A stretch of 64,000 nucleotides of DNA from Actinopolymorpha pittospori (GTDB lineage Bacteria; Actinomycetota; Actinomycetes; Propionibacteriales; Actinopolymorphaceae), in the NCBI RefSeq assembly GCF_014873875.1, contig NZ_JADBEM010000001.1, forward strand, positions 5,208,001 through 5,272,000, written 5' to 3'. A program made the position numbers and the translations under genes. The notes beneath the pieces were generated by a model that saw nothing but the letters and a program-made list of their open reading frames with translations, had not been told where the DNA came from and made no database searches. This document shows positions 1-64,000 of the stretch, one piece after another. Positions within the stretch are counted from its first letter, which is position 1, and each line of letters starts with the position of its first letter.

Positions 1-518
1 ACTTCGTAGAGGTGTTTGCCGGCCTTGTCCAAGTCATCGGTGTCGAGGGCCTGAGCACTGTCCGGGAGGAAGGCTTGCGCTTCCGCCTTCACGGCGGCGT
101 CGACGTCGTTGGGCAACCGTCGGATCGCACGTTCGATCACCTGCGCCTGGCCTAGCGAAATCTCGCCGTCAGAGAGGGCTTCGCCCGTGGCGCGGAGCGT
201 CTGGTCCAACGCCTTCGCGAGCCGAACTGACACCGACGCCTCACGCCGGCCCATCCGCGTCACCTGCTGCACCCAGCCCGCCGTGTTCGCGGCACCGGTC
301 AGCTTCCTGACCTCGTTCAGCTCGGCTTGCCGCGTCAACGACAACCGCAGCGACGCGAGCCTCGCCTCGCAGACAGCGACCTGCCGTAGCGCCGACTCGT
401 ACTCGCCCAGCGGCAACGACAGTGTCGGGCACTCGATCGCACCATCGATCTGCTCACCAACACCAGCAAGCCAACGCATCAACGGATGCGCCAAGCCTTC
501 CCCGGTGTCAATGTCCAT
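1..518 (-). CDS. DUF222/HNH endonuclease family protein, N-terminal part
   Basis: An open frame starts at an ATG at 518 and runs off the left edge, so only about 172 N-terminal residues are visible. It begins MDIDTGEGLAHPLMRWLAGV and continues with the helical Arg/Ala/Leu-rich pattern typical of DUF222, including a segment around ARLASLRLSLTRQAEL and a later LGQAQVIERAIRRLP stretch. Proteins of this family usually carry a C-terminal HNH nuclease domain and are present in many copies in actinobacterial genomes, often near mobile DNA. The nuclease part is outside the window, so activity cannot be judged. The family call is from sequence pattern only. Confidence 0.75.
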   Translation of the reverse strand, partial: MDIDTGEGLAHPLMRWLAGVGEQIDGAIECPTLSLPLGEYESALRQVAVCEARLASLRLSLTRQAELNEVRKLTGAANTAGWVQQVTRMGRREASVSVRLAKALDQTLRATGEALSDGEISLGQAQVIERAIRRLPNDVDAAVKAEAQAFLPDSAQALDTDDLDKAGKHLYE

Positions 519-576
519 GACCAAACCGTAGACCCGACCACCGACAACAACCCCAACAAAACAGGGGCATCCAGGA

Positions 577-1392
577 TCATCCGGCAACGTCAGGCGTCGT
601 GGTCGACTCCTGCCCGCTTGGTGCCGTCCGGCCTGCGATGGTGCTCATGGAGACCTCGCTGAACCACTCCCGGCCGAGCAGGAGTCCGAAGAGTGGCACC
701 GGCAGGCGAACGAGAACGCGCGTGACGGAGGCGATCCTGCCGTTGCCGTTCACCTCCGAAAGATGTGCCGCGAGTGCGGCACGTTTCTGCCGGGCGAAGC
801 GACGCACGTTCAGACGGTGGGTGATGGCCGAGGCGGGGCTGTAGGTGGCGTCGAACGCATTGTCGTCGAACCGGAACGGGATGCGCAGCAGGCGGATCAG
901 GCGTACGAGCCGCTGGACGGTGTCGCGGGGCATGGTCGCCTCCAGCACCCGCCGGACTCCCGCGAGTTCGGCGGCACGCCTGCCGACCTGGTGCACCCGA
1001 ACGTGGTCGGGGTGTCCGTAGCCGCCGTTGGGGTCGTAGCTGAGCAGGAGGTCGGCGTTCTCCGCACGCAGGAGTGCGGCGAGCCGTTCGGCGGCCTCCT
1101 CGGGGTCGGCGCGGGTGAAACGTGCCCGGTCCGGCGGGTCCGGATAGAGAATCGGGCCGTGGCCACTGTCGGCGTATCCCAGATGTTCGACGCGGTGGAC
1201 GCCCAGGATGGCCGCGCTGGCACGTAGCTCCCGAAGTCGCGGGGCTCCCTGCGGCGGGACTGCCCCCATGACTCCGTCGCAGGCGACCACGACCACCACT
1301 CGGTGGCCCTCGGCCGCGGCTTGGGCGAGAGTCCCGCCCGTCAGGATCACCTCGTCGTCGGGATGTGCGTGAAATGCCACCAGGGTCGCCAT
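577..1392 (-). CDS. PIG-L family deacetylase
   Basis: Zinc-dependent N-deacetylase of the PIG-L/LmbE fold, acting on an N-acetylated sugar or pseudo-disaccharide such as GlcNAc-inositol. The chosen ATG at 1392 places the hallmark AHPDDE motif at residues 9-14, as in the family; a longer upstream start would push the motif unusually far in. A second metal-binding cluster is visible at GYGHPDHVRVHQ. The length of 271 residues is normal. Mycothiol-type MshB is one possible role, but nothing nearby belongs to that pathway. The gene follows the aldo/keto reductase and permease genes on the same strand and may be the last gene of that sugar operon. Substrate unknown. Confidence 0.85.
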   Translation of the reverse strand: MATLVAFHAHPDDEVILTGGTLAQAAAEGHRVVVVVACDGVMGAVPPQGAPRLRELRASAAILGVHRVEHLGYADSGHGPILYPDPPDRARFTRADPEEAAERLAALLRAENADLLLSYDPNGGYGHPDHVRVHQVGRRAAELAGVRRVLEATMPRDTVQRLVRLIRLLRIPFRFDDNAFDATYSPASAITHRLNVRRFARQKRAALAAHLSEVNGNGRIASVTRVLVRLPVPLFGLLLGREWFSEVSMSTIAGRTAPSGQESTTTPDVAG

Positions 1393-1505
1393 CACCACAT
1401 TGTCGACCACCAACCGACGTACGGGGTCAGGGTCTCTCCGTTCCATGGCATCGAAGGTCCGGCACCGAAGGAGTGAACCCCACCGGTGCGAGGCTCACCC
1501 CGTTT

Positions 1506-2456
1506 TCAGCGGTTGTAGTGGGGCGCGATGCCGCTGAGTTGGTCCCAGACCAGGTCGCACGCACGCAGCGTGTCGTCGTCCAACGCCGGACCCTGGAGCG
1601 CCGCGAGGTTGCTCCGAAGCTGCTCGGCACTGGACGCCCCGACCAGGATCGCGTCGGTGAGTGGTCGGTCACGCAGCCACCGGAACGAGAGTTCGAGCAG
1701 GGTGAGGCCCGTCGCCCGAGCGATCACCCGCAGCCGCTCCACCGCCTCGAACTGCGTGTCGTTCCAGTAGCGCGAGCGGTACATCTCCTTGCTGAAACGG
1801 GTGCCGGCCTCGGGCGTGGACCATGGGCGGTGCTTGCCGCTCAGCAAGCCACCGGCGAGCGGGTTGTAGGCGATGTCGAACATCCGCAGATGTGCGGAGC
1901 AGGCGGCGTACTCGACCTCGACCCGACGTGCGAGCAGGTTGTACATGATCTGGCTGACGTCGACCGATGGCCATGCGTGCGCGTGAGCCACGTGGTGCAG
2001 CTCCGTGACCTGCCAGGCGGCGAAGTTCGACTGGCCGAGTGCGCGTACCTTCCCCGACGCGACGAGTTCGGCCGCGGCTTCCAGACTTTCCGCGATCGGC
2101 GTTTCCCGGTCCGGTCGGTGGAAGTAGTAGAGGTCGAGATAGTCGGTGCCGAGCCGGCGCAGGGTGTCCTCGACCGCCCGGATGATCGCCTTCCGGCCAA
2201 GGCCGACGACGGTGGTGTCCTCCTGGCCGACGGTGCTGCCGACCTTGGAGGAGAGCAGGATGTCGTCGCGGAACGGCCTGACGACGCGGCCGAGGATCTC
2301 CTCCGACGCACCCGCGTTGTAGTTGTTCGAGGTGTCGAACATTCGAACGCCGCCCTCGCGGGCCAGGCCGACCATGCGCTCGGCCTCGGCCACGTCGACC
2401 TGCGAGCCGAACGTCATCGCGCCGAGGACAACCGGCCCGATCTCCAGATCCCGCAT
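1506..2456 (-). CDS. Aldo/keto reductase
   Basis: NAD(P)H-dependent oxidoreductase of the TIM-barrel aldo/keto reductase superfamily, about 316 residues. The catalytic tetrad is readable: Asp and Tyr in FDTSNNYNAG, Lys in LLSSKVG and His in YYFHRPDRE. The ATG at 2456 is chosen because GGAGAGG lies six bases upstream; an in-frame GTG at 2471 has that same purine run inside its own codons. It sits 43 bases after the second permease gene on the same strand, so it is probably part of the sugar operon. Role inferred: reduction or oxidation of the imported sugar or a derivative. Confidence 0.88.
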   Translation of the reverse strand: MRDLEIGPVVLGAMTFGSQVDVAEAERMVGLAREGGVRMFDTSNNYNAGASEEILGRVVRPFRDDILLSSKVGSTVGQEDTTVVGLGRKAIIRAVEDTLRRLGTDYLDLYYFHRPDRETPIAESLEAAAELVASGKVRALGQSNFAAWQVTELHHVAHAHAWPSVDVSQIMYNLLARRVEVEYAACSAHLRMFDIAYNPLAGGLLSGKHRPWSTPEAGTRFSKEMYRSRYWNDTQFEAVERLRVIARATGLTLLELSFRWLRDRPLTDAILVGASSAEQLRSNLAALQGPALDDDTLRACDLVWDQLSGIAPHYNR

Positions 2457-2499
2457 CGCGATCCTCTCCACACCTTGCTGGCGACCTCGCTCCGGTTGG

Positions 2500-3426
2500 T
2501 CACTTCAGTCCCGTCGTCGCGATGCCCCGCACCAGCAGGCGTTGCGACGCGAGGAAGAATCCGAAGATCGGACCGAGTGAGGCGAGGGACATGGCGAACA
2601 TCGGGCCGTACGACGACCGGCCCTCGGTGTCGAGGAATGATCGTAACCCGAGCGGCACGGTGAAATGCTCCGAACCGGTGAGGTAGATCAAGGGCGAGAA
2701 GAAGTCGTTCCAGGTCCAGATGAAGGTGAAGACCGCCGTGGTCGCGAGCGCGGGCGTCAACAACGGCAGAATGATCCGGACGAAGATCTGGAAGAAGCCG
2801 GCGCCGTCGATCTCGGCGGCCTCGTCGAGTTCGCGCGGGAGACCGCGGATGAACTGCACCATCAAGAAGATGAAGAACGCGTCGGTGGCAAGGAACTTCG
2901 GGACGATCAACGGGTAGAAGGTGTTGATCCAGCCGAGGTTCAGGAACGTGATGTACTGCGGGATCACCTGCACGTGGTAGGGCAGCATGATCGTCGACAG
3001 CATCACGAAGAACAGCACGTTCTTGAACCTGAAGTCCAGCCGGGCGAAGGCGTAGGCGGCGAGCGAACACGACACCAGGTTTCCGACGATCGAGCCGATC
3101 GCGATCACGAACGAGTTGAAGAAGAGCGTCCCGAACGTCACGTCGCTGAACGCGTACCACCCGTCGACGTAGTTCTCCCACCGAAACGTGGTCGGCCACA
3201 GGCCCTGGCCGCCGAAGATCTCGTTCGCGGGCTTCAGCGAAGCGCTCACGAGCCACACCAGCGGATAGATCATCGCGAGCAGGACGACGATCAACCCAGC
3301 GTGGGCCGCGAGGCGCCGAGCCCTGGTGCGCGGCGCGCCGGGCTGGGGTCGTGCACGTCGAGGCTCTCCACGCCGAGGGCCCCCACGGGCCGGGGCGGGC
3401 GTCCGGATCGCGGCCAACGTCCTCAT
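2500..3426 (-). CDS. Carbohydrate ABC transporter permease (MalG/UgpE-like)
   Basis: Inner-membrane permease of a CUT1 sugar importer, 308 residues with six predicted membrane helices. The ATPase-contact EAA loop reads ELDEAAEIDGAG, and the family ending GIATTGLK is present. The ATG at 3426 overlaps the stop of the upstream permease gene (ATGA), so the two are probably translationally coupled. The first 40 residues are Arg/Pro-rich and cytoplasmic. Like most actinobacterial CUT1 systems it has no ATPase gene beside it; a shared MsiK-type ATPase elsewhere in the genome is the usual solution. The solute-binding protein is missing from this operon. Confidence 0.92.
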   Translation of the reverse strand: MRTLAAIRTPAPARGGPRRGEPRRARPQPGAPRTRARRLAAHAGLIVVLLAMIYPLVWLVSASLKPANEIFGGQGLWPTTFRWENYVDGWYAFSDVTFGTLFFNSFVIAIGSIVGNLVSCSLAAYAFARLDFRFKNVLFFVMLSTIMLPYHVQVIPQYITFLNLGWINTFYPLIVPKFLATDAFFIFLMVQFIRGLPRELDEAAEIDGAGFFQIFVRIILPLLTPALATTAVFTFIWTWNDFFSPLIYLTGSEHFTVPLGLRSFLDTEGRSSYGPMFAMSLASLGPIFGFFLASQRLLVRGIATTGLK

Positions 3427-4445
3427 CTCCCGTCGTAGTAGAAGACCCAGCGGCCGGAGGTCGCGAAGATCAGGCCGGTACAAAAGGCGATGGCACCGAG
3501 CAGTGCCCACGCCATCGCCGAGGCGTAACCCATCTGGAAGCTCGTGAAGCCCTGCTGGTAGAGGTACAGCGTGTAGAAGAGGGTCGAGTCGGCCGGACCG
3601 CCCGTCCCGTTGCTGACGACGTAGGACGGTGTGAACGCCTGGAACGACGAGATCATGTTGAGGATCCCGTTGAACAGGATGATCGGTGTCAGCAGCGGAA
3701 GGGTGATGTGCCGGAACCGCTGCCAGGTACCGGCGCCGTCGATGAGTGCCGACTCGTAGAGGTCGGTCGGGATCTGCCGCAGGCCGGCGAGGAAGATGAT
3801 CATCGCCGATCCGAACGTCCACACGTGCAGGGCGATCAGCGTAGAGAGGGCTGAGTCCGGATCGCCGATCCAGCTTCGCCCCTCGATGCCGAAGACGCCG
3901 AGGAAGGCGTTCACCAGGCCGTCCGCGCCGAACACCTGCCGCCACAGGATCGCGATGGCGACGCTGGACCCCATCAGCGAGGGCAGGTAGTAGAGCGATC
4001 GGTACAACGACAGGAACCGAAGGCCGCGGTTGAGCACCACGGCCAGCGTCAGCGCGAACGTCAACACCAGGGGAACGGAGATCACGACGTAGGTCAGCGT
4101 GACACGCACCGACTGCCAGTAACGCGGGTCCTCGGTGAACATCTCCCGGTAGTTCTCGAAACCGATCCAGCGCGGCGTCTCGGTGACGTTGAACTCTGTG
4201 AAGGACAGGTAGAGCGACGCGAGCATCGGGCCGATCGTGATGAACAGCAGCCCGGCGAACCACGGCAGCAGGAAGAGGTACGCCGCGCGCTGCTCCCGTC
4301 TCGCCCGCAGGCTTCGTGGTCGGTGCCGGTCCCCACCGACGTCGCCGCGACCGACCCGGCCGCCGCGGCCGCGGCGTCGTGTGCTCGCCACCGGCGGGCG
4401 GACGGCCGTGGTCGACCCGGCCGTCTGCTGGAGTGGTGCGCCCAT
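3423..4445 (-). CDS. Carbohydrate ABC transporter permease (MalF/UgpA-like)
   Basis: Partner permease of the CUT1 importer, 340 residues. A charged, Gly/Arg-rich N-terminus of about 55 residues is followed by six membrane helices starting at AYLFLLPWFAGLLF, with the EAA loop LYESALIDGAGTWQRF. The ATG at 4445 has GGAGG eight bases upstream and is preferred over an in-frame start 126 bases earlier. Codons overlap with the downstream permease. It is preceded by an RraA-family gene rather than by the expected binding protein. Confidence 0.92.
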   Translation of the reverse strand: MGAPLQQTAGSTTAVRPPVASTRRRGRGGRVGRGDVGGDRHRPRSLRARREQRAAYLFLLPWFAGLLFITIGPMLASLYLSFTEFNVTETPRWIGFENYREMFTEDPRYWQSVRVTLTYVVISVPLVLTFALTLAVVLNRGLRFLSLYRSLYYLPSLMGSSVAIAILWRQVFGADGLVNAFLGVFGIEGRSWIGDPDSALSTLIALHVWTFGSAMIIFLAGLRQIPTDLYESALIDGAGTWQRFRHITLPLLTPIILFNGILNMISSFQAFTPSYVVSNGTGGPADSTLFYTLYLYQQGFTSFQMGYASAMAWALLGAIAFCTGLIFATSGRWVFYYDGR

Positions 4446-4634
4446 GAGTGGACCTCCGCCTGCGTACGTCGTGGATGACAGCGGTGGTGCCGAAGTGCAG
4501 GAATGCCGAGGTGTCGAGGTGCCGGAATGCAGACCGCGTACGCCTCGGGTCGACGCGCTCGAGACGCCCATGGTCGCCGGGCGACGGCGTTTCCGCGGGA
4601 CGTCGTCCGGCGACCATCTGGCCCTGAGCGTCGG

Positions 4635-5369
4635 TCAGGTCGTGACGGTCCAGTCCTCTTCGAGGCCGACCTGGCCATAGAGGGCCCGCCGCTTCTCCTT
4701 GTCGCGGGTCGCGTGCCGCCACGCGTGCGTGGCGACGTCCTCGGCCTTGGCCGCCGGAACGACGACCACGCCGTCCCCGTCGGCTACCACCACGTCGCCG
4801 GGATGGACCACGGCACCGCCACAGTTGATCGTGACCTGGGTGGCGTCGAGTTCGATCCGGCCGGGGCGGATGGTTCGCGAGATGTAGCGGCTGTAGACGG
4901 GCGTCTGCTGCTTGATCAGCTCGTCGGTGTCGCGGGCGCCGCCATTGGTGACCGCGCCGACGGCGCCGTGGGCGATCCAGGACAGCGCGTTGTTGGAGCC
5001 GATGAAGCCCACGCTGCCGAGTTCGAAGCCGTCGATGACGATGAGGTCACCCGGCTGGATCTGGTCCCGGATCGGCCCCTGGGCGTACTGGCCGTACCAG
5101 TCCGACATCCACTCGTAGAACTCCTCCGGTGTCTGTGCCGGGACGGGTCGCTGGGTAGGAACGAAGCGGACCGTGTGAGCGACGCCGTAGATCCGGTGCT
5201 TGAAGTTCTCCGTGTCACGCCACAGGGGTCGGATGTCGCGGGACATCTGCCCCATGTCCTCCAACCCGACGGCGTCCATGCCGTCGCAGACATCGGTGAC
5301 TCGCAGCCCCTGGTAGCTTTCCAGGCCGCTTCGTACGTCGGTCCGTTTGTCGACTTCCACGTCGGTCAT
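4635..5369 (-). CDS. RraA family protein (HMG/CHA-aldolase-like fold)
   Basis: Member of the RraA/4-hydroxy-4-methyl-2-oxoglutarate aldolase superfamily, 244 residues from an ATG at 5369 preceded by GAGGGG. Seen: LRVTDVCDGMDAVGLEDMGQM near the N-terminus, the phosphate/oxoacid-binding loop region IDGFELGSVGFIGSNNA, the GAVGAVTNGGARDTDEL segment matching the family G-x-V-x-D-G-x-x-R-D region, and PGDVVVADGDGVVVVP near the C-terminus. In that segment the usual Asp-Gly is Asn-Gly (TNGGARD), which could alter metal binding. Some relatives are aldolases or decarboxylases of sugar-acid breakdown, others RNase E inhibitors; an aldolase-like role fits this operon. It lies between the binding-protein scrap and the permeases. 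Confidence 0.85.
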   Translation of the reverse strand: MTDVEVDKRTDVRSGLESYQGLRVTDVCDGMDAVGLEDMGQMSRDIRPLWRDTENFKHRIYGVAHTVRFVPTQRPVPAQTPEEFYEWMSDWYGQYAQGPIRDQIQPGDLIVIDGFELGSVGFIGSNNALSWIAHGAVGAVTNGGARDTDELIKQQTPVYSRYISRTIRPGRIELDATQVTINCGGAVVHPGDVVVADGDGVVVVPAAKAEDVATHAWRHATRDKEKRRALYGQVGLEEDWTVTT

Positions 5370-5390
5370 CTGCTCAAGCCCCTCACATCT

Positions 5391-5458
5391 GTCGGAACGG
5401 CGATTCGGTGGGAACCGCGACTCGGTTGGAGCCGGGAATCGGTGGGAACGGCGAATCG
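5391..5458. repeat. Four 17-bp imperfect tandem repeats
   Basis: Four head-to-tail units: GTCGGAACGGCGATTCG, GTGGGAACCGCGACTCG, GTTGGAGCCGGGAATCG and GTGGGAACGGCGAATCG. They lie 22 bases upstream of the RraA gene start at 5369 and just downstream of the stop of the binding-protein scrap. The period of 17 and the conserved G-G-A-n-C-n-G-n-n-n-T-C-G pattern are directly visible. They could be protein-binding iterons or simple tandem duplication; no decision is possible from sequence. Confidence 0.8.
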
Positions 5459-5492
5459 GGTCGGTGACCACGAACCCGTGGGGAACCGCAGG

Positions 5493-5765
5493 TCACTCGA
5501 TGGCGTCCTTCGCGGCGGCGAGGAACTGGTCCGCCGCCCGGTCCACGTCCATCCGGCCGAACGCGAGCTCGTCGCAGGAGCGGCCCAGCGCGGCGTGCTG
5601 CTCCCGGGCGAGGTGGAGGAGACCGCGCGCCGGAGCGCCGAGCGCGACGGCGTCCTCCTCGCCGACACCGTCGTACGCGATCTCGAAGCCCTCTCCCGTG
5701 AGCTCGGGGATCCCGCGGCTCTTCCGGCGGTGGTCCTCCCCAGCCCATCCAACGATGCCTGCTGA
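5493..5765 (-). pseudogene. C-terminal gene remnant, possibly of a sugar-binding protein
   Basis: About 90 codons with very strong G/C third-position bias end in a TGA at 5493, but no ATG, GTG or TTG starts this frame, and the opposite-strand RraA gene begins at 5778. The tail reads ARGLLHLAREQHAALGRSC and then DELAFGRMDVDRAADQFLAAAKDAIE in two parts, which resembles the C-terminus of family 1 solute-binding proteins (repeat-module G-x-x-x-x-x-x-A-A-x-x-x-x-A-x-x-x-I). Its place at the 5' end of an operon that has two permeases but no binding protein supports that reading. It is probably a deletion remnant; the family assignment is uncertain. Confidence 0.5.
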
Positions 5766-5777
5766 AGGAGCGAGCCC

Positions 5778-6455
5778 ATGCCCGTCCCCTGTGTCGTCCA
5801 CCCCGCCAGCCCTGCTCCGGCGCCGGAGCTGCTCTCCCGCCTCGCCGCCCTTTCGACGTCCCTGGTCTCCGACGTGTTCGGCCGCTGGGCCGGGGCGCCG
5901 GGCATCATGCCGGTCACCGGTCTCGCTCCGGGCCAGGTCGTGGTGGGTCCGGCCCTGACCGTTCGTACCCGCCCTGGCGACAACCTGGTCGTCCACAAGG
6001 CCGTCGATCTCGCCGTCCCCGGCGAGGTCCTGGTCGTGGCGGCCGGCGGCGCCAACGACCGCGCGATCCTCGGTGGCCTGCTCGGCGCTCACGCTGCCCG
6101 TCGCGGTCTCGTCGGACTGGTCGTCGACGGCGCCGTTCGCGACCTGACCGAACTCCGGGAGGCCGCGCCCCCGACCTTCGCGACCGGGGTCTGCCACCTC
6201 GGTCCCTACAAGGACGGACCCGGTGAGATCCGCGGTCCGGTGTCGATCGCCGGGCTCGCCGTCCATGACGGCGACCTGGTGATGGCCGACGAGGACGGCG
6301 TGGCCGTCATTCCGCGCGCGCTCGCCGACGAGGTGACCGCGGCCGCGGAGAAGAAGGCGCACAGCGAACAGCAGGAACGGGCCGCCATCGACGCCGGCAC
6401 GTGGGACCGCGGCTGGCTCGAGGAGGCGTTGGAGATCCAGACCCCCGGAGCCTGA
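5778..6455 (+). CDS. RraA family protein (HMG/CHA-aldolase-like)
   Basis: Second RraA-superfamily gene, 225 residues, transcribed divergently from the first. The signature is clear: AAGGANDRAILGGLLGAHAARRG followed by the GLVGLVVDGAVRDLTEL segment, which contains the Asp-Gly and Arg-Asp residues that bind substrate and metal in the aldolases. PVSIAGLAVHDGDLVMADED follows. The ATG at 5778 has GAAGGAG seven bases upstream. Unlike the neighbour at 4635, the DG motif is intact, so this copy is the better candidate for a working oxaloacetate decarboxylase or HMG-type aldolase. It stands alone before the kai genes, with no other operon partner. Confidence 0.88.
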   Translation: MPVPCVVHPASPAPAPELLSRLAALSTSLVSDVFGRWAGAPGIMPVTGLAPGQVVVGPALTVRTRPGDNLVVHKAVDLAVPGEVLVVAAGGANDRAILGGLLGAHAARRGLVGLVVDGAVRDLTELREAAPPTFATGVCHLGPYKDGPGEIRGPVSIAGLAVHDGDLVMADEDGVAVIPRALADEVTAAAEKKAHSEQQERAAIDAGTWDRGWLEEALEIQTPGA

Positions 6456-6611
6456 GCGCGGATGGTGTTACGTCGCGCGGGTTGCGGGTAGCTCTTCGCC
6501 CATGGGGGAATCCTGGTCGGCGCCCCGCGTCGGCGTGGCGTTCGGCAGGGAGTGCCACTGGCTTCTCCCGGACGGGCGTCGAGACCGGTCTTGCGCGACG
6601 GTAGGTGAAAC

Positions 6612-6968
6612 GTGTCGACCAACACAGGCGAGGACAGGGGACCGGAGGTGACCCTGCCGCCCCTGCCCTCGTTCTCACTGCGACTCTTCGTCTCGGGTGA
6701 CACCGAGCTCTCCGTCGCCGCCGAGACGCGGCTGCGATCCCTCTGCGAGAGCAGGCTTCCTGGCGGCTACCAGCTGGAGGTCATCGACGTCTCCGAGCAC
6801 CCCGACCTCGCCGACGAGGACCAGATCGTGGTGATCCCGACCGTGGTTCGGCTGGCGCCCATTCCGCAGCGTCGCGTGATGGGCGACCTCTCCGACGACG
6901 TGCGTACCGCCGCGGCTCTCGGTCTCCCCGACCCGGACCAGGTCGTCTTCGGAAGGGGCCGGGAGTGA
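6612..6968 (+). CDS. kaiB: KaiB-like circadian clock protein
   Basis: Small thioredoxin-fold protein of 118 residues. After a 20-residue leader it reads FSLRLFVSGDTELSVAAETR, YQLEVIDVSEHPDLADEDQI and then VVIPTVVRLAPIPQRRVMGDLSD, which follows cyanobacterial KaiB nearly block by block ([49 protein letters not shown]). The GTG start at 6612 has an AGGTG site just upstream. Its last codons overlap the start of kaiC by four bases (GTGA), so the pair is co-translated. In cyanobacteria KaiB binds phosphorylated KaiC and resets the cycle. There is no kaiA in the window. Confidence 0.92.
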   Translation: MSTNTGEDRGPEVTLPPLPSFSLRLFVSGDTELSVAAETRLRSLCESRLPGGYQLEVIDVSEHPDLADEDQIVVIPTVVRLAPIPQRRVMGDLSDDVRTAAALGLPDPDQVVFGRGRE

Positions 6969-8425
6969 CCGAGCGGGACCTCATCGACAAGGTCCCCACC
7001 GGCATCACCGGCTTCGACCCGGTCGCTCTCGGCGGGCTGCCGGCCGGACGAAGCACCCTGGTGGTCGGAAGTACGGGCAGCGGGAAGACGGTGTTCGCCG
7101 TCGAGTACCTCGCCCGCGGCATCTCCCGGTTCCAGCAGCCCGGCGTGTTCGTGACGTTCGAGGAGAGGCCATCCGCCGTCCGAAGGAACGCCGAGTCGCT
7201 GGGCTTCCCGATCGCCCAGTGGGAGAACGCGCACACCTGGGCCTTCGTCGACGTCTCCGAGCGCGCCGAGGACGAGGCTGTCACGGTCGGCGTCTACAAC
7301 TTCGCGGCCCTGGTGGCCCGGATCGAGAGTGCCGTCCGAAGGATCGGAGCCACCCGGGTCGTGCTGGACTCGATCGGTGCCGTCTTCGCCCGCTATCCCG
7401 ACATCGGGACCATCCGCACCGAACTCGTCCGGCTCTCCGCCGCCCTCGACCGGATGGGTGTCACGACGGTGATCACCTCCGAGCGGCGGGAGAATCAGGA
7501 CGGGCTGTCCAAGCTGGGGGTGGAGGAGTTCGTCCTCGACAACGTGGTCGTCCTGCGCAACGTCCTGCACCAGGAACGGCGCCGGCGGACCGTGGAGGTG
7601 GTGAAGTTCCGCGGGGCGCCTCACCGCTGCGGTGAGTGGCTGTTCACGATCGCGGAGGAGGAGGGGATGGTCGTCATCCCCCTCGCCTTCCTCGAACACC
7701 GCGAGCGGGCGTCAGGGTTGCGCGTCTCCTCCGGCAACGAGGGACTGGACGCGATGTGCGGCGGCGGCTTCTACCGGGACTCGATCATCCTGGTCACCGG
7801 ACCCACCGGCGCCGGCAAGACGCTGCTCAGTCTCGGGTTCGCCGACGCGGCCTTCCGGGCCGGTCAACGCTGTCTCTTCTACTCCTTCGACGAGACCCGC
7901 CAGCAACTCGCCCGCAGTGCCAAGGGTTGGGGCTTCGACCTCGACGTCATGGAGGACGCCGGCCTGTTGCGCGTGGAGGCGGAGTACGCCGAGGTGGCCT
8001 CCCTCGAGGATCACTTCCTGAAGATGAGAAGGGCGATCGCCGAGTGGAAGCCTCAGCGAATGGTCGTCGACACGGTGTCGGCGCTGGAACGGATGGGCCC
8101 GACCCGTTCCCTGCTGGACTTCATGATCGCGCTCGGAACGCTGCTGCGCCAGCATGAGATCACCAGCCTGCTGACCTCGATACCCACCCGTGGAGGGGAG
8201 GTCCGCACGCCACAGGTCGCACTCGAACTCACCGGCCTCACCGACGTGACGATCATGCTGCGCGACCTCGAGGGGCCGGGTGAGATCCGCCGCGCTGTGT
8301 CGGTCCTCCAGATGCGGGGCTCCGCGCACGACTCCGCCATTCGCAGGGTTCGCATCGACGAACGGGGCATGCACATCGGCGAACCCCTGCCCGAGCTCTC
8401 CCGCATCTTCGTACCCGGAACGTAG
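6965..8425 (+). CDS. kaiC: KaiC-like double-RecA ATPase/kinase
   Basis: Two tandem RecA-type domains, 486 residues, close to the cyanobacterial KaiC length of about 519. CI has Walker A GSTGSGKT at residues 35-42 and the paired catalytic glutamates in FVTFEERPS (E66, E67). CII has Walker A GPTGAGKT at 279-286 and FSYSFDETRQQL-like catalytic residues D309/E310. The C-terminal block GEIRRAVSVLQMRGSAHDSAIR matches the family. Where S. elongatus KaiC has the autophosphorylated S431-T432, this protein has T423-G424, so dual phosphorylation cannot occur in the known way. It also lacks most of the C-terminal KaiA-binding tail, ending SRIFVPGT. The GTG start overlaps kaiB. Confidence 0.93.
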   Translation: MTERDLIDKVPTGITGFDPVALGGLPAGRSTLVVGSTGSGKTVFAVEYLARGISRFQQPGVFVTFEERPSAVRRNAESLGFPIAQWENAHTWAFVDVSERAEDEAVTVGVYNFAALVARIESAVRRIGATRVVLDSIGAVFARYPDIGTIRTELVRLSAALDRMGVTTVITSERRENQDGLSKLGVEEFVLDNVVVLRNVLHQERRRRTVEVVKFRGAPHRCGEWLFTIAEEEGMVVIPLAFLEHRERASGLRVSSGNEGLDAMCGGGFYRDSIILVTGPTGAGKTLLSLGFADAAFRAGQRCLFYSFDETRQQLARSAKGWGFDLDVMEDAGLLRVEAEYAEVASLEDHFLKMRRAIAEWKPQRMVVDTVSALERMGPTRSLLDFMIALGTLLRQHEITSLLTSIPTRGGEVRTPQVALELTGLTDVTIMLRDLEGPGEIRRAVSVLQMRGSAHDSAIRRVRIDERGMHIGEPLPELSRIFVPGT

Positions 8426-8457
8426 GCACCAACGCGGTGCCGCGCGCGGCCGGCACG

Positions 8458-8485
8458 GGTCCGCTCCGGCGGACCGGAGCGGACC
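8458..8485. terminator. Hairpin terminator between kaiC and the ABC exporter genes
   Basis: A perfect 12-bp stem (GGTCCGCTCCGG / CCGGAGCGGACC) with a CGGA loop lies 33 bases after the kaiC stop and 29 bases beyond the end of the convergent exporter permease gene. There is no U-tract, as is common in high-GC actinobacteria. It could serve both directions. Confidence 0.7.
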
Positions 8486-8513
8486 TTCGCGGGTGGGCGC
8501 GCGGGTGCGTCGC

Positions 8514-9353
8514 TCAGTCGGCGCTGCACAGCATCGCGCGGATGCCGACCGTGAGGCCGACCGCGGCGGTGGCGAGGGCCGCGACCCATCCCCACAGCAC
8601 GGCCGAGGACGTGAGGTCACCCGCGAACAGCGCCCGCTCGGCGTCGACGACGTAGGCGAGCGGATCGAACCGCGCGGCGATCCGCATCCACTCCGGTCCT
8701 GTGTCGAGCGGGAGCAGCATGCCCGAAAGGATCATCAGCGGAAAGAGCAACGTCTGTTGGACGACCCAGAACATCCAGTCCTGCTTGCGAACCGCGATCG
8801 CGAGCGCGTAGCTCAGGGAGCCGAGCCCGACGCCGAACACCGCCAGCATGGCCAGGCCGAGCAGACCGCCGACCGGATGGAGCTGGAAGCCGAACGGCGT
8901 CATCACGGCGACGATGATGACGGCCTGCCCGGCCAGCGGCACCATCTCCTTCAGCGAACGCCCGACCAACAGCGACGGTCGGGACAGGGGAGTGACGAGC
9001 ATCCGCTCGTGCGCACCGGTCTGGAGTTCATAGAGCAGGTTCGAGCCCGTGGTCGACGTGCCGAAGAGCGCCGTCATCACCAGGATCGAGGGGACGAACC
9101 ACTGCCACACGTCGCCTCCGAGCGCGCCGTCGGCCTGCCCGCCGAGTGAGCCGACGAGCAGCGGACCGAACAGGGCGAGGAACACCAGCGGCTGGATCAT
9201 GCCGAACAGCAGCGAGAACGGGTCGTGGAGTACGGGCCGAAGCTCACGCACCATGACGATGGCCGTGTCCCGGAGCAGCCCGCGCGGGGCGTCCTCGGGC
9301 TGCGGCGGGCGGGTCGGGGGAGGCGTCCGCGTCTTCGTGGCGAGGGTGTTCAT
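8514..9353 (-). CDS. ABC-2 type exporter permease (DrrB-like)
   Basis: Membrane subunit of a two-gene ABC exporter, 279 residues. A Pro-rich cytoplasmic leader is followed by VMVRELRPVLHDPFSLLFGMIQPLVFLALF, typical of ABC-2 permeases, and six predicted helices. The segment PLSRPSLLVGRSLKEM with the preceding loop matches the DrrB/ABC-2 signature region. Its ATG overlaps the stop of the ATPase gene by four bases. Such pairs export drugs, lipids or natural products; no biosynthetic genes are nearby, so the substrate is unknown. Confidence 0.9.
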   Translation of the reverse strand: MNTLATKTRTPPPTRPPQPEDAPRGLLRDTAIVMVRELRPVLHDPFSLLFGMIQPLVFLALFGPLLVGSLGGQADGALGGDVWQWFVPSILVMTALFGTSTTGSNLLYELQTGAHERMLVTPLSRPSLLVGRSLKEMVPLAGQAVIIVAVMTPFGFQLHPVGGLLGLAMLAVFGVGLGSLSYALAIAVRKQDWMFWVVQQTLLFPLMILSGMLLPLDTGPEWMRIAARFDPLAYVVDAERALFAGDLTSSAVLWGWVAALATAAVGLTVGIRAMLCSAD

Positions 9354-10351
9354 GCCGCGTCCTTCCGCGTGGGGCCTGCGTTGCCGTTCGGTCCGGCTTC
9401 TGCTTCGCGCAGGCTGCGACCGGTGAGATTGAGGAAGACGTCATCGAGCGTCGGACGGTGGACCTGCGCGGTGGCCACCGGTACGCCGGCGTCCCTCGCC
9501 GCTGCGAGCAACTCCGGCAGCGCGCGCGGACCGTCGGCCACCCGGATTTCGACCTGGCTGCCCTCGGCGTCGACCTCGCGGACGCCGCTCAGCCGCTCGG
9601 CGAGCGTGGCGAGGCGGCGGGTGTCGTCGGGTGCGTCGGTCGTCGCCACGATCCGGTCGCCGGCGAGCTTCGACTTGAGCGCTTCGCCCGTGTCGTCGGC
9701 GATGATCTCGCCGTGGTCCACCACGACGACGCGGGCGGCCATCGAGTCCGCCTCGTCGAGGTAGTGGGTCGTCAACACGATCGTCATGGCGTACCTCTCG
9801 CGCATCCGCAGGATGTGTTCCCAGAGGTTCGCGCGGTTGTGCGGGTCGAGCCCGGTGGACGGCTCGTCCAGGAAGAGCAGGGACGGTGCGTGCACGAGTC
9901 CCATCGCGACGTCGAGGCGCCGTCGCTGCCCGCCGGACAGGTCGGACACCTTGCGGCCGGCGAGTTCGGTGAGGTCGAGCGCCTCGAGTAGTTCGTCCGC
10001 GCGCTGTCCGGCGGCACGCCGCCGCAGGCCGTAGATCAGGCCCTGACAGTGGAGCTCGTCGCGCGCCCGCTGCGCGTGGCCGGCGCCGTTGCCCTGGCCG
10101 ACGTAGCCGATCCGTCGGCGTACCTGTGCCGGTTCGGCCACCACGTCGTGACCGGCGACCGTCGCACTGCCTGACGTCGGTGCGATCAGGGTCGTGAGCA
10201 TGCGCATCGTGGTCGTCTTGCCGGCGCCGTTCGGGCCGAGCACGGCCACCAGTTCGCCGGGTTCGATCTCCAGACTGAGGCCTCTGACCGCGTGCACGGT
10301 CTGGCGCTTGCTCACCACGAAGTCCTTGGTGAGCGATCGGGCGCGAATCAC
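9350..10351 (-). CDS. ABC exporter ATP-binding protein (DrrA-like)
   Basis: ATPase subunit, 333 residues. Walker A is GPNGAGKTT, the signature is LSGGQRRRL, Walker B is LLFLDEPSTGLD, and the switch His lies in LTTHYLDEAD. The GTG at 10351 is chosen because GGGGAGG lies six bases upstream and the next residues IRARSLTKDF are where the family normally begins. The C-terminal 100 residues form the DrrA-type extension, ending near HRPTLDDVFLNLTG. It is co-transcribed with the permease at 8514 and diverges from the phosphotriesterase gene. Confidence 0.93.
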   Translation of the reverse strand: MIRARSLTKDFVVSKRQTVHAVRGLSLEIEPGELVAVLGPNGAGKTTTMRMLTTLIAPTSGSATVAGHDVVAEPAQVRRRIGYVGQGNGAGHAQRARDELHCQGLIYGLRRRAAGQRADELLEALDLTELAGRKVSDLSGGQRRRLDVAMGLVHAPSLLFLDEPSTGLDPHNRANLWEHILRMRERYAMTIVLTTHYLDEADSMAARVVVVDHGEIIADDTGEALKSKLAGDRIVATTDAPDDTRRLATLAERLSGVREVDAEGSQVEIRVADGPRALPELLAAARDAGVPVATAQVHRPTLDDVFLNLTGRSLREAEAGPNGNAGPTRKDAA

Positions 10352-10537
10352 GGGACGCCTCCCCACATGGGATCGGGTTCTTGGATTGCGAACGGGACCG
10401 ACCATTCCAGGGACAGCGGCCAGTTTCTGTCCCCAATCGGGGGCGTCCGCGATTCGCCGACGCGAAATCCGAGGCCGGCGGGTGAGAGGCGGAGAAACGA
10501 TCACTCCAGGCGGTCCGGCTCCGCTACCGTGCCCACC

Positions 10538-11431
10538 ATGACCGCCCCGGAGCACCTCGCGACCTCAGCCGTCGTCATCGAGGACAGCGTCCTCGTCCAC
10601 GAGCACGTCCTCGTCGACTTCGGAGGCGTCCTGCGCCCTGGCAGCTACGACGCCGAGGACGTCTTCGCGGCGGCGAGGCCGAAGCTCGAGGAGGCATACG
10701 CGCTCGGCTGCCGGCGGCTGCTGGAGTGCACGCCCCACCACCTCGGCCGGGACCCGTGGCTGCTCGCCCGGCTCGCCGACGCGACCGGGGTGGAGATCTG
10801 GACCAACACGGGGATCTACGGCGCAGCATCCCGGGTCGGCGTGCCGGCCTACGCGCGAGAACTCTCCGCGGAGGACCTCGCCAGGCGCTTCGTCGACGAG
10901 CACACCAACGGGATCGACGGCGTACGTCCGAGGTTCGTCAAGACGGCCGTCCGGGACGGAAAGCTGGAGGACCTCGACCGCAAGCTCGTCCGGGCCGCGG
11001 CGCTCGCCGCCCGGGAGACCGGCCTCACAGTCGCGTCCCACACGACCGCCGGCATCGCCGCGGTCGAGCAACTCGCCATCTTCGACGAGGTGGGCGTTCC
11101 GACGAGCCAGTTCGTCTGGGTGCACGCTCACGCCGAGGAGGACCCCGCCTACCACGAGCAGGTGGCGCGGGCGGGAGCGTGGGTGGAGTTCGACGGGCTC
11201 CGGCCTGGCGAGACGGAGTGGCAGCGCACCTGTGTGGAGCGGCTCGCGGCGGCCGGGTTGCTGGGCCGCACGCTGATCGCCAACGACAGCGGCTGGTACC
11301 ACGTGGGCGAGCCGGACGGCGGGGAGTTCCTCGGCTACGACTTCGTTTACACCGACCTGCTCCCGACGCTCGACCCCGCGTGGCACCGCACCCTCATGGT
11401 CGACAACCCGCTCGCGGCGTTCGGTCGCTGA
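10538..11431 (+). CDS. Phosphotriesterase/aryldialkylphosphatase family hydrolase
   Basis: Amidohydrolase-superfamily enzyme, 297 residues from ATG 10538. Metal ligands follow the phosphotriesterase pattern: HEHV near the N-terminus, the bridging Lys in RFVKTAV, His in ASHTTAG, His in WVHAHAEED and the catalytic Asp in ANDSGW. Many such proteins are lactonases or act on sugar lactones rather than organophosphates. No Shine-Dalgarno is obvious before the ATG. The 186 bases between it and the divergent exporter ATPase gene must hold both promoters, but no clear motif was seen. Physiological substrate unknown. Confidence 0.85.
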   Translation: MTAPEHLATSAVVIEDSVLVHEHVLVDFGGVLRPGSYDAEDVFAAARPKLEEAYALGCRRLLECTPHHLGRDPWLLARLADATGVEIWTNTGIYGAASRVGVPAYARELSAEDLARRFVDEHTNGIDGVRPRFVKTAVRDGKLEDLDRKLVRAAALAARETGLTVASHTTAGIAAVEQLAIFDEVGVPTSQFVWVHAHAEEDPAYHEQVARAGAWVEFDGLRPGETEWQRTCVERLAAAGLLGRTLIANDSGWYHVGEPDGGEFLGYDFVYTDLLPTLDPAWHRTLMVDNPLAAFGR

Positions 11432-11479
11432 GGCGGCTCGCGGGGGCCGGGAGCGTCGCGTCGTCCACCACGAAACATG

Positions 11480-11511
11480 TGCACAATTTTCTTTGCACAA
11501 TTTCTTGTGCA
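11480..11511. promoter_or_regulatory. Probable operator of the winged-helix regulator
   Basis: An A/T-rich island in GC-rich DNA carries TGCACAA at 11480, TTGCACAA at 11493 and the inverted copy TTGTGCA at 11505. It ends 17 bases before the GTG start of the regulator at 11529, where autorepression would act. The outer and inner copies can pair as an inverted repeat around an A/T spacer. The link to this regulator is inferred from position. Confidence 0.6.
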
Positions 11512-11528
11512 TCGCTAGGGTGGCACTC

Positions 11529-12125
11529 GTGCCCGACCAACCCATCCGTGAGCTCGGCGACCTCCGTGCACTGAAGGTCCTCGCGCACCCGCTGCGCAAC
11601 CAGGTCTTCGAACACCTCCGGTTGCACGGCCCCGCGACGTCGGCGTCCCTCGCCCGGGATCTGGACGTCAACACCGGCGCGACCAGCTACGCCTTGCGGA
11701 TGCTGGCGAGCCACGGATTCGTCGAGGAGGTCCCGGAGCGCGGCCGCGGTCGGGAACGTTGGTGGCAGGCCGTACGCCGCGACTACCGACTGCCCCCGCC
11801 CGGCCAACGTGACCCCGCGCAACGCGCGATGGTCGACGAGATGCAGCGACTTGGGCTCGCCGCCGACCTCGACATGCTCGCGGCCTTCCAGCAGCAGCGT
11901 CCCGCGATGGGGGAGTGGGCCGACGCGACCCCGTTCTCCCGTTCGTCGATCCGGGTGACACTCGCCGAGCTCGAGGAGTTCTTCGAGGAGTACCTCGCGT
12001 TGGTGCGCCGCTACATGCGCACCGACGAGGAGGCCCCGGAGGGCTCCCGGACGGTGGTCACCCGACTGCTCGCGTTCCCCGCCCCGGACACCGAGGGGGA
12101 CGGGGACGAGCCACCGTCGGGATAG
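11529..12125 (+). CDS. ArsR-like winged-helix transcriptional regulator
   Basis: DNA-binding regulator of 198 residues. The N-terminal half is a winged helix: LRALKVLAHPLRNQVFEHLR, then GPATSASLARDLDVNTGATS for the recognition helix and LASHGFVEEVPERGRGRERWW for the wing. The C-terminal half is helical and may dimerise. The GTG at 11529 has AGGG eight bases upstream; an in-frame GTG nine bases earlier has no room for a site. It has a candidate operator directly upstream and an asparaginase gene 180 bases downstream. Its targets are unknown apart from probable autoregulation. Confidence 0.85.
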   Translation: MPDQPIRELGDLRALKVLAHPLRNQVFEHLRLHGPATSASLARDLDVNTGATSYALRMLASHGFVEEVPERGRGRERWWQAVRRDYRLPPPGQRDPAQRAMVDEMQRLGLAADLDMLAAFQQQRPAMGEWADATPFSRSSIRVTLAELEEFFEEYLALVRRYMRTDEEAPEGSRTVVTRLLAFPAPDTEGDGDEPPSG

Positions 12126-12196
12126 GGCTCGGCTTCCCCGGCTCTGACCCGATCAGGGCTCGCCCCAGGGAATCGCTCCAGGGAATCGCCCCTGGC

Positions 12197-12230
12197 CCTG
12201 GGTCGCCGAGCAGCCACTCGACGACCCAGG
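12197..12230. terminator. Possible hairpin between regulator and asparaginase
   Basis: A 9-bp stem CCTGGGTCG / CGACCCAGG with a 16-base loop lies between the two genes. Just before it CAGGGAATCGC occurs twice. It may be a weak terminator or attenuator; no U-tract follows. Confidence 0.35.
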
Positions 12231-12305
12231 TACGGAAAACACGCACGACCACGCCTCTTCCGGCGTGCCTTCGATCGTCCGTATCTCCGAAAGGACAGTA
12301 ATACC

Positions 12306-13538
12306 GTGCTCTCCACATGGACGCTCCGGTCGCGGCGAGTGAGCGTCATGCTCCTGCTCGCGATGGCGATCCTCACTGGTGTGGTCGCCTCCGACGCGGC
12401 GGCGACCACCACCCAGGTGCCCGAGGGTGCCACCGCGGGCGCCGCGCCCCACGTCGCGACCGCAGTCGCGCCAGGGCTGACAGGGAAAGGCGTTCCGGCT
12501 CCGGCCGCCGCTCCGCGGTCTCGGAAGCCGAAGGTTGTCGTCATCGGAACCGGCGGCACCATCGCCGGCGTCTCCGACTCGCGGGTGAGCTTCCAGACCT
12601 ACAAGTCCGGGCAGCTCCCGATCGGCAAGCTCCTCGACGACCTGGGTCCGGAGTTCAAGGATGTCGCCGACGTCAAGGGCGTCGACTTCGGTACGACGGA
12701 CTCCGCGTCGTACACCATGAAGGACTACTACGACCTGAGCCGCGCGGTCGACCAGCAGCTCGCGAAGGCTGACGCGGTTGTCGTCTCGACGGGTACGACG
12801 ACGATGGAGGAGCTCGGCTACTGGCTGGACCTCACGGTCCGCAGCGACAAGCCGGTGGTCCTCACCGGTGCGATACGGCCATGGACCGTGATCAGCAGCG
12901 ACGGGCCGGCGAACCTCTACAACGCCGTCATGCTGGCGGCGAGCGGCCGGACCGGGTGCTTCGGTTCGGTGCTCCTGCTCAACGACCAGATCCTCCCCGC
13001 CCGCGACGCGACGAAGAGCAACACGACCCGGCTGGACACCTTCACGGCACCTGAACTCGGGCTGCTCGGCGTGGTGGACGAGACCAGGATCCGGCTCGAG
13101 CGCGCACCGGCCCGAGTGCAGAAGTGCGGGAAGGAGGCATGGCGGACGCCGTTCGACCTGGCCAGGATCGATCGCGCCAAACTTCCGCGGGTCGAGGTCG
13201 TCTACACCTACCAGGAGGCCGGCGGCGAAGCGATCACGGCGTACGCCAATGCGGGTGTCAAGGGGATCGTCGTCGCCGGAGCGCCGTCGCCGCAGCAGGT
13301 CACCGCGGCCATGGAGGTCGCGAAGCGCGGAACGGTGCTCGCCGGGGCGAACCGGAACAACGCGGGTGCGACCTACACCGACGCGCCATGGGTCCTGCCC
13401 GCCGGTGATCTGCCGCCGCAGAAGGCCCGGCTGCTGCTGATGCTCGCGCTCGCCAGCAGTAACGATCCCGCGCGGATCCAGTCGTGGTTCGCGGAGTACG
13501 GAGACCCGGAGTTCGACGTGGCTGCTGCCCAGCACTGA
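12306..13538 (+). CDS. Secreted L-asparaginase-family protein, type II-like
   Basis: Exported amidohydrolase of 410 residues. A signal peptide (RSRRVSVMLLLAMAILTGVV) is followed by a Thr/Ala/Pro-rich linker and the asparaginase domain. Motif 1 is VIGTGGTIAG with nucleophile T85. The conserved Lys is in DATKSNTT. Motif 2 is STGTTTMEE, where asparaginases normally have G-T-D-T: the Thr is present (T164), but the following Asp is Thr (T165). That Asp helps position the substrate amino group, so specificity or activity may differ. Length beyond the signal is normal. The GTG start has AAAGGA about 11 bases upstream. Likely role: hydrolysis of Asn, Gln or a related amide outside the cell. Confidence 0.85.
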   Translation: MLSTWTLRSRRVSVMLLLAMAILTGVVASDAAATTTQVPEGATAGAAPHVATAVAPGLTGKGVPAPAAAPRSRKPKVVVIGTGGTIAGVSDSRVSFQTYKSGQLPIGKLLDDLGPEFKDVADVKGVDFGTTDSASYTMKDYYDLSRAVDQQLAKADAVVVSTGTTTMEELGYWLDLTVRSDKPVVLTGAIRPWTVISSDGPANLYNAVMLAASGRTGCFGSVLLLNDQILPARDATKSNTTRLDTFTAPELGLLGVVDETRIRLERAPARVQKCGKEAWRTPFDLARIDRAKLPRVEVVYTYQEAGGEAITAYANAGVKGIVVAGAPSPQQVTAAMEVAKRGTVLAGANRNNAGATYTDAPWVLPAGDLPPQKARLLLMLALASSNDPARIQSWFAEYGDPEFDVAAAQH

Positions 13539-13710
13539 ACGTCCATCCGTATCCGGACGCCGCCCGCTCCGCGACTGCTCCGTGGGTTGACACGCCGAAC
13601 GCGGCGAACTTACGGTCCCACCCATAAGTGCGGAAGATGCTGCCGTCGAAGGTCGCCAACGGAACGTCGTCGTCGTACGTCGTCGAAGCAACGAGGACGG
13701 GTGGTCTGCC
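13539..13710. other. Intergenic stretch after asparaginase
   Basis: No gene, strong hairpin or repeat was seen in these 172 bases. They must contain the old promoter of the broken secreted propeller gene that begins at 13711. Confidence 0.4.
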
Positions 13711-14115
13711 TTGCGAAGGCACCGGGTTCTCGCGTCGACTCTCGCCTGCGTGTCCGTAGCGGCGGCGCTCCTCAGTACCGGACCCGTAGCGTCCGCTGCC
13801 GGCTCGGACACTGCTGGCGTGGGCGCTGCCGGTGCGGATCCCGGCGACCTGCTGATCGCCAACCACAGCTTCGAGTCCGGGCCAGCGAGTGGATTCTGGG
13901 CGAAGCCGGCGGGCCTGTTCCCAGACCGAGCGAGGCATGTTCGCGGGCTGTCTCCGTCTCCACCGAGCAGCACGTGACCGGAACCGCCAGCCTCCGGTTG
14001 GCGTCCGCGCGTCGGTGTGCGGTCCCCGGCGCACTGTCGGGGGCTGTCCCCGCCCGGCCCGGAGATTCGTACCGCGGCTTTCTCCAGGCCTCTACGGCGC
14101 GGGGCGGCACGGTGC
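13711..14115 (+). pseudogene. Broken secreted propeller protein, N-terminal piece
   Basis: A TTG start with an AGGACGGGTGG run upstream gives a signal peptide (VLASTLACVSVAAALLSTGP) and the opening of a carbohydrate-binding-like domain, PGDLLIANHSFESGPASGFW. The sense then moves through other frames: ACSQTERGMFAG near 13930 and AVSVSTEQHVTGTASLRL from about 13950, followed by GALSGAVPARPGDSYRGFLQ. At least two frameshifts are therefore present. The piece ends where the IS607-like element begins. The rest of the gene lies at 16040-16560, inverted, and 16562-18183. Confidence 0.75.
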
Positions 14116-14185
14116 GGTCGACTAACTGCTCTCGGATAAGTGTCGGTGAGTGTCTAGTGTCACGAAATTTTGTATGGTTTTGTGT

Positions 14186-14383
14186 GTGAATCTGACGGGA
14201 TGGGCACGCGCCCAGGGGATCGCGCCGCGTACCGCGTGCCGCTGGTTCCGTGAGGGCACGTTGCCGGTCCCTGCGGAGCGAGTGGGGCCGCGCACGATCC
14301 TGGTGAATATCGACGCTTACGGGTTGGGCTCGGCGAGCAACCGTGCCCGCAGGGCGCTGGAGGCGGCGGCTGCCGATGAGTAA
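14186..14383 (+). CDS. IS607 TnpA reduced to its HTH domain
   Basis: A 65-residue product from GTG 14186 (or 69 from ATG 14174). It begins like IS607 resolvases, NLTGWARAQGIAPRTACRWF then REGTLPVPAERVGPRTILV, a MerR-like helix-turn-helix. Directly after that it ends YGLGSASNRARRALEAAAAD, which resembles the extreme C-terminus of IS607 TnpA (YGRRSARNRALRAV type). The roughly 120-residue serine-recombinase domain between them is absent, apparently removed in frame. It overlaps tnpB by eight bases and could be translated with it. It can bind DNA in principle but not recombine. Intact TnpA is normally about 190 residues. Confidence 0.75.
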   Translation: MNLTGWARAQGIAPRTACRWFREGTLPVPAERVGPRTILVNIDAYGLGSASNRARRALEAAAADE

Positions 14384-16037
14384 GAAGCAGCTCGCCACCA
14401 TGAGTAGGAAGCAGTTGCGCACCATCGATGCTGCGTTCGTCGCTCCCGGCCCGTCCGGGGTGGCGATACGCGACCGCCTCAAACACCTCACGGCCGAGGA
14501 CGAGGAGGTGTTGCGGCTGGTTGGTGAGCATCTGGGCGCTCTGGCGTCGGGGGATCTCAAGGCGCGCTGCGCCGATGGGTTGGACCACAGCGCGGAGGCG
14601 TGGGCGGCCCGTAAGCAGGGCCTGACGGCGCAGTCGTCGTCGCGTTGGGCCGGGTCGATCACGAAGGCGTCCCACGATCAGTGGGCGCTGTCGCGGCGCT
14701 GCCAACGTGCGCACATCCAGGGTCTGGAGGCCGGTGTGGCCACCCTGGCGCACCGCCTGTCTCAGCCTCTGGGGGAGCGGGGCACCAGCCGGGCACCGGG
14801 TGGGTACCGGGGCAAGGGCGAGTGGTTCCACAAGTCCCGCCGCCTGGCGGCCCTGCAGCACCGCCTCGATGTTGCCCGCGCTGAGGCTGAGGCCGGGCGT
14901 GTGCACGTCGTGCGTGGTGGCAGGCGCCTGATCAACACCCGTCACCACCTGGACAGGGCCCAGCTCAGCGAGCTCGAGTGGCGTCAGCGGTGGGAGGCGC
15001 AGCGCTGGTTCCTGGCCGCTGACGGGGAGTCCGGCAAGCGCTTCGGCAACGAGACGATCCGCGTCAGCCCGGACGGCGAGGTCAGCATCAAGCTGCCCGC
15101 CCCGCTCGTCCACTTGGCGAATGCCCGCAACGGTCGTTACGTGCTGGCCTCCGTGGTTGCCTTCACCCACCGGGGCGTGGAGTGGCGCGACCGTATCTTG
15201 GTGAACCAGGCCGTGGCCTACCGCATCCACCTGGACGTGGCGCGTGGGCGCTGGTACCTCACCGCGGCGTGGAGGCGGCCGGTGGTCCAGACGATCCCGC
15301 TCCAGGCGGCCCGCGCTGCCGGGATGGTCGGGGTGGACACCAACGCCGACCACTTCGCCGCCTACCACCTCGACCCCCACGGCAACCCCGTCGGCGAACC
15401 CAGGCGGTTCTTCTACGACCTGTCCGCAACCGCCGACCACCGTGACGCGCAGATCCGGCACGCCATCAGCCGCCTGCTGCACTGGGCCAAACGCTGCGGC
15501 GTGGCTGCGATCGGTATCGAGAACCTGGACTTCACCGCCGAGAAGACCCGTGAGAAGCACGGCCGCAAGAAGCGTTTTCGGCAGCTCGTTTCCGGGATCC
15601 CTACCGGCAAGCTGAAGGCAAGGCTCGTCAGCATGGCTGCTGCCCAGGATCTGTCGATCGTGGCCGTCGATGCGGCGTACACGTCGATGTGGGGCGAGGA
15701 GCACTGGCGCAAGCCGTTGACGAGCAACAAGCGAAAGATGTCCCGACACGATGCCGCTGGTATCGCGATCGGGCGACGCGCCCTCGGGCACCCGGTCCGG
15801 CGACGGACGGCACCGCCCCACGACGACCAGAGCGATCGTTGTGGGCATCGGACCGCCCAGGCCGGACCAGAGGCACGAGGGCGTGAGGGAACCCGCCCAC
15901 CCGTCACGGAGCGTGCACACGATGCACGTTGCCGGCCGGGGACTCAGCGAACGCGGGAGACCAGCGCATCCAACACCGTTCGGGATGCGCGCAGTTCCAG
16001 GACGTGGCACCAGATGCCACTCCCGGACACTGCTTAG
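14376..16037 (+). CDS. tnpB: TnpB-family RNA-guided nuclease without zinc finger
   Basis: 553 residues, longer than typical TnpB (about 400). The RuvC catalytic triad is complete: D321 in VGVDTNADHF, E382 in IGIENLDF and D459 in SRHDAAGIAIG. The segment between the last two should carry a CxxC...CxxC zinc ribbon, but here reads VDAAYTSMWGEEHWRKPL with no cysteines. The C-terminal 85 residues are Arg/Pro/Thr-rich and of low complexity, as where a guide RNA overlaps the end of the gene. The ATG at 14376 is chosen because it overlaps the tnpA stop. TnpB proteins cut DNA at a site specified by a guide (omega) RNA and help the transposon persist. Codon use and GC match the host. Confidence 0.85.
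   Translation: MSKKQLATMSRKQLRTIDAAFVAPGPSGVAIRDRLKHLTAEDEEVLRLVGEHLGALASGDLKARCADGLDHSAEAWAARKQGLTAQSSSRWAGSITKASHDQWALSRRCQRAHIQGLEAGVATLAHRLSQPLGERGTSRAPGGYRGKGEWFHKSRRLAALQHRLDVARAEAEAGRVHVVRGGRRLINTRHHLDRAQLSELEWRQRWEAQRWFLAADGESGKRFGNETIRVSPDGEVSIKLPAPLVHLANARNGRYVLASVVAFTHRGVEWRDRILVNQAVAYRIHLDVARGRWYLTAAWRRPVVQTIPLQAARAAGMVGVDTNADHFAAYHLDPHGNPVGEPRRFFYDLSATADHRDAQIRHAISRLLHWAKRCGVAAIGIENLDFTAEKTREKHGRKKRFRQLVSGIPTGKLKARLVSMAAAQDLSIVAVDAAYTSMWGEEHWRKPLTSNKRKMSRHDAAGIAIGRRALGHPVRRRTAPPHDDQSDRCGHRTAQAGPEARGREGTRPPVTERAHDARCRPGTQRTRETSASNTVRDARSSRTWHQMPLPDTA
15964..16020 (+). ncRNA. Candidate omega-RNA scaffold hairpins at tnpB 3' end
   Basis: Two perfect hairpins lie in the last 75 bases of tnpB: GCGCATCC/GGATGCGC with an 11-base loop at 15964-15990, and GTGGCA/TGCCAC with a 5-base loop at 16004-16020. 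TnpB guide RNAs typically have their structured scaffold at this place, with the guide reading past the element's right end. If so, the guide would start near 16038 in the inverted propeller fragment. Inferred from position and structure only. Confidence 0.4.
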
Positions 16038-16039
16038 GA

Positions 16040-16560
16040 ACGGTGTACTGGTAGAGGCGACAGGTCGTCGTAGTTGTAGCTGCCGACGTAGTAGACGCGG
16101 CCGTCGCTCGCGGTCGTGGCGTTCCAGGCGCCGGTGGCACCCGGCAGGGCGAGGTTGGCGGTGAGCTCGCCGGTGAACGCGTTGACACCGATCAGGCGGG
16201 CGTCGTGTTGCACGTTGCCGGTGAGGACGGCGTAGCCGGTCGGGGTGCCTTCGGCATCGACACCCAACGTCGCGGCGTTGATGGTGGCAGCGCTGATCTG
16301 CGCGCCGAGGTTGGTGTCCTGGTCGGACAGCAGCACGTCGTCGACGTACACCGGACCTCCCTCCCTCCCGACCGGACGGCCGCACCTGCAGCGACGCGGT
16401 CGTCGTCCCAGCCGGCGCCTCGCCGGTCACCGACAGCAGCACCCATTGGTCACTTCCGGTCGGACCGCTCCTGCCGTTCGGCACCCCCAGCGGAACACCA
16501 CACGCAACCCCCGGCGCCGCCTCGGTGGTGGACCTCGGCAGCCCGATCGCGGGTGACACG
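16040..16560 (-). pseudogene. Broken secreted propeller protein, inverted middle piece
   Basis: On the minus strand the sequence reads VSPAIGLPRSTTEAAPG, SDQWVLLSVTGEAPAGTTTA then, after a frameshift near 16370, VYVDDVLLSDQDTNLGAQIS, a domain ending and linker, and the first propeller blade GAWNATTASDGRVYYVGSYN. A further shift near 16066 leads to RLYQYTVP. These are the parts missing between the pieces at 13711 and 16562, but in reverse orientation, so the DNA has been inverted together with or next to the IS insertion. Confidence 0.75.
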
Positions 16561-16561
16561 T

Positions 16562-18183
16562 TCAGTGGAACGTCACCGCCGGACCGGACGGTGCCGTCTT
16601 CGGTGGCGGCTACCCGTCTGGTGGAGCGTTCAGGTACACGCCCGATGCGGGGTTCAGCCAGGTCGGCGGCCGCCCGCTGGTCGCTCCCGAGCAGTACGCG
16701 CGCAGTCTCGCCTATGACCCGTCCCTCGACATGCTCTACGTCGGCATCGGTGCGCACGCCCACCTGATGGCCTGCCCGGGTGGCGGACCGACGTGCACAG
16801 ACATCCTTCCCCCGGAGTACGCCGAGGAGGAGTTCGCGTACTCGGTTTCGGCCGGTGCCGGTCACGGGTTCGTCAACCTCTCCCCGTCCGGCGATGGTCA
16901 TCTCGTTGTCCTGAAGGTCACCAAGCACGCGGACGGATCGGTCAGTGCCGCCACCGTCCGGGACATTCCAACCGTGAAGTACCCCGGTGCGTCGCCCGTC
17001 GTCGACGGTTCCGTCTACTACGTGGGCAACAACCGGCTGTCCCGGTACGACATCGCGACCGACACCGCGACCTCGCTCGGGCGCGGCCTCCCCGTCGGCC
17101 CGCGGGCATGGGGTGTCGACACCGCCGGTGGCAAGCCTGTCCTGACGACCATGGGCAACAGCTCCAACGGTCCGACAGTTGTGCGGTACGACATCGACGG
17201 CGACACGCTCACCTCGGTCAGCGCTGCGGACGCACCCGCGATCCCGACCGATCTCCAGAGCATCCAGACCGGCCCCGACGGCAAGATCTACTCCTCCGGG
17301 TTCCGCAGTGGCACGGTCGGCATCTACACGCCGATGCGTTCCGACCTGTCCGTGGGCCAGAACGGCATCTCCCAGGCGGAGGGTTCGACCACCATCGGCG
17401 ACACGCTCTACTGGGGCACCTCTCCCGGAGCGATCGTCTACGCGTACCGGCCGTCCCAGCCGTGGAAGTCCGGGACGAATCCGAAGGTCGTGTGCTCGTT
17501 GACCGCGCAGGACCAGGACCGCCCGTACGGCATGGTGAACGCCGACGGCAAGCTCTACATAGGAACGATGGCCGGGTACGGCAAACTCGAAGGGCGCACT
17601 GAGCGTCTACGATCCGGAGACCGGTGGGTGCACCACCTGGAAGAATCCCGTGCCGGAGCAGAGCATCGTCAGCCTCGCCTACCTCGACGGCAAGGTCTAC
17701 GGCGGAACGTCGATCTGGGGCGGCCTCGGTATCGAACCCACCCAGACCGAGGCCAAGCTGCTCGTCCACGACACGGCGACCGGTGCCAACCAGATCGTCG
17801 ACCTGCCCACCCGGGGCCTGCGTACCGCCCTCGCGGTGACCGTCGGGCCGGACAACCGGATCTGGATGGTGGCCGAGGACCACATCCTCGTCTACGACCC
17901 GAGGCTGGGAAGGTTCGTCGTCGACCAGAAGGTGTTCGATGAGCTGGACATCCCGAGCGATGACCAGGTGGACGCCCACGACGCGATTCTCACCGTCGGC
18001 GCAGACAGCATGTTGTACGGCACGATCCACGGCAGCTACCTCTACCGGCTCGACCCGGGCAGCCTGCGGGTCACCATTCTGCGAAGGGGCAACGTGCACC
18101 ACGTCGTGACCGACGAATACGGAAACCTTTACTACGTCGAGAACGGCTACGAACTCCACCGCCTGCTCGTGGACGACAAATGA
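16562..18183 (+). pseudogene. Broken secreted propeller protein, C-terminal piece
   Basis: Coding sense resumes abruptly at about 16562 (VQWNVTAGPDGAVFGGGYPS) without a start codon and runs as a YncE/SMP-30-like beta-propeller: repeated blades such as DGSVYYVGNNRLSRYD, DGKIYSSGFRSG and DGKLYIGTMAGYG. At about 17590 one extra base in CTCGAAGGGC shifts the frame; the sense continues as GALSVYDPETGGCTTW, AYLDGKVYGGTSIWGG and on to the TGA at 18183. The full protein would have been an exported CBM-propeller of roughly 900 residues. It is inactive as arranged. Original function unknown; polysaccharide binding or lyase-like activity is possible. Confidence 0.8.
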
Positions 18184-18220
18184 AGCGACCGGGACGCCGG
18201 CGGCTGACTAGGGTTCGATC

Positions 18221-18979
18221 ATGACGCTGACCATCACGACCGTGGCCGAGCGACCCGAACTCCTGGAACCACTGTGGCAGATGCCCGACAGCTGGCCGGA
18301 GTTCGTCCTCAACGACCCGATCGGCTGGGCCTGTTTCGGGCAGATCCCGGTCGTCTTTCCGAGGTTCGCGCTCATCGCCACGAACACCGACGGGGACGTG
18401 GTGGCGCGGGCGTTCAGCGTACCGTTCTCCCTGGACGCGCCAGACCGTCAGAAGCTTCCGGCGGCGGGCTGGGACCAGGTGCTGTTGTGGGCGTTCTCGG
18501 ACCATCGCCGGTCGGTGCGTCCCGACACGGTGAGCGCGATCGACATCACCATCAGGCCCGATCACCACGGCCGGGGTCTGTCCGCCACCCTGGTTGCCGC
18601 CATGCGCGAGAACGCCGCGGCCGAGGGCTTCACCGAACTGGTCGCGCCGGTACGGCCCACCGGGAAGAGCGCGCATCCGCACGTGCCGATGACAAAGTAT
18701 GCGTTCCTCACCCGCCCGGACGGGTTGCCCGTCGACCCGTGGCTGCGTACGCACGTCCGTGCCGGGGGTGTCATCGACTCGGTCGCGCCGACGTCGATGA
18801 CCGTCGCGGGAACGCTCGACCAGTGGCGGAGTTGGACCGGCCTGGCCTTCGACAAGCCGGGGCCGGTGGAGGTACCCGGCGCACTCACGCCCGTGCACTG
18901 CGAGCCCGACCACGACTACGCCGTCAGCGTCGAACCCAACGTGTGGGTTCGCCACAACCTGGCCGGCACGCGAGACTGA
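18221..18979 (+). CDS. GNAT-fold N-acetyltransferase-like protein
   Basis: Protein of 252 residues with a GNAT acetyl-CoA loop, RPDHHGRGLSATLVAAMREN (residues about 110-129), matching the R/Q-x-x-G-x-G/A motif. The N-terminal DSWPEFVLNDPIGWACFG and the C-terminal EVPGALTPVHCEPDHDYAVS regions are family-specific additions seen in actinobacterial acetyltransferases of unknown substrate. It starts 37 bases after the end of the broken propeller gene and stands alone. Substrate cannot be predicted. Confidence 0.75.
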   Translation: MTLTITTVAERPELLEPLWQMPDSWPEFVLNDPIGWACFGQIPVVFPRFALIATNTDGDVVARAFSVPFSLDAPDRQKLPAAGWDQVLLWAFSDHRRSVRPDTVSAIDITIRPDHHGRGLSATLVAAMRENAAAEGFTELVAPVRPTGKSAHPHVPMTKYAFLTRPDGLPVDPWLRTHVRAGGVIDSVAPTSMTVAGTLDQWRSWTGLAFDKPGPVEVPGALTPVHCEPDHDYAVSVEPNVWVRHNLAGTRD

Positions 18980-19006
18980 GGCCCGCGCGCCCGATTCGTT
19001 GAAACC

Positions 19007-19030
19007 ATGCAGTCATGCAGTCATGCAGCC
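19007..19030. repeat. Three 8-bp tandem repeats ATGCAGTC
   Basis: ATGCAGTC, ATGCAGTC, ATGCAGCC in a row, 28 bases after the acetyltransferase stop and about 50 bases before the phosphotransferase start. Probably slippage; no regulatory role can be shown. Confidence 0.6.
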
Positions 19031-19081
19031 TCAGCGTCACGCTCGAAGCCGCGAAATGTGCGGTGCGAGAATGAGCGGACC

Positions 19082-19792
19082 ATGCGACAGGAACGCTTCG
19101 ACGGAGCCCGCGAAGGGCGAGAGATCTGTCGGGTGGGCGACACGGTTCGGCGGCCCAGCGGACCATGGACGCCCGCGGTGCATGCACTACTCCGCTACCT
19201 GGAGTCGGTTGGCTTCGAGGGTGCGCCGCGTGTGCTGGGGGTTGACGACGAGGGCCGCGAGGTTCTGCGGTTTGTGGCTGGTCAGGACGGCCGGCGGGTT
19301 CCAGATCCGTGGGCGTCGCTACGTGCCGTCGGAGAACTGATCCGGCGTTTCCATGACGCGGTGAGAGGGTTCGAGCCGCCGCCGGACGCCCTCTGGCGGC
19401 GGCCCGGATCAGACGGGAGCTCGCGAGCCGGACCGACCATCATCTGCCACAACGACCTGGCTCCGTACAACACGATCTACGAAGACAGCCGCCCGACCAC
19501 CCTTATCGACTGGGATCTCGCCGGGCCCGGATCAGCGCTGACAGATGCCGCGCACGCGGCGTGGTCGTTCGTTCCCCTCTACACCGACGAGGACTGCGCC
19601 CGCATCGGCCTACCCGTCGCGGCGCGCGGGCCTCGACTACGCGAGTTCTGCGATGGGTACGGCTTGCAAGATCGCGACGTGTTCCTGGACGCCGTACGAA
19701 CCCATCTGCGGACCAGCCAGAGCAGCTTCGCTCGACGCAGCATCCCCTTCCTGGAAAAACATAGAGCCGAATGGGAGCAGCATCTGCTGTAA
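19082..19792 (+). CDS. Aminoglycoside phosphotransferase (APH) family protein
   Basis: Protein-kinase-like phosphotransferase of 236 residues. The catalytic loop is IICHNDLAPYNTIYE (HxDxxxxN) and the metal-binding loop TTLIDWDLAGPG (DxD). The N-terminal lobe is shorter than in classical APH enzymes and begins with VRRPSGPWTPAVHALLRYLE, a variant common in actinobacteria. The ATG at 19082 is preferred to a start 75 bases upstream that falls in the ATGCAGTC repeat. Substrates of this branch are mostly unknown; antibiotic resistance is possible but not shown. Confidence 0.85.
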   Translation: MRQERFDGAREGREICRVGDTVRRPSGPWTPAVHALLRYLESVGFEGAPRVLGVDDEGREVLRFVAGQDGRRVPDPWASLRAVGELIRRFHDAVRGFEPPPDALWRRPGSDGSSRAGPTIICHNDLAPYNTIYEDSRPTTLIDWDLAGPGSALTDAAHAAWSFVPLYTDEDCARIGLPVAARGPRLREFCDGYGLQDRDVFLDAVRTHLRTSQSSFARRSIPFLEKHRAEWEQHLL

Positions 19793-19829
19793 CCGCGCCG
19801 TAGGGCGACACCTGACGCGGCACGGAATG

Positions 19830-20504
19830 TCAGGGAGGTGTGGGCAACCAACCGCTTCGCTCGTAGACGTCTTGGTCACCAAGCCAGGCAACGTAGTCCG
19901 CGTAGGTACTCGCGACGCCTTGGAAGACCGCCTGGTAGAGCCAGGGACCGTGCGCACGTTGGTCAACGGACATCGCCTCCTCCTTGATACGCAGGATGGT
20001 GTCGCGGAGATCGTCGGTCAGGGCCGCGCCGACCGCTCGGGTCAGCGGCGCGGCGATTGGCCCCGGTCGATCGGAGGCGAACAAGCACATGTCGATCGCC
20101 CAGGTCTCCTCGGGCGTCAGCTCGTAGTCGACCTTCCAGTACAGGCCACCCTCACCACTGTCGCGCAGGTCGAGGTAGGAGCAACTGCGTACCTTGGGGA
20201 GTTCGGCCAGGGCGGCGACAACCTCGAAGCCGTGCCTTACCGCGGGAGCGTCAGCGTAGACATCCAGGTCGATGTCGGGTCGGACGACGAGGCCGAGTGG
20301 TACCGACCCGACAAGGACAGGTTCGCCGTAGGGCCGCCAGCGGTCGAGGAGTCTCAACTCCTCGACCACTCCCAGCGCGATCCGACGACGAGCCTCCGCG
20401 CGTGCCAGGCGCTTCGTGCGGGCGCTCGTCGCGGCCGGAGGAGTCATCGCGTCCGGTCGGTCGTCCCGAAGCACTGTGCCCGCTCCCTGCCGTAGAGGTG
20501 TCAC
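19830..20504 (-). CDS. Nucleotidyltransferase-like protein
   Basis: Protein of up to 224 residues carrying a minimal nucleotidyltransferase core: GEPVLVGSVPLGLVVRPDID followed by LDV, i.e. the GS-x-x-x-G...D-x-D pattern. Later WKVDYELTPEETWAIDMCLF fits the third strand. The start is uncertain: the GTG at 20504 gives the full frame, an ATG at 20447 removes 19 residues, and neither has a clear ribosome site. It stands alone, convergent with the phosphotransferase gene, and could modify a small molecule or act as an antitoxin/toxin-type enzyme; nothing in context decides this. Confidence 0.65.
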   Translation of the reverse strand: MTPLRQGAGTVLRDDRPDAMTPPAATSARTKRLARAEARRRIALGVVEELRLLDRWRPYGEPVLVGSVPLGLVVRPDIDLDVYADAPAVRHGFEVVAALAELPKVRSCSYLDLRDSGEGGLYWKVDYELTPEETWAIDMCLFASDRPGPIAAPLTRAVGAALTDDLRDTILRIKEEAMSVDQRAHGPWLYQAVFQGVASTYADYVAWLGDQDVYERSGWLPTPP

Positions 20505-20554
20505 CCACGTGAGTATCAGCTGTTTCGTCGGAGGCGCCGGGTACGAGCGGGGGT

Positions 20555-20851
20555 CTAACCGCCCGCCATCGCTCCGACCACCCGGAACGGCTCCGCTCCG
20601 CTCGCCACATCGTCGGGGAGCGGAGCGTCCGGATCCTCATGCGAGAGATCCTGTTCGCAGGCGAAGAAGCGTACGAAGGGCCGGCGCTTCCCGGTCGCCG
20701 GGTTACGCATGGTCCCGCGCAGTGGCGGAAAGCGGGCCTCGAGTGCGTCGATCACCAGCCGGATCGTCGGCTTGCCGGCGATGTCGAGCTCGATCTCGTG
20801 GTCGACGCGGGCCAACGTCCGTAGATGCGCGGGGAGCGCGACCCGGATCAT
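20555..20851 (-). CDS. MoaD/ThiS-like ubiquitin-fold protein
   Basis: 98 residues beginning [20 protein letters not shown], a beta-grasp pattern, and ending in the diglycine VVGAMAGG needed for activation to a thiocarboxylate or for conjugation in this superfamily. Its ATG overlaps the stop of the upstream propeller gene by four bases, so the two are translated together. No other molybdopterin or thiamine genes are nearby. The partner E1-like enzyme must be elsewhere. The internal [20 protein letters not shown] insertion is typical of a distinct actinobacterial MoaD group. Confidence 0.8.
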
Positions 20852-21963
20852 GGCAACGTCTGGACTTCGACGGACAGGACGGCCGGGAGGTCGCGAACGA
20901 TCGGCGCCCAGGTGTCGCCGGAGTCGGCGGACGCGTAGACCTGTCCGCCGGTCGTGCCGAAGTAGACGCCGCACGAGTCGAGCGAGTCGACCGCCATCGC
21001 GTCGCGCAGGATGTTGACGTAGCAGTGACTTTGGGGGAGTCCCTTCGTGAGCGGCTCCCACTCGTTGCCGCCGCTCCGGCTGCGGTAGACGCGCAGCTTT
21101 CCCTCCGGCGGGTAGTGCTCGGAGTCGCTCTTGATCGGGATGACGTAGACCGTCTCGGGCTCGTGCGCGTGTACCTCGATCGGGAACCCGAAGTCGGAGG
21201 GCAGGTTGCCGCTGATCTCGTGCCAGGACTCACCGGCGTCGTCGCTGCGCATGACGTCCCAGTGCTTCTGCATGAACAGCACCTGGGGCCGGGACGGGTG
21301 CATGGTGATGCGGTGGACACAGTGGCCGACCTCGGCGTCCGGATCGGGAATGCCGTCGGACACCAACCCGCGGTTGATCGGCTGCCAGGACTTGCCGAGG
21401 TCCTCCGTACGGAAGGCGCCGGCGGCCGAGATGGCGATGAAGATCCGCTCCGCTTCGACCGGGTCGAGCAGGATCGTGTGCAGGCACATACCGCCGGCAC
21501 CCGGCTGCCAGGACGGCCCGGATCCGTGTCCCCGAAGCCCGGGTAGCTCCTGCCAACTCGAGCCGCCGTCCGTCGAGCGGAACAGCGCGGCGTCCTCGAC
21601 GCCGGCGTAGACCGTGTCGGGGTCGGTGAGGGACGGTTCGAGGTGCCAGACCCGGGCGAACTCCCAGGGGTGTGGGGTGCCGTCGTACCACTGGTGGGTT
21701 CCGGGCACGCCGTCGTAGGTGAACTCGTTGCCGACCGGCTCCCACGTCTGCCCGCCGTTGTCGGAACGCTGGATCTGTTGCCCGAACCAGCCGCCGCTCT
21801 GCGCGGCGTACAGCCGGTCGGGATCGGCGGGGGAACCCTTGACGTGGTAGATCTCCCAGCCGCCGAAGTGTGGCCCGCTGACCTCCCACTTCTCCCGCTT
21901 CCCGTCGGAGGTGAGGACGAACGCACCCTTTCGAGTGCCGACCAGAACCCGTACGCCGCTCAT
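20848..21963 (-). CDS. BNR/sialidase-like beta-propeller protein
   Basis: Protein of 371 residues with repeated Asp-box/BNR motifs: [56 protein letters not shown] and [11 protein letters not shown], one per propeller blade. No signal peptide is seen, so it is cytoplasmic, unlike true sialidases; the sialidase catalytic Arg triad is not evident. The ATG at 21963 has GAAGGAG seven bases upstream. It overlaps the MoaD-like gene, a pairing that suggests a shared, possibly conjugation-related function. Exact role unknown. Confidence 0.85.
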
Positions 21964-22131
21964 GCGGACTCCTTCATCGACTGGTGACGGTGAGCGCTGG
22001 CCGAACCGAGTCCAGCGCCTGATTGGGGGAAACCATAGAGCCCGTACTGCTGCGCGGTCCTCTCCAATCTTGCGCATCTTCGCCCGCGAGCGGGGGAAGG
22101 GCGAGAACGACGAGCGCGGACCATGTCGGGT

Positions 22132-22758
22132 TTACTGCGCGCTGACATGATCGGCGAGCCAGGACAGCAGCGGCCGCAGCTGGGCGGCCGTCGCGACCAC
22201 CCGCTCGACCGTCTCCGGAGTGTGGATCCAGACGTCGCCGTCGAGGTGCCGGGCGGCGTTGAGTGAACGATGTCGTAGCAGCAGGGCGCGTGGATGATCG
22301 GGTGGGTAGCCGCGGGGGACGCGCTTCATGAGGTCGCCGGACACCTCGAACCCCTCCTCCCGGAGGGTCTCCACGACCTCGGTGAGGGCGCGCCCACTCG
22401 AGTCGTCGGCGACGGCGGCGCGGAACTTCTCCACCTCCTCCCGGGCGGAGAACGCCCAACCGCCGCTGACATCTAGCCCGTCGAGGTCGAACCGCAACCC
22501 GATCTCGAACCTCCCGGGCATCCGGACGACCGCGCACTGGTGCTGCCATCCCCAGGGATGGGTGCCGTAGCCCCAGACGGAGAAGTCCTCGTAGGCGTGG
22601 TCGGCGTCGGCGACGTCCTGCAGCAGCGCGACCATCGGCTTCCGGACCAGGTGCTCCCGGTCCTTGCGGTGTTTCTCTCGGACGGCGACCGACGGGTCGC
22701 CGTCGAGTTGGAGCAACACGTCGAAGGCGGTCTCGGGCCAGCCGGTGAAGTGTCCCAT
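22132..22758 (-). CDS. DUF2461 family protein
   Basis: Uncharacterised family protein of 208 residues. It begins MGHFTGWPETAFDVLLQLDG, where DUF2461 proteins normally start with a F-x-G-[FW] motif, and has the conserved REHLVRKPMVALLQDVA-like and LMKRVPRGYPPDHP segments. The ATG at 22758 is chosen for that reason; an ATG nine bases upstream is possible. It is upstream of and co-directional with the propeller/MoaD pair, separated by about 170 bases. Confidence 0.75.
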   Translation of the reverse strand: MGHFTGWPETAFDVLLQLDGDPSVAVREKHRKDREHLVRKPMVALLQDVADADHAYEDFSVWGYGTHPWGWQHQCAVVRMPGRFEIGLRFDLDGLDVSGGWAFSAREEVEKFRAAVADDSSGRALTEVVETLREEGFEVSGDLMKRVPRGYPPDHPRALLLRHRSLNAARHLDGDVWIHTPETVERVVATAAQLRPLLSWLADHVSAQ

Positions 22759-22915
22759 GGCGCGCATTCTGCAGCCGGCCACCGACAACTCCTCCGGGCT
22801 CGGCCGGGCGGAGCTGGCCCCGGCGGCCACATCCGGTCGCGGTCCGTAGTCGGTCGTTGTCAGAGCGGATGCGGCTGGCTAGCATTCTCGTGATCGAAAC
22901 GGTTGTTCCGCTATG

Positions 22916-22930
22916 CGGAATGCCTGGCGG
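22916..22930. promoter_or_regulatory. IclR-type operator candidate
   Basis: Perfect inverted repeat TTCCGC-TAT-GCGGAA, 56 bases upstream of the dehydratase start at 22987. This arrangement resembles sites bound by IclR-family regulators of sugar-acid pathways. No IclR gene is in the window, so the regulator would be encoded elsewhere. Confidence 0.55.
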
Positions 22931-22986
22931 ATCATTTCTCTCACCTCGATGTCGACGCACCGTCGCGGCAGAGGAGGAACTCAGCA

Positions 22987-24114
22987 GTGAAGATCACGGA
23001 CATCTCGTGGATCCATTCCGGTCGGGCGGTGTACGTCAAGATCGAGACCGACAAGGACATCACCGGCTATGGCGAGGCCACCAACTTCGCTCCGCGCTCC
23101 GTCATCGGCCTGATCGAAGAGATACGGCCGTACCTCCTCGGTGAGGACCCCCGCCGGATCGAGCATCTGTGGCAGGAAAGCTTCCGCCGGCTGTTCGCGC
23201 GCGGTGGACCGATCACCGGTTCCGCCCTGGCCGGCATCGACATGGCCCTGTGGGACATCAAGGGCAAGGAACTCGACACACCCGTGTACGAGCTTCTCGG
23301 TGGTCTCGCCCGCACGCGGGTGCGACTCTACGGTCACGTCACCGGGCACAGTGCCGAGGAGATCGCCGCCAACGCGAAGCGCCTCGCCGACCGCGGTGTC
23401 ACGGCCATCCGCTACCGCGGCTTCCACGACATGGACGCCAAGGGGTTGCACGACCACCAGCGTGCCGTACGCCAGCAGGTGGAATACACCGAGGCCATCC
23501 GGAGTGCGGTCGGGGACGACGTCGACCTGATCATCGAATGTCACGGGCGGTACGACCCGGACCACGCCGTCCAACTCGCACGCCAGGTGGCGGAGTTCAA
23601 CCCTCTCTACATCGAGGACCCGGTACGACACGAGAATCCCCAGGCGTTCAGATATCTGCGTAGCCACACCGGAATTCCGCTCGCGACCGGTGAGCGGGGC
23701 CACAGCAAGTGGGACTTCCGCGAACTCGTCGTCGACGGCCTGGTCGACTACGTGCGCCCCGACATCTGCTGGGCGGCGGGGTTCACCGAGATGAAGAAGA
23801 TCGCCGCTCTCGCGGAGGTCTACTACGTCAATCTCGTGCCGCACAACACGCAGGGTCCGCTCGGTTCGGCGGCGAGCCTGCACGCCTCCCTCGCGATCTC
23901 CAACGTCGCCCTGATGGAGGCACCGTTCGCGGGCCGGGATCCCGACGTCGACGTGGTGAGCCCCTGGCCGGTGGTCGAGGACGGCTACGCGCTGCCGCCC
24001 ACCGGTCCCGGGCTCGGTGTGGAGTTCCACGAGGACGCCGTCGCGCCGCCGGCCGAGCCGCGGCGTCAGCATCCCGTCCTGCGTGCCCTCGACGGTTCGG
24101 TGCGGGACTGGTGA
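22987..24114 (+). CDS. Enolase-superfamily sugar-acid dehydratase (galactonate dehydratase-like)
   Basis: Mandelate racemase/muconate lactonising family enzyme, 375 residues, from GTG 22987 with GGAGGAAC eight bases upstream. Metal ligands are arranged as in D-galactonate dehydratases: Glu in LIIECHGRYD, Glu in YIEDPV and Glu in TGERGHSKWDF, with catalytic His in LVPHNTQGPLG. HGR in the first motif is typical of acid-sugar dehydratases. It likely removes water from an aldonate or related acid to give a 2-keto-3-deoxy acid. It is the first gene of an operon with a complete ABC importer two bases downstream, so the importer probably brings in its substrate. Confidence 0.87.
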   Translation: MKITDISWIHSGRAVYVKIETDKDITGYGEATNFAPRSVIGLIEEIRPYLLGEDPRRIEHLWQESFRRLFARGGPITGSALAGIDMALWDIKGKELDTPVYELLGGLARTRVRLYGHVTGHSAEEIAANAKRLADRGVTAIRYRGFHDMDAKGLHDHQRAVRQQVEYTEAIRSAVGDDVDLIIECHGRYDPDHAVQLARQVAEFNPLYIEDPVRHENPQAFRYLRSHTGIPLATGERGHSKWDFRELVVDGLVDYVRPDICWAAGFTEMKKIAALAEVYYVNLVPHNTQGPLGSAASLHASLAISNVALMEAPFAGRDPDVDVVSPWPVVEDGYALPPTGPGLGVEFHEDAVAPPAEPRRQHPVLRALDGSVRDW

Positions 24115-24116
24115 CC

Positions 24117-25415
24117 ATGACCGCAGGCCACAGCCGTCGGCGTTTCCTCGGGTCGAGCGGGCTGCTGCTCGCCGGACTCGGCGTACCCGGGCTCACCTCG
24201 TGCGGCGGGGGATCGGGGTCTGGTGGTCAGGTCTCGCTGCGGATGTTCTGGTCCGGCAGCCAGGAGACCAACCGCATTCTCCTCAGCGTCATCAAGGCGT
24301 TCGAGAAGGCCAACTCCAAGATCGACATTCGACCGGAGTACGGCGCCGGCGGTGGTGCGGCGGACAAGCTCAACACCCAGATCGCGGGCGGTCGAGCACC
24401 GGACCTCATCGTGATGTCGACGTCCAGCATGTCCGACTACGTGAAGCGCAAGGTCATCTTCCCGCTGGACGAGTACACCTCCAGCGTGATCGACCTCTCC
24501 GACTTCGACAAGCGGGTCGTCGCCAACGCCACCATCGACGGCAAGCTCTACGCCCTGCCACTCGGTGTCAACGCGCCCGGACTCATCTACAACAGGACGG
24601 TCTTCGAACGTGCCGGCGTCGACGTCCCGCCGCCGGAGTGGACGTGGGACGACTTCGCGCACACGGCCAACGTCCTGACCACCGCGGTCGGAGACGGGGT
24701 CGCGGGAAGCGAGGACGCGGGCGGCAAGAAGGCTCCGTTCGAGCTGTTCATCCGGCAACGTGGCAAGGAACTCTTCGACGGTCCCCAGCTCGGCTTCACC
24801 AAGGAGGACCTCGGTGACTGGCTGGACTTCTGGTACCAGCTGCGCAGGACGGGCGGGGTCGTCGCACCGGACGTGCAGGCGCTTTACGACCAGATGGCCA
24901 ACAGCCCGCTGATCAAGGGGAAGGCGCCGATGCTGTTCGCCGCCGCGGACAACATCCTCGGGGCGCAGCCGCTGATCAAGGACAAGCTCGACCTGCACCT
25001 GTATCCCCGCGGTGAGGGCGACGCGCCGCTCGGCTTCTACCTCGTGTCCAACACGATGTTCGTCGGATACGCGCGAACCGAGCGCAAGCAGGAAACGGCC
25101 ACCGCGATCGGGGCCATGCTCACCAAGCCCGAGATCGCGAAGTTCAACATGGTCGAACACGGCATGCCACCGTCGTCGAAGGCCCGCGACCTGGTCGCGG
25201 CCGAACTCGACGCCGACGCGAAGCACGTGTTCGACTTCATCCAGAACTTCGCGACGATGGCCGGCGACCCGCCCGCGCCCGCACCGCCGGGAGGCTCCGA
25301 GGTCGAGGACATCCTCGACCGGACCAACACCGACGTGGCGTTCCGGCGTCTCGACATCCCCGCTGCGGTCGACCGCTTCTTCTCCGAGGCCTCCTCGGCG
25401 CTGAAGAGCGACTGA
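24117..25415 (+). CDS. Sugar ABC transporter substrate-binding lipoprotein
   Basis: Family 1 solute-binding protein, 432 residues, starting two bases after the dehydratase stop. A Tat-like SRRRFLGSSG leader is followed by a lipobox GLTSC, so it is probably a membrane-anchored lipoprotein. The mature part opens VSLRMFWSGSQETNRILLSV and has the typical hinge sequence KLYALPLGVNAPGLIYNRTV. It should deliver a sugar or uronic/aldonic acid oligomer to the two permeases that follow. Confidence 0.92.
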   Translation: MTAGHSRRRFLGSSGLLLAGLGVPGLTSCGGGSGSGGQVSLRMFWSGSQETNRILLSVIKAFEKANSKIDIRPEYGAGGGAADKLNTQIAGGRAPDLIVMSTSSMSDYVKRKVIFPLDEYTSSVIDLSDFDKRVVANATIDGKLYALPLGVNAPGLIYNRTVFERAGVDVPPPEWTWDDFAHTANVLTTAVGDGVAGSEDAGGKKAPFELFIRQRGKELFDGPQLGFTKEDLGDWLDFWYQLRRTGGVVAPDVQALYDQMANSPLIKGKAPMLFAAADNILGAQPLIKDKLDLHLYPRGEGDAPLGFYLVSNTMFVGYARTERKQETATAIGAMLTKPEIAKFNMVEHGMPPSSKARDLVAAELDADAKHVFDFIQNFATMAGDPPAPAPPGGSEVEDILDRTNTDVAFRRLDIPAAVDRFFSEASSALKSD

Positions 25416-25420
25416 CGCGC

Positions 25421-26389
25421 ATGGCGGCGACTACCGGCTCTGCGGCGTCGACCCGGGACCGTGGCTCGCGCGGTCCCGGGTCGGGGCGGCGTCGCTACAG
25501 TCCCTTCGGGACCGACAACCTGTGGGGAAACCTCTTCCTGCTGCCGTGGTTCCTCGGCTTCGTCGGCCTCACCTTCGGTCCGATGCTCGTCTCGCTGTAT
25601 CTGTCGTTCACCGACTATCCGCTGCTGTCCGCACCGAGTTGGATCGGCCTGGACAACTACGCGCGGATGTTCTTCCACGACCCGCGTTTCCTGCAGTCCG
25701 TACGCGTGACGCTCATCTACGTGGTGATCTCGGTACCCCTCGAGCTGACCTTCGCCCTCTTCCTCGCGCTCATCCTCAACCGCGGGCTGGCCGGTCTGGG
25801 CACGTACCGGGCGGTCTACTACGTACCCTCACTCCTCGGCGGCAGCGTCGCGGTCGCCGTGATGTGGCGGCAGATCTTCAGTGCAGACGGTCTGGTCAAC
25901 AGGTTCCTCGCGGTCTTCGGCGTCACCGGTCCGAGCTGGGTCTCCTCGCCGGAGTACTCGCTGTACACGCTGATCATCCTCACGGTCTGGCAGTTCGGCT
26001 CGCCGATGGTGATCTTCCTCGCGGGACTGCGGCAGGTGCCGCCCGAGTTGTACGACGCGGCGTCGGTGGACGGTGCGAACTGGTGGCGGCGGTTCGTGCA
26101 CGTCACGCTTCCGATGCTGACGCCGATCATCCTGTTCAACCTGATCCTGCGGACGGTCTCGGCGTTCCAGTCCTTCACCGGCGCCTACATCGTCAGTGGT
26201 GGCAGCGGTGGACCGTCGGACTCGACGCTGTTCTACACGCTGTACCTGTACCAGGAGGGATTCACCAACTTCCGGATGGGCTACGCCTCGGCGATGGCCT
26301 GGCTGATGTTCCTGACAGTCGGTGCGGTGACGCTCGTCAACTTCTTCATGAGCCGCTACTGGGTCCACTACGAGAGCGAAGACAGGTAG
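25421..26389 (+). CDS. Carbohydrate ABC transporter permease (MalF/UgpA-like)
   Basis: CUT1 permease of 322 residues with six helices starting at NLFLLPWFLGFVGLTFG and EAA loop LYDAASVDGANWWRRF. It starts six bases after the binding-protein stop. Its sequence closely resembles the permease at 3423 (both have MGYASAMAW near the C-terminus and STLFYTLYLYQ before it), so the two transporter systems are related paralogues. No ATPase gene is present. Confidence 0.93.
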   Translation: MAATTGSAASTRDRGSRGPGSGRRRYSPFGTDNLWGNLFLLPWFLGFVGLTFGPMLVSLYLSFTDYPLLSAPSWIGLDNYARMFFHDPRFLQSVRVTLIYVVISVPLELTFALFLALILNRGLAGLGTYRAVYYVPSLLGGSVAVAVMWRQIFSADGLVNRFLAVFGVTGPSWVSSPEYSLYTLIILTVWQFGSPMVIFLAGLRQVPPELYDAASVDGANWWRRFVHVTLPMLTPIILFNLILRTVSAFQSFTGAYIVSGGSGGPSDSTLFYTLYLYQEGFTNFRMGYASAMAWLMFLTVGAVTLVNFFMSRYWVHYESEDR

Positions 26390-26400
26390 GAGGCTGACCC

Positions 26401-27273
26401 GTGGGCTTCTCGTCGACCTCGGTCCCGGTGTCGCGCGGCGGGGTGCACCGCGTTCCACGACTGGTGGCACACGTCGCACTCGTCGTCGGTGCGGTGATCA
26501 TGATCTACCCGTTGGTGTGGATGCTCTCGAGTTCGGTGAAGCCGGCGGAGGAGATCTTCACCGACATCTCGCTCCTCCCGAGACACCTCACGCTCGCCAA
26601 CTACCTCGACGGCTGGTCCGGGCTGGAGCTTCCGTTCGGGAGGTACTTCCTCAACTCGCTGCTGGTCTGTGCCGGCGCGATCGTGGGAAACCTGGTCGGT
26701 TGTTCGATGGCGGCCTACGCGTTCGCCCGGTTGCGCTTCCGCTTCCGGAACCTGTGGTTCGCGCTGATGATGGCGACCATCATGCTGCCCTCCCACGTCA
26801 CGCTCATTCCGCAGTACGCGTTGTTCAACAGCATCGGCTGGACCAACTCCTACCTGCCCCTGATCGTGCCCAAGCTGCTCGCGACGGAGTCGTTCTTCAT
26901 CTTCCTGATCGTGCAGTTCATCAGGGGCCTGCCGCGTGAGCTCGACGACGCCGCCAAGATCGACGGCTGTGGACCACCGGGCATCTACTGGCGGATCATC
27001 CTGCCGCTGCTGCGTCCTGCCCTGGTGACCACGACGATCTTCACGTTCATCTGGACCTACAACGACTTCTTCTCCCAGCTCATCTACCTGTCCGACTCGA
27101 GGCTGTTCACGGTGCCGCTCGCGCTCAGCCTCTTCCTGGACATGACGGGGGAGTCGGCCTGGGGGCCCATGTTCGCGATGAGCGTGTTGTCGCTGATCCC
27201 GGTCCTGGTGTTCTTCGTGGTGTTCCAGCGGATGATCATCGAGGGCATCTCGACCAGCGGTCTGCGGTCCTGA
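26401..27273 (+). CDS. Carbohydrate ABC transporter permease (MalG/UgpE-like)
   Basis: Second CUT1 permease, 290 residues from GTG 26401, with AGGAGG eight bases upstream. Six helices from LVAHVALVVGAVIMIYPLVW; EAA loop ELDDAAKIDGCGPPGIYW; ends GISTSGLRS. It is closely similar to the permease at 2500 (both contain FIRGLPRELD and TWNDFFS/TYNDFFS). It completes the importer of this operon. Confidence 0.93.
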   Translation: MGFSSTSVPVSRGGVHRVPRLVAHVALVVGAVIMIYPLVWMLSSSVKPAEEIFTDISLLPRHLTLANYLDGWSGLELPFGRYFLNSLLVCAGAIVGNLVGCSMAAYAFARLRFRFRNLWFALMMATIMLPSHVTLIPQYALFNSIGWTNSYLPLIVPKLLATESFFIFLIVQFIRGLPRELDDAAKIDGCGPPGIYWRIILPLLRPALVTTTIFTFIWTYNDFFSQLIYLSDSRLFTVPLALSLFLDMTGESAWGPMFAMSVLSLIPVLVFFVVFQRMIIEGISTSGLRS

Positions 27274-27285
27274 AGGAGGCCCGAC

Positions 27286-27918
27286 GTGCGTTTCGGCCGG
27301 ATCCACGCCATCCTCGAGGTCTTCGCCAACCACGTGTTGCTCAGCTTGTTGTGGCTGGTGGGATGCCTTCCGGTCGTGACCGTCCCGGCGTCGACCGCCG
27401 CGATGTTCGCGGTCACCCGGCGGTGGGCGGACGGCGACGAACCCCGACTCCTCGGCGAGTTCGCTTCCGCGTTCCGGCGTCTGTTCTGGCGGAGTTCGCT
27501 CGTCGGTGTCGTCTGGCTGGCGGCCGGAGCCGTTCTGCTCCTCGACTTCGTGATCATCGGTCACATGGAGGCGGGTGTGCGCCGGCCGTTGTGGGTGCTC
27601 CTCGCGGGCCTGAGTGTCATCTACGCGTTGACATCGGCGAACGTGGGCCCGGCGCTGACCGGCCGCGACGTCGGGTGGCGCCGCGTGGTCGCGAACGCTG
27701 CCCTCGTGGCCGCCGCCCAGCCGTTGCCGACCGCCGCGTCGGCGCTGGTCATGGCGTCGGCCGCGACGCTGGTGTGGGTCTTCCCGCCGGTGCTCCTCGT
27801 GCTGCCGAGCGTCACGGCGTACGTCGTGACCCGGTTGCACGTTCGTGCGGTTCGCCACCTGCTGGACCGGGAGACGGGTCGTACGCCGCGGTCGAGTCGT
27901 CAGCCGGTCTCGGGTTGA
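27286..27918 (+). CDS. YesL-like DUF624 membrane protein
   Basis: Integral membrane protein of 210 residues with five predicted helices, starting at GTG 27286 after a strong GAAGGAGG. The opening ILEVFANHVLLSLLWLVGCL and the PVVTVPASTAAMFAV motif are characteristic of the YesL family, found next to CUT1 sugar importers in Firmicutes (B. subtilis yesLMNOPQ, rhamnogalacturonan use) and actinobacteria. Its molecular role is not known; an accessory role with the transporter is inferred from this recurrent context. Confidence 0.85.
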   Translation: MRFGRIHAILEVFANHVLLSLLWLVGCLPVVTVPASTAAMFAVTRRWADGDEPRLLGEFASAFRRLFWRSSLVGVVWLAAGAVLLLDFVIIGHMEAGVRRPLWVLLAGLSVIYALTSANVGPALTGRDVGWRRVVANAALVAAAQPLPTAASALVMASAATLVWVFPPVLLVLPSVTAYVVTRLHVRAVRHLLDRETGRTPRSSRQPVSG

Positions 27919-27966
27919 GCTGGCGGCGATATCCGGTTGTGGGACGGGCCCGGGTGGTGCTGAAGT

Positions 27967-28749
27967 GTGCCGGTGGACAGTGGTGTGGTGCTGGCGTGCT
28001 TCGACCAGCAGATGCGGCGGGACGCTCCTCCTGACGGACCGGGCGCACGGGTCGAGCGGGCCGACGACGTGGTGCGACAGGTCGGAGGCGACGCCGGCTG
28101 GAACGGAGTTCTGTGGTCGGAACTGGACGCCGACACCGCGGACGCGGCGATCGCCGCCCAGGTGCGCCACTTCCGCGAACTGGGCCAGGAGTTCGAGTGG
28201 AAGCTGTACTCCCACGACCGGCCCGTCGACCTGGCGGAGCGACTTCGGCGCGCGGGCTTCGCCGCGGAGCCTCCGGAGACGTTGATGGTTGCCGAAGTCG
28301 CCGCCCTGACCACCGAGGTCGAACTCCCCGACGGTGTCGATCTACGCCTCATAACCGATCCGGAGGCAGTCGACCTGGTGGTGGACGTGCACGAGCAGGC
28401 GTTCGGTGAGGACGGTTCCCGCTTCCGCGACAGCATCCGCGCCCAACTGGCGGAGCAGCCGGACAGGGTGGCCGTGGTCCTCGCCGTGGCCGGCGACGTG
28501 CCGGTGTGCGCGGCACGGATGGAGATGCCTCCGGGCACCGACTTCGCCAGCCTCTGGGGCGGGGGCACCCTGCCAACCTGGCGTGGACGTGGCATCTACC
28601 GGGCGACGGTCGCGCTCCGCGCCCGCATCGCCGCCGAGCGCGGCTACCGCTACCTCCAGGTCGACGCCTCGGACCAGAGCCAGCCGATCCTGGGGCGGCT
28701 CGGGTTCGTCGCGCTGAGCACCACCACGCCGTACGTGTACGAGGCTTAG
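27967..28749 (+). CDS. GNAT family N-acetyltransferase
   Basis: Protein of 260 residues. The C-terminal half is a GNAT domain with the acetyl-CoA loop TLPTWRGRGIYRATVALRAR and the end LGRLGFVALSTTTPYVYEA. The N-terminal half (FRELGQEFEWKLYSHDRPVD) is a degenerate or companion GNAT lobe. The stop codon TAG at 28747-28749 lies inside the 5-base target duplication of the IS1380 element that follows, so the insertion left the reading frame exactly intact. Substrate unknown. Confidence 0.85.
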   Translation: MPVDSGVVLACFDQQMRRDAPPDGPGARVERADDVVRQVGGDAGWNGVLWSELDADTADAAIAAQVRHFRELGQEFEWKLYSHDRPVDLAERLRRAGFAAEPPETLMVAEVAALTTEVELPDGVDLRLITDPEAVDLVVDVHEQAFGEDGSRFRDSIRAQLAEQPDRVAVVLAVAGDVPVCAARMEMPPGTDFASLWGGGTLPTWRGRGIYRATVALRARIAAERGYRYLQVDASDQSQPILGRLGFVALSTTTPYVYEA

Positions 28750-30424
28750 CCTCAATCCGTGGACCGGGTGAGTGGGCCCTCGGCGCGGTAGCAGGGAAAG
28801 TGCCTTCTGGATCGGGAGAATCTGGAGTGTCGAAGTCCTGATCCAACCCGATCCAAAAGGCACTGGTAGTGAAGTTACCGTATGGGTGGTCGCGTGCGAG
28901 GCCGGTGTTCGATGATCAGAACCTGGTGTCGTGTGCGGGCCTGGTGCCGGTGATGGCGTTGGCCGAGCGGGCGGGCCTGTCGGAGCTGGTGGACGAGCGG
29001 GTCGCGATCCGGACCACGACGGTGAGGTCGGCAGCGGTGAACCCGGCGGGCAAGCTGACTTCGATCGTCGCGGGGATGGCTGCCGGCGCGGACTGTATCG
29101 ACGATCTGGATGTGATCCGCTCTGGTGGGATGCGGCGGCTGTTCGGCGGGGTGTATGCGCCGGCGACGCTGGGCCAGTTTCTGCGGGAGTTCACCCACGG
29201 CCACTGCATGCAGTTGGCGTCGGTCGCGCGGGCGCACCTGGTCAACCTTGTCCAGGCCAGCGGGCTGCTCCCCGGCATCGAGACCCAGGCGTTCATCGAC
29301 ATCGACTCACTCCTACGCCCGGTCTATGGGCACGCCAAGCAGGGCGCGAGCTTCGGGCACACCAAGATCGCCGGCCGGCAGGTGCTGCGCCGGGGCTTGT
29401 CACCGCTGGCGACCACGATCAGCACCAGCCAGGGCGCGCCGGTGGTGGCCGGGATCCGGCTCCGCGCCGGACGGGCCGGGTCTGGGAAAGGTGCGGCGAG
29501 CATGGTGGTCGAAGCGATCGCCACCACCCGCGCCGCCGGGGCGGCCGGCGAAATCCTGATGCGGGGCGACTCGGCGTATGGCAACCACGCCGTGGTCGCC
29601 GCGTGTGTGAAAGCAGGGGCGCGGTTTCTCGGTGGTGCTGACCAAGAACCCGGCAGTGACCGCTGCGATCGCCTCCATCCCCGAGCACGCCTGGACCCCG
29701 GTGCACTACCCCGGCGCGGTCACCGATCCCGACACCGGTGAGTTGATCTCCGACGCCGAGGTCGCCGAGACGGAGTTCACCGCGTTCACCTCCACCAAAC
29801 ACCCGGTCACCGCCCGGCTGGTCGTGCGCAGGGTCCGTGACCGAGCCCACGACCAGGCCGGCGATCAGGAGCTGTTCCCGGTCTGGCGTCATCACCCGTT
29901 CTTCACCAACAACACCGAACCCACCGCGCAGGCTGACATCACCCACCGCCGGCACGCGATCATCGAAACCGTGTTCGCCGACCTGATCGACGGACCACTC
30001 GCACACCTACCCTCAGGCCGGTTCGCCGCCAACAGCGCCTGGGCGATCTGCGCAGCCATCACCCACAACCTGCTCCGCGCCGCCGGCACCCTCACCAGCC
30101 CCCGCCACGCCGCCGCCCGCGGCGCGACGCTGCGCCGCCACATCGTCACCGTCCCCGCCAGAATCGCCCACCCACAGCGCCGCACCGTCCTACACCTGCC
30201 CGAGCACTGGCCCTGGGCGGAACAGTGGAACACCCTCTGGCACAACGTGTTCCGCCCCGCAACCGGGCCACCACACGTCGCCTAAAACTAGCCACCCGCC
30301 ACCAAGGCCCGACCGGAGACCAAAGGAAAGCTGGGCAGACCAGCAATCCCGGCCTGCCCACCCACCACCAACCACGACCCACCCACAACCAAGACCATCA
30401 ACTCAGCGGGTCCACGGATCGAGG
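28750..30424 (+). mobile_element. IS1380-family insertion sequence
   Basis: The ends are defined by imperfect 24-bp inverted repeats: 28750-28773 begins CCTCAATCCGTGGACC and the reverse complement of 30401-30424 begins CCTCGATCCGTGGACC, with 3 mismatches over 24. A 5-bp target duplication CTTAG flanks both sides (28745-28749 and 30425-30429). The length of 1675 bp and a single DDE transposase gene fit IS1380. The transposase is frameshifted, so this copy is probably stuck. The little-diverged ends suggest a fairly recent insertion. Confidence 0.92.
28869..30285 (+). pseudogene. IS1380 transposase, frameshifted
   Basis: A GTG-initiated frame gives LPYGWSRARPVFDDQNLVSC, the first DDE Asp in QAFIDIDSLLRPVYG and the second in LMRGDSAYGNH. 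At about 29625, in GCGCGGTTTCTCGG, one extra T breaks the frame. The sense continues in the next frame as VVLTKNPAVTAAIASIPEHA and reaches the catalytic Glu in HAIIETVFADLIDGPLAHLP and the family C-terminus. Full-length protein would be about 471 residues. Neither half has all three acidic residues. A programmed frameshift is conceivable, but IS1380 elements normally use a single frame. Confidence 0.88.
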
Positions 30425-30594
30425 CTTAGGGTGCGTCTCCCACATCCTGCCTGACTCGCGATGCCCCGCATCCACGCTGGCCACGTTGTCCTCGTCGCGC
30501 GTAGAACACCGCTACGCGCTCCTCCTCCGCCTCGCCACCGCGGCGCGGATGCACCGCTCGCTTCACCGGCTCGATGTGGGAGACGCTCCCTAGG
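30425..30594. repeat. 170-bp palindromic element between convergent genes
   Basis: The outer arms, 30425-30446 and 30573-30594, are inverted copies matching at 20 of 22 positions, with a perfect core GCGTCTCCCACATC. Inside lie GCATCC/GGATGC and a tight GCGCGTAG/CTACGCGC hairpin, so the whole unit can fold into one long rod. The left arm contains the TAG of the acetyltransferase gene as it was before the IS insertion, and the right arm the stop of the convergent regulator gene. It may be a MITE-like repeat or a large bidirectional terminator. Confidence 0.65.
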
Positions 30595-30898
30595 GCGCCT
30601 CTCCGACGATCGCGCGGAGCGCGGCCACATGGTCGCGGTAGGCGGCTCGACCGGCCGACGTCAACTGGAGCCAGACACGCTGGCGGGTGTCGCGAACCGC
30701 CTTGCGCTGTTGGACGTATCCGGTGTCGATCAGCACGCTCACATGCTTGCTGAGGACGGAGGCACTGACCTCCAGTCGCTCCTGGACGACGCTGAACTCG
30801 GCTTCGGCCACCGCGTCCAGGAGCGCGCAGATGCGCAGTCGGTTGGACGCGTGGATCGTGGCGTTGAAGCCATCGACGGGATTGTCGCTCATGCTCAT
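30590..30898 (-). CDS. MarR/ArsR-like winged-helix regulator
   Basis: Small DNA-binding protein of 102 residues. The winged helix is clear: NRLRICALLDAVAEAEFSVV, QERLEVSASVLSKHVSVLID and TGYVQQRKAVRDTRQRVWLQ. This is the short HTH_34-type regulator often paired with a membrane protein. The ATG at 30898 overlaps the stop of the membrane protein gene by four bases (ATGA). It probably controls that two-gene unit and perhaps others. Confidence 0.85.
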   Translation of the reverse strand: MSMSDNPVDGFNATIHASNRLRICALLDAVAEAEFSVVQERLEVSASVLSKHVSVLIDTGYVQQRKAVRDTRQRVWLQLTSAGRAAYRDHVAALRAIVGEAP

Positions 30899-31356
30899 GC
30901 CGACCTTCGGGCGCGTCGTCGGAAGAGTGCGCCGGAGGCCGCGATGATCAGCGCGCCGATGGCAGCCGCCGCCACCCACCAGTACGTCTGTCCGTACGCC
31001 ACGTCCAGCACCGCGGCGGCGGCGAAGGTGAGGAAGATGCCGATGGTGGGAGGCCACACCAGGCGAGCATCGGCTCGACCAAGCTGTGCGCGGACACCGA
31101 CTTTATTGACGTAGACGCGCACCAAGCCGCCGACACCTGCCAGCGCCACCAGGGTGACCACGACCGTGGCGGGCCCAGGCAGCAGTTGGCCCAGAGCGAG
31201 GACCGCGACCAGGAGGGCGAGGGCGGGGAAGTACCAGCCGGGAACGGGGATGGTTTCGATGCTGGATCGAGCCTGCTCGGCCGCGCGGAGGGCGACTCGT
31301 GCCTCCTCGGGTGTGGGGCGAGGGCTCGGACTGTCGGGGTGGGCGTCTGTTTCCAT
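30895..31356 (-). CDS. Small integral membrane protein paired with regulator
   Basis: 153 residues with a charged N-terminus (about 40) and four predicted helices: WYFPALALLVAVLALGQLL, ATVVVTLVALAGVGGLVRVY, PTIGIFLTFAAAAVLDVAYG and WWVAAAAIGALIIAASGALF. It is not assigned to a characterised family. It precedes and overlaps the winged-helix gene, an arrangement common for small actinobacterial regulator/membrane-protein pairs. The region upstream of its ATG is A/T-rich for this genome (31370-31390), a likely promoter. Confidence 0.7.
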   Translation of the reverse strand: METDAHPDSPSPRPTPEEARVALRAAEQARSSIETIPVPGWYFPALALLVAVLALGQLLPGPATVVVTLVALAGVGGLVRVYVNKVGVRAQLGRADARLVWPPTIGIFLTFAAAAVLDVAYGQTYWWVAAAAIGALIIAASGALFRRRARRSA

Positions 31357-31461
31357 GGCGGAAAGAAAAGCATGCGACTTTCCAAGTTGTCAACTCGCGA
31401 CTTTCCGATCCGGCAAGCGTGACCTTCGGGACGTGGACCGGCGAGCGTCCGCCGTCAGGTT

Positions 31462-31483
31462 GACCTAGAGCGCGCTCTAGGTC
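31462..31483. promoter_or_regulatory. Perfect 22-bp palindrome upstream of CMD gene
   Basis: The 22 bases are fully self-complementary; the half site is GACCTAGAGCG. They end 14 bases before the ATG at 31498, over the expected ribosome-binding area and close to the transcription start, so a bound dimer would block expression. TetR- and GntR-type repressors bind sites of this kind. No cognate regulator is adjacent. Confidence 0.7.
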
Positions 31484-31497
31484 ATACGTTCGTGGAC

Positions 31498-31941
31498 ATG
31501 GACCAGGAACGGAACAGCAGGAACACCGGATCGGGCGGCTCCGAGGTCCGTCAGGACCGCTTCGAGCATGGCCTGGAGGTCCTCAGCCGCATCGACGGTG
31601 AGAGCGGACACCGGGTCGTCGAATCCCTGAACGACATCTCGCCCGAACTCGGACACCAGATCGTCGCCTGGGCGTTTGGAGACATGTACGACCGGCCCGC
31701 GCTGCCGCCGCGGGACCGTCAGCTCGTCACCCTCGGCATGCTGACCGCGCTCGGTGGCTGCGAGGTCGAACTCGACGTTCACATCAACGCTTCCCTCAAC
31801 GTGGGTCTCAGCCCCGAGGAGGTCGTCGAGGCCCTGCTGCACGCGGCGGTCCACTGCGGGATCCCCAGGTCGCTCAACGCCACCCTCGTCGCGAAGAAGG
31901 TCTTCGGCGAACGCGGACTGCTGCCGGTCGCGGGCTCGTGA
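31498..31941 (+). CDS. Carboxymuconolactone decarboxylase family protein
   Basis: CMD-fold protein of 147 residues (149 from an in-frame GTG at 31492). It matches gamma-carboxymuconolactone decarboxylases in RDRQLVTLGMLTALGGCEVE, LDVHINASLNVGLSPEEVVE and ALLHAAVHCGIPRSLNATLV. The AhpD-type CxxC pair is absent, so it is of the decarboxylase rather than peroxidase branch. No protocatechuate pathway genes are nearby. A perfect palindrome lies directly upstream. It is coupled to the NUDIX gene by a GTGA overlap. Confidence 0.88.
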   Translation: MDQERNSRNTGSGGSEVRQDRFEHGLEVLSRIDGESGHRVVESLNDISPELGHQIVAWAFGDMYDRPALPPRDRQLVTLGMLTALGGCEVELDVHINASLNVGLSPEEVVEALLHAAVHCGIPRSLNATLVAKKVFGERGLLPVAGS

Positions 31942-32390
31942 CGCGAAACGACTCCGCGTCCGACGTGTGGAGCGCCACGCCCCGGTATCACTTCGGGGTC
32001 TACGCCTACGTCGAGCGAGCGGGAGCGCTCCTCACCGTGCGGAAGACCCGCGGCCCGTACACCGGCCTGCTGGATCTTCCCGGTGGTGCGCCGGAACCGG
32101 GGGAGAGGCGAAGCGAGGCTCTCCGGCGTGAACTCATGGAGGAGTGCGGCGCCGAGTTGGTGACGTGCTCTGGCTGGAGGCATCTCTCGTTGCGAGTCCG
32201 GCAGGACTCCGAGGGAACGCCCATCGACTTCCACCACGAGGCGGACTGGGTGGTGGCGACGGTGACCGGCGGGTCGAACCCGCGCTCCGTCGACACGGCG
32301 GGCACCGAGTGGGCGGGACTGCGGGCCGGGCGCGAGCGGTTCAGCCCGCTGGTGCGCGCGGTCATGGCAGGGGTCAACCCGACCCGGTGA
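31938..32390 (+). CDS. NUDIX hydrolase
   Basis: Hydrolase of nucleoside diphosphates linked to another moiety, 150 residues. The Nudix box GGAPEPGERRSEALRRELME followed by ECGAEL is complete, with the Gly, Glu and Arg-Glu-x-x-Glu-Glu residues in place. The GTG start overlaps the CMD stop by four bases, so it is translationally coupled and probably controlled by the same palindrome. Substrate unknown; house-cleaning of a damaged or excess nucleotide is typical. Confidence 0.92.
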   Translation: MTRNDSASDVWSATPRYHFGVYAYVERAGALLTVRKTRGPYTGLLDLPGGAPEPGERRSEALRRELMEECGAELVTCSGWRHLSLRVRQDSEGTPIDFHHEADWVVATVTGGSNPRSVDTAGTEWAGLRAGRERFSPLVRAVMAGVNPTR

Positions 32391-32413
32391 CGTTTGGAGG
32401 ATCTGTGCGCCGA

Positions 32414-33349
32414 CTACCCGAACCAGACCATCCCCTGCCCGTGGCCCCGGGTCCAGGCGAGTGGCTTTCCGTCCAGTGCGAGCACGTTGTGCAGTGCCTC
32501 ACCCGGCGGCTCCGCCAGCGCGTCGTAGGGCAGCACGTCGGGGTCCTCGACCGCGATCCAGTGGCCGGGCAGGTCACGTACCAGCTCGACGAACGCCTGC
32601 CGGCGGGGCCGCGGCACCTGGTACAGCACCGAGGTGTGGAACACCACGAGCGTCGCGCCAGCCGGCACCTTCTCGAGGAGTCCGGGCAGGTCGTCCACGA
32701 GGTCGCCGCGCACGAGCAGGGGCGGTTCGGCCGCGGCGACCGCTGCCGCGGCGCGCAGCCTGTCACGCCGGTGCGCGTGCTCCGGCCAGATGAGAGCGTC
32801 GAGCCACGCGACGTCGGCGGGGTTGGTCACGTCGAGTGGATTCAGGTCGATGCCGGCCCGCCACACCACCTCGGGAACCCCGGCCGGCGGTGTCATCCCG
32901 GTCGCCGCGCACTCGAGGACCGGATCGCCGGAACCGACCACGTGGTCGCCGTAACGGTAGCCGTACCGGTCGGGGTAGAGGCACAGGCCGGCGGCGGTGC
33001 CGACCTCCAGCAGGGCGAGCGGTTGCGGCAGCGAAGCCAGCACCGGCAGCAGTAGCGCGCACCGCCCGGCCTCGTTGGTCTGGGTGGCTCGGCCGCGCAT
33101 CTCGAACTCGATCGCCGGCCAGTTGGCGACCGTGAAGTCATGGAAGTCCGCGGGGTCCTCGACCGGACCGCCGAGGAACCGCACGACGCCGAACAGCAGA
33201 TTCGGCTGTCGTTTCGAAGGAGAGAGGGTGCCGAGCAGTGCGAGCAGTTCATCGTCGCGGGAAACGGCGAGCGACAGCCGCTCGTACGTCGCGGAGACGT
33301 CATGCGCCTCGCGGATGGCGAAGTCGGCGTACAAGTCGGCGGTCGTCAT
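32414..33349 (-). CDS. DUF2332 family protein
   Basis: Protein of 311 residues. It begins MTTADLYADFAIREAHDVSA with GAGGGTGG upstream of the ATG at 33349. Family blocks seen: LPVLASLPQPLALLEVGTAA followed by GLCLYPDRYGYRYG, GIDLNPLDVTNPADVAWLDA and LVVFHTSVLYQVPRPRRQAF. The L-L-E-V-G-T-A-A-G-L segment resembles a SAM-binding loop, so a methyltransferase-like fold is likely, although activity is unproven. It is convergent with the NUDIX gene. Confidence 0.85.
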   Translation of the reverse strand: MTTADLYADFAIREAHDVSATYERLSLAVSRDDELLALLGTLSPSKRQPNLLFGVVRFLGGPVEDPADFHDFTVANWPAIEFEMRGRATQTNEAGRCALLLPVLASLPQPLALLEVGTAAGLCLYPDRYGYRYGDHVVGSGDPVLECAATGMTPPAGVPEVVWRAGIDLNPLDVTNPADVAWLDALIWPEHAHRRDRLRAAAAVAAAEPPLLVRGDLVDDLPGLLEKVPAGATLVVFHTSVLYQVPRPRRQAFVELVRDLPGHWIAVEDPDVLPYDALAEPPGEALHNVLALDGKPLAWTRGHGQGMVWFG

Positions 33350-33461
33350 GGGCACCACCCTCTCAGACCTGACCGTCCACGCCGCCGTGTCACGACGACT
33401 GGACGTGTGAACAACGAGAGACCTGGGTCCGCAGGCCCGGTCGCAGAAACGGAAGAGACAG

Positions 33462-34478
33462 ATGAAGTACAGAGTCCTAGGCGGAACGGGCATCTCGGTC
33501 AGCGAGTTCGCCCTCGGCACGATGATGCTCGGAGCGATGGGCAACACCGACCACGACGAGTCGGTACGCATGATTCACACCGCCCTCGATGCCGGCATCA
33601 ACTTCGTCGACACCGCCGACGTCTACTCCCAGGGCGAGTCGGAGGAGATCGTGGGCAAGGCCCTCAAGGGCCGCCGCGACGATGTCGTCCTCGCGACGAA
33701 GTTCGCCCTGCCGATGGGATCCGACCGCAACCACCGCGGCGGCTCTCGGCGATGGGTCATGCAGGCCGTCGAGGACAGCCTGCGGCGGCTCGACACCGAC
33801 CACATCGACCTGTACCAGATGCACCGGCCGGACCACGGCACGGACATCGACGAGACGCTGTCGGCGCTCTCGGACCTCGTTCACGCCGGCAAGGTACGGG
33901 CGATCGGCGGCTCCTTCTTCTCACCAGCCCAGGCCGTCGAGGCCCAGTGGACCGCCGAGCGGCGCGGCCACCAACGCTTCCGTACCGAGCAACCGCCGTA
34001 CTCGATCCTGACCCGAGGCATCGAGGCCGAGGTCCTGCCGACCGCCCAGCGTTACGGCATGGGTGTGCTGACGTTCGGTCCGCTGAACTCCGGATGGCTG
34101 TCCGGACGCTCCGACCCGACCAGCGGCCACCGCAACGCCGGGGCCGGGGCGAAGATGTTCGACCTCGACGAGCCAGGCGTACGTGCCAAGGCGGACGCCG
34201 TGGACAAGCTGAAGGCGCTCGCGGCCGAGGTGGGGGTGTCCCTGCCGCACCTTGCCATCGCGTTCGTACGCTCGCACCCCGCGATCACGTCGGTCATCAT
34301 CGGTCCCCGCAGGCCTGAGCAGCTCGAGGACCTGCTGGCCGGTGCCGACCTCGAACTCGATGCGGACGTCCTGGACCGGATCGACGAGATCGTTCCGCCC
34401 GGTGTGGACGTCAATCCCGACGACTTCTACATCGACCCGACGCCCCCGATCCTGGACAAGCGCCTGCGTCGTCGCTGA
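33462..34478 (+). CDS. Aldo/keto reductase
   Basis: NADPH-dependent oxidoreductase of 338 residues. The catalytic residues are readable: Asp/Tyr in VDTADVYSQGESE, Lys in LATKFALPMG and His in LYQMHRPDHGTD. It resembles the YajO/general stress Gsp69-like group in starting MKYRVLGGTGISVSEFALGT. The ATG at 33462 has GAAGAGAC about six bases upstream. It is divergent from the DUF2332 gene and stands alone. Confidence 0.9.
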   Translation: MKYRVLGGTGISVSEFALGTMMLGAMGNTDHDESVRMIHTALDAGINFVDTADVYSQGESEEIVGKALKGRRDDVVLATKFALPMGSDRNHRGGSRRWVMQAVEDSLRRLDTDHIDLYQMHRPDHGTDIDETLSALSDLVHAGKVRAIGGSFFSPAQAVEAQWTAERRGHQRFRTEQPPYSILTRGIEAEVLPTAQRYGMGVLTFGPLNSGWLSGRSDPTSGHRNAGAGAKMFDLDEPGVRAKADAVDKLKALAAEVGVSLPHLAIAFVRSHPAITSVIIGPRRPEQLEDLLAGADLELDADVLDRIDEIVPPGVDVNPDDFYIDPTPPILDKRLRRR

Positions 34479-34503
34479 CCGACGCCTTCCCCGACTTCGA
34501 CGG

Positions 34504-35679
34504 TCACCTCGCCGTCGCGGTCTGCCCAGGCGGCTCGTACGCGGGGAGACTGTCGAAGTCGGGAAGGTCGGCGAGGTAGACGTTCGCGTAGCCGACGTGG
34601 TCACTGGTGAAGAGCACCTGACGGCCGTCGGGGGTGAGCCTCGGGTGCACGTGGTTCGTGCCGATGTGGAACGAACAACGGTGCGTGAGAAGGATCCTCG
34701 GCCCGTGCCAGCCGTCCTCGTGGAAGCGCCACAGCCGCAACTGCTGCTCGGACTTGCTCCCGTCTCCGACGATCAGGGACAGATCGTTGCTGTGGAAGTG
34801 CATCGAGCCCTGTGACAGTGGCGCTTCCGTACGCTCGGTGTTGTCGTAGCGGACGGAACCGAAGAACGGCGATTCGCCCTTGCGCCAGCCGTGGTAGCCG
34901 ATGTGTTCGCCGTCGGCGAGCCAGTACTCGTGACCGACGCGCTCGCCCGGCGCCTGCGGCCTGATCTTCCAGGTCTCGCCGGTACGCATGTCCAGACCCC
35001 AGATGCGGTGTTCGACCTTGTACCACGGACCTTCGTGGCAGTAGGTGAGGATGTGGGGCAGCTTCGGCGAGGTGTTGACGTGGTTGAGCCAGCGCTTGTC
35101 CTCGAGGACGATCTCTTCCGGGCCACCGTCGGTCGGCACCCGAACCACTCGTGACAACGGGCGCAGGTCGAAGGTCTGGTCGATCCGAACACCACGGTCC
35201 GACATCTCGATGGACAGCCGGTCGGCGACGTCCTCGAAGACGTTGGTGCAGACGTACCTGCCGTCGGCCGTCACGTTGACCGTGCGGGCCCGGAAGCCCG
35301 GTGGTGTCTCGTAGAGAACGCGCTCCCGCAGCGTCACGAGGTCGAGGGCGTGGAGTTGGGTGCCGTACCAGTAGTACGCCTCCCCCCGGACCGGGTTCGT
35401 GCCCGAGTGCATGAACTGCACCTCGGCCGAGGGAGAGAAGGACGGCAGGTCGGTGAGCTGGGTGATCTGCCCGTCTCGCAGATCGACGCCGTACAGGTTG
35501 GGAACGTTGTTCCGGTCGGAGCTGACCAGCAGCTTGCTGCCACCGGCGTACCAACCAGGGTTGGTGAAGTAGAGGTGGGTCGTGTGGCCTCTGTGGTTGG
35601 TCAGCTGGGTTACCTTCACCCCCGTCTCGGGGTGGTTGAACGTTCGCCATTCGGCATCGTAAACGTCACCCTTGGCCAC
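34504..35679 (-). CDS. Oligogalacturonide lyase-like protein (PL22 family)
   Basis: Cytoplasmic propeller protein of 391 residues. It begins MAKGDVYDAEWRTFNHPETG and continues VTQLTNHRGHTTHLYFTNPG, a typical start of PL22 oligogalacturonate lyases, with later KRWLNHVNTSPKLPHILTYC, HEGPWYKVEHRIWG and FHIGTNHVHPRLTPDGRQVL matching the conserved His-rich active-site regions. Such enzymes cleave unsaturated pectin di- and oligosaccharides after uptake. The GTG start has GGAG about 11 bases upstream. The family 5 binding protein gene immediately upstream on the same strand suggests a linked uptake step. Confidence 0.82.
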   Translation of the reverse strand: MAKGDVYDAEWRTFNHPETGVKVTQLTNHRGHTTHLYFTNPGWYAGGSKLLVSSDRNNVPNLYGVDLRDGQITQLTDLPSFSPSAEVQFMHSGTNPVRGEAYYWYGTQLHALDLVTLRERVLYETPPGFRARTVNVTADGRYVCTNVFEDVADRLSIEMSDRGVRIDQTFDLRPLSRVVRVPTDGGPEEIVLEDKRWLNHVNTSPKLPHILTYCHEGPWYKVEHRIWGLDMRTGETWKIRPQAPGERVGHEYWLADGEHIGYHGWRKGESPFFGSVRYDNTERTEAPLSQGSMHFHSNDLSLIVGDGSKSEQQLRLWRFHEDGWHGPRILLTHRCSFHIGTNHVHPRLTPDGRQVLFTSDHVGYANVYLADLPDFDSLPAYEPPGQTATAR

Positions 35680-35709
35680 GTCGCTGACACTCCGTTTCTG
35701 CGCTAGGCG

Positions 35710-37683
35710 TCATTCGCTGAAGTACCACTGCTGGGGATTGACGGAGACGGGAGTGCTGAAGATGAACGAGGACGGCATGCTCTCCGGGACGTTGCGCAAG
35801 GTGTTCTTGACAACGGCGAAAGTGGGCGCGATGAGGCTCGTTCCGATGTGGTAGAAGTACTCCTTGCTGATCTGGAGTATCCGCTTCATCATCTCGTCGC
35901 GGCGGGTCTGGTCGTTCGTCGCCTTGAGGTCGTCGTAGAGCTCCATCTGCTCGCGAACGGGCGCGGGTGGTTCCTCTCCGCTGCCACCCTGGGTCTGGTA
36001 CCAACGAAGCCACAGGGGTGCGTAGTTGATGGACTCCACGCCGGACGGGAAGTACCAGTCGGTGCGCAGGATGGGCTCGAGCAGGCCGCCGCCCTCGGAG
36101 TCCCAGACGGTCGCGTCGTGCTGGTTGGCCAGCCGGCGTTCCTCGAAGAGCGCCCGCGAGACGGAGTTGAGCCGCATGTCGATCCCGACCTGGCGCCACG
36201 TCGCCCGAATCATGTCCAGACCCGACACCTGGACCTTGACCTCCGGCCGGACGTCGACGGCGAAGGAGATGCGCTCGCCGTCCGGCCCTCGACGGAAGCC
36301 GTCGTCGTCGCGCTCCCGGTACCCGGCGCGGTCCAGATGCTCGTTGGCCCGGGTGAGGTCGAACTCCGTGTACTGCTTGGCGAGTTCCTCGTCGTAGTAG
36401 GGGGAGTCCGGTCGGGGTGCCGCCTGGTAGGGCTCGCCCTGGCGCTGGTAGGCCGCGTTGATGATCTCCTGCCGGTTGATCGCGTACGACAGGCCGACGC
36501 GGAAGTCGCGGTTCTGGAAGATCTCGCGCCTGACCGGATCGCGGTGGGTCAGGTTGAGGGAGATGACGAGGGTGTTGGAATTGGTCGGTACCTCCTCGCT
36601 GAGGCGGTAGTCGCCCTTCTCTCGCTCCCGGGCCAGCACCGGTTTGTTCTCCAGGTCGTTGATGTTTCGGTCCTGCATGTCGATCTCGCCGTTGGTCGCC
36701 TTGAGGATCATCACCTGGGGATCACCGACGACCGCGTAGACAACGGAGTCGATGTAGGGCAGCTGGCTGCCGTCCGGGTCGACCTTGAAGTAGTACGGGT
36801 TGCGTTCGAGGACCAGCCGGTTGTCCTCGTCGAAGGTGTTGGTGGGAAGCCAGGCGTGTAACCGGGGGAGCGCGGGATTGGTCCAGGCGTCGTGCTGGGC
36901 GAGGAAGAGCTGGCTCCAGTCCGACATGCGCTTCTGCGCGGCGAGCTGTGCGGCCTTGTCGTTGTACTTGGCGTGGAACTGCTCCAGATAGCGCCGTGGA
37001 GTCATGGTGAGTTCCGCGGCGTAGGGCGTCGCCAGGTTGTAGAGGAAGAGACTCTGCGGCTCACTGAAGACGAACTGGAAGGAGTGCTCGTCGAGCACCT
37101 CGAGCCGGGCCGCCTTGTCGCCGCTGACGTAGAGCGTGCGCAGCTCCGGGAACAGCTGCTTGTTCAGCAGGTAGTCGTCGTAGGCGAAGGCCACGTCCGC
37201 CGCGGTGAACGCCGTGCCGTCGGACCACTTGAGGCCCGCGCGCAGATGGAAGACGAACGTTCGGCCGTCGTCGGCGACGCTGTAGCGCTCGGCGACATTG
37301 GGGATCACCTTCTCGAACTTCGTGTCCCAGCGAACGAGGTTCTCGTATCCGACCGTGCGGTCCAGCCAGGCCGTGTCGCTGGGGCCGAGGATGGTCGTGT
37401 CCCAGGTCCCGCCGTAGATCCCCACCCGATCCACCGGCTCGAGCACCATGGGCCGGGCCGGAAGCCGCTTCTCCAGGGCGGGCAGCTTGCCCTGCTTCAC
37501 TCGCTCCGCGAGAGCGGGAGCTTCCTTCCCCTTCGCGACGCGAGGAGGCTCCTTACTGCCCTCCGGAGCGGTGGACAGCCAGCTACAGGCCGACACCGGA
37601 CCCATCGCGGCCGCCAGGGCCACACCGGAGCGCAGGAGATCTCGTCGGCTGGACCGGTACGGGCTCGCGGGCGACGGACGCAT
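35710..37683 (-). CDS. Family 5 ABC transporter substrate-binding lipoprotein
   Basis: Large periplasmic-type binding protein of 657 residues (SBP_bac_5). The leader has SSRRDLLRSGVALAAAMGPV followed by lipobox VSAC, so it is probably Tat-exported and lipid-anchored. The conserved opening KFEKVIPNVAERYSVADDGR, TFVFHLRAGLKWSDGTAFTA is the family signature. The ATG at 37683 has GGAG seven bases upstream. Longer than dipeptide-binding proteins, it belongs to the branch that binds oligosaccharides in many actinobacteria and thermophiles. No permease or ATPase of this class is in the window, so its transporter partners are elsewhere. Confidence 0.9.
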   Translation of the reverse strand: MRPSPASPYRSSRRDLLRSGVALAAAMGPVSACSWLSTAPEGSKEPPRVAKGKEAPALAERVKQGKLPALEKRLPARPMVLEPVDRVGIYGGTWDTTILGPSDTAWLDRTVGYENLVRWDTKFEKVIPNVAERYSVADDGRTFVFHLRAGLKWSDGTAFTAADVAFAYDDYLLNKQLFPELRTLYVSGDKAARLEVLDEHSFQFVFSEPQSLFLYNLATPYAAELTMTPRRYLEQFHAKYNDKAAQLAAQKRMSDWSQLFLAQHDAWTNPALPRLHAWLPTNTFDEDNRLVLERNPYYFKVDPDGSQLPYIDSVVYAVVGDPQVMILKATNGEIDMQDRNINDLENKPVLAREREKGDYRLSEEVPTNSNTLVISLNLTHRDPVRREIFQNRDFRVGLSYAINRQEIINAAYQRQGEPYQAAPRPDSPYYDEELAKQYTEFDLTRANEHLDRAGYRERDDDGFRRGPDGERISFAVDVRPEVKVQVSGLDMIRATWRQVGIDMRLNSVSRALFEERRLANQHDATVWDSEGGGLLEPILRTDWYFPSGVESINYAPLWLRWYQTQGGSGEEPPAPVREQMELYDDLKATNDQTRRDEMMKRILQISKEYFYHIGTSLIAPTFAVVKNTLRNVPESMPSSFIFSTPVSVNPQQWYFSE

Positions 37684-37921
37684 TCTCGGTCTCCTTGTCT
37701 TGGCCCGGTCCTGTCGATCCGCGGCGGTGAGAAGGAGACAGGTCGGAGATGGAGTCGAGCGTGGCGCGCGGCCCGTGAACGAGATGCCACGCAGGGTCGA
37801 AGTCGCCACGATGATAGATCAGTTCGCTCACTCATCGCGTCCGTCAGGTCCACAAGCGGTCACCGCCAGGGCCGAGCGATGCGGTGACGCGGCGGCGGCT
37901 CACGTCGCCCGTCGCCGCCCC

Positions 37922-38257
37922 TCAGGAGTGCCGGGTGCCAGGGCGAAGCCGAACCCAGTAGCCGCCAGCGAGATCGGGAAGGATCGTCTCGGGGAAGTTC
38001 CCGACCCGCCACCCGGCGGCGTCGAAGCAGGCCTTGACGCGGGCAGCCAGGGCCTTGCGGTGCTCGAGTTCCCGCTCCCGGTGGAGCCGGATCTCCAGCA
38101 TCGTGCCCTGCAGGTGCGGGCGCACGATGTAGGCGGACCTGCCGATTCCCTCGGCGTCGAGCATGGCCTGCCCCTCCACCGCACGGACCGTCATGTCGGC
38201 GTGGCGCTGCGCGGCCGGGTCGTCTGGTGGCGGGGAGACAGGTGCGGGTTCGATCAC
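37922..38257 (-). CDS. Conserved hypothetical protein
   Basis: Small protein of 111 residues from GTG 38257, with GGAG eight bases upstream. It is not recognised. The core reads DAEGIGRSAYIVRPHLQGTM, LEIRLHRERELEHRKALAAR and VKACFDAAGWRVGNFPETIL, alternating beta and helix, with no signal or membrane segment. Third-position GC is high, so it is real coding DNA. It lies between the family 5 binding protein and an AraC regulator, all on the same strand. Confidence 0.6.
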   Translation of the reverse strand: MIEPAPVSPPPDDPAAQRHADMTVRAVEGQAMLDAEGIGRSAYIVRPHLQGTMLEIRLHRERELEHRKALAARVKACFDAAGWRVGNFPETILPDLAGGYWVRLRPGTRHS

Positions 38258-38420
38258 GGAGTGCGCTCCAGCGTCAGGTCGTGCCCGGCGCGGACCTCGC
38301 GGTCGTGCGCCGATCCGGACGTACGTGCGCCGGACGTCCGTTCGACGTCCGGCGGTGGCCTTCGCACGAGGGTCGCATCCGCTCTCGCCGTTGGCCAATC
38401 GGCGGCGCGTGGGTGTTCTC

Positions 38421-39338
38421 TCACCCGCTGTGAGCGTGTTGCTGTCGATAGGTGCGCGGCGAGGCGCCGGTGACGCGCTTGAACGCGTTGCTCAGCGCGC
38501 TCTCGGAGCTGTAACCGATGGCCTGCGCGATCGCGCCGAGGGTGTCGTTGCCGTGCCGCAGGCGGTGGGAAGCGAGTTCGATCCGCCACCCGGTGAGGTA
38601 TTCGAGTGGTCCGGTGCCCACCGCGGACTTGAAGCGGGCCGCGAGCGTCGAGCGTGAGACGGCACTGACCCGCGCGAGTTGCTCGACGCTCCAGGGACGG
38701 GCGGGGTCGGCGTGCATCGCGTTCAGGGCGGTCGCGACCACCGGGTCGGAGAGTCCGGTGAGCCATCCGCTGACCGATCCTGGTTCGCTCGCCAGGTGCA
38801 GGCGCAGGACATGGATCAGCATGACGAGGGCGAGATGTTCGGCCACGAGGTTCGCGGCGACCGATCTGGTCCGAAGCTCCGACTCGATCTGGGTCAGTGC
38901 CCACTGCATGCTCGCGGCCTCCGGGGTGCCGGCGGGGACGTGGATGACAGGCGGCAGAGCGTCGAGCAACAGCACCCGGGCGCGGTCTTCGAAGGAGAAC
39001 CGTCCTCCTATCAGGGCGACGTCCTCGCCTTCTCCGGTACGCGCCATGCCGCCCTCGGCCGCCTCGAAGATCGGCTGCGCGTCGACCGGCGTGAGATCGA
39101 GATCGGAGCACAGCGAGAACGCCCGCGGATGGGTGAGGAGGAAGCAGTCGCCCTCACGCAGAGCGATCGCTTCGTCGAGTCCTTCGATCCTCACGTAGCA
39201 CTGGCCGCGGCGGACGGTGTTGAACTTCACTCCGGATGGCGGGGGGAACCGCAGTGCCCAGTGTCCGCCGGCGATCAGGCCGGTCGAGAGGTGGCTGGTC
39301 GTGCCGAGCAAGGACAGCACGTCTTCCAGTGGATCCAT
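38421..39338 (-). CDS. AraC family transcriptional regulator with N-terminal cupin
   Basis: Regulator of 305 residues. The N-terminal half is a cupin of the AraC_binding_2/cupin_6 type (FPPPSGVKFNTVRRGQCYVR, DCFLLTHPRAFSLCSD). The C-terminal HTH_18 domain has both helix-turn-helices: WSVEQLARVSAVSRSTLAAR and DTLGAIAQAIGYSSESALSN followed by AFKRVTGASPRTYR. The ATG at 39338 has GGAAGGGG five bases upstream. Relatives often sit beside short-chain reductases and respond to small ligands; its targets here are unknown. Confidence 0.9.
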   Translation of the reverse strand: MDPLEDVLSLLGTTSHLSTGLIAGGHWALRFPPPSGVKFNTVRRGQCYVRIEGLDEAIALREGDCFLLTHPRAFSLCSDLDLTPVDAQPIFEAAEGGMARTGEGEDVALIGGRFSFEDRARVLLLDALPPVIHVPAGTPEAASMQWALTQIESELRTRSVAANLVAEHLALVMLIHVLRLHLASEPGSVSGWLTGLSDPVVATALNAMHADPARPWSVEQLARVSAVSRSTLAARFKSAVGTGPLEYLTGWRIELASHRLRHGNDTLGAIAQAIGYSSESALSNAFKRVTGASPRTYRQQHAHSG

Positions 39339-39475
39339 CCCACCCCTTCCTGGACGACGGAGCATGAATATCGAACGTCGCAGTATAGGAAGTCCGAAAG
39401 CCGCGTCTCGGCTCGGGTGGTCCAGGGCGCCGGACGACCTCCTGGCACGTGGAGGAGGTCAGGTGAGGTGTCGGT

Positions 39476-40273
39476 TCAGTCGGTGATGGAGGCGCGGAAC
39501 CGGTAGCGGTCGCCACGGTAGATCGCCACCGTCAGCTCCAGGGGTCTTCCGTCCTGGTTGAAGGCCAGTTGCTGGGCCACTAGGACGGGGGTCGCTTCGG
39601 TGAGTTCCAGGAACTCAGCTTCCTCCCGCAGCGGTTGCCGAGCCTCGACCGAGTAGTCCGCGACGCGGGGGAACTGTGGCGGTTCCGCGTTGCGCAGCGT
39701 CGCGTAGAGCGAGGCGGTGGTGAAGTCGGTGGTCGCGAGGTCGGGGCACAGGGCCAGGGGGAGCCGGTTGTGCTCGAGGACGACGACCAGGTCCTCGAGG
39801 TAACGCAGCCGGCGCATCTCGAAGAGTTCGGCGCCGGGACCGATCCGCAACGTCTCCGCCTCGGCGACGGTGGCGGGGCGGGTGCTGGAGGAGAGGATCC
39901 TGGTGCGGACCCGCAGTCCCTGTTCGACCGCGTAGTCGGCGAAGCCCCGCACCGTGTGCCGCGGTCGGGTGGAGGTCGCGCCGTCGCCGGGGCCGTCGAC
40001 CGGCTCCTCGTCGGCCTGGGCCACGAACCAGCCGCGGGCGGCGGAGGACTCCACTCGGCCGCGGGCGGCGAGGTCGGCGAGCGCGGCACGCATCGTCACC
40101 CGGGACACGCCGTACTGTGCCGCGAGGGTGCGTTCGGACGGCAACCGGTCTCCCGGCTTCGCTCCACCCGCGGCCATGTCGGCCCACAGCCGCGCGGCGA
40201 CCTGGGCGTACAACGGCAGCGCGACGTCGCCCAGGAGCCCCTGCGGGAGAGGAGGAATGTCCGATTGATGCAT
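39476..40273 (-). CDS. GntR family regulator with UTRA ligand domain
   Basis: HutC-type GntR repressor of 265 residues. The winged helix covers residues about 20-80 (LYAQVAARLWADMAAGGAKP, GDRLPSERTLAAQYGVSRVT). The UTRA sensor domain follows from about 105 (GFADYAVEQGLRVRTRILSS to LELTVAIYRGDRYRFRASIT). It is divergent from the KbaZ/AgaS/kinase operon, with about 110 bases between starts that contain repeated TGGTATG-type sites, so it most likely represses that operon and itself, with an amino-sugar or tagatose phosphate as inducer. Confidence 0.92.
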   Translation of the reverse strand: MHQSDIPPLPQGLLGDVALPLYAQVAARLWADMAAGGAKPGDRLPSERTLAAQYGVSRVTMRAALADLAARGRVESSAARGWFVAQADEEPVDGPGDGATSTRPRHTVRGFADYAVEQGLRVRTRILSSSTRPATVAEAETLRIGPGAELFEMRRLRYLEDLVVVLEHNRLPLALCPDLATTDFTTASLYATLRNAEPPQFPRVADYSVEARQPLREEAEFLELTEATPVLVAQQLAFNQDGRPLELTVAIYRGDRYRFRASITD

Positions 40274-40335
40274 ACCAGAACCATACCAAGAGGCGGCTTT
40301 GACGGCTTAGAATTAAGACCAGTATCATGCCAGTA
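40270..40335. promoter_or_regulatory. Probable GntR operators in the divergent promoter
   Basis: On the minus strand TGGTATG occurs twice within 40270-40289, overlapping the GntR start codon, and TGGCATGATACTGG lies at 40319-40334. On the plus strand these read CATACCA, CATACCA and CCAGTATCATGCCA. The A/T-rich TTAGAATTAAG between them is the best -10 candidate. HutC/UTRA regulators bind TGGTnTAnACCA-like sites; the match is partial. Confidence 0.5.
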
Positions 40336-40384
40336 AGCCGCTGGGGCCAGTGACGATGCCCTGGGACGATGGAAGAGGTGCATC

Positions 40385-41680
40385 ACGCGAAGCCCGCTGG
40401 ATGAAGTCATCCACCACCAGAAGTCCGGTCAGCCCCTCGGCATCCCTTCCGTTTGTTCCGCACATCCGCTCGTCATCGAGGCCGCCGTCCTGCAGGCGCG
40501 GGAGACCGGCGGCTTCGTCCTGATCGAGGCGACTTCCAACCAGGTCGACCAGTACGGCGGATACACCGGACTGCGTCCGGCCGACTTCCGCGACCTCGTG
40601 CATGAGATCGCGCAGCAGCACGGCCTGCCGCTCGACCGGGTCGTCCTGGGTGGCGACCACCTGGGCCCCAACACCTGGCGCGCCCGACCCGCCGAAGAGG
40701 CGATGGTGGAGGCGGAGGCTCTCGTGGCGGCCTACGTCGAGGCCGGCTTCACCAAGATCCACATGGACTGCAGCTTCTCCTGTGCCGACGACCCGACACC
40801 GCTGACGGACGACATCGTCGCCGAACGCGCCGCCCGACTGATCGAGGTGGCCGAGCGGACCGCGGGGGAGAAGGCCGCCGGGATCCGCTACGTCATCGGC
40901 ACGGAAGTACCCGTGCCGGGTGGCGCCGCCCACGAGATCGAGGGCGGGCTGGCGCCCACCACCCCGAGCGCGGCGCGGGCCACCGTCGAACGCCACCGCC
41001 AGGCGTTCGCCGAGCATGGCCTGCAGGAGGTCTGGTCGCGCGTGCTGGCTCTCGTCGTCCAGCCCGGCGTGGAGTTCGACCACCTGCAGGTCGTCGACTA
41101 CCTCCGGGACCAGACGCAGGAGTTGCGCACGGTCCTCGACGCCGAGCCCGACATGGTCTTCGAGGCGCACTCCACCGACTACCAGACGATCGAGGCGCTC
41201 ACCGCCCTGGTCGAGGATCACTGGGCGGTCCTCAAGGTCGGGCCCGGCCTGACCTTCGCGCTTCGCGAAGCGTTGTTCGCGCTCGCCGCGATCGAGGACG
41301 AACTCCTGCCCGAGGCCGACCGGTCCCGGCTGCCCGAGGTCGTCGAGCAGCGGATGCTCGCCGAGCCCGGACGGTGGGAGGGCTACTACGGCGGTGACGC
41401 GGACGAGCAACGGATCGCCCGCCGCTACAGCTACAGCGACCGGATGCGCTACTACTGGCCCGATCCGGAGATCGACAAGGCGCACCGGAAGCTGCTGGAC
41501 AACCTCACGGCGCGGGACATCCCCTTGCCGCTGCTCAGCGCGCACCTGCCCGACCAGTACACCCGCGTCCGTCGCGGAGAGCTCGCCGTCGAACCGCGGG
41601 CCCTGGCGATCGACCGAGTCCGCGACGTCCTGCGTGCGTACGACCGTGCGTCCCACCCTCAGCAAGGGGAGAACCTGTGA
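40385..41680 (+). CDS. D-tagatose-bisphosphate aldolase KbaZ/GatZ-like subunit
   Basis: Protein of about 431 residues, the usual KbaZ/GatZ length. Homology is continuous from RSPLDEVIHHQKSGQPLGIP, SVCSAHPLVIEAAVL and VLIEATSNQVDQYGGYTGLR through LGGDHLGPNTWRARPAEEAM and on to the C-terminus. No ATG, GTG or TTG lies in frame upstream of this conserved part; the first such codon is a GTG at 40598, which would delete 71 conserved residues. An ACG at 40385 lies six bases after GGAAGAGG and would give the expected N-terminus, so it is taken as the start. KbaZ supports the catalytic KbaY aldolase; no kbaY is in the window. It overlaps the AgaS gene. Confidence 0.8.
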   Translation, partial: TRSPLDEVIHHQKSGQPLGIPSVCSAHPLVIEAAVLQARETGGFVLIEATSNQVDQYGGYTGLRPADFRDLVHEIAQQHGLPLDRVVLGGDHLGPNTWRARPAEEAMVEAEALVAAYVEAGFTKIHMDCSFSCADDPTPLTDDIVAERAARLIEVAERTAGEKAAGIRYVIGTEVPVPGGAAHEIEGGLAPTTPSAARATVERHRQAFAEHGLQEVWSRVLALVVQPGVEFDHLQVVDYLRDQTQELRTVLDAEPDMVFEAHSTDYQTIEALTALVEDHWAVLKVGPGLTFALREALFALAAIEDELLPEADRSRLPEVVEQRMLAEPGRWEGYYGGDADEQRIARRYSYSDRMRYYWPDPEIDKAHRKLLDNLTARDIPLPLLSAHLPDQYTRVRRGELAVEPRALAIDRVRDVLRAYDRASHPQQGENL

Positions 41681-42825
41681 CCAGCTCCACCGGAACAGCC
41701 TCGCGAGGTGCCGGGGCCGAAGCCACGACCCGTGAGATCGCCCAGCAGCCCAGGCTGTGGCGGGAGGTCGAACGTCTCGTCTCCGCGCGGCGTGCCTCGC
41801 TCGAGGAGTTCCTCGCTCCGCTGGTCGCTCACGAGAACCTCCGGGTCGTCCTCGCCGGCGCGGGAACGTCGCACCACGTCGGCCAGATCCTGGCGACGAC
41901 GCTGGCTCGGCGGCTCGGACGTCGCGTCGAGGCGATCGCGACCACCGACATCGTGGCCGACCCGCACGGGTCGTTCGCGCAGGACGTGCCCACCCTGCTC
42001 GTGTCCTTCGCGCGTTCGGGTGACAGCCCGGAGAGCGTGGCGACCACGGAACTCGCCGAGCAGTGCCTGTCCGAGTGCCACCACCTCGTGATCACCTGCA
42101 ACTCGGCGGGCCATCTCGCGCGCACCCACGCCGAGCGCCCGAAGTCCCAGGTGCTGTTGCTGCCGGCGGAGTCCAACGACGAGGGCTTCGCGATGACGTC
42201 GAGCTTCACCTGCATGACGCTCGCGGCGCTGCTGACGTTGGGCGGCACGAGCTACGACGGGCTGGGCGACCGGCTGGCCGCCGCCGCCGAGCGGGTGCTG
42301 GCCACGGTCGACGCGAAGGCGCACACGCTGGTCGACCAGGCACCGGAGCGCCTCGTCTACCTCGGCAGCGGGGCCCTGCGCGGGCTCGCGGCGGAGTCGG
42401 CGCTGAAGGTCCTCGAACTCACCGCCGGTCAGATCGTCGCGACCTCGGAGTCCTCCCTCGGATTCCGGCACGGTCCGAAGGCGATCCGTAACGACAACAC
42501 GGTCGTGATCACGTACGTCTCCAATGATCCCTACACCCGTCAATACGACCTTGACATCGTTGCCGAGCTGCTCGAGGGAGCCCGGCCGGGTGGCGTCGTC
42601 ACCGTCGCGGCGAGCACGGCCGGGCTGCCGGAGGAGAGCACCTGGCTGCTCGAGGGCCTCGAGGACGTGGACGATGCCGCGCTGGCGCTTCCCGCGATCG
42701 TCTGTGCCCAGCTCATCGGCCTGTACGCGTCGCTGGGCCTCGGCCTGACCCCGGACAACCCGTTCCCCTCGGGTGAGGTCAACCGGGTGGTGCAGGGCGT
42801 GACGCTGCACCGGCTCAGAGCCTGA
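41677..42825 (+). CDS. agaS: AgaS-like SIS-domain sugar isomerase/deaminase
   Basis: Protein of 382 residues with two SIS domains. The first contains VVLAGAGTSHHVGQILATTL and LLVSFARSGDSPESVATTEL; the second VYLGSGALRGLAAESALKVL and SSLGFRHGPKAIRNDNTVVI. This arrangement matches AgaS, which converts galactosamine-6-phosphate to tagatose-6-phosphate with loss of ammonia. The GTG start overlaps the aldolase stop by four bases. With the BadF-type kinase downstream, the operon would turn galactosamine or N-acetylgalactosamine into tagatose phosphates; no deacetylase (AgaA/NagA) is present here. Confidence 0.88.
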   Translation: MTSSTGTASRGAGAEATTREIAQQPRLWREVERLVSARRASLEEFLAPLVAHENLRVVLAGAGTSHHVGQILATTLARRLGRRVEAIATTDIVADPHGSFAQDVPTLLVSFARSGDSPESVATTELAEQCLSECHHLVITCNSAGHLARTHAERPKSQVLLLPAESNDEGFAMTSSFTCMTLAALLTLGGTSYDGLGDRLAAAAERVLATVDAKAHTLVDQAPERLVYLGSGALRGLAAESALKVLELTAGQIVATSESSLGFRHGPKAIRNDNTVVITYVSNDPYTRQYDLDIVAELLEGARPGGVVTVAASTAGLPEESTWLLEGLEDVDDAALALPAIVCAQLIGLYASLGLGLTPDNPFPSGEVNRVVQGVTLHRLRA

Positions 42826-42944
42826 GCCGAGCTGGTTACCGGCTCGCGGGCCGGTGATCCGTCGCCGCGGACACCTGGCCGCCGGCGAGATCGTTGACGA
42901 CAACTCGACAGCGGCGCCGATGTGGACGCCGACGGAGGTGCACG

Positions 42945-43922
42945 ATGTTCCTGGGAGTCGACGGCGGGGGAACCAAGACAGCGTTCTGTCTCGTCGATTC
43001 GGCAGGTGCCGTTCTGGGGCAGGCCCGCACCGCGGGGAGCTACTACTTCCCCGAAGGTGTGGGCCTGGTCGAACGCGTCCTCGCCGAGGGCATCCAGGCC
43101 GTGTGCGCCGACGCGGGCATCGCGCCCGCGCAGATCTCCTACGCCTTCTTCGGACTCGCGGGCTACGGCGAGGCGGCGGCCGACCTCCCGGCACTGGACG
43201 CGGCGCCGCGGGCGGTGTTGGGCCACGACCGCTACGCCTGCGACAACGACATGGTCTGCGGGTGGGCGGGGTCACTCGGAGCGGCGGACGGCATCAACGT
43301 CGTCGGCGGGACCGGTTCGATCTGCTACGGCGAGAAGGACGGTAAGGGGGTCCGCACCGGCGGTTGGGGTGAGATCTTCGGCGACGAGGGCTCGGCGTAC
43401 TGGGTGGCGATCCGCGGCCTGAACGCCTTCAGCAGGATGAGCGACGGCCGGCTGGCCGAAGGTCCGCTCGCCGAGGTCTTCCGCCGGCACCTGAAGCTGA
43501 GCTCGGACCTCGACGCGATCGACGTCGTCCACAACCAGTGGCAGGGCGGCCGGCCCGAGATCGCGGCGCTGAGCCGGCTCGTCAACGAGGCGGCCGAACT
43601 CGGCGACGCGACCGCGACGAGGATCCTTTCCGACGCCGGCGCCGAACTCGCCCAGCACGTGGACGTCACCAGGAACCGGGTCGGCTTCGCGGCGGAGGCG
43701 GTCGTGGCGGTCTCCTACTCCGGCGGGATCTTCTCCGCCCCCATCGTGCGCGAGTCGTTCTCCCGCGAACTGGAGAAGCGGGCGGGCGCCTACGAACTCC
43801 GGCATCCGCTGTACGAGCCGGTCATCGGCGCCGCGCTCTATGCCGCGAAGCTCGCCGGCACCCCACTCGACCAGACGGCACTGGATCGCCTGGCCTCCGT
43901 CGACACGTCCGGGGGGAACTGA
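42945..43922 (+). CDS. BadF/BadG-type ATPase, amino-sugar kinase-like
   Basis: Sugar kinase of the BadF/BadG/BcrA/BcrD fold, 325 residues, related to N-acetylglucosamine kinase. The phosphate-1 loop FLGVDGGGTKTAFCLVD is at the N-terminus; phosphate-2 is GINVVGGTGSICYG and the adenosine loop VAVSYSGGIFSAP. The ATG at 42945 follows ACGGAGGTG and is where the family begins. It probably phosphorylates galactosamine, N-acetylgalactosamine or a related sugar so that AgaS can act. Confidence 0.88.
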   Translation: MFLGVDGGGTKTAFCLVDSAGAVLGQARTAGSYYFPEGVGLVERVLAEGIQAVCADAGIAPAQISYAFFGLAGYGEAAADLPALDAAPRAVLGHDRYACDNDMVCGWAGSLGAADGINVVGGTGSICYGEKDGKGVRTGGWGEIFGDEGSAYWVAIRGLNAFSRMSDGRLAEGPLAEVFRRHLKLSSDLDAIDVVHNQWQGGRPEIAALSRLVNEAAELGDATATRILSDAGAELAQHVDVTRNRVGFAAEAVVAVSYSGGIFSAPIVRESFSRELEKRAGAYELRHPLYEPVIGAALYAAKLAGTPLDQTALDRLASVDTSGGN

Positions 43923-43932
43923 GGAGGCGACC

Positions 43933-44961
43933 ACGACGGGCACCACGACCACGGCAACCGCCAAGCACAGCTGGATTCTGTACGGGGCGCTGCTGGTTGT
44001 GTTCTGGGGCGTCTGGGGAGCGTTCTCCAACGAGCCGCACGCGAGGTTCGGCTACCCCGACGGGATGGTCTACGTCATCTGGTCGCTCACCATGCTGGTT
44101 CCGGCGTTCTTCGCCCTGCGTGGTCACCGTTTCGACCGTCGGCCCGTCGCCGCGACGTACGGACTGCTCGCCGGGCTCACCGGTGCGGGCGGCCAGTTGC
44201 TCCTGTTCAACGCACTCGCCAATCGGCCGGCGTACCTGATCTTCCCGGTGGTCTCGCTGTCTCCGGCCGTCACCGTCCTCACGGCGTTGGCCTTCCTGCG
44301 CGAACGCATCGGACGCCTCGCCGTCGTGGGGTTGGTCGCCGCCCTCGCCGCGATCGTGCTGCTCAGCATTCCGGCCGGGGGAGGGGGTTCGGCGGCGTCC
44401 GGGCCCTGGTTGGTGATGGCGATCATCGTGTGCGTGGCGTGGGGAGCGCAGGCCTACTTCATGCGGAAGGCCGCGACGCTCGGCGTCAACGACGCGACGA
44501 CGTTCGGTTGGATGACGATCAGCGGGCTGCTGCTGATACCGGTCGCCTTCGTGATGATGGGCGGCTTCCCCGGCAACGCCCCGTGGCAGGCGCCCGCGCT
44601 GACCGCCGGTACCCAGGTGCTCAACGCGATCGGCGCGTTGTTCCTGGTCATGGCGCTCAGCCGCGGCAAGGCCACGGTCGTGTCGCCCGTCACCAACGCG
44701 CTCGCGCCGGTTCTCACCGTCATCCTGTCCCTGGCGGTGTACCGGACGTTGCCGTCGGCCCTTGGTGGCATCGGCATCGTGTTGGCGTTGGCGGGTTCGA
44801 CGCTGATGGTCTACAGCGACGAGAAACGCGGCGAGGAGACGGTCACCGCGGGCGCGGAGGCGGGCGTCAGTGAGTCTCGCTGGGGACGACGCTCACCGTC
44901 GCGTCGACATCTCCATCTGTGGGCGGTGGGTCACAGGTCAGCGGGACACCCGCGGAGATAG
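43933..44961 (+). CDS. EamA/DMT-superfamily transporter
   Basis: Inner-membrane permease of about 342 residues with ten predicted helices, starting with HSWILYGALLVVFWGVWGAF. The two-repeat EamA structure is seen, with SPAVTVLTALAFLRERIGRL and NALAPVLTVILSLAVYRTLP ending the repeats. No ATG, GTG or TTG precedes the first helix in frame. GAGGAGG at 43921-43927 is followed after five bases by ACG at 43933, taken as the start (T-G-T-T-T-T-A-T-A-K). Its position as last gene of the operon suggests uptake or efflux of the operon's sugar. The last 40 residues are low-complexity. Confidence 0.8.
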   Translation, partial: TTGTTTTATAKHSWILYGALLVVFWGVWGAFSNEPHARFGYPDGMVYVIWSLTMLVPAFFALRGHRFDRRPVAATYGLLAGLTGAGGQLLLFNALANRPAYLIFPVVSLSPAVTVLTALAFLRERIGRLAVVGLVAALAAIVLLSIPAGGGGSAASGPWLVMAIIVCVAWGAQAYFMRKAATLGVNDATTFGWMTISGLLLIPVAFVMMGGFPGNAPWQAPALTAGTQVLNAIGALFLVMALSRGKATVVSPVTNALAPVLTVILSLAVYRTLPSALGGIGIVLALAGSTLMVYSDEKRGEETVTAGAEAGVSESRWGRRSPSRRHLHLWAVGHRSAGHPRR

Positions 44962-45113
44962 CTCCGGGCTCTTGCCCTGGCACGATCCTGAGCTCCGCCG
45001 AAAGCCCGGTCAGTACTATTTCGACGGGTAGCAACGCGAATCCGAACACACAGGTCTTGGTCTGGCCCCCGCAGTAGCGACGTGTCCACCGTTTTGGATA
45101 GGAGCGAAGGCGC

Positions 45114-46265
45114 ATGGGAGCAGCACCTCTGGTGATCACCGACGTCCGCGCGAGTGATGTCCGTGGTGTCCCGATGGGACAGGGACTGGTGACGCCATGG
45201 AGTCGTAGCGTCCATCACACCCGCGACTATCTCGCGGTACGGATCGAAACGGATGCCGGCATCTGGGGGCTCGCCCTCGACGGTGACTGGGACTCCATCC
45301 CCATGACCGCCGAGGCGGTCCGAACTCACGTGGCGCCGCATCTCGTCGGCCGCTCCGTGTTCGACCTGGAGGCCCACTCGCGACTGCTCGGCAACGTGGG
45401 CGCACCAGGCCGGTTCTATTTCATCGAGATCGCACTCTGGGACATCATCGGCAAGGCGCTCGGCAAACCGCTGTGTGAGTTGTGGGGAGGACGCGACGAC
45501 CGGGTCGTCGCCTATGCAAGCACGGTGCACTACGGAAAGACCCCGGCGGAGCGCGGCGAGGACTGTCGACGATACCTGGCCAGGGGGTATCGAGCGGTGA
45601 AGCTCCGCCTGAGTGAGGACACGATCGACAAGGACCTGGAACTCGTGGCCGCCTGCCGCAGCGCGGTCGGCGACCAGATGGACATCCTGGTCGACGCCAA
45701 CCAGGCGGGTCGTCGTCCGGACGACCCTCGGGCCTGGACTCTGCAACGCGCCCTCGACACCGCCCGCGGCCTGGCCGAGCTGAACGTCGGCTGGCTGGAG
45801 GAACCGCTGTCGTACGCGATGGTCGACGAGAGCAGGCGGTTGGCGGCCGAGGCCGACCTGCCGATCTCCGGGGGTGAAGGAAAGCGCGGCCTCCAGCAGT
45901 TCTGGCAGGTGCTCCAGGGCGGGCTCTACAACATCCTGCAGCCTGACCCGGTGACGTCCGGGACCCCGACGACGCTGCTGAAGGTCGCCAGCTTCGCGGA
46001 TGCCGCGGGACTGCCGGTGGCCTTCCACCACGGCAAGGGCGGAGTCGGGATGCTCGTCGCCCTGCACATGCAGGCGGCGATGGGTGCCCGCAAGTACCTC
46101 GAGGTCATGGACGACCCCGGTTACTGGAACCCGGACGGATTCCAGGTCGGTTTCAGGGCACCGGTGTTTCCCGACGCCGACGGTATCGTCCGCTGCCCTG
46201 ACCGGCCCGGTCTGGGCGCCGACTGGGATCCCGACTGGCTGGAGAAGCACCAGCTCGCGGGGTAG
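45114..46265 (+). CDS. Enolase-superfamily (mandelate racemase/MLE) enzyme
   Basis: Enzyme of 383 residues with GGAGCGAAGG before its ATG. Catalytic features: K-x-R in AVKLRLSEDT on strand 2, metal ligands Asp in ILVDANQAG, Glu in GWLEEPLSY and Glu in ISGGEGKRG, and His in VAFHHGKGGVG. The first metal motif DAN is of the MLE/mandelate racemase type, unlike the ECHGR of the enzyme at 22987, so the two act on different acids. It is transcribed alone, convergent with the LacI gene. Substrate unknown; a sugar acid or dipeptide-like acid is possible. Confidence 0.85.
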   Translation: MGAAPLVITDVRASDVRGVPMGQGLVTPWSRSVHHTRDYLAVRIETDAGIWGLALDGDWDSIPMTAEAVRTHVAPHLVGRSVFDLEAHSRLLGNVGAPGRFYFIEIALWDIIGKALGKPLCELWGGRDDRVVAYASTVHYGKTPAERGEDCRRYLARGYRAVKLRLSEDTIDKDLELVAACRSAVGDQMDILVDANQAGRRPDDPRAWTLQRALDTARGLAELNVGWLEEPLSYAMVDESRRLAAEADLPISGGEGKRGLQQFWQVLQGGLYNILQPDPVTSGTPTTLLKVASFADAAGLPVAFHHGKGGVGMLVALHMQAAMGARKYLEVMDDPGYWNPDGFQVGFRAPVFPDADGIVRCPDRPGLGADWDPDWLEKHQLAG

Positions 46266-46302
46266 GCGCGCGCGATCCCCGAAACGGTGGGAAACAGACC
46301 CT

Positions 46303-47364
46303 TCAGGCCTCGGCCCGGACCCCACGGCTCGCCGTGCCGGCGCTGGGGAGCGCGGCGTGGGTCACCACCGTCGTGGGTACGACGATGCGCCGTGGCAGGG
46401 TGGACTGGTCGACGTCGCCTCCGGCCATGCGACCGGCGAGCAGCCGAGCGGCGTGCCGGCCAAGGGATTCGGCGTCGTAGGTGACCACCGTGACCGGGAC
46501 GGTGAGCACGTCGGCGAGTTCGAAGTCGTCGAATCCGGAGATCGTGGCCACCACCTGGTTGCGGCGCAGTGCGCGGTAGGCGCCGATGGTGTTGCGGTTG
46601 TTGGTGCAGAAGATGGCCGTCGGGGGTTCGGGCAGGGCGAGAAGCTGGTCGGCCGCCGCCTCGGCGGAGGCGAGGTCCTGCTGGGCGCGTCGGACGTAGT
46701 CGTCGGGCAGCGGAACGCCCGCCTCCTCCAGCGCGGCACAGAATCCGCGGTAGCGCTCGGAGCCGGTGTAGACCGACGGGGGGTTGCCCAGGAATCCGAT
46801 CCGTCGGTGACCAGCGGCCAGCAACGCGTTCGTGGCCGCGTGCGCGCCGCCGAAGTCGTCGACCAGCACGCAGTCGGCGTCGATACCGCTCGGCGGTCGT
46901 CCGACCATCACCACCGGTGGGCCGCCAGGAAGCTCCTCCGCGAGGTAGGCCTGGGTGGGACCGGCGGGCACCAGGATGATCCCCTCGACCTGGCGGCTCG
47001 CGAGGTCGCCCACCGCGTCGCGTTCGCTGGCCGGGTCGCCCGCGGTGTTGGTCAGCATCACCCGGCGGCCCTGCGGGGCGAGTTCGGCCTCGATCCCCAA
47101 CGCCAGCGCCGCGTAGAACGGGTTGCCGAGGTTGGTCACGATCAGGCCGACCGTCCCGGTGCGATGGCGTTGCCGGAGGCTTCGGGCCACGGCGTTCGGC
47201 CGATAACCGAGCACCTTTACCGCCGCCTCGACCCGCTCGCGGTTGGTCTGGCTGACCGTCGGGCTGCCCCGCAGGACACGGGACACGGTCATGGCGCTCA
47301 CCTGCGCCAGGGCGGCGACCTCGCGAATGGTCGGCGTCCCCGGAACTCGGGCTGTCTCCACCAT
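46303..47364 (-). CDS. LacI family transcriptional regulator
   Basis: Regulator of 353 residues. The N-terminal HTH is TIREVAALAQVSAMTVSRVL followed by the hinge GYRPNAVARSLRQ, and the sugar-binding core runs from TVGLIVTNLGNPFYAALALG to the C-terminus. The ATG at 47364 has GAGGAG two to seven bases upstream; a GTG at 47400 overlapping the ROK stop is possible but has no ribosome site. It follows the ROK kinase and mannose-6-phosphate isomerase genes, and LacI-type CG-centred sites lie in the divergent promoter at 50 kb, which it probably controls. Confidence 0.92.
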   Translation of the reverse strand: MVETARVPGTPTIREVAALAQVSAMTVSRVLRGSPTVSQTNRERVEAAVKVLGYRPNAVARSLRQRHRTGTVGLIVTNLGNPFYAALALGIEAELAPQGRRVMLTNTAGDPASERDAVGDLASRQVEGIILVPAGPTQAYLAEELPGGPPVVMVGRPPSGIDADCVLVDDFGGAHAATNALLAAGHRRIGFLGNPPSVYTGSERYRGFCAALEEAGVPLPDDYVRRAQQDLASAEAAADQLLALPEPPTAIFCTNNRNTIGAYRALRRNQVVATISGFDDFELADVLTVPVTVVTYDAESLGRHAARLLAGRMAGGDVDQSTLPRRIVVPTTVVTHAALPSAGTASRGVRAEA

Positions 47365-47396
47365 GGCTCCTCGGGTCAGGTGCGTCCGAGAATAGG

Positions 47397-48296
47397 TCAC
47401 CGACGGGCCGCGTCGTGGGCCGTGAGCGCCGCACCGAGCAGCGGCGCCTGAACCGGTCGCCGTGCCACGGCCATCGGCAGCTCCTCCAGTGCTGGTACGG
47501 CCTCGACCATCCCACGGCGTACCGACGGGCCGAACAGGTCCCAGGACGCCGACATGGAGCCGCCGACCACGACGACGCCGGCGGCGAAGCTCGCGAACCA
47601 GGGCGCGAGCGCCCTGCCGAGGTGCGCGAAGCCCTCGTCGAGAACCCGCTCCGCGACCGCATCGCCGGACCGCGCCAGCTCGGCCAGCTCCGCGACGTCC
47701 TTCCGCGTACCGGTCAGCTCTTCGTAGCGGGCGATCAGCGCGCGCCGGGAGATGGTCTCCTCCAGCGGAGCGTCGGCGTACCGGACGAGGTCGGCCCGAC
47801 CTTCGGGAGGGACGCTGGGCCCGACCCGGACCGCCTTGCCCGACTCCAGGAAGGTCGAGCCGATGCCGGTGCCGAGGGTGATCCCGACGACGCGTTCATG
47901 GCCCCTCGCGACGCCGAACGCCCACTCGCCGCCGGTGAAGGCCTCGGCGTCGTTGACGAAGGCGAAACCGCCGGCGCCGGGGAGGCGCTCGGCGAGCTCC
48001 GCTCCCACGTCGACGCCGTACAGCGAGTCGAACTTGCCGACGTCGCGGTACCACGCCACACCTGCCGCGTAGTCGAACGGACCGGGAACCGCCACGCCCC
48101 AGATCGAACCCGGCCCGGCGGCAACGCTGCGTGCCGCCTCGGCCAGGTCGTCGAGGATCTGCGCGGCGGACTCGTCGTGGGCCAGCGACCTACGCACCGT
48201 CGCCGTCACGGCCGGCGCGTCCTGGCGGAGATCGACCAGGGCGGCGGTGACGTGGGTGCCGCCGACCTCGAGTACGGGCACGGGTTCGTGGGTCAT
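47397..48296 (-). CDS. ROK family sugar kinase
   Basis: Sugar kinase/ROK protein of 299 residues. It begins VPVLEVGGTHVTAALVD with the ATP loop and has VAVPGPFDYAAGV, FVNDAEAFTGGEWAFG (catalytic Asp) and GITLGTGIGSTFLESG. The CxCGxxGCxE zinc motif of typical ROK glucokinases is absent, as in several actinobacterial kinases. There is no HTH, so it is an enzyme and not a repressor. In this locus a mannokinase/hexokinase role is the simplest reading: it would make mannose-6-phosphate for the neighbouring isomerase. Confidence 0.85.
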   Translation of the reverse strand: MTHEPVPVLEVGGTHVTAALVDLRQDAPAVTATVRRSLAHDESAAQILDDLAEAARSVAAGPGSIWGVAVPGPFDYAAGVAWYRDVGKFDSLYGVDVGAELAERLPGAGGFAFVNDAEAFTGGEWAFGVARGHERVVGITLGTGIGSTFLESGKAVRVGPSVPPEGRADLVRYADAPLEETISRRALIARYEELTGTRKDVAELAELARSGDAVAERVLDEGFAHLGRALAPWFASFAAGVVVVGGSMSASWDLFGPSVRRGMVEAVPALEELPMAVARRPVQAPLLGAALTAHDAARR

Positions 48297-48309
48297 CGGA
48301 GCAGGTCCC

Positions 48310-50052
48310 TCACCGGACGTACGCCTTCACCACACGGCTGGTGTCGCCGGCGAGGCCGGTCACCGTGTACCGACCCACGGCCGCCGGGATGACCAGCGTC
48401 TCGGCGTAGTTCACGACGTGCTCGACGCCGGCGTCCGTACGCACCACGACGCCAGGACCCTCCACCACGTTGATGACCTGGAACCGATCGGCGGTGTTCT
48501 GCGGCGCCTCCACCCCGCCCTCGATCGAGACGCGATGGATGGAGAAGAACATCTCGGGGAGCTGGCCGATCATCTCCTCGCTCCAGCCGTCGGCGCGGAC
48601 CAGGGCGCGCGGCTCCTGCACCAGGTCCTGTCGAACGGCCTCGCCGGTGCGCTGCGTGTTGAGGTTGCGGAACGCGTGCTCCACGTGGACCGGGCGCTGG
48701 CGGTCGGCGGCATCACGGCGCAGCCAGTCGTAGAACCGCAACGAGTACAGGTAGGGCGTCGCGCTGATCTCCAGGACGACGTTGCCCTTGCCGCTGCCGT
48801 GCGGCGTTCCCGCCGGGATGAGGAACAGCTGGTGCGGCGTGGCCGGGAAGGTCTGGACGTAGCGCTGGATGTCGAACGCGACGCCGTCGTGGTCGGCGCG
48901 GTGAGCCTCCTCGTGGAAGCGTTCGACGTCGATGTCCTCCCGTAGGCCGAGGAACACCTTGTTCTGTTCCTCACCGACCATCAGGTAGTAGGTCTCGTGC
49001 TGGGTGTAGGGCCAGCCGAAGACCTCACGCATGTAGTCCGGTTGCGGATGGCAGTGCACGGACAGGTTGCCGCCGGCGACGGTGTCGAGATAGTCGAACC
49101 GGATCGGGAAGGAGAACCCGAACATCTCGTGGACGTCGGAGCCCAGCAGGTGTTCTGGGTGGAGCGCCACGAGCAGCTGGAACGGCACTTCGACCGAGCC
49201 CTCGGCGGTGCCGATCAGGACACCGGACTCCGGGGCGATCAGCTCGTAACCCAACGCGGTGTTCACCGCCTCGGGATTGAACCCCAGCGTGCGGCGACCC
49301 CACTGGCCTCCCCACGGAGTGGTGTTGAACGTCGGCCGGGTGCGGAACGGCTGGCGGACCAAACGTTCGGCGGTGGCACGCAGTGACTCACCGGCCAGCG
49401 ACACCGGGTCGCCGGGGACCTGCAGGTCGAGATAACGGTCGATGCGCGCGGCGATGGCGTCACGATGCCGGTCGAGGATCGGCCAGTCGATGTAGAGCAG
49501 CCGGCGGCCGGCGCCGCGGCCGGAGTCGTCGGGCTGGCCGAGGTTCGTCGCGCTGCCGGCGCCGATGGCCGCCTCGGCGTAGCGCTTCGGCAGGTCGGCG
49601 TACCACAGCGCGTCATGCTCGACCAGCGCGGCGCCGGGGCCGTAGACGACGGTCAGGCCGTCGGTCGGCGTCACGGTGGGCAGTGCTTCGAAGAGGTCTG
49701 CCAGGTCCCCGTCGGCGAGCTTCGCGAAGTCCGGGTCACCGGTGAGCTCGGTGGAGTCGGTGCGTTCGACGATCGTGGCCCAGGACGCGAGATGAGCACG
49801 AAGGTCGACGAGGGTCACACCGGGTGCCACGTCGAGCAGGCCCTTGACGACCGCATCCCAGTCGAGGATCCACGGACCGTCGACGGCGAGGACCGCTACG
49901 TCGTCGCCGAGCTCGGCCACGGGTGTGCGCCACCCGTGGTGGATGTCTGTCCCGACCGGTGCGTACCGCGGGTTGGGCTCGTACGAGCGTCCGTCGGCAT
50001 CTTGCTGCACGGTGACCCCTTCTGAGGCGAAGTTATCGTTACCATAGCTCAT
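48310..50052 (-). CDS. Class I mannose-6-phosphate isomerase-like, two-domain
   Basis: Protein of 580 residues, longer than classical ManA (about 400). The C-terminal 370 residues carry the cupin isomerase: TFNTTPWGGQWGRRTLG, the zinc-site region NLSVHCHPQPDYMREVFGWP followed by YTQHETYYL, and LFLIPAGTPHGSGKGNVVLE. The N-terminal 190 residues (VLAVDGPWILDWDAVVKGLL, GLTVVYGPGAALVEHDALWY, YIDWPILDRHRDAI) resemble a degraded uridine-kinase-like domain. The enzyme would convert mannose-6-phosphate to fructose-6-phosphate. It is the first gene of the ROK/LacI operon and diverges from the binding-protein gene. Confidence 0.85.
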   Translation of the reverse strand: MSYGNDNFASEGVTVQQDADGRSYEPNPRYAPVGTDIHHGWRTPVAELGDDVAVLAVDGPWILDWDAVVKGLLDVAPGVTLVDLRAHLASWATIVERTDSTELTGDPDFAKLADGDLADLFEALPTVTPTDGLTVVYGPGAALVEHDALWYADLPKRYAEAAIGAGSATNLGQPDDSGRGAGRRLLYIDWPILDRHRDAIAARIDRYLDLQVPGDPVSLAGESLRATAERLVRQPFRTRPTFNTTPWGGQWGRRTLGFNPEAVNTALGYELIAPESGVLIGTAEGSVEVPFQLLVALHPEHLLGSDVHEMFGFSFPIRFDYLDTVAGGNLSVHCHPQPDYMREVFGWPYTQHETYYLMVGEEQNKVFLGLREDIDVERFHEEAHRADHDGVAFDIQRYVQTFPATPHQLFLIPAGTPHGSGKGNVVLEISATPYLYSLRFYDWLRRDAADRQRPVHVEHAFRNLNTQRTGEAVRQDLVQEPRALVRADGWSEEMIGQLPEMFFSIHRVSIEGGVEAPQNTADRFQVINVVEGPGVVVRTDAGVEHVVNYAETLVIPAAVGRYTVTGLAGDTSRVVKAYVR

Positions 50053-50155
50053 CCCGTCATGGCTATGACTAACGCCTACCGATTCACTAAAGCCTAGGCA
50101 TGTCTCGACATGCTAGCGAGCCAACCTCTTGTCACAAGGTGGAGATAGCGTTAAC
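50032..50155. promoter_or_regulatory. Divergent promoter with LacI-type operators
   Basis: GTTATCGTTAC at 50032-50042 and GATAGCGTTAAC at 50144-50155 are mutually inverted copies of the pattern GTTAnCGnTAnC with the central CG typical of LacI-family sites. A weaker copy, CTAACGCCTAC, lies at 50069-50079. The first overlaps the region just upstream of the isomerase start, the second lies 40 bases before the binding-protein start. A further hairpin, GCATGT-CTCG-ACATGC, sits between at 50098-50113. The region is distinctly A/T-richer than its surroundings. Confidence 0.65.
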
Positions 50156-50194
50156 TTCACTCCACTGAAACATCACCTGTCTCAGGAGGAACCG

Positions 50195-51496
50195 TTGCTC
50201 CCGGCTGCCTCGGAATCCACCCACCTCATGAGTCGCCGCTCCGCGCTGTCACTCATGGTGGCCGGGTTGGGCGCCACTCTCGTCTCGTGCGCACGCGGTT
50301 CTGAGACGCGGCCGGCGCCAGGTGACGTGGTGACCCTCGTCACTGACAACGCCACGTGGGGGCCTGGTTACAGCCAGGCCGGGGACGCGTTGCACCGGCT
50401 GGTCGGCTACCACATCCGCTCGCGGTCGGTGCCGAACGTCAGCAACTACCAGCAGATCGTCCGCATGTCCGCGCAGACCGACTCCACCTCCGACCTGATC
50501 AAATGGTGGAACGGCTACCGGCTCCAGGACCTGGCCCGGGCCGGAATCCTCACCGACGTCAGCTCGGCATGGGACCGAGCCGCGCGCGAAGGTTGGTCGG
50601 ACGACGCCGAGTTGCGCACGTCGTTCACCTTCGAGGGACGGCAGTACGGCGTACCGCTCTACAAGTCCTACTACGTGATCCTCTACAGCAAGAAGGCGTT
50701 TGCCCGGCTGAAGGCCGACGTGCCGACGACCTGGGACGAGTTCGTCCACCTGGTGGAGGCGGCTCGTCGCGCGGGTATGACACCCATCGCCTCGGGTGGC
50801 GCCACGACGTGGGAGTCCCTGATCTGGTTCCAGCAACTGGTCAACGGCCTGGACCACGGCTACTACCAGGACGTGACGGCCGGCCGGGCCTCCTACACCG
50901 ATCCGGTCGCGCAACAGGCCATGCGCCTGTGGGCCGACCTGTACCGGCGCGAGGCGTTCTCCGCACCGGACCTGTCCGCCGGATCCCTGCCCGGCCAGCT
51001 CGCCAAGGGCACCACCGTGATGCAGCTGTACGCCACCTGGACCGTCGGGTCGTTGCTCACCTCGGGGTTGTCCGACGCCGACCTCGGCGCGTTCCTGCTT
51101 CCGCCGCCACCGGGTGGAGCGCCCTCGGTCGTGGTGGAGAGCGCGGGCCTGACCGTCGCGGCGAAGTCGCACAAGCACGCGGCCGCGGTGGCCGTCGCCG
51201 ACTCCTGGCTCGATCCCTCGGTGCAGAAGGTCTTCTCCAACTTCCTCAAGGACACCTCCGCCGATCCGTCGGTCGTGCCCGACGTCGGCGTGGTGCGGGA
51301 CGTCGCGACCGCCGTCAAGGAGCAACAGCCGGCCCAGGCGACGAGGTACTGGGAGGCGTCGCCGCCGGCGCTGGTCGAGGGCAACGTCCAGGACCTCAGC
51401 GCCTTCATGACCAACCCGACGCCCGCGAACGCCCGCTCGACGCTGGACAGCATGCAGCGCCGCGCCGACAAGGAATGGAAGGTGTGGAACTCGTGA
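50195..51496 (+). CDS. Sugar ABC transporter substrate-binding lipoprotein (mannoside locus)
   Basis: Family 1 binding protein of 433 residues. The TTG at 50195 is chosen because AGGAGGA lies four bases upstream; an ATG at 50228 has no site. The leader MSRRSALSLMVAGLGATLVS ends at lipobox Cys (VSC). The mature protein has VNGLDHGYYQDVTAG and related family 1 segments and ends RRADKEWKVWNS. It should capture mannosides or mannose oligomers outside the cell, given the GH38 enzyme in the same operon. Its last codons overlap the permease start. Confidence 0.9.
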   Translation: MLPAASESTHLMSRRSALSLMVAGLGATLVSCARGSETRPAPGDVVTLVTDNATWGPGYSQAGDALHRLVGYHIRSRSVPNVSNYQQIVRMSAQTDSTSDLIKWWNGYRLQDLARAGILTDVSSAWDRAAREGWSDDAELRTSFTFEGRQYGVPLYKSYYVILYSKKAFARLKADVPTTWDEFVHLVEAARRAGMTPIASGGATTWESLIWFQQLVNGLDHGYYQDVTAGRASYTDPVAQQAMRLWADLYRREAFSAPDLSAGSLPGQLAKGTTVMQLYATWTVGSLLTSGLSDADLGAFLLPPPPGGAPSVVVESAGLTVAAKSHKHAAAVAVADSWLDPSVQKVFSNFLKDTSADPSVVPDVGVVRDVATAVKEQQPAQATRYWEASPPALVEGNVQDLSAFMTNPTPANARSTLDSMQRRADKEWKVWNS

Positions 51497-52422
51497 CGAC
51501 CGCCGGCGAAAGCGCCGCGCCCACCCTCGAGCGCACCGCACCCCGCCCGGCACGCCCGTCGGAGCCCCGGCCGCGCCGCTCCTGGGCGGCCGCCGGATTC
51601 CTGCTGCCGGCGGTCGTGCTGGTGGGTGTCCTGCTCGTGCTGCCGTTCCTGTTCACCGCCTACCGCAGCTTCTTCAACGACAACGGGCTGACCCGGCACT
51701 GGGTCGGCCTGAGCAACTACGTCGACCTGGTGAGCGACCCCAACTTCGGGCAGTCGCTGCTCAACACGGTCATGTGGGTGGCCGGAACGCTGCTGCTGCC
51801 GGTGCTGATCGGCCTCGGGCTCGCGGTGTTGACCAACTCCGTGACCTGGGGTGTGGTGGCCCGGACCGCGGTGACGATTCCGTACGCGCTGTCCGGATCG
51901 GCGACCGCGTTGTTGTGGACGTTCCTGCTCCAGACCGACGGCGCTGTCAACCAGATGCTGCGCGCGGTCGGGCTGGGCGCCTGGCAACAGGAGTGGCTGC
52001 TGCACTGGCCGCTCAACACCGTGTCCATGATCCTGGTGACGACCTGGCAGGGCACCGGCGCGGCGATGATCCTGTTCCTGATCGGCCTGCAGACCATCCC
52101 GACGGAGACGCTCGAGGCGGGCCGGCTGGACGGCGCCACAGGTCTGCGGCTGTTCTGGTACGTCATCGTCCCGCAGCTGCGCCCGATGACCGTCGTGGTC
52201 GTCGGTACGTCCATCGTCAACAGTCTCAAGACGTTCGACATCGTGTGGCTGCTCACCCAGGGCGGCCCGGGAACGGCCTCGGAAACGCTGGCACTGACGA
52301 TGTACCGCGAGACCTTCACACTCAACCGCTACGGCTACGGCGCCGCCGTCTCGGTCGTGCTCACCGTGGTCGTCGTCGCCGCGTCGTGGCTCTACCTGCG
52401 CCGAGCGCTGCGGACCCGCTGA
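51493..52422 (+). CDS. Carbohydrate ABC transporter permease (MalF-like)
   Basis: CUT1 permease of 309 residues from GTG 51493, overlapping the binding-protein stop (GTGA). Six helices follow a 35-residue cytoplasmic leader, starting AAGFLLPAVVLVGVLLVLPF. The EAA loop reads TLEAGRLDGATGLRLFWYV, a variant with Gly-Arg replacing the more usual Ala-x. QGGPGTASETLALTMYRETF is conserved in MalF-like subunits. Confidence 0.92.
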   Translation: MTTAGESAAPTLERTAPRPARPSEPRPRRSWAAAGFLLPAVVLVGVLLVLPFLFTAYRSFFNDNGLTRHWVGLSNYVDLVSDPNFGQSLLNTVMWVAGTLLLPVLIGLGLAVLTNSVTWGVVARTAVTIPYALSGSATALLWTFLLQTDGAVNQMLRAVGLGAWQQEWLLHWPLNTVSMILVTTWQGTGAAMILFLIGLQTIPTETLEAGRLDGATGLRLFWYVIVPQLRPMTVVVVGTSIVNSLKTFDIVWLLTQGGPGTASETLALTMYRETFTLNRYGYGAAVSVVLTVVVVAASWLYLRRALRTR

Positions 52423-52432
52423 GGAGAACGAG

Positions 52433-53245
52433 ATGATCCGCTCGATCGTTCGCAATGTCCTGGTCGTGCTCCTGGCCGTCTTGTGGCTCATCCCGACCTG
52501 GCTCGTGGTGGTGAACGCGTTCACCCCCACCAAGAACTACACCGGCACGCCGCGTTGGTGGTTCGACTCCGCCGGCTTCCTCGACAACGTGCAGGCGGCG
52601 TTCGACACCGCGGGCGTCGGCCAGGGCATGGTCAACACGTTGATCTTCGCCGTGGTGGGCGGCCTGGTGGCGGTGCTGATCGCCGCGGCCGCGTCGTTCG
52701 CCGTGGTGATCATGCCCGTACGCCGACCAGGGCTGTGGTTCTGGCTGATCTTCCTCGGGACCGTGCTTCCGCTGCAGACGTTCCTGTCGCCGTTGTTCAC
52801 CGGCTACGCACGCACCAACCTCTACGACACGCAGTACGGCATGGTGCTTGTCTACGTCGCCTTGACGATTCCGTTCGCGTTCTTCGTCAACCGCAACTTC
52901 ATGGCGACGGTGCCGCGTGAGATCACCGAGGCCGCGCAACTGGACGGTGCCACCTGGTTCCGCATGTTCGTCCGCATCCATCTGCCGCTCGCCCGCAGCG
53001 CGCTGCTCGCGGCGTTCATCTTCCAGTTCACCTGGATCTGGAACGACCTGCTGTTCGGCATCACGCTGTCGCTCAGTCCCAACGTACGGCCGGTCATGGC
53101 GACACTGGCCGACCTGAGCGGGAGCTACTCGACCGTCGGCCCACCGGTGGTGCTCGCCGGTGCGCTGGTCGTGTCCCTGCCGACGGTGGTGCTGTTCTTC
53201 GTGTTCCAACGGTTCTTCGTCAACAGCCTGCGCCTGACCTCCTGA
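52433..53245 (+). CDS. Carbohydrate ABC transporter permease (MalG-like)
   Basis: Second CUT1 permease, 270 residues, ATG 52433 with GAGGAGAACGAG before it. Six helices; EAA loop EITEAAQLDGATWFRMF; the last 30 residues VLFFVFQRFFVNSLRLTS are typical. It completes the importer and lies 105 bases before the GH38 gene, in the same direction. Confidence 0.92.
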   Translation: MIRSIVRNVLVVLLAVLWLIPTWLVVVNAFTPTKNYTGTPRWWFDSAGFLDNVQAAFDTAGVGQGMVNTLIFAVVGGLVAVLIAAAASFAVVIMPVRRPGLWFWLIFLGTVLPLQTFLSPLFTGYARTNLYDTQYGMVLVYVALTIPFAFFVNRNFMATVPREITEAAQLDGATWFRMFVRIHLPLARSALLAAFIFQFTWIWNDLLFGITLSLSPNVRPVMATLADLSGSYSTVGPPVVLAGALVVSLPTVVLFFVFQRFFVNSLRLTS

Positions 53246-53350
53246 GAGTGTCGGCCGTCCGCGCCGACGGACGGTGGGCCCAAAGGGTGACGGCACCGAC
53301 TCAGCGACGATGCGTCCCGACCGCAACGAGATCAAGGAAGTGTTCCCCAC

Positions 53351-56300
53351 ATGACCACCCGAGCTCTGGTGAAGGATCACCCGTGGTCGCACGAGAAGGC
53401 CCGGGCCGGCACGGTCAACCTCGCCGTGGCCGCGCAGACGAGCGCCGGCGACAGCATCCTTCGTGCCCTTCCCGAGCACCTCGTCCGACGTTCACCGAAC
53501 GGCGACCAGCGGAGCGTACGCATCCTGTTCGCGGGTGACGGCGATCCCGGTGACCTGACCGCGTGGCGGTTCTCGGTCCAGGTCGCGGGCCACGGTGAGG
53601 TGCCCGTCGAGGTGATCGACGGCCCGGAGGGCTCGGTGCGGTTGCTGCTGCCGGTCGACCCCGACCGCCGGGACGTCCGCATCGAGGCGCGCCGCGGTGA
53701 CACCCACGCCACGTTGGAGTTCGCGCTCGAGCCGCCCCGCGACTGGACCATCCACCTGGTTCACCACTCCCACCTCGACATCGGTTACACCGACCCGCAG
53801 GGCACGGTGCTCAGCCAGCACGTGGCGTTCCTGGACTCCTGCCTGGATCTGACCCGCACCACCGACGACTGGCCCGACGACGCGCGGTTCCGGTGGGCGG
53901 TCGAGTCACTGTGGTCCTTCGAACAGTGGGCGGCCGCACGGCCGGCGGAGCGCGTCGCGGAGTTCATCGAGCGGGTGCGGGCCGGGCAGATCGAGCTGAC
54001 CGCGATGCCCTACAACCTGCACAGCGACACCTGCTCCACCGAGGAACTGCACGAGCTGTTCCGGTTGGCCCGGCAGGTACGCGAGACCTACGGCATCGAC
54101 TTCCAGTCGGCCATGCAGACGGACGTGCCCGGAGCGGTCGCCGGCCTGCCGGACGCGCTGGGGGAGTACGGCGTCAAGTACCTCTCGGTGGCCCACAACT
54201 GGGCCGGCCGCTCGGTGCCCAACGTCAACGGCGGCTCCCGGCTGCCGCGGCTGTTCCGGTGGCGGGCACCTTCGGGCAAGGAGGTGCTGGTCTGGATGAC
54301 CGACAGCCCGCACGGTCTGGCCTACATGGAGGGCCCGGTCCTCGGCTTCGACACCTCCTACGAGATGGTCGACGACCTGCTGCCGGCCTACCTCACCTCG
54401 CTCGCGACCAGGCCGTACCCGTTCCCGCCCGGCATGTTCGGCTGGCACGGCCCGGCCGTGGAGGACCGCGACCCCTACCCGTGGGACGTCCTGCACCTGC
54501 GGGTCCAGGGCCACTTCGGTGACAACGCGCCGCCGCGCCTGATCCTCGCCGAGAACGTACGCCGGTGGAACGAGACGTGGGCGAGCCCGCGGCTGCGGCT
54601 GTCCACCAACACCGACTTCTTCCGCGACGCCGAGGCCCGCCTCGGTGACCGGATCCCGGCCTTCGAGGGGGACTGGGGCGACTGGTGGGTCGAGGGTGTC
54701 GGCTCCGGTGCGCGCCCGCAGGCGATGGTGCGCCGTGCGCAGGCAACGGTGACCGACGCGGAGTCGCTCTACGGCCTGGCCACCGTGGTGGAGAAGAGCC
54801 CGCATCCGGAGTGGGCGCAGGCCGCCCGTGGCTCCGCCGCGAGTGTCTACCACCACGTGTCCCTGTTCAACGAGCACACCTGGGGCGCGTCGAACTCCTG
54901 GACGCACGGCGACAGCGGCATGAACTCCGGTGAGCAGCAGTGGCACTGGAAGTACGGCCAGGCCCTGCACGGCAACGACAACGCCGAGACGTTCCTGGAC
55001 CAGGCGTCCGCGACACTGGGCGGCGTCCTCCCGGAGGCCGACGGTGCGGACGTGACCTTCTGGGCCGTCAACACCACCCCCGCCGCGCGCACCTCGATCG
55101 TCAAGCTCTTCGTCCGCGAGAGCCGCGTGCCACTGGACCGTCCACTCAGCGTCACCGACGGCCGCACCGGCGCGCCCCTGGCGGCGGTCGAGAAGCCGCA
55201 GGTCAACCCGACCCACCGCGACGCCGGACGGTTCCTGCGCGTCGAGGTCCCCGACGTACCGGCGTTCGGTCTGGTCCGCCTCGACGTGACCTCGACGGCG
55301 CCGACCCGCACCACGTCGGCCGAGCGGTCGGGCCTGTCGATCGGGTCGCAGACCGAGGTCCAGAGCGGGCTCCCGGTCGAACTGCCGACGGCGAAGGACC
55401 TGCTGCTGGAGAACGACCACCTGCGCGTGCAGGTCGACCTGCGGCGGGCCTGTATCGCCAGCGTCATCGACAAGTCCACCGGTCGGGAACTCGTCGACCA
55501 GGAAGCGGTGGTGGGCTTCAACGGCTACGTGTACGACACCTACACCACCGCCGGTGGCTACAACCACCACTCCAACCGCACCTCGGTCAGCGACGAGCTG
55601 GAACTGCTCGGCAGCCGCCGTCTCGCCCAGCCGGCCGTGCTGGTCGAACGGGTGGACAACGCCATCGAGCAGAAGGTGACCTTCGAGTACCCCGCCGACG
55701 GTGTCAACTGGGCGCGGACGACGGTTCAGCTCGGCCGGCACGCGGCGCACGTGGAGATCGACAACCGGTTCGACAAGCCGGCGACGATGACGAAGGAGAG
55801 CGCCTATCTCTCCTTCCCCTTCGCGATGGAACAGCCGACCGTCCACTACGAGATCTCCGGCGCGTTGACAGGCTCCGGCCTTGAGCACGTGCCCGGTGCG
55901 CCGCAACACATGCGTGCGGTGCGGTCGTTCGTCTCGCTGGAGGACGCCGAGGGGGCTGTCGGCTGGGTGACGCGTGACGCCCCACTGGTCGAGCCGGAGA
56001 CGATCGCGTTGCCGTACGCGCCGTTCCCGGACAGCACCGCTCCGCGCCAGCCCGGAACGATCTACTCCTGGGTGCACAACAACCTCTGGGACACGAACTT
56101 CCCGGCCCAGCAGGCGTTCGAGGCGACGTTCCGGTACGCGGTCGGGGTTCGTCGGGCGGGGGAGGACCTGGGAGCGGACGCGCTCGCGCTGCGCACGGCG
56201 TACGAGATCGACCACCCCCTCGTCGGGGTGTGTGGGCAGGCCGAACCCCGTCCCGACCAACCGGCGCAGCTGTCCCTGCTCGGCGTGGACGACCCGCGCG

Positions 56301-56560
56301 TCACGGTCCTCGCGGTGATGCCCGTGCCGGCGGAGGATGACGCCGCGGCCGCAACCACCGACCTGCTCGTCCGCCTGCAGTCCTACGCGACGACCGAAGT
56401 CACGGTGCGGCTGCGGTGCGGATTCGGCATCGAGGGTGCGTCGCGCGCGACGTTCCTCGGGGACACGACCGGGACGGTCGAGGTGGATGGCTCCGACATC
56501 GTGACCCCCATCTCGCGTCTCGGTGTCACCGCGGTGCGGATCAGGCTCGCCGACCGCTGA
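53351..56560 (+). CDS. Glycoside hydrolase family 38 alpha-mannosidase-like
   Basis: Large enzyme of 1069 residues. The N-terminal GH38 catalytic part has the zinc site HSHLDIGYTDPQ (about residues 139-150) and FRWAVESLWSFEQWAA, the nucleophile region SAMQTDVPGAVAG with Asp, and FEGDWGDWWVEGVGSGARPQ near the end of the catalytic domain. The C-terminal half is the GH38 beta-domain (LRVQVDLRRACIASVIDKST, VHYEISGALTGSGLEHVPGA). It has no signal peptide, so it acts in the cytoplasm on imported substrate. AAGGAAG lies about ten bases before the ATG. Retaining alpha-mannosidase activity is likely. Confidence 0.88.
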   Translation: MTTRALVKDHPWSHEKARAGTVNLAVAAQTSAGDSILRALPEHLVRRSPNGDQRSVRILFAGDGDPGDLTAWRFSVQVAGHGEVPVEVIDGPEGSVRLLLPVDPDRRDVRIEARRGDTHATLEFALEPPRDWTIHLVHHSHLDIGYTDPQGTVLSQHVAFLDSCLDLTRTTDDWPDDARFRWAVESLWSFEQWAAARPAERVAEFIERVRAGQIELTAMPYNLHSDTCSTEELHELFRLARQVRETYGIDFQSAMQTDVPGAVAGLPDALGEYGVKYLSVAHNWAGRSVPNVNGGSRLPRLFRWRAPSGKEVLVWMTDSPHGLAYMEGPVLGFDTSYEMVDDLLPAYLTSLATRPYPFPPGMFGWHGPAVEDRDPYPWDVLHLRVQGHFGDNAPPRLILAENVRRWNETWASPRLRLSTNTDFFRDAEARLGDRIPAFEGDWGDWWVEGVGSGARPQAMVRRAQATVTDAESLYGLATVVEKSPHPEWAQAARGSAASVYHHVSLFNEHTWGASNSWTHGDSGMNSGEQQWHWKYGQALHGNDNAETFLDQASATLGGVLPEADGADVTFWAVNTTPAARTSIVKLFVRESRVPLDRPLSVTDGRTGAPLAAVEKPQVNPTHRDAGRFLRVEVPDVPAFGLVRLDVTSTAPTRTTSAERSGLSIGSQTEVQSGLPVELPTAKDLLLENDHLRVQVDLRRACIASVIDKSTGRELVDQEAVVGFNGYVYDTYTTAGGYNHHSNRTSVSDELELLGSRRLAQPAVLVERVDNAIEQKVTFEYPADGVNWARTTVQLGRHAAHVEIDNRFDKPATMTKESAYLSFPFAMEQPTVHYEISGALTGSGLEHVPGAPQHMRAVRSFVSLEDAEGAVGWVTRDAPLVEPETIALPYAPFPDSTAPRQPGTIYSWVHNNLWDTNFPAQQAFEATFRYAVGVRRAGEDLGADALALRTAYEIDHPLVGVCGQAEPRPDQPAQLSLLGVDDPRVTVLAVMPVPAEDDAAAATTDLLVRLQSYATTEVTVRLRCGFGIEGASRATFLGDTTGTVEVDGSDIVTPISRLGVTAVRIRLADR

Positions 56561-56639
56561 TCCCGACCGGCCTGGCCCGGTGACGGGGGCCGAGCCGGGC
56601 CGCACTCCCGCACTCCCGCCCTGGCGACGGGCGGACTCC

Positions 56640-56675
56640 GGTGCCCCGGCGAAGGGTGTCCTTCGCCGGGGCACC
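56640..56675. terminator. Strong hairpin terminator after GH38
   Basis: Perfect 16-bp stem GGTGCCCCGGCGAAGG / CCTTCGCCGGGGCACC with a GTGT loop, 80 bases after the mannosidase stop. It should end the binding protein-permease-GH38 transcript. Confidence 0.85.
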
Positions 56676-57005
56676 GTGATGTCCGGAGCCGCGAACCCTG
56701 CGAAAGGCCGTCGACCACGACAGCGTCGCGGCGGCTGAAAAAGCACGACAAGTGGCGCGTCGGAGATCGCAGGTCGACCTTGCTCCGCCATTGCTCGGCG
56801 CACGATCACCGGTACGGACAGGCCTCCGGGCGGGGACCATCGGCTCCCGGTGTCGGGTAGTCCTGCCCGCTCCCCGAGGATCGTTGAGCCCCCGGCACAC
56901 GTGCTGATCGGACATAGGCTTCACCTGCGTCTCCTGCCAGTCGCGGCGAAACGCCCTCGCGAGGAGGCGCCGATCCTGCCGGCTTGGAAGGGAGTTGATT
57001 CCACC
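56676..57005. other. Intergenic region before the broken aldo/keto reductase
   Basis: No convincing gene in these 330 bases: candidate frames have poor codon use and no family resemblance. It presumably holds the promoter of the reductase; GGAAGGGAG lies at about 56986-56994. Confidence 0.5.
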
Positions 57006-58069
57006 ATGGAGTTCCGCGAGTTGGGGCGTTCGGGGTTACGGATCTCGATGCTGAGCCTTGGGACCATGACGTTCGGGGGTAAGGACAACTTCGGCGCGTT
57101 GGGCAGTACCGACGTGAGCGGTGCTCGCCGGCAGATCGGCATGGCGATGGACGCCGGGGTCAACTGCGTGGACACCGCGGACATGTACTCCGCCGGCGCG
57201 GCCGAGGAGATCCTCGGCGAGGCGATCGAGGGGCGCCGGGACCAGTTGGTGATTTCCACCAAGGTGCGGATGCCCGCGGGCGACGGACCCAACGATGCCG
57301 GGCTCTCACGCCACCACATCATCCGGCAGTTGGAGGGGAGCCTCCAGCGGCTGCGTACGGACTACGTTGACATCTACCACGTGCACGAGTGGGACGGGCA
57401 GAGCAGACACCTCTGGAGGAGACGCTCGAGGCACTGGACACACTGGTGCGGACAGGCAAGGTCCGCTATCTCGGCGTCTCGAACTACGGCGGATGGCAGT
57501 TGATGAAGGCGCTCGCGGTGTCGGATGCCCACAACTACCAGCGCTTCGTCAGCAACCAGATCTACTACTCCCTGGAGTCCCGGGACAGTGAGTACGACCT
57601 GATCCCGGCGTCGATAGACCAGGGGCTCGGCGTCATGGTGTGGAGCCCGTTGGCCGGAGGGCTGCTCACCGGCAAGTACCGACGTTCCGAGAAGGCACCG
57701 GAGGGCACCCGCCGGGTGGACGAGCGTTGGCAGGAGCCGCCGGTCCGCGACCCGGACCGGCTCTACGACACGGTCGAGGTGCTGGTGGGTGTGGCCGAGG
57801 GGCGGGGCGTGTCGCCGGCCCAGGTCGCGCTTGCCTACCTGCTCCGCAAACCGGGCGTCACCAGCCTGGTGATCGGCGCACGCAAGGACGACCAGCTCGC
57901 GGACAACCTAGGCGTCGCCGACCTCACCCTGAACGATGAGGAGTTCGCCGCGCTGGACAAGATCAGCCGACCGGAGCTGATCTATCCGTACTGGCACCAG
58001 GCGCACTTCGCCGTCGACCGGCTCGGCCCTGGCGACCACGCGCTCCTCGACCAGTACGTCGCGGCCTAG
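57006..58069 (+). pseudogene. Aldo/keto reductase, frameshifted
   Basis: An aldo/keto reductase of about 352 codons in two frames. The first part starts MEFRELGRSGLRISMLSLGT and has VDTADMYSAGAAEE, STKVRMPAGD and VDIYHVHEWDGQ, so the catalytic tetrad is all in it. At 57400-57406, GGGCAGAGCAGACA contains a five-base near-duplication (AGCAG); removing it gives HEWDGQ-TPLEETLEALDTLV in frame. The remainder runs to the TAG at 58069 with a normal C-terminus. The first frame ends at 57503 after unrelated residues, so no active enzyme is expected unless the reading is a sequencing error. Confidence 0.85.
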
Positions 58070-58074
58070 AAACG

Positions 58075-58118
58075 CCGTTGGCCGCGGTGCGGAACCGAAT
58101 CCACACCGCGGCCAACGG
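58075..58118. terminator. Bidirectional hairpin terminator
   Basis: Perfect 15-bp stem CCGTTGGCCGCGGTG / CACCGCGGCCAACGG with a 14-base loop, between the convergent aldo/keto reductase pseudogene and the GH4 gene. Confidence 0.85.
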
Positions 58119-58125
58119 ATGACGA

Positions 58126-59433
58126 TCAGGGACGGACGCTACCGCGCAGCGACTCGGGGATGAGGTCGCCGTGTGCGGTCGTCAGCTCGTCACACAGGTC
58201 CCAGATCTGGTCGACGGTCAGCGACGCGGAGGTGTTGGCGTCGACCATCGCCGCCTGACGGACCAGTCGGGGCTCGCCGCGCACGGCGGCGGCCACGGTG
58301 AGGCTTCCGACACTGACGTAGGCCTGGTTGACGGCCGCGCACTGCAGCGGCAGCGCACCGACCGGCTGGGAGCGGACACCGCCTCCGTCCACGATGGTGG
58401 GCACCTCGACGGAGTAGTCCTGGGACAGGTTGTCGATCAGGCCGGCGTTGTGGACGTTGGCGTAGAGAGTGCGCTGGGTGCCGGTCTCCAGGCTGTGAAT
58501 CACCTGCGGGGCGTACTCCGTCGCCTCGCGGTGGATGTCGAGAAGCTTGCCGGCCTGCAGGGCCTGCCTGGTCTCGGCGTACTCGTCGAGGTTGCCCTTG
58601 CTGATCCGCAGGTAGTCACCGACGGGGATCCGGAGCCGCTCGATCTCGGAGTCGTGGTGGAGGTACCACGGCAGGTACTCCGAGGAGTGCTCGCTGGTCT
58701 CGGTCGGGTAGAAGCCGATGCGTCGGTACATGTCGACGCGGACGCGGCGCCGCAGCTGCTCGTCCTTGGCGATCGCCTCGTCCAGCTTGGGGTACAGGCT
58801 CTCGCCGTTGTGCTCCCAGCGCAGCAGCCAGGCCTGGTGGTTGACGCCGGCGCTGTGGTAGGTGACCTCGTCGTAGGGGACCCCGACGATGTCGCAGAGT
58901 CCGCGCACGGTCCAGTACACGGAGTGGCACAGGCCCAACACCTTGAGCGAGGGCGCCACCGCGTGCAGGTAGGCGACGTTCATCGCCATCGGGTTGGTGT
59001 AGTTGAGCAGCCACGCGTCGGGGCAGATCTCGAGGATGTCGCGGGCGATGGCGTCGAGTACGGGGAAGGTACGCAGGCCACGGAAGATGCCGCCGATCCC
59101 AACGGTGTCGGCGATGGTCTGGCGCAGGCCGTACTTCGCGGGAACCTCGAAGTCGCGCACGGTGGCGGCGTACATCCCGACCTGGACCGTGTTGATGACG
59201 TAGCTGGCGCCTTCAAGGGCCCGACGCCGGTCCGTGGTCGCGGTCACCGTCGCGCGAGCAGACATCTGCTCGATCGTGTGGAGCGCGATGGCTTCGGCGG
59301 TCTCGAGCCGCTCCGCGTCGATGTCCTGCAAGGAGATGTGGACATCGGTGAGGTCCTTGAACCCGAGAACGTCAGCCAGCAGTTCGCGGGTGAACACGAC
59401 GCTACCCGCGCCGAGGAAGGTAATAGTCGTCAC
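58126..59433 (-). CDS. GH4 family glycosidase (alpha-galactosidase/glucosidase-like)
   Basis: NAD- and metal-dependent glycoside hydrolase family 4 enzyme, 435 residues. NAD-binding ITFLGAGSVVFTRELLADVL opens the protein, and metal/substrate residues are visible in LNYTNPMAMN, LGLCHSVYWT (Cys ligand) and YHSAGVNHQAW. CHS and GVNH are typical of MelA-type alpha-galactosidases; phospho-glucosidases differ. The GTG at 59433 is chosen for the AGGTGG four bases upstream; an ATG 36 bases earlier has none. Cytoplasmic. Together with the DeoR gene and CUT1 importer it forms a probable alpha-galactoside utilisation locus. Confidence 0.88.
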   Translation of the reverse strand: MTTITFLGAGSVVFTRELLADVLGFKDLTDVHISLQDIDAERLETAEAIALHTIEQMSARATVTATTDRRRALEGASYVINTVQVGMYAATVRDFEVPAKYGLRQTIADTVGIGGIFRGLRTFPVLDAIARDILEICPDAWLLNYTNPMAMNVAYLHAVAPSLKVLGLCHSVYWTVRGLCDIVGVPYDEVTYHSAGVNHQAWLLRWEHNGESLYPKLDEAIAKDEQLRRRVRVDMYRRIGFYPTETSEHSSEYLPWYLHHDSEIERLRIPVGDYLRISKGNLDEYAETRQALQAGKLLDIHREATEYAPQVIHSLETGTQRTLYANVHNAGLIDNLSQDYSVEVPTIVDGGGVRSQPVGALPLQCAAVNQAYVSVGSLTVAAAVRGEPRLVRQAAMVDANTSASLTVDQIWDLCDELTTAHGDLIPESLRGSVRP

Positions 59434-59545
59434 GAGGCCACCTGTCGCCGTTGTGGAGGAGGATGTCATCGGTGGCTGCGCAGGCGGCAGCCAGCATCCC
59501 CGGGCAGCGTAGAACGCTCATATCAGCTCGTCAAGGCACTCATAT

Positions 59546-59560
59546 GAGCAAAAACGAGCA
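59546..59560. promoter_or_regulatory. DeoR operator copy upstream of GH4
   Basis: GAGCAAAAACGAGCA, 113 bases upstream of the GH4 start, matches the sites at 60454 and 60582. A/T-rich surroundings (CTCATATGAGC nearby) suit a promoter. Confidence 0.65.
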
Positions 59561-59629
59561 ATGTTACTGGGCGTGACGTCGTGAACGCGGTGCTTGACGA
59601 GGCCGTGCTGGGAGGGCCGGGGAGGGCCG

Positions 59630-60394
59630 TCAGGCCGTGGTGACGGCCACGCCGGCGCGGCGGAGCGCGGTCAACTCGGCGGGGTCGATGTCCTTGTCCG
59701 TGACAAGGTCGTTCACCGCCGAGATGTCGCAGATCCTGGCGAAGGTGACCTTCCCGATCTTGCTGCTGTCGGCGATCACGACGTTGCGCCGGGACTGCCG
59801 GATGAACGCGAGGTCGGTGTGCGCCTCGGTGTCGTCGTGGGTGGTGCAGCCTTCGGCGACCGTCAGGCCGTCGACGCCGACGAAGGTGATGTCGAAGTGG
59901 TACTCCGCGACCAGCGCCTCGGCCGTCGGGCCGACGAGTTCGTAGGAGGCGTGCCGCGCCTTCCCGCCCGTCACGAGGAGCCGGATGTTGGGGCGTAACA
60001 CCAGCTCAGTGGCGATGTTGAGCGCGTTGGTGACCACGGTGATGTTCTGCCGGTCGGCCAGTGCCCGGGCGACCTCCGTCGCCGTGGTGCCCCCGGTCAT
60101 GCCGACCACGGAACCGTCCTGGACGAGCTTCGCCGCCTCCAGGCCGATGCGCCGCTTCTCCGGATGATGGTGCGAGGCCTTGTAACGGATCGGCAGCTCG
60201 AGGCCGACGTTGTTGGCCATGGCGCCGCCATGCGTGCGAACGAGCAGCCCCTGGTCATGGAGGGCTCGAAGGTCACGCCGAACCGTGGCGCCGGAAACGC
60301 CGAGCCGGTTCGAGAGATGGACCACGTCGACGCTGCCGTGCTGGGCGATGTGGTCCAACACCGCGTTCAGTCGCTCCGCACGCATGCGCGACAT
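59630..60394 (-). CDS. DeoR family transcriptional regulator
   Basis: Sugar-phosphate-responsive repressor of 254 residues. The N-terminal HTH reads RLNAVLDHIAQHGSVDVVHL, SNRLGVSGATVRRDLRALHD and QGLLVRTHGGA, the DeoR signature. The sensor domain has GMTGGTTATEVARAL and VTNALNIATELVLRPN, and ends with VVIADSSKIGKVTFARI. The start is ATG 60394 or 60385. It lies between the GH4 gene and the ABC operon, all three with copies of the GAGCAAAA motif upstream, so it most likely controls the set. Confidence 0.92.
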   Translation of the reverse strand: MSRMRAERLNAVLDHIAQHGSVDVVHLSNRLGVSGATVRRDLRALHDQGLLVRTHGGAMANNVGLELPIRYKASHHHPEKRRIGLEAAKLVQDGSVVGMTGGTTATEVARALADRQNITVVTNALNIATELVLRPNIRLLVTGGKARHASYELVGPTAEALVAEYHFDITFVGVDGLTVAEGCTTHDDTEAHTDLAFIRQSRRNVVIADSSKIGKVTFARICDISAVNDLVTDKDIDPAELTALRRAGVAVTTA

Positions 60395-60453
60395 CGTAAC
60401 CGCGGCGACACAGGTTTGCGCAGAACCTGACGTAGCCACTTTCGGCCCTCACA

Positions 60454-60468
60454 TGCCCATTTTTGCTC
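60454..60468. promoter_or_regulatory. DeoR operator copy upstream of deoR-type gene
   Basis: On the minus strand GAGCAAAAATGGGCA, 60 bases upstream of the regulator's start; a site for autoregulation. Confidence 0.6.
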
Positions 60469-60573
60469 GTCTTGGCCGGCGCGTCGTGGCACGACCTGGG
60501 CTGAACCTAGGCAAGCGCTTTGCGGAAGTGAGTGACATCGCGCTGCCGGGAGGTCTATTGTGTTCGCACCGTA

Positions 60574-60596
60574 GGCAAAGTGAGCAAAAGTGAGCA
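60574..60596. promoter_or_regulatory. DeoR operator copies upstream of ABC operon
   Basis: GGCAAAGT, GAGCAAAAGT and GAGCA follow each other directly, giving GAGCAAAAGTGAGCA at 60582-60596 plus one extra half-unit. It lies 272 bases before the binding-protein start, so the transcript would have a long leader. The 270 bases from 60597 to 60867 contain no gene. Confidence 0.65.
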
Positions 60597-60867
60597 TCGC
60601 GGGTAAGCGTCGTCCACCCACCAGGTGAGCGGTCGCCGCCCGTGAGAAGTCGCCGCACATCGCGACCGCGTGACCCCGGCGAGGCGAGTGGACCACGAGC
60701 CTCCGAGGCGTCCCAGGTGTCCGGTTCCGGACGCCTGGGTGACGACGCCTCGCGTCGAGTCGAGCGTTCGGGCCAGTGATCCTGGCGCCCGTCGACGACG
60801 CGGGACACGGGTCCGACCAGATCGCGGCCGTAGGGCGCGACATTTTCATCGAGAGGAAAGGCAAGCA

Positions 60868-62205
60868 ATGCAGCTCGATCACTCTTCGGCGTCTGCCCCT
60901 GCCCCGGGCAAGAAGCAGGTGTCGCGTCGTGCCCTCCTCGCAGCGGTTCCAGGCGCCATGCTGTTGACGGCCGCGGCGTGCGGCAAGTCGTCCGGCTCGT
61001 CCATGGATTCGGAAGAGAGCCACAGCGGCCCGGTCACCCTGACCTATGGCCTGTGGGACGCGACGCAGCTACCGGCCATGAAGCAGATCATCGCCGAGTT
61101 CGAGAAGGCCAACCCAAAGATCAAGATTCGCACCGCGGTGACTCCGTGGGAGTCGTACTGGACCAAGCTGCAGACCGCCGCGACCGGCGGGAGCGCGCCG
61201 GACGTGTTCTGGATGACGCTCGCGTACTTCCAGCTGTACGCGTCCAACGATGTCCTCATGCCGCTGACGAAGCCGATCGCGGAAGCCAAGCTCGACATGA
61301 CGCAGTACGAGCCGGCGATCACGAAGGGCTACACCTGGGGTAAGGACGTCTACGCGCTGCCGAAGGACATCGACAGCATCGGCCTCTGGTACAACAAGAA
61401 GCTCTTCTCCGAGGCCGGCCTGCGCACGCCGGACGCCTCGTGGAAGTGGTCGGACCTGCTCGCCGCGGCACAGCGGCTGACCAAGGGCGAGGTGCACGGA
61501 ATCGCCGCGACCCTGTCGGACCAGCAGACCTACTACAACACGATCCCGCAGAACAACGGCTACGTCATCTCCCCCGACGGGAAGAAGTCCGGCTACGACC
61601 TGCCGGCGACCATCGAGGGCCTGCAGTTCTGGACCGACCTGATCAACAAGTACCACGTCTCGCCGACCCTGCAGCAGATGACCGACACGGACCCGCAGCA
61701 GATGTTCGGCTCGGGCAAGATCGCGATGTACTACGGCGGCTCCTGGGAGTCCATCGCCTTCAAGGCGATTCCCTACGCGAAGGAGAACGTCGACGTCGTA
61801 CCCATGCCGCAGGGCAAGGTGGCCAAGACGGTCAGCAACGGTCTCGGGAACGTCATCTACTCCAAGACGAAGTACCCGCAGGAGGCCTGGAAGTTCGTCC
61901 AGTTCCTCGGCTCCAAGCGGGCCGCGGAGATCCAGGCGCAGACCGGCGCGGTCATTCCGGCGACGAAGGCCGCTCAGGCAGCCTGGGTCAAGTCGACGCC
62001 GGAGTTCAACCTGCAGACGTTCGTCGACGAGTTCCAGTACAACTACCCGTTCCCCGTCTCGGTCAACACCCCGGTCTGGCGCGACTACGCCACCAAGACG
62101 CTCGCCGACGCCTGGACCGCCAAGAGGCCGGTCGCGACCGTCGCCAAGGACCTCGCGAAGCAGATGAACGACGCCCTCGCGAAAGAGCCGGGCCGCCCGA
62201 GCTAG
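60868..62205 (+). CDS. Sugar ABC transporter substrate-binding lipoprotein (GH4 locus)
   Basis: Family 1 binding protein of 445 residues. GAGAGGAAAGG precedes the ATG. The leader has SRRALLAAVPGAMLLTAAAC with lipobox TAAAC. The mature protein begins VTLTYGLWDATQLPAMKQII and has KDVYALPKDIDSIGLWYNKK and GSGKIAMYYGGSWE, typical of binding proteins for alpha-galactosides or related sugars. The likely ligand is the GH4 substrate. Confidence 0.92.
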   Translation: MQLDHSSASAPAPGKKQVSRRALLAAVPGAMLLTAAACGKSSGSSMDSEESHSGPVTLTYGLWDATQLPAMKQIIAEFEKANPKIKIRTAVTPWESYWTKLQTAATGGSAPDVFWMTLAYFQLYASNDVLMPLTKPIAEAKLDMTQYEPAITKGYTWGKDVYALPKDIDSIGLWYNKKLFSEAGLRTPDASWKWSDLLAAAQRLTKGEVHGIAATLSDQQTYYNTIPQNNGYVISPDGKKSGYDLPATIEGLQFWTDLINKYHVSPTLQQMTDTDPQQMFGSGKIAMYYGGSWESIAFKAIPYAKENVDVVPMPQGKVAKTVSNGLGNVIYSKTKYPQEAWKFVQFLGSKRAAEIQAQTGAVIPATKAAQAAWVKSTPEFNLQTFVDEFQYNYPFPVSVNTPVWRDYATKTLADAWTAKRPVATVAKDLAKQMNDALAKEPGRPS

Positions 62206-62235
62206 GTAACCGACCCGTTAGGTGGAGTCACTGCC

Positions 62236-63183
62236 ATGGTGGTAGTCACGGAGCAGGCGCAGAGCCAGAGGGTTTCGGGGAGCCCTCGCCGCCCACGGCG
62301 TTCGGCCATGAAGAAGCTGGAGGCTCGCTGGGGCTGGTTGCTGATCGCACCGAGCCTCATCGGCCTTGGTGTCTTCTCGATCTGGCCGATCTTTCGAACC
62401 TTCTACTACTCGTTCACGGAGTGGGGAGCGTTCGGGGGACACACCTGGAACGGCCTGGACAACTATCGGACGCTCTTCTCCGATCCGGAGATCCTGCACT
62501 CACTGCGAAACACGCTCGTGTTCGCGGTGCTGTCGCTGCTGAGCGTGCCGGCCGGCATCGTCGTCGCGGCGTTGCTGAACCGACCGGGACTACGCGGGCT
62601 GGGTATCTACCGGACGCTCTACTTCCTTCCGGTGATCACGCTGCCCTCCGCGGTCGCGCTGATGTGGAAGTTCGTCTACAACGGCGACTACGGCCCGCTC
62701 AACCAGGTGCTCGGGGTGGTCGGGATCGACGGTCCGCACTGGACGTCGAATCCGGCCACGGCGCTCTACGCCGTAGCCATCGTCTCGATCTGGTCCTCGA
62801 TCGGCTACAACATGATCCTGCTCCTGGCGGGCATGCAGACGATCCCGCGGCAGTTCTACGAGGCCGCCGAGATCGACGGCGCCGGCAAGATCCGGCAGTT
62901 CTTCTCCATCACGGTGCCGCTGTTGTCTCCGACGATCTTCTTCGTCACCGTCATCGGCGTCATCAACTCCTTGCAGGCGTTCGACCTGATCTACGTCATG
63001 ATCGGGAAGAACAACCCGGCACTGGCCCAGACCGAGACGATCGTCTATCTCTTCTACGACAAGGCGTTCGTGCAGTCCAACGGCGGATACGCCGCGGCGA
63101 TCGCCTTCCTCCTGCTGGGAATCATCATCGTCTTCACCGGCTGCCAGTTCTGGCTGCAGAAGAAGTGGGTGCATTATGAGTAG
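62236..63183 (+). CDS. Carbohydrate ABC transporter permease (MalF-like)
   Basis: CUT1 permease of 315 residues, ATG 62236 with AGGTGGAG upstream. Six helices from WGWLLIAPSLIGLGVFSIWP; EAA loop FYEAAEIDGAGKIRQFF. The tail LQKKWVHYE overlaps the next gene start by eight bases (ATGAGTAG). Confidence 0.93.
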   Translation: MVVVTEQAQSQRVSGSPRRPRRSAMKKLEARWGWLLIAPSLIGLGVFSIWPIFRTFYYSFTEWGAFGGHTWNGLDNYRTLFSDPEILHSLRNTLVFAVLSLLSVPAGIVVAALLNRPGLRGLGIYRTLYFLPVITLPSAVALMWKFVYNGDYGPLNQVLGVVGIDGPHWTSNPATALYAVAIVSIWSSIGYNMILLLAGMQTIPRQFYEAAEIDGAGKIRQFFSITVPLLSPTIFFVTVIGVINSLQAFDLIYVMIGKNNPALAQTETIVYLFYDKAFVQSNGGYAAAIAFLLLGIIIVFTGCQFWLQKKWVHYE

Positions 63184-64000
63184 CAGCACTGTCGAGGCGT
63201 CCGCGGTCCGTGTCCGCGGACGCCGACGGGACAGGTCCAGCCACCGCGTCGTCCACGTGGTCCTCGCGGTGGGGGCGCTGCTGATGATCGCGCCTTTCCT
63301 GCTGGAGCTGTTGATCTCGGTCGAGACGTTCGCCGAGGCTACGTCCGTCCCGTTGACGCTGTTTCCCGAAGTCTGGCAGTGGTCGAACTACATGGACGTG
63401 TTCAGCGCCATGCCGTTCCGCCAGATGCTCGTCAACACGGTGCTGATGACGGTGGCCCGCACCATCGGACAGCTGGTGTTCTGCTCGCTGGCCGGGTACG
63501 CCTTCGCCAGGTTGCGGTTTCGCGGCCAGGGGCTGGTCTTCGGGCTCTTCCTGTCCGTGCTGATGGTGCCGTCGCAGCTGTTCCTGATCCCGCAGTACGA
63601 GATCATCCACTCGCTGAACCTGCTCAACAGCCTTCCCGGTCTCTTCCTGCCCGGCATCTTCAGCGCGTTCGGCACCTTCTTGATGCGGCAGTTCTTCATG
63701 CAGCTCCCTCGGGAGATCCAGGAGGCTGCCTACATCGACGGTGCCGGCCCGTTCCAGACCTTCTGGCGGGTGCTGCTGCCGCTCGCTCGGCCGGGGCTGA
63801 TCGCGCTTGCCATCATGGTCATCATGTGGTCGTGGAACGACCTGCTGTGGCCGCTGGTGGTGAACACCGACCCGGAGAGCATGCCGGTCTCCGCCGGTCT
63901 GGCCAGCCTGCAGGGTCAGTTCCTCACGAACTACCCGGTGCTGATGGCGGGTTCGGTGATGGCGAGCCTGCCGCTGATCATCATCTTCATCGCGTTCCAG
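63176..64000 (+). CDS. Carbohydrate ABC transporter permease (MalG-like), cut by window end
   Basis: 275 residues are visible; the gene runs off the right edge. It starts MSSSTVEASAVRVRGRRRDR and has helices from VVHVVLAVGALLMIAPFLLE, the EAA loop EIQEAAYIDGAGPFQTFW and the late helix VMASLPLIIIFIAFQ. Only a few residues of the C-terminus are likely missing. It overlaps the preceding permease by eight bases. Confidence 0.92.
   Translation, partial: MSSSTVEASAVRVRGRRRDRSSHRVVHVVLAVGALLMIAPFLLELLISVETFAEATSVPLTLFPEVWQWSNYMDVFSAMPFRQMLVNTVLMTVARTIGQLVFCSLAGYAFARLRFRGQGLVFGLFLSVLMVPSQLFLIPQYEIIHSLNLLNSLPGLFLPGIFSAFGTFLMRQFFMQLPREIQEAAYIDGAGPFQTFWRVLLPLARPGLIALAIMVIMWSWNDLLWPLVVNTDPESMPVSAGLASLQGQFLTNYPVLMAGSVMASLPLIIIFIAFQ

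Follow-up and report, generated by a model that had tools for sequence, protein, structure and literature searches.

The change in KaiC phosphorylation has been described as the feature at the centre of the circadian rhythm (PMC10076222); CI hydrolysis and KaiB binding are regarded as determinants of the pace as well (PMC8929707). In Synechococcus elongatus KaiC, E318 activates T432 and S431, E319 binds Mg2+ and the phosphates are stabilised by K294, K457 and R459; the E318A and E318D mutants are both arhythmic, loss of phosphoryl transfer being stated for E318A only (PMC2777353). Conservation of the glutamate pair and of the Ser-Thr or Ser-Ser sites is described for cyanobacterial KaiC (PMC5520375). 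When its autokinase is inactivated at CatE2 or K294, KaiC retains KaiB binding, and the cyanobacterial AA phosphosite mutant exhibits no KaiB binding and a high ATPase activity (PMC3823767). Outside cyanobacteria, SasA homologues are reported to have no KaiB-like domain (PMC5520375). In the KaiBC hourglass of Rhodobacter (Cereibacter) sphaeroides, KaiB associates with the CI ring in its post-hydrolysis state, phosphorylation having a marginal effect, and speeds up the ATPase (PMC10076222).

The kaiB-kaiC pair of Actinopolymorpha pittospori

The window analysed here, a stretch of 64,000 nucleotides, encodes a genuine KaiB-KaiC pair. The kaiB gene (6612..6968, plus strand) has a GTG start and codes for 118 aa. 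Its product was matched by the KaiB family model PF07689 with 73.8 bits (E 9e-21, cut-off of 27) and contains the sole KaiB domain of the genome above the cut-off. The best solved relative is the KaiB of PDB entry 8fwj, aligned over the core (residues 23-99) with an E-value of 2.5e-20, and the alignment shows that the GDLSD segment is present. The kaiC gene (6965..8425, plus strand) codes for 486 aa comprising two RecA-like domains, and in the translation of the window its start overlaps the kaiB stop as GTGA at 6965-6968. KaiC was matched by PF06745 in 2 stretches (333.7 bits) and by the NCBIfam KaiC model PRK09302 (553.6 bits for a cut-off of 408). The search of the PDB retrieved 28 distinct KaiC sequences at E <= 1e-100, and a solved KaiC could be aligned across residues 6-482. 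The protein thus contains two KaiC domains, each with a Walker A motif, and aligns with KaiC over its full length, as expected for a member of this family. These matches and the overlap bear out the initial annotation of a KaiB and a two-domain KaiC joined by GTGA. By that annotation's own criterion, a grouping of the ATPase with RadA, gas-vesicle or other RecA families would have told against the clock label; the alignment with clock KaiC spans the whole protein, and RadA, GvpD and archaeal KaiC were ruled out, their models scoring below cut-off. The narrower models TIGR02654 (KaiB) and TIGR02655 (KaiC) also scored below their own cut-offs, so that the pair can be described as clock-family proteins outside the cyanobacterial equivalogs.

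The window sits in a single contig of 10.56 Mb, which allowed us to search the whole genome for other clock components. One full KaiC is encoded: two of the five places matched by PF06745 belong to it and the remaining three cover at most 76 of the 231 positions. No KaiA (PF07688) was detected above cut-off in the 10.56 Mb, the S. elongatus control being above it, in agreement with the earlier description of a pair without KaiA. The genome-wide check for sasA and ldpA proposed with that description was likewise negative: PF07689 yielded four weak matches below its cut-off and kaiB alone above it, so no second KaiB-like domain of the SasA type was found above cut-off, and there was no LdpA_C match in the genome. 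The assembly (G000, 10.56 Mb) is larger than those of five congeners (6.4-8.0 Mb) and has a contamination estimate of 8.3%.

Catalytic and phosphorylation sites of KaiC

We aligned 58 KaiC sequences: that of the window, 2 PDB chains and 55 sequences from genome, metagenome-assembled and plasmid loci. The window KaiC belongs to a clade of 28 full-length proteins, 10 from Actinopolymorphaceae and 18 from a second family in another order (f92). For residue counts, a fragment from one congener (G004) was left out, yielding 28 clade members and 29 other sequences. Residues are numbered according to PDB chain 7dy1, labelled as KaiC of TE via its match to 5jwq; this numbering is the same as that of S. 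elongatus in CII and one higher in CI. A second alignment, of the 28 clade members against a profile of 12 canonical KaiCs, gave the same counts at all tested positions except T426, which was not relied on because a difference in loop length makes its placement unsure.

In CI, K53, T54, E79, D146, K225 and R227 are kept in all 28 clade members, and E78 is Glu in 24 and Asp in 4. In CII, the Walker A motif GPTGAGKT (7799..7822, plus strand) is kept in the window, and the positions of K294 and T295 within it, like D378, R385, R451 and R459, are kept in 28/28 clade members. The position of E319 is occupied by Glu in 23 members, Gly in 4 and Val in 1. From the presence of E319 in 23/28 and of K294, R385 and R459 in 28/28, CII may still hydrolyse ATP.

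The residues of the autokinase site are different. In the window, Asp309 (codon 7889..7891, plus strand) stands where CII has its catalytic glutamate, E318; this position is Asp in 28/28 clade members and Glu in 26 of the 29 other sequences. K457, which contacts the phosphate from the next subunit, is replaced by Gln449 (8309..8311, plus strand); the clade comprises 27 Gln and 1 Arg at this position, and outside it Lys is found in 26 of the 28 sequences with a residue there. Finally, the phosphosites S431-T432 correspond to Thr423-Gly424 (8231..8236, plus strand). None of the 28 clade members exhibits the canonical Ser-Thr pair: the first position is Ala in 25, Thr in 2 and Ser in 1, the second Ser in 13, Gly in 11, Arg in 2, Ala in 1 and Asn in 1. 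No hydroxyl is left at either site in 14 members, all belonging to the second family, one is left in 12 members (Thr at 431 in the case of the window) and both in 2 members (Thr-Ser and Ser-Ser). The window KaiC thus lacks the residue set of a CII autokinase, with E318 changed to Asp, K457 to Gln and S431-T432 to Thr-Gly. The phosphosite that underlies the known Kai timers looks degenerate in it. The initial annotation had described the Walker and catalytic acidic residues of KaiC as complete; this holds for the two Walker A motifs and for the glutamate pair of CI, but not for the catalytic glutamate of CII.

The pair shares with the cyanobacterial KaiABC oscillator a homologous KaiB, a homologous two-domain KaiC and the catalytic motifs of CI. 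It differs in the E318D and K457Q replacements, in Thr-Gly for Ser-Thr and in the lack of KaiA in the genome; moreover, the window KaiC ends about where the C-terminal tail of the cyanobacterial protein starts. With the Rhodobacter hourglass (PMC10076222) it has in common a KaiB and a KaiC without KaiA. In the Rhodobacter KaiC, however, Glu318 and Lys457 are present together with a Ser-Ser pair, and the tail is long (578 aa for its row in our alignment, 486 aa for the window).

Other KaiCs with unusual CII residues were observed. L084 (G750) and L086 (G738), of family f102, have Asp-Gln or Asp-Arg at E318-E319, Leu-Ala at S431-T432 and Gly at K457. In the tree they branch at a large distance from the window clade, and they are apparently an independent pair of KaiCs with a degenerate CII; no KaiB was detected in the 11 kb surrounding the G750 copy. 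L119 (G1200), a second KaiC copy belonging to the long-tailed group with Ser-Ser, carries Val at position 318, and its sequence makes it possibly another natural kinase-dead KaiC.

Phylogeny, distribution and gene neighbourhood

The larger tree comprises 47 of the 58 rows; 9 long-tailed KaiCs, an incomplete row from Rhizobium and the truncated copy were excluded. The 28 clade KaiCs form one side of a branch with a support of 100/100, and a first tree of 37 rows agrees (12 clade rows at 100/100). Within the clade, the window KaiC groups with four Actinopolymorpha copies, with supports of 97/95 in the 37-row tree and 99/96 in the 47-row tree. This grouping with four congeneric copies led us to reject the idea that the window pair by itself was recently acquired from a foreign source. 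Neither family forms one side of a branch in the 47-row tree, in which two changes are needed for each, so that transfer, or duplication with loss, is possible inside the clade. The window branch is long, at 0.45 and 0.51 changes per column in the two trees.

We also calculated dN/dS for 12 close pairs of the clade. The values, which are rough as several pairs have a low or high dS, range from 0.13 to 0.45 in CI and from 0.08 to 0.46 in CII, below 0.5 for 12/12 pairs in both domains; the window KaiC, too distant from its nearest relative, is not among these pairs. CII is thus under constraint in the clade, although less so than CI in three pairs belonging to the G803 subgroup (0.41-0.46 vs 0.14-0.30). 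The identity to the KaiC of entry 8zn5 is 0.539 for the clade and 0.554 for canonical KaiCs in CI, and 0.470 and 0.641, respectively, in CII. The median within-group ratio of CII to CI divergence is 1.16 in the clade, 0.81 in canonical KaiCs and 1.26 in the long-tailed group; this ratio was not used as evidence because the latter group, with mostly intact residues, is also raised.

A window-like KaiC was found in 6/6 genomes of the genus using an E-value limit of 1e-40. With a limit of 1e-60, matches were obtained in 7/8 genomes of the family, 12/293 of the order and 13/394 of the class, many of those at the order and class levels being other KaiC groups. KaiB was detected in 18/396 genomes of the phylum; apart from the window's own genome, all of them (17) belong to other classes. 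A KaiC with 56-63% identity to that of the window was recovered from the second family in 18 of the 341 genomes searched and 9 of the 68 genera (limit of 1e-140). One genome, that of A. rutila (G003), carries three separate kaiB-kaiC pairs (L060, L061 and L062). In another (G004, L066, about 9000-11700) we observed a kaiC fragment, covering query residues 140-445, without kaiB and adjoining two genes which by eye resemble transposase genes.

Such a KaiC is likely to be new to the literature. The word 'Actinobacteria' is absent from the main text of a 2017 survey of Kai proteins (PMC5520375). Our search of the open-access literature returned nothing on KaiC with Actinopolymorpha, KaiC with Streptosporangiales or 'circadian clock protein KaiC' with actinomycete, and passages from open-access papers on KaiB/KaiC phylogeny with Actinobacteria describe no such protein. 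A KaiC clade with a degenerate CII kinase site is thus likely absent from print.

In 28/28 full-length clade loci, KaiB precedes KaiC on the same strand (KaiB of L124 being located by tblastn), with -1 to 77 nt between the aligned stretches. A PAS histidine kinase is systematically found 3' of kaiC in the second family (18/18 loci, 17 by clustering and L125 by direct scan). The PAS, HisKA and HATPase Pfam domains were confirmed on one of these kinases; all 18 have a G2 box and an H-box of the form AHE(L/V/I)xxPL (15 by pattern and three by eye). A divergent response regulator, checked to be of LuxR type in one case, lies 5' of kaiB in 12 of the 18 loci. The Rhodobacter locus similarly has a histidine kinase nearby, in the gene order kaiC-kaiB-kinase. 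Homologous KaiCs are also found in kaiB-kaiC-PAS-kinase loci of other bacteria (Chloroflexota, Actinomycetota, Planctomycetota and Sphingobium): of 13 loci outside the clade, 7 encode a homologous PAS next to kaiBC or kaiC (E-value of 1e-4), which suggests that the kinase linkage is ancestral. Unlike the clade members, these seven PAS-linked KaiCs keep Glu318 and Lys457, as well as the Ser-Thr pair in all except L077.

In Actinopolymorphaceae, a homologous PAS is retained at kaiBC in only 1 of the 10 loci and is gone from the other 9. The exception (G001, L065:12789-14400) encodes a PAS 60% identical, followed by a GAF domain and by a kinase core below the Pfam cut-off, with, by eye, a Tyr at the apparent phospho-His position. 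No PAS-kinase partner was found beside kaiBC in the window's own locus, and among genome matches at an E-value of 1e-20 or better, the best to a second-family kinase covers the HisKA-HATPase part only (33%). The pair is flanked by an ABC-2 permease with a DrrA-like ATPase, a PTE-family protein and two divergent RraA-like genes next to kaiB (4635-5369, minus strand, and 5778-6455, plus strand). Two ABC permease clusters of this flank recur near the kaiBC of one other genome (G007); within the stretches fetched, the broad ABC-ATPase cluster recurs in 6/28 loci and the PTE cluster in a single further one. Apart from these two permease clusters and two orthologous locus pairs (L058/L059 and L062/L063), the kaiBC neighbours differ among Actinopolymorphaceae. 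The tie to sugar utilisation considered in the initial annotation is therefore not supported, and we rejected the sugar-gene context as a functional clue, the neighbours not being conserved among the compared kaiBC loci. Further along the window (14376-16037, plus strand), a 553-aa open frame resembles, by eye, transposon proteins of the TnpB type, with no Pfam match at an E-value of 0.01.

Possible modes of action

The conservation of the CI motifs, the presence of KaiB beside KaiC in 28/28 loci, the loss of the CII kinase residues and the dN/dS values below 0.5 favour a KaiBC module which would work via the ATP/ADP state of CI and KaiB capture, the S431/T432 phosphorylation cycle being given up or nearly so. 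We lean slightly towards this reading, with which the KaiB binding of autokinase-dead KaiC (PMC3823767), the marginal effect of phosphorylation on KaiB binding in Rhodobacter (PMC10076222) and the arhythmic E318D mutant (PMC2777353) agree. The CI ring would hydrolyse ATP slowly; KaiB, after its fold switch, would capture the ADP-bound (post-hydrolysis) ring and feed back on CI, and CII would persist as an ATP-binding scaffold holding the hexamer. The readout would then be KaiB occupancy or the nucleotide state, as in an ATP/ADP-driven switch or a one-shot timer and not in a phospho-oscillator, and in the second family the output might pass through the PAS histidine kinase encoded behind kaiC. 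The loss of phosphorylation, the CI/KaiB mechanism and its output are all what we infer from sequences. Hours-long timing and simple energy sensing may both fit a module of this kind, and residual phosphorylation at a single site may persist in Actinopolymorphaceae. The lack of KaiB binding in the cyanobacterial AA mutant (PMC3823767) would count against KaiB capture in the clade members bearing Ala.

The pair could instead be an ordinary hourglass as in Rhodobacter, in which CII still phosphorylates, Asp309 is the base, the single hydroxyl left (Thr423; Ser at 432 in most Actinopolymorpha) is the acceptor and the ATP/ADP ratio resets the system. The window keeps the Walker A, E319, R385 and R459 positions as well as one hydroxyl at the phosphosite, and Asp can act as a base, E318D, unlike E318A, not being said to lose phosphoryl transfer in the S. 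elongatus study (PMC2777353). E318D alone nevertheless stops the rhythm in S. elongatus (PMC2777353), K457 is lost throughout the clade, half of its members, all of the second family, have lost both hydroxyls, and the long C-terminal coiled coil of the 578-aa Cereibacter protein is absent. The residues thus argue against phosphorylation and dephosphorylation set by ATP/ADP and KaiB in the window KaiC, and we regard a Rhodobacter-type hourglass as unlikely. More doubtful still is a role without any timer, KaiC and KaiB being an ATP-dependent scaffold tuning a signalling partner in stress or development. The PAS-HisKA-HATPase kinase of the 18 second-family loci, with its LuxR-type regulator in 12, would be such a partner; this arrangement is however compatible with timing as well, and the window's own locus has no such gene. 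We consider it very improbable that the pair is, in the lineage of the window, the decaying remnant of a former kaiBC-kinase operon. The length of the window branch, the disappearance of the PAS kinase from 9/10 Actinopolymorphaceae loci and the congener with a truncated kaiC and no kaiB would fit decay, but both window genes are open with complete CI motifs, a full kaiC is present in 6/6 genomes of the genus, and dN/dS among the relatives, if not for the too distant window KaiC itself, is below 0.5.

On the CI/KaiB reading, a broader proposal can be made tentatively, as a real possibility that we hold at somewhat less than even confidence: in two actinobacterial families, KaiB and KaiC may form a natural timer or energy switch that dispenses with phosphorylation and relies solely on KaiB capture and the ATPase of CI, one of the two families retaining a PAS histidine kinase beside kaiBC. 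The annotation 'circadian clock protein KaiC' is no proof of a phospho-clock. A natural KaiC lineage in which CI and KaiB are kept and the kinase site is lost lets one ask what KaiBC does without a phosphorylation cycle. If true, a phosphorylation-free KaiBC would separate KaiC timing from KaiC phosphorylation.
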